Part shown: piece after piece, positions 1 to 5,370 of the stretch
Layout of the letters: every line of letters begins with the position of its first letter
Numbering within the stretch: the stretch's first letter is position 1
NCBI GenBank assembly: GCA_027295975.1
Contig: JAPUJX010000197.1
Span: forward strand, 1 to 5,370
Length of the DNA stretch: 5,370 nucleotides
Direction: 5' to 3'
Source of the DNA: Gammaproteobacteria bacterium
Lineage (GTDB): Bacteria > Pseudomonadota > Gammaproteobacteria > Pseudomonadales > Azotimanducaceae
Notes under the pieces: model-generated
The model's database searches: none
What the model was told of the DNA's origin: nothing
What the model saw: only the letters and a program-made list of their open reading frames with translations
Program-made: the position numbers and the translations under genes

Positions 1-2301
1 TTTCGCACGGAGATTCGCCTGGCGCAGGCCCCAACACCGCCGCTGACTCTCGACAAACGAACGGAATCATGGAATCCCGCTGCAATTCTTCCAGGTCAAT
101 TTGACTTGAGGTTGTCAGGCAGAATAGACGGCAGCTGTCGGATAACATGTCAGGCAACGTTGAGTCACCTCAACGACACCAGATCTCTACAATTCGTGCA
201 AACCTATGATCTTTCGTCGCACGTTCGCACCGGGACTTTTTCACCGACGTTCGAAGCACTTCCCGAATGGATCGGCATAGATCGAATCGAAATCGACTTT
301 CAAATGTCCGTCAAAATCGATTATTCCGGCGCCGTGCGGGAACAGCTTTTTCAGCAGGCGATCGAGTATCAGACGCCCCAGGTGCAAAACATTCTGTGCA
401 TCGATATCGGGTCGAGTTCGGTGGCGGCTTCGCTCATCGAGAAAAACGGCGTCATTACCGGGCTGAAACTCGGGGCACAGCTGGCGGAAATAGACAGCCA
501 GCACGATGAAGCACCAAGTGAGGAAATCATCGCCAGCAATGTCGGCATCGGTTTGGAGTGTTTCTGGCCGTTCAAGCACAACCCGCTGGGATTTGCTGTC
601 ACCAATATCATCGACGGACCAGACGAATCACTGCTGTTGGATGAACTGGGGCGACATCGATTGACCTCGGTGCCCTTTGCGCCAGCTCAACAGATCCATA
701 AATTTGTCGACAACGTGATATTCGATCCCAAGCGGCGACTGGTCAACCCAACCGACGAGCACGGCTCCTACGCAGAACTCACAAAAGACATGCTTGCTGA
801 ACTCGCCCACCACTATCTGTTACCTGCATTACACAAAAAGGGTGTGTTGAACGACGGTCTCGACGTAGTCCTTACCCACCCCAACAGGTTTTCCAGCGTG
901 CAGAAGCGAATTTACGCGAACGCCGCGGGTTCGCTACTGGCAACCCTGGGCATCGCCGAACAGCCGATCAAACTGGTACCTGAATCGGATGCGGCAGCCG
1001 TCAGTTCGCTGGGCCGCCCACAGGTCCTGAGACCACAGGACAAATATGCCCTCGCCTTCGATTTCGGCGGCGGTACCCTCGATCTCAGTTTCATGTCCCT
1101 TGACGTCGACGCCAACGGCGCCTTCATTCGATCGTCGGTCACCCGGCGTCTGGGTGCCGCCGTCGGAGGCGGGGTGCTCGACATTCTGCTCCATCTGCTC
1201 GTGCACTGGCACCTCAATCAGATGCAGGATCTGGGATTCGGCGAGTACACGCAAAAGATAGTCGAGCCTGACCCTCGAGCAAATACCGCGACCCGCAAGG
1301 AAACCATAGTTGGTTTTCAACGGGATCTTGCGACGGCCAAGGCTGACCTGGAAGTTCGCTGCCGGAAGAGCTGCCAGGCGTCGACGGATGCCTCTTATGC
1401 CTGGTCGTTCGGCGAGCCATTGAAGATTCGTATCGGCGTCCAGCAGTCACTCGGTTTATTCGAACCAACCGAATTCGGGGTCGGTAAACTGAGCATTTCC
1501 CCCGGCGTGGAACTGGTAGCCGAACATGCTGCGGCCACCGACGCCTCCGGTCCGAGGGAACTCAATTATTATCTGCAACTCGACAGATTTGTCGTTGATG
1601 CCGGGCCCATCCGAAGTTTCGTCGATTTTGCGACCCGGGAACTCACCGCCATGTGTTGTGATGACAAGCCTTTCGTCATTTCGGTCACCGGGCGTGCATC
1701 GTTGTTTCCATTAATTTACGAATCCCTCGACCACTTCGCCCGGAATCGTTCGGGTTGTCGGTTATTGGATCGAGAACCCATGTCCGGCGAAGCCATGAAA
1801 ACCGCCGTTGTCGCGGGTGCCGCGCAACTCATGTTTCAGGCGCACGCCGAAGCAGACCACGGCCTCAATCTGGCTATGCTGTTCCGCGACTCCTACGGTT
1901 CCACCAGCACCAGCCGCCTCATCCACGAACGCGACTGGCACTCGGTTGCGGTGGGCCCCGATGCTCAATTTCAGATTGCCGCGGTACCCTCGAACGCAGA
2001 CGTGGAAATGTGTAACGCCCTGTGGGGCCAGTACATGATTCTTCCGTTGACGCCGCGTCGCCGCCTGGGAGAAGTCGTCAGCCAGGAGGCCCTGCTTGCC
2101 GGGGAGATTTCCCTGAGAAGGCACAACGATGCCCAGGGTAACGCATCAATGGTGGTCATTGGAGAGAGAAGCATCCGTCTGGATGGCGCGGCGCCTTCGG
2201 AAATCGATTCATTACACCCCTCCGGTTTTCTCACCGGCAAGATTACCGCCAGTGAAGCGTTCCAACGGCTGGCTGCTCTCCCATTTGCGCCCGATGTATG
2301 A
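1..2301 (+). CDS. Divergent Hsp70-like (actin-fold) ATPase, 5'-truncated by window edge
   Basis: The frame is open from base 1 to TGA 2299-2301 (766 visible residues). The first start-like codon (TTG 106) has no Shine-Dalgarno site and coding sequence continues upstream, so the real start is outside the window. Visible residues 1-130 look beta-rich and match nothing I know. Residues about 131-620 form an Hsp70 nucleotide-binding domain: phosphate-1 loop DIGSSS (135-140); an FDPKRRL segment (241-247) like the Hsp70 IKRLIGR region; THPNRF plus a Q-R helix (292 on) like VPAYFNDxQR; connect-1 PESDAAA (327-333, E328 at the catalytic Glu position); phosphate-2 DFGGGTLD (354-361) with the conserved Thr; GGGVLD (389-394) like LGGEDFD; an AK helix (446-447); adenosine motif VTGRASLFP (562-570); connect-2 VVAGAA (603-608). 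Only about 150 residues follow, with no clear substrate-binding domain. It is probably cytoplasmic and ATP-hydrolysing; substrate and partners are unknown. A relative of SrfB-type actin-fold proteins is possible but unproven. The ATPase call is firm; the role is not. Confidence 0.88.
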   Translation, partial: FRTEIRLAQAPTPPLTLDKRTESWNPAAILPGQFDLRLSGRIDGSCRITCQATLSHLNDTRSLQFVQTYDLSSHVRTGTFSPTFEALPEWIGIDRIEIDFQMSVKIDYSGAVREQLFQQAIEYQTPQVQNILCIDIGSSSVAASLIEKNGVITGLKLGAQLAEIDSQHDEAPSEEIIASNVGIGLECFWPFKHNPLGFAVTNIIDGPDESLLLDELGRHRLTSVPFAPAQQIHKFVDNVIFDPKRRLVNPTDEHGSYAELTKDMLAELAHHYLLPALHKKGVLNDGLDVVLTHPNRFSSVQKRIYANAAGSLLATLGIAEQPIKLVPESDAAAVSSLGRPQVLRPQDKYALAFDFGGGTLDLSFMSLDVDANGAFIRSSVTRRLGAAVGGGVLDILLHLLVHWHLNQMQDLGFGEYTQKIVEPDPRANTATRKETIVGFQRDLATAKADLEVRCRKSCQASTDASYAWSFGEPLKIRIGVQQSLGLFEPTEFGVGKLSISPGVELVAEHAAATDASGPRELNYYLQLDRFVVDAGPIRSFVDFATRELTAMCCDDKPFVISVTGRASLFPLIYESLDHFARNRSGCRLLDREPMSGEAMKTAVVAGAAQLMFQAHAEADHGLNLAMLFRDSYGSTSTSRLIHERDWHSVAVGPDAQFQIAAVPSNADVEMCNALWGQYMILPLTPRRRLGEVVSQEALLAGEISLRRHNDAQGNASMVVIGERSIRLDGAAPSEIDSLHPSGFLTGKITASEAFQRLAALPFAPDV
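2298..2301 (+). promoter_or_regulatory. ATGA stop/start overlap coupling genes 1 and 2
   Basis: The TGA of the ATPase gene and the ATG of the next gene share four bases. No purine-rich ribosome binding site is seen in the 20 bases before the ATG, so translation of gene 2 probably depends on ribosomes finishing gene 1 and restarting. Confidence 0.8.
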
Positions 2302-3026
2302 ACTGGTTGAGCCTGGAATCATTCGCCATCACCATCGCCATTTGCCTGGCCGCGGGCGCGGGATATTTCCTCGGCTCGATCAGACACAAGGGAAAAACAC
2401 GAGATACACCCCGTGGCGATCCGGAAACGATGCCACCGACGGCCGTTCCCCGCTACCTGGACTGTCGCCAGTTGGCGATGATGGGCGCGGGGCTGTTGAC
2501 CGAGTTCACCCGATCACCCCCTGACGAGTTGCTGATGCCGCTGACGGTGTCAACCGAAACCTGCAGGCAGTTGCAGCGGTTCCTCGTGCAACTGCCCACC
2601 GAACCGCAAACCCGGGGACAGGCGTGGCTGGAGGTTTTTGTGCGGGACTGGGTACAGGAAATTTTGCGCGCCACACCCTTTCTGGCCGCTTATGGCCCAC
2701 CCACGGAGACCTGGGGAGCGGTCAAGCTGAGCGTATTCAGTATCGATCTGTGCATCCGCGCGGATCTTGCCGAAATCGGCCGGACGGTGGATTCGCCCGT
2801 TTTGCTCGAACCAGCCAACCCCGGGTGTAAGACCCGTGGGACCGATTGGCGCGACATACATGAGGTGGCGCCTGTGCGCGAGGTGGTCGCACAACGGTTG
2901 AAACAGACGGACAACCCGGGAGAAATGGTCATCGACGTGATCAGCACCGGCATTATCGACTCCAGCGGCGTTGGCGCCGCGAGCATACTCGCAACCTACA
3001 ATCCGGCCGAGTGGAGGCGTATGTGA
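2298..3026 (+). CDS. Membrane-anchored protein of unknown family with STAS-like C-terminal motif
   Basis: This 242-residue protein begins at the ATG of an ATGA overlap with the ATPase gene. Residues 9-28 are one hydrophobic, Ala/Gly-rich membrane segment, followed at once by a basic stretch (R29, H30, K31, K33, R35, R39). By the positive-inside rule the N-terminus is outside and the remaining 200 residues are in the cytoplasm, where they could meet the ATPase. The Cys at residue 16 is preceded by Ile, so this is not a lipobox. The linker (30-55) is Pro-rich and polar. A mixed helical region follows, including an amphipathic helix with W110 at about 107-125. Near the C-terminus, VIDV (211-214) leads into IDSSGVG (220-226), closely resembling the core strand and helix cap of STAS domains (SpoIIAA family). 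Only 16 residues follow that motif, too few for a whole STAS fold. I do not recognise the family. A tethering or adaptor role for the ATPase is inference. Confidence 0.85.
   Translation: MNWLSLESFAITIAICLAAGAGYFLGSIRHKGKTRDTPRGDPETMPPTAVPRYLDCRQLAMMGAGLLTEFTRSPPDELLMPLTVSTETCRQLQRFLVQLPTEPQTRGQAWLEVFVRDWVQEILRATPFLAAYGPPTETWGAVKLSVFSIDLCIRADLAEIGRTVDSPVLLEPANPGCKTRGTDWRDIHEVAPVREVVAQRLKQTDNPGEMVIDVISTGIIDSSGVGAASILATYNPAEWRRM
3013..3026 (+). promoter_or_regulatory. Shine-Dalgarno GGAGG and GTGA overlap setting the start of gene 3
   Basis: GGAGG at 3013-3017 lies five bases before GTG 3023, whose GTGA shares four bases with the TGA of gene 2 (3024-3026). This makes GTG 3023 the likely start, rather than the in-frame GTG at 3011, which lies next to the purine box and has no site of its own. 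It is the only junction in the window with a strong ribosome binding site, so gene 3 may be translated partly independently of gene 2. Confidence 0.8.
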
Positions 3027-4534
3027 GCAAAATAGGCTCTCCGGTAGGTCCCATGAGCCCGGCCGAGATCGGCAGGCTGCTTTGTCTGGCAACCGAAACT
3101 GCCGTTGATGTCGGTTACATCGACGAAGACAGATATTTATGGTCAGGCAACGCCTCGCCGCTGCAACTACCGGAATTCGCCCGGAAACTACTGGATAGAT
3201 ACCGGCCGGAAGAAAACCATCAACTCGCCAGCGGGCCACAACTCAAACAACTACTCGAAGACAATTATTCCGTACAACTCGAATACCGCGATGATAGATT
3301 TCAATATCGCGCCGTACCTTTCCCGCATATCGCTTTACGCTACCGACAGTCGTTCGGTTCGAGCCTGACGGCAAATCTGGAACGGAAAATTCAGCGCAGT
3401 TACAGCGACTACCTTCAACAAAATCAGTCCGTTCGATCTTATAAAGACGAGAGTGCAAGCCCCAGCGTCATTACCACCTATATCGGTGCCGGGGTGTTCA
3501 ATCCGCCGATTGACGAGGCATGTATCGCGAATGTAGAAGTCAGGATCGACGGCAAGTCATACGAACCAAAAATTCGTGGCACCAATACCCCGGCCGGTTG
3601 GTACCCGGGACAGCAAGGTCTGGCGTTTTCCAGCAGCTACAGACATACCCTGGCAGTCATCGAGAGCAGCCCCCTGCCTTTTGGACATATAGTGTTCATC
3701 GGCTCGGTCGTGGATCGTCCCGGAGACAACCTCTGGACATACGACTGTCTCCGCCGGGAGGTAAGTTACCGGACATTACGTTTTGACGAACCCCGGAACA
3801 TTGACGTTGGCGGCGTCGACCTCTCGGTCTGCATACGAAGCGAACCTCTCATCGGTGCCCTCAGCCGCCGGACATCGGAGACTCTCGCCCTCGAACTCGT
3901 GGGCCTGTATTTCCCCGACTCGCTTCTCGAAGGACGATCTCACCTGGTGCAAATCTGCCTCACCCGATCGGGAGAGCTTGCAACTCAGCCCATAGACGAC
4001 ACTTTTTACTGGCTGACTCTGAGCGGTGATGCCATCGAATTAATCGACGCCGCCACCCTGGGCTCGCGTCCCATGACAAAACCGGATCCGGGGCAATCGG
4101 TGGAATTCGAAAATCCAGCCAAGCTGACCGTACGGCGGGCTTCGGTTGGTGGACAGGTCGGTCTTATCGTCTCGCCGCGTACCAACTTCGGTTACCTGCA
4201 GATTGCCACCGAATCGCCCGAAACGTTCACCCCCCACTTCCCCTGGCTGAAGACATGCGGCAGGGTCACCACCCGGCGAAACTGGCTACCCGGCCTGGTT
4301 ACCCGGGAAATCGGGGAAAATCTACGCGGGACGCAAATTTCCATGACCCGAAACGCCCGCGAATTTACCTTCTGTCAACATGCCGGTGCGAGAAAAAGTT
4401 TCATCCAGAAACAGGGCCGCTGGCAAGGCATAGAAAACGGCGTCGACATCGACCTGGCGCCGGGCGACTCCCTGCTGCTCGGGCCCATGTGGCTGCGTGC
4501 CGTGCAAAACGATCAAGCCAACTTTCGCCGATGA
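3023..4534 (+). CDS. Soluble protein of unknown family, mostly beta-rich
   Basis: With the GTG start at 3023 the product has 503 residues; the GTG at 3011 would add four. No signal peptide or membrane segment is visible, so it should be cytoplasmic. Roughly the first 90 residues look helical and charged. Residues from about 140 onward alternate short hydrophobic strands with Gly, Pro and Asn turns, as in several successive beta-sandwich domains; conspicuous points are the Trp/Gly/Pro-rich AGWYPGQQG turn and a TFYWLTLSG strand. The last 26 residues include LAPGDSLLLGP (478-488) followed by a WLRA strand, which resembles the closing strands of FHA or similar beta-sandwich folds, but the FHA core motifs (G-R, S-x-x-H, N-G) are not evident. 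No catalytic motif was found. Its position between two membrane-anchored proteins and behind an Hsp70-like ATPase suggests a structural or adaptor partner; this is inference. I do not recognise the family. Confidence 0.87.
   Translation: MSKIGSPVGPMSPAEIGRLLCLATETAVDVGYIDEDRYLWSGNASPLQLPEFARKLLDRYRPEENHQLASGPQLKQLLEDNYSVQLEYRDDRFQYRAVPFPHIALRYRQSFGSSLTANLERKIQRSYSDYLQQNQSVRSYKDESASPSVITTYIGAGVFNPPIDEACIANVEVRIDGKSYEPKIRGTNTPAGWYPGQQGLAFSSSYRHTLAVIESSPLPFGHIVFIGSVVDRPGDNLWTYDCLRREVSYRTLRFDEPRNIDVGGVDLSVCIRSEPLIGALSRRTSETLALELVGLYFPDSLLEGRSHLVQICLTRSGELATQPIDDTFYWLTLSGDAIELIDAATLGSRPMTKPDPGQSVEFENPAKLTVRRASVGGQVGLIVSPRTNFGYLQIATESPETFTPHFPWLKTCGRVTTRRNWLPGLVTREIGENLRGTQISMTRNAREFTFCQHAGARKSFIQKQGRWQGIENGVDIDLAPGDSLLLGPMWLRAVQNDQANFRR
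4531..4534 (+). promoter_or_regulatory. ATGA stop/start overlap coupling genes 3 and 4
   Basis: The TGA of gene 3 overlaps the ATG of gene 4 by four bases. The preceding bases (CCAACTTTCGCCG) contain no Shine-Dalgarno-like run, so expression of gene 4 probably relies on translational coupling. Confidence 0.78.
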
Positions 4535-5370
4535 TCCTGACGGGGATGGTCACCTCCCTGCGCGTGGGCATCTTGCTGACCGTTGCTCTTTGCGGCTACT
4601 GGTCATGGCAGTTCCTCAACCTGGCCCTGGTCGAAAACCAGCATTGGATCGAGCAGTTGGATCAATCGAAAATCGTGTCTATTGAGAAAGCCCTGTTCGA
4701 GCGGGCTCGAGCGGCAGATCTCATCCGCTTCGATTCCGCGACAGGCAACATCAGTTACCCATCCGGCGACCTCGCTTTGCAGCAGGCGCTGACGTTGGAC
4801 GCCGACACGTGGCCGGACGCCAGAAAAAATAAATTGTTGCTGGCGTCTTTACACACGACCGCCAGCGGTCGTCGGATCCGCGCCGCCATACGAAACTGGA
4901 ACGCCCAGGGAGGCATGATTGCGTTGAGGGACGATCGTGAGGTCATGGGCCGGCAAAACGACGATGACTCCCGCCTGTCCGATGGCGTCAGTATCACCGG
5001 GGATCGTCCTTCGAACTGGCGGGTTGATCTCACCAACATCGATCGGCTGGTCGACTACATCGTCAGTCCGAACGCGCCCGCACCTCGACAATTCGGACGG
5101 TTATCCCGTCATTCCCGGTCGGCGGCAACCACACTTCACTTCGCAGACTGGCTGACCCTCAGGGTAGCCTCGAGAGAAACCCTGACACTCAATACCGAGA
5201 TACCCATTAGCAATCCCCGAAACCTGTACATCGACCTGGTCGGCAAGCTGGTATCGATCAGGGTCGGCAAACGTACCTGGTCATTTTCACAGATACCCCC
5301 AAGCTGCAACACAACCGCGGCAATCTGTTTCCGGCTCGCACCGGGAGCCATAAAAACAACCCCGGGGCAA
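4531..5370 (+). CDS. Single-anchor membrane protein of unknown family, 3'-truncated by window edge
   Basis: From ATG 4531 the frame stays open for 280 codons to the last base, with no stop, so the gene continues outside. An alternative ATG at 4546 has a G-run directly against it with no spacer, so 4531, inside the ATGA overlap, is preferred. Residues about 12-33 form a hydrophobic membrane segment rich in Leu, Val, Gly and Trp. One Arg (R11) precedes it, and E35 and other acidic residues follow, so the weak charge bias favours N-terminus in and the rest in the periplasm. C21 is preceded by Val-Ala-Leu, not a lipobox. Residues about 40-125 look helical (for example a KALFERARAADLIRF helix), about 125-185 are polar and Asp/Arg-rich, and about 190-265 are beta-rich with repeated short hydrophobic strands (LTLRVAS, LYIDLVGKLVSIRVG). 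No enzymatic motif is visible in this part; a catalytic domain could lie downstream. Family not recognised. Confidence 0.85.
   Translation, partial: MILTGMVTSLRVGILLTVALCGYWSWQFLNLALVENQHWIEQLDQSKIVSIEKALFERARAADLIRFDSATGNISYPSGDLALQQALTLDADTWPDARKNKLLLASLHTTASGRRIRAAIRNWNAQGGMIALRDDREVMGRQNDDDSRLSDGVSITGDRPSNWRVDLTNIDRLVDYIVSPNAPAPRQFGRLSRHSRSAATTLHFADWLTLRVASRETLTLNTEIPISNPRNLYIDLVGKLVSIRVGKRTWSFSQIPPSCNTTAAICFRLAPGAIKTTPGQ

Follow-up and report, generated by a model that had tools for sequence, protein, structure and literature searches.

Gene organization of the window

The stretch of DNA analyzed here (the window, 5370 bp) is an entire contig of a draft genome of 680 contigs that is 77% complete. 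Four open reading frames, g1 to g4, could be identified on the + strand. As the window is the whole contig, both of its ends interrupt a gene (g1 and g4), and the count of four is a minimum. The following features were located:

1-2301, + strand: g1, Hsp70-like ATPase, 766 aa seen, N-terminus lost at the contig end
373-1839, + strand: nucleotide-binding domain of g1, residues 125-613 (the global hhalign alignment begins at residue 125; residues 132-610 align with protein B, see below)
397-438, + strand: phosphate-1 motif of g1 (motif pattern)
973-1014, + strand: connect-1 motif of g1 (motif pattern)
1045-1095, + strand: phosphate-2 motif of g1 (motif pattern)
1672-1728, + strand: adenosine motif of g1 (motif pattern)
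1801-1839, + strand: connect-2 motif of g1 (motif pattern)
2298-2301, + strand: g1/g2 overlap, ATGA (sequence)
2298-3026, + strand: g2, 242 aa (239 aa from TTG 2307), one N-terminal hydrophobic segment
3013-3017, + strand: GGAGG, Shine-Dalgarno-like, before g3 (sequence)
3023-3026, + strand: g2/g3 overlap, GTGA (sequence)
3023-4534, + strand: g3, 503 aa from GTG 3023, homologue of protein C
4531-4534, + strand: g3/g4 overlap, ATGA (sequence); its C/D counterpart is a GTGA overlap
4531-5370, + strand: g4, 280 aa seen, C-terminal part beyond the contig end; homologue of protein D

The names phosphate-1, connect-1, phosphate-2, adenosine and connect-2 are those that we take to apply to the motifs of g1. 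A previous sequence-only reading had described four fully overlapping genes without a single noncoding base. The four frames and three 4-base overlaps were indeed found, but the start of g2 is uncertain and the gene count is a minimum. The database copy of g2 (P0003, 239 aa) begins at codon 4, TTG 2307, and with this start g2 is separated from g1 by a 5-base gap and does not overlap it. The lack of noncoding bases is partly an effect of both contig ends cutting genes. A clear Shine-Dalgarno-like sequence was observed only for g3, and the products of g1 to g4 may be made in fixed proportions.

The codon fit of g1 to g4 was 0.07-0.15. Long ORFs of sampled contigs averaged 0.113 (sd 0.035, n = 62), and the six undivided whole-window frames gave -0.04 to 0.03. 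The GC content of the window was 57.3% vs 57.1%, and its tetranucleotide distance of 0.15 lay within the range of 0.07-0.21 over 20 contigs. No match to Rfam was obtained for the window, the number of promoter and terminator matches was near that in shuffled sequence, and repeats were short and present in two copies only. The contig ends had no long overlap in common with other contigs of the genome, in which no 16S rRNA was found.

The prediction of two single-pass membrane proteins and one soluble protein could be confirmed: a single hydrophobic segment lies at the N-terminus of g2 and of g4, and no membrane segment is predicted for g3. In g1, the hydrophobicity threshold was just touched once, within the core domain. 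The soluble part of g2 is predicted to be cytoplasmic from the basic residues following the hydrophobic segment. The topology of g4, with a short N-terminus, one segment and a large domain after it, resembles that of class B penicillin-binding proteins (bPBPs).

g1 is an Hsp70-like ATPase

Five Hsp70/actin-superfamily motifs were found in the expected order both in g1 and in protein B, in agreement with membership in the Hsp70 superfamily. In 20000 shuffles of g1 the phosphate-2 pattern occurred 0 times and the phosphate-1 pattern 47 times, the patterns having been written with g1 already seen. Using hhalign, an Hsp70-like profile matched g1 with 98.1% over 286-397; this profile is not independent, as 15 of its 17 member proteins come from loci reached via g1's own matches. 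The HscA model gave an E of 0.0011, with a score far below the model cut-off. With these motifs and this profile, the assignment of gene 1 as an Hsp70-like ATPase holds.

Within the superfamily, g1 falls outside the DnaK/HscA family: PF00012 gave 10.8 bits against a cut-off of 20.6. Similar to DnaK and HscA, g1 has the phosphate-2 and connect-1 region in its nucleotide-binding domain, but it carries an extra region ahead of this domain and no recognized substrate-binding domain, and no co-chaperone family was matched in the seen part of its operon. The last 153 residues, after the nucleotide-binding domain, matched no Pfam family and no recognized Hsp70 substrate-binding domain. Neither the MreB family (PF06723) nor the FtsA family (PF14450) was matched by g1 (E up to 1) or by B (E up to 0.1), and the alignment of g1 with B matched MreB with 85.2%, over 39 columns only. 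As judged from motifs and profiles, g1 is a member of the ASKHA fold, of its Hsp70 branch and not of the actin branch. A match of YceD to the N-terminal piece of g1 (E 0.062, far under cut-off) was taken as chance. Structure models from single sequences were unusable for g1 (pLDDT 37) and g3 (mean pLDDT 30).

A collinear operon contains a transpeptidase and a SEDS gene

No Pfam or NCBIfam family matched g2, g3 or g4. A locus encoding the proteins A to E (L088) was identified in a genome (G809, rated 100% complete) that shares the phylum of the window but not its class. Blastp of the window against this locus gave E values of 2e-8 for g1-B, 2e-10 for g3-C and 3e-13 for g4-D (residues 2-246 of g4 with 5-246 of D), the best other pair being at 0.09. 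In a shuffle test, 0 of 300 shuffles reached the score for these three pairs, compared with at least 8 of 300 for the other 21 pairs. The g1-B likeness is confined to the nucleotide-binding domain (132-610); the flanks, with 147 and 259 of 500 shuffles, were not above chance. The g3-C likeness is strongest at g3 residues 98-228. These alignments show that g1 is homologous to B, g3 to C and g4 to D, in the same order at both loci. None of six compared L088 proteins was like g2, for which no relative was found, and g2 thus lies, at the level of sequence, outside the core common to the window and L088. In L088, 4-base overlaps are present at A/B, C/D and D/E, and B and C are 122 bases apart without overlap.

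Protein D is a membrane-anchored protein that extends past the truncation point of g4 into a penicillin-binding transpeptidase domain (PF00905, 3.1e-13, above cut-off) with the active-site motifs SxxK at 545, SxN at 635 and KTG at 822; the window contig stops before that region. D scored 7.4e-18 with the PBP2/MrdA model vs 0.0072 with FtsI, the PBP2 score being far under the equivalog cut-off, and its nearest solved chain was SpoVD (6.4e-5). The 280 aa seen of g4 are therefore predicted to be the first part of an anchored protein that enters a penicillin-binding transpeptidase past the contig end. The claim that the products besides the ATPase lack a nameable family stands for g2 to g4 themselves, whereas the family of g4 runs into a transpeptidase in L088.

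Directly after D, the protein E has 15 hydrophobic segments. Its full length matched PF01098 with 1.4e-5 and 24.7 bits (cut-off 26.4) and its last 696 residues with 27.9 bits, above cut-off. The best model for E was RodA (1.4e-6, far under the equivalog cut-off), and no solved chain matched the last 696 residues at E up to 1. From these matches E is identified as a membrane protein of the RodA/FtsW-type SEDS family. Large additional domains are present in both D and E.

By eye, the start of g3 looks GYF-like and its end FHA-like, without support from Pfam. A weak likeness between g3 357-452 and g4 152-254 (10 and 12 of 4000 shuffles) was rejected, one of 67 other ORFs having equalled the score against g3.

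Occurrence of relatives

When g1, g3 and g2 were compared with 5.8 billion protein sequences, only the queries themselves were among the matches listed for g1 and g3, whose candidate lists ended near 8000, and g2 likewise returned only itself. In genome searches, in which its own genome is counted, g1 was matched in 4 of 274 genomes of the class (E 0.001), 6 of 398 of the phylum (E 0.01) and 11 of 100 of the family (E 0.01). Beyond g1 itself, these were mostly matches to the phosphate-2 region of Hsp70-like proteins, plus stray ones, and g1 was not seen in two sampled genomes of the same genus. The phylum search with g1 apparently included G809, as judged from its handle number, yet missed B (blastp 2e-8), and therefore the negative searches are weak evidence of absence.

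For g3, one of 194 genomes of the order (itself) and three of 398 of the phylum were matched: itself, G809 (5.4e-8) and a third genome (G756, 0.004). The last match was judged to be chance; its locus did not match g1, g2 or g4. For g4, three of 340 class genomes were matched; apart from its own, the matches (0.006 and 0.009) were judged to be chance because no neighbour resembled g1 to g3. No relative was found in a genome-contig collection scanned with g1 and g3, nor in a viral-contig collection scanned with g4, g1, g3 and the pair alignments A3 and A2. Among plasmids, tblastn with g1 yielded 4 Hsp70-family records only and with g3, g4, g2 and L088 B, D, E and C none; among phages, g1 yielded none. 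Of the roughly 3.7 Mb genome of the window, 42 loci with 248,984 bases were compared with D and E, neither of which was matched convincingly. Ordinary copies of MreB and MreC are encoded elsewhere in this genome.

Discussion

Since D enters a transpeptidase domain and E is of the SEDS type, the best reading of the window is a portion of an additional wall-synthesis operon of the SEDS-class B PBP kind, with an Hsp70-like ATPase. With a probability of roughly 60%, it is the middle of a larger peptidoglycan synthase operon in which a class B PBP (g4) and a RodA/FtsW-type SEDS polymerase encoded immediately downstream are predicted to be switched by g1. L088, the one independent locus, suggests that in the window's own genome, too, g4 runs on into a transpeptidase with a SEDS gene behind it. 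The earlier proposal, in which a nucleotide-switching ATPase is the centre of a membrane-associated machine and not of a general chaperone operon, fits these findings, and its description of the function as obscure is narrowed by D and E.

The ATPase would have a regulatory role in wall synthesis. By binding and hydrolysing ATP, the Hsp70-like protein, which is cytoplasmic, would change how it holds the complex from the cytoplasm; candidate contacts there are g3, the soluble g2 domain, the short bPBP N-terminus and the SEDS loops. The changed grip could then switch local polymerization and cross-linking on or off, or position them, and g1 would have the part with the bPBP and SEDS proteins that FtsA and MreB, both actin-like, have with FtsWI and RodA-PBP2. 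As MreB and MreC are also encoded, the module would be an addition, which probably serves a specialized wall structure or condition.

According to excerpts of PMC8078798, the divisome and the elongasome, both well-known SEDS-bPBP machines, are each tied to an actin-like ATPase, and their other regulators are unrelated. The elongasome (RodA-PBP2, MreB, MreC, MreD, RodZ) shares with L088 a PBP2-like transpeptidase gene followed directly by a RodA-like SEDS gene (D-E), and it includes an ASKHA-fold ATPase (PMC8078798, PMC7793260). Here, in contrast, the ATPase is of the Hsp70 branch and not MreB, it lies within the same operon, at least two large proteins fall outside named families (g3/C, A, g2), D and E have large extra domains, and MreB and MreC are encoded separately in the genome of the window. 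In the divisome (FtsW-FtsI, FtsA, FtsQLBN), too, an actin-superfamily ATPase of the cytoplasm accompanies a SEDS-bPBP pair (excerpts of PMC8078798), but no FtsA family match was found in g1 or B and D is closer to the PBP2 model than to FtsI. The actinobacterial pknA-pknB cluster (RodA, PbpA, FHA proteins, kinases) has RodA, a class B PBP and cytoplasmic regulators in one operon (excerpts of PMC3989709), whereas an Hsp70-like ATPase takes the place of the kinase and FHA families here, neither of which was matched. No description of a SEDS-class B PBP operon with an Hsp70-like ATPase was found in literature searches. There is about an even chance that the locus represents a natural third wiring of SEDS-bPBP pairs, with an Hsp70-branch switch and its own adaptors (g3, g2 or A), which exists beside normal MreB/MreC and is patchily distributed in two or more classes within a single phylum.

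The Hsp70-like protein might instead be a dedicated chaperone that folds, inserts or recycles an unusual bPBP and SEDS protein and does not regulate their activity. The Hsp70 branch of its nucleotide-binding domain would suit this role and the operon context is the same for both readings. However, no DnaJ or GrpE family of Pfam was matched in the seen part of the operon or in L088 A-E, and none of the Pfam families is matched by the 153 residues that follow the domain, although a substrate-binding domain may be too diverged; we consider a chaperone rather unlikely. Much less probable is a diverged SrfABC-type operon, in which the gene of an SrfB-like ATPase precedes those of other membrane proteins. 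SrfB is also an operonic Hsp70-superfamily protein with a long region ahead of the Hsp70-like domain, SrfABC loci of the class carry a membrane-segment protein and a vWA protein, and g1 with B matched SrfB with 90.0% over the common ATPase core. The same alignment scored higher with Hsp70-like proteins (98.0 vs 90.0), and g1 alone aligned to six SrfB proteins at phosphate-1 only (hhalign 19.7%), the other 19 comparisons of g1 to g4 with SrfA to SrfE giving at most 2.1%, the same as shuffled sequences. PF07520 (SrfB), above cut-off in 6 of 274 class genomes, matched neither g1, B nor the genome of the window. PF10139, which recognizes the SrfC of a class locus, matched nothing in g1 to g4, and no SrfC family was found in L088 A-E, which holds bPBP and SEDS genes where SrfC would be. 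A match of the cluster to SrfABC, which the sequence-only reading had named as evidence against an undescribed system, is thus not supported.

The patchy occurrence and low sequence conservation could also mean that the cluster is no growth machine but an island for conflict, defence or secretion that is associated with the envelope and employs wall-modifying enzymes. Weak PADLOC matches of L088 B (0.0063) and C (0.0089), over 42-56 residues, are in line with this, but PADLOC did not match g1 to g4 (E up to 1) or D and E (0.1), PHROGs did not match L088 B-E at 0.01, and a bPBP with a SEDS protein is the standard synthase pair, which makes such an island improbable. Misbinned foreign DNA or a decaying remnant, which would tell little about a working system here, might be expected from a draft in this many contigs and from the same-genus genomes in which g1 was not seen. 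We regard it as extremely improbable, given the bin-like GC, tetranucleotides and codon usage, the four frames that are open over their full length and the collinear homologue in a genome rated complete.

If the SEDS-class B PBP operon is confirmed, a penicillin-binding protein cut at a contig end can pass for a protein without a family. Moreover, an operon of this kind with an Hsp70-like ATPase would separate generic control, by a cytoplasmic nucleotide-driven clamp, from filament-dependent control, and it would point to an unrecognized wall-building structure or condition in these bacteria.

Gene layout and the ATPase domain of g1

The window is the complete contig, 5370 bp long, of a draft genome of 680 contigs that is 77% complete. 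Four open frames were identified:

g1, 1-2301, + strand, open frame, runs off the contig end
g2, 2298-3026, + strand, open frame, start uncertain
g3, 3023-4534, + strand, open frame
g4, 4531-5370, + strand, open frame, runs off the other contig end

The 4-base overlaps described in the sequence-only reading were confirmed at all three junctions (g1/g2, g2/g3 and g3/g4), with the start of g2 less sure, as the database copy begins three codons downstream. Since g1 and g4 are each cut by a contig end, the operon is longer than the window. Codon usage and composition of g1-g4 match the rest of the bin.

In a Pfam profile search at E up to 1, HSP70 in g1 (E 0.14, under the cut-off) was the only match among g1-g4, in agreement with the earlier view that none of the products beyond the ATPase resembles a nameable family. 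PADLOC gave nothing for g1-g4 and PHROGs just two unknown families, at 0.1. The ATPase itself is indeed Hsp70-like: five Hsp70/actin-superfamily motifs are present in order, residues 288-398 matched the HscA model of NCBIfam (0.0011), and residues 286-397 reached 98.1% in hhalign against a profile of 17 Hsp70-like proteins, which shows the branch and is not independent, because 15 of the 17 were drawn from loci fetched by g1's own matches. By global alignment the domain starts at residue 125; the last 153 residues matched no family. The two proposed single-pass membrane proteins were also recovered, with a single, N-terminal hydrophobic segment in each of g2 and g4.

Borderline similarity was observed between g3 357-452 (window 4092-4377) and g4 152-254 (4984-5292), reached by 10 and 12 of 4000 shuffles and with 1 of 67 unrelated ORFs equalling the score against g3; the two stretches are possibly a common beta domain.

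A collinear locus in a second genome

When g3 was searched against 398 phylum genomes, its own included, one strong match besides itself was obtained (E 5.4e-8), in a 497 aa open frame of near-equal length in G809, a genome labelled as the same phylum, outside the same-class label, and rated 100% complete. A second match (E 0.004) was judged to be chance. The G809 locus, L088, encodes on one strand:

A, L088:2987-5356, 789 aa, no membrane segments, overlaps B by 4 bases
B, 1179 aa, carries five Hsp70 motifs
C, 496 aa
D, 885 aa
E, 1011 aa

C/D and D/E overlap by 4 bases as well, and B and C are separated by a 122-base gap. Between g1-g4 and A-E only like pairs were significant (g1-B 2e-8, g3-C 2e-10, g4-D 3e-13; best off-diagonal 0.09). 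In a shuffle test of 24 pairs, which took in a 612-aa protein upstream, these three scores were reached by 0 of 300 shuffles and those of the other 21 pairs by at least 8 of 300. The evidence comes from one independent locus, with 27-32% identity where the proteins align. The g1-B similarity is confined to the nucleotide-binding domain (g1 132-610), and the flanks did not beat shuffles. g1, g3 and g4 are collinear with B, C and D; no counterpart of g2 was found in L088.

The 612-aa protein (L088:367-2205), upstream of B, has one N-terminal hydrophobic segment. Neither it nor A has a Pfam match; the system may include both as additional components, absent from the window contig.

D and E resemble wall-synthesis enzymes

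As an enzyme pair, SEDS proteins (the RodA/FtsW-type polymerase family) and class B penicillin-binding proteins (bPBPs) carry out the polymerisation and cross-linking of peptidoglycan. D consists of a membrane anchor, an unannotated part and a penicillin-binding transpeptidase domain (PF00905, 3.1e-13, above cut-off) with the active-site motifs SxxK (545), SxN (635) and KTG (822). Its best NCBIfam model is PBP2/MrdA (7.4e-18, well below the equivalog cut-off) and its closest solved chain SpoVD (6.4e-5). The unannotated part is the one to which g4 corresponds (D 5-246). E has 15 hydrophobic segments in a simple scan and matched FTSW_RODA_SPOVE slightly below cut-off at full length (1.4e-5) and above it with its last 696 residues (1.5e-6); the RodA model matched well below its cut-off (1.4e-6), and in a search at E up to 1 this C-terminal stretch of 696 residues matched no solved chain. 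From the transpeptidase domain of D and the SEDS-type E, the g3 and g4 families are located, in L088, in a SEDS-bPBP operon. In the window genome, no convincing match to the transpeptidase and SEDS parts was obtained in 42 loci (248,984 bases).

On visual inspection, some 350 residues ahead of the main membrane part of E (L088:13156-14100) resemble an FHA-type beta domain, for which Pfam gives no support.

Comparison with SrfABC

A match of the cluster to a characterised operon such as SrfABC had been named as one outcome that would speak against an operon of unknown function. Of 274 class genomes, 6 have a SrfB profile match above cut-off, and the window genome is not among them. g1 aligned with six SrfB proteins at phosphate-1 only (19.7%), and the 19 other comparisons of g1-g4 with SrfA to SrfE gave 2.1% at most, no more than shuffled sequences reach. 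With g1 and B combined, the comparison gave 90.0% to SrfB and 85.2% to MreB, both across the generic ATPase core, against 98.0% to the Hsp70-like set. g1 thus shares a superfamily with SrfB, and membership in SrfABC is not supported.

Beyond SrfC, two SrfABC loci of the class (L018:2225-12456 and L017:8186-16902) also encode a protein that combines a membrane segment and a Pro-rich stretch, as well as an exported vWA-like protein (PF00092 9.4e-5, just below cut-off), which suggests a five-gene set. Another class genome carries two adjoining Hsp70-like genes (L042:4142-9737; 656 and 946 aa), preceded by a gene for a 210-aa protein; this protein has a repetitive charged stretch as well as a hydrophobic segment, and it did not match g2 in phmmer.

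Possible role of the Hsp70-like protein

Hsp70 belongs to the same fold superfamily as actin-like ATPases such as MreB. Direct contact of MreB with RodA-PBP2 is the subject of a 2026 paper (PMC13327600). In the simplest reading, the Hsp70-like protein would be the cytoplasmic switch of the SEDS-bPBP synthase, and g2, through its soluble domain, would act as an adaptor alongside g3/C. The main rival is that it serves as a dedicated chaperone.

The open-access literature gave no description of Hsp70, Hsp70-like proteins or DnaK joined with SEDS, FtsW, RodA or bPBP, which is not proof of absence in print. The papers that came up for such combinations deal with Spiroplasma actins, an Antarctic Pseudomonas and the Bacillus cell cycle, and a search for surveys of SEDS/bPBP neighbourhoods brought up work on Clostridioides difficile. 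The search of phylum genomes with g1 missed B although B is in G809, so the negative searches are no measure of the system's spread.

The window genome encodes MreB (PF06723, 4e-142) and a fragment of MreC on another contig. The predicted SEDS-bPBP module with its Hsp70-like ATPase is therefore an addition to these proteins rather than a replacement.
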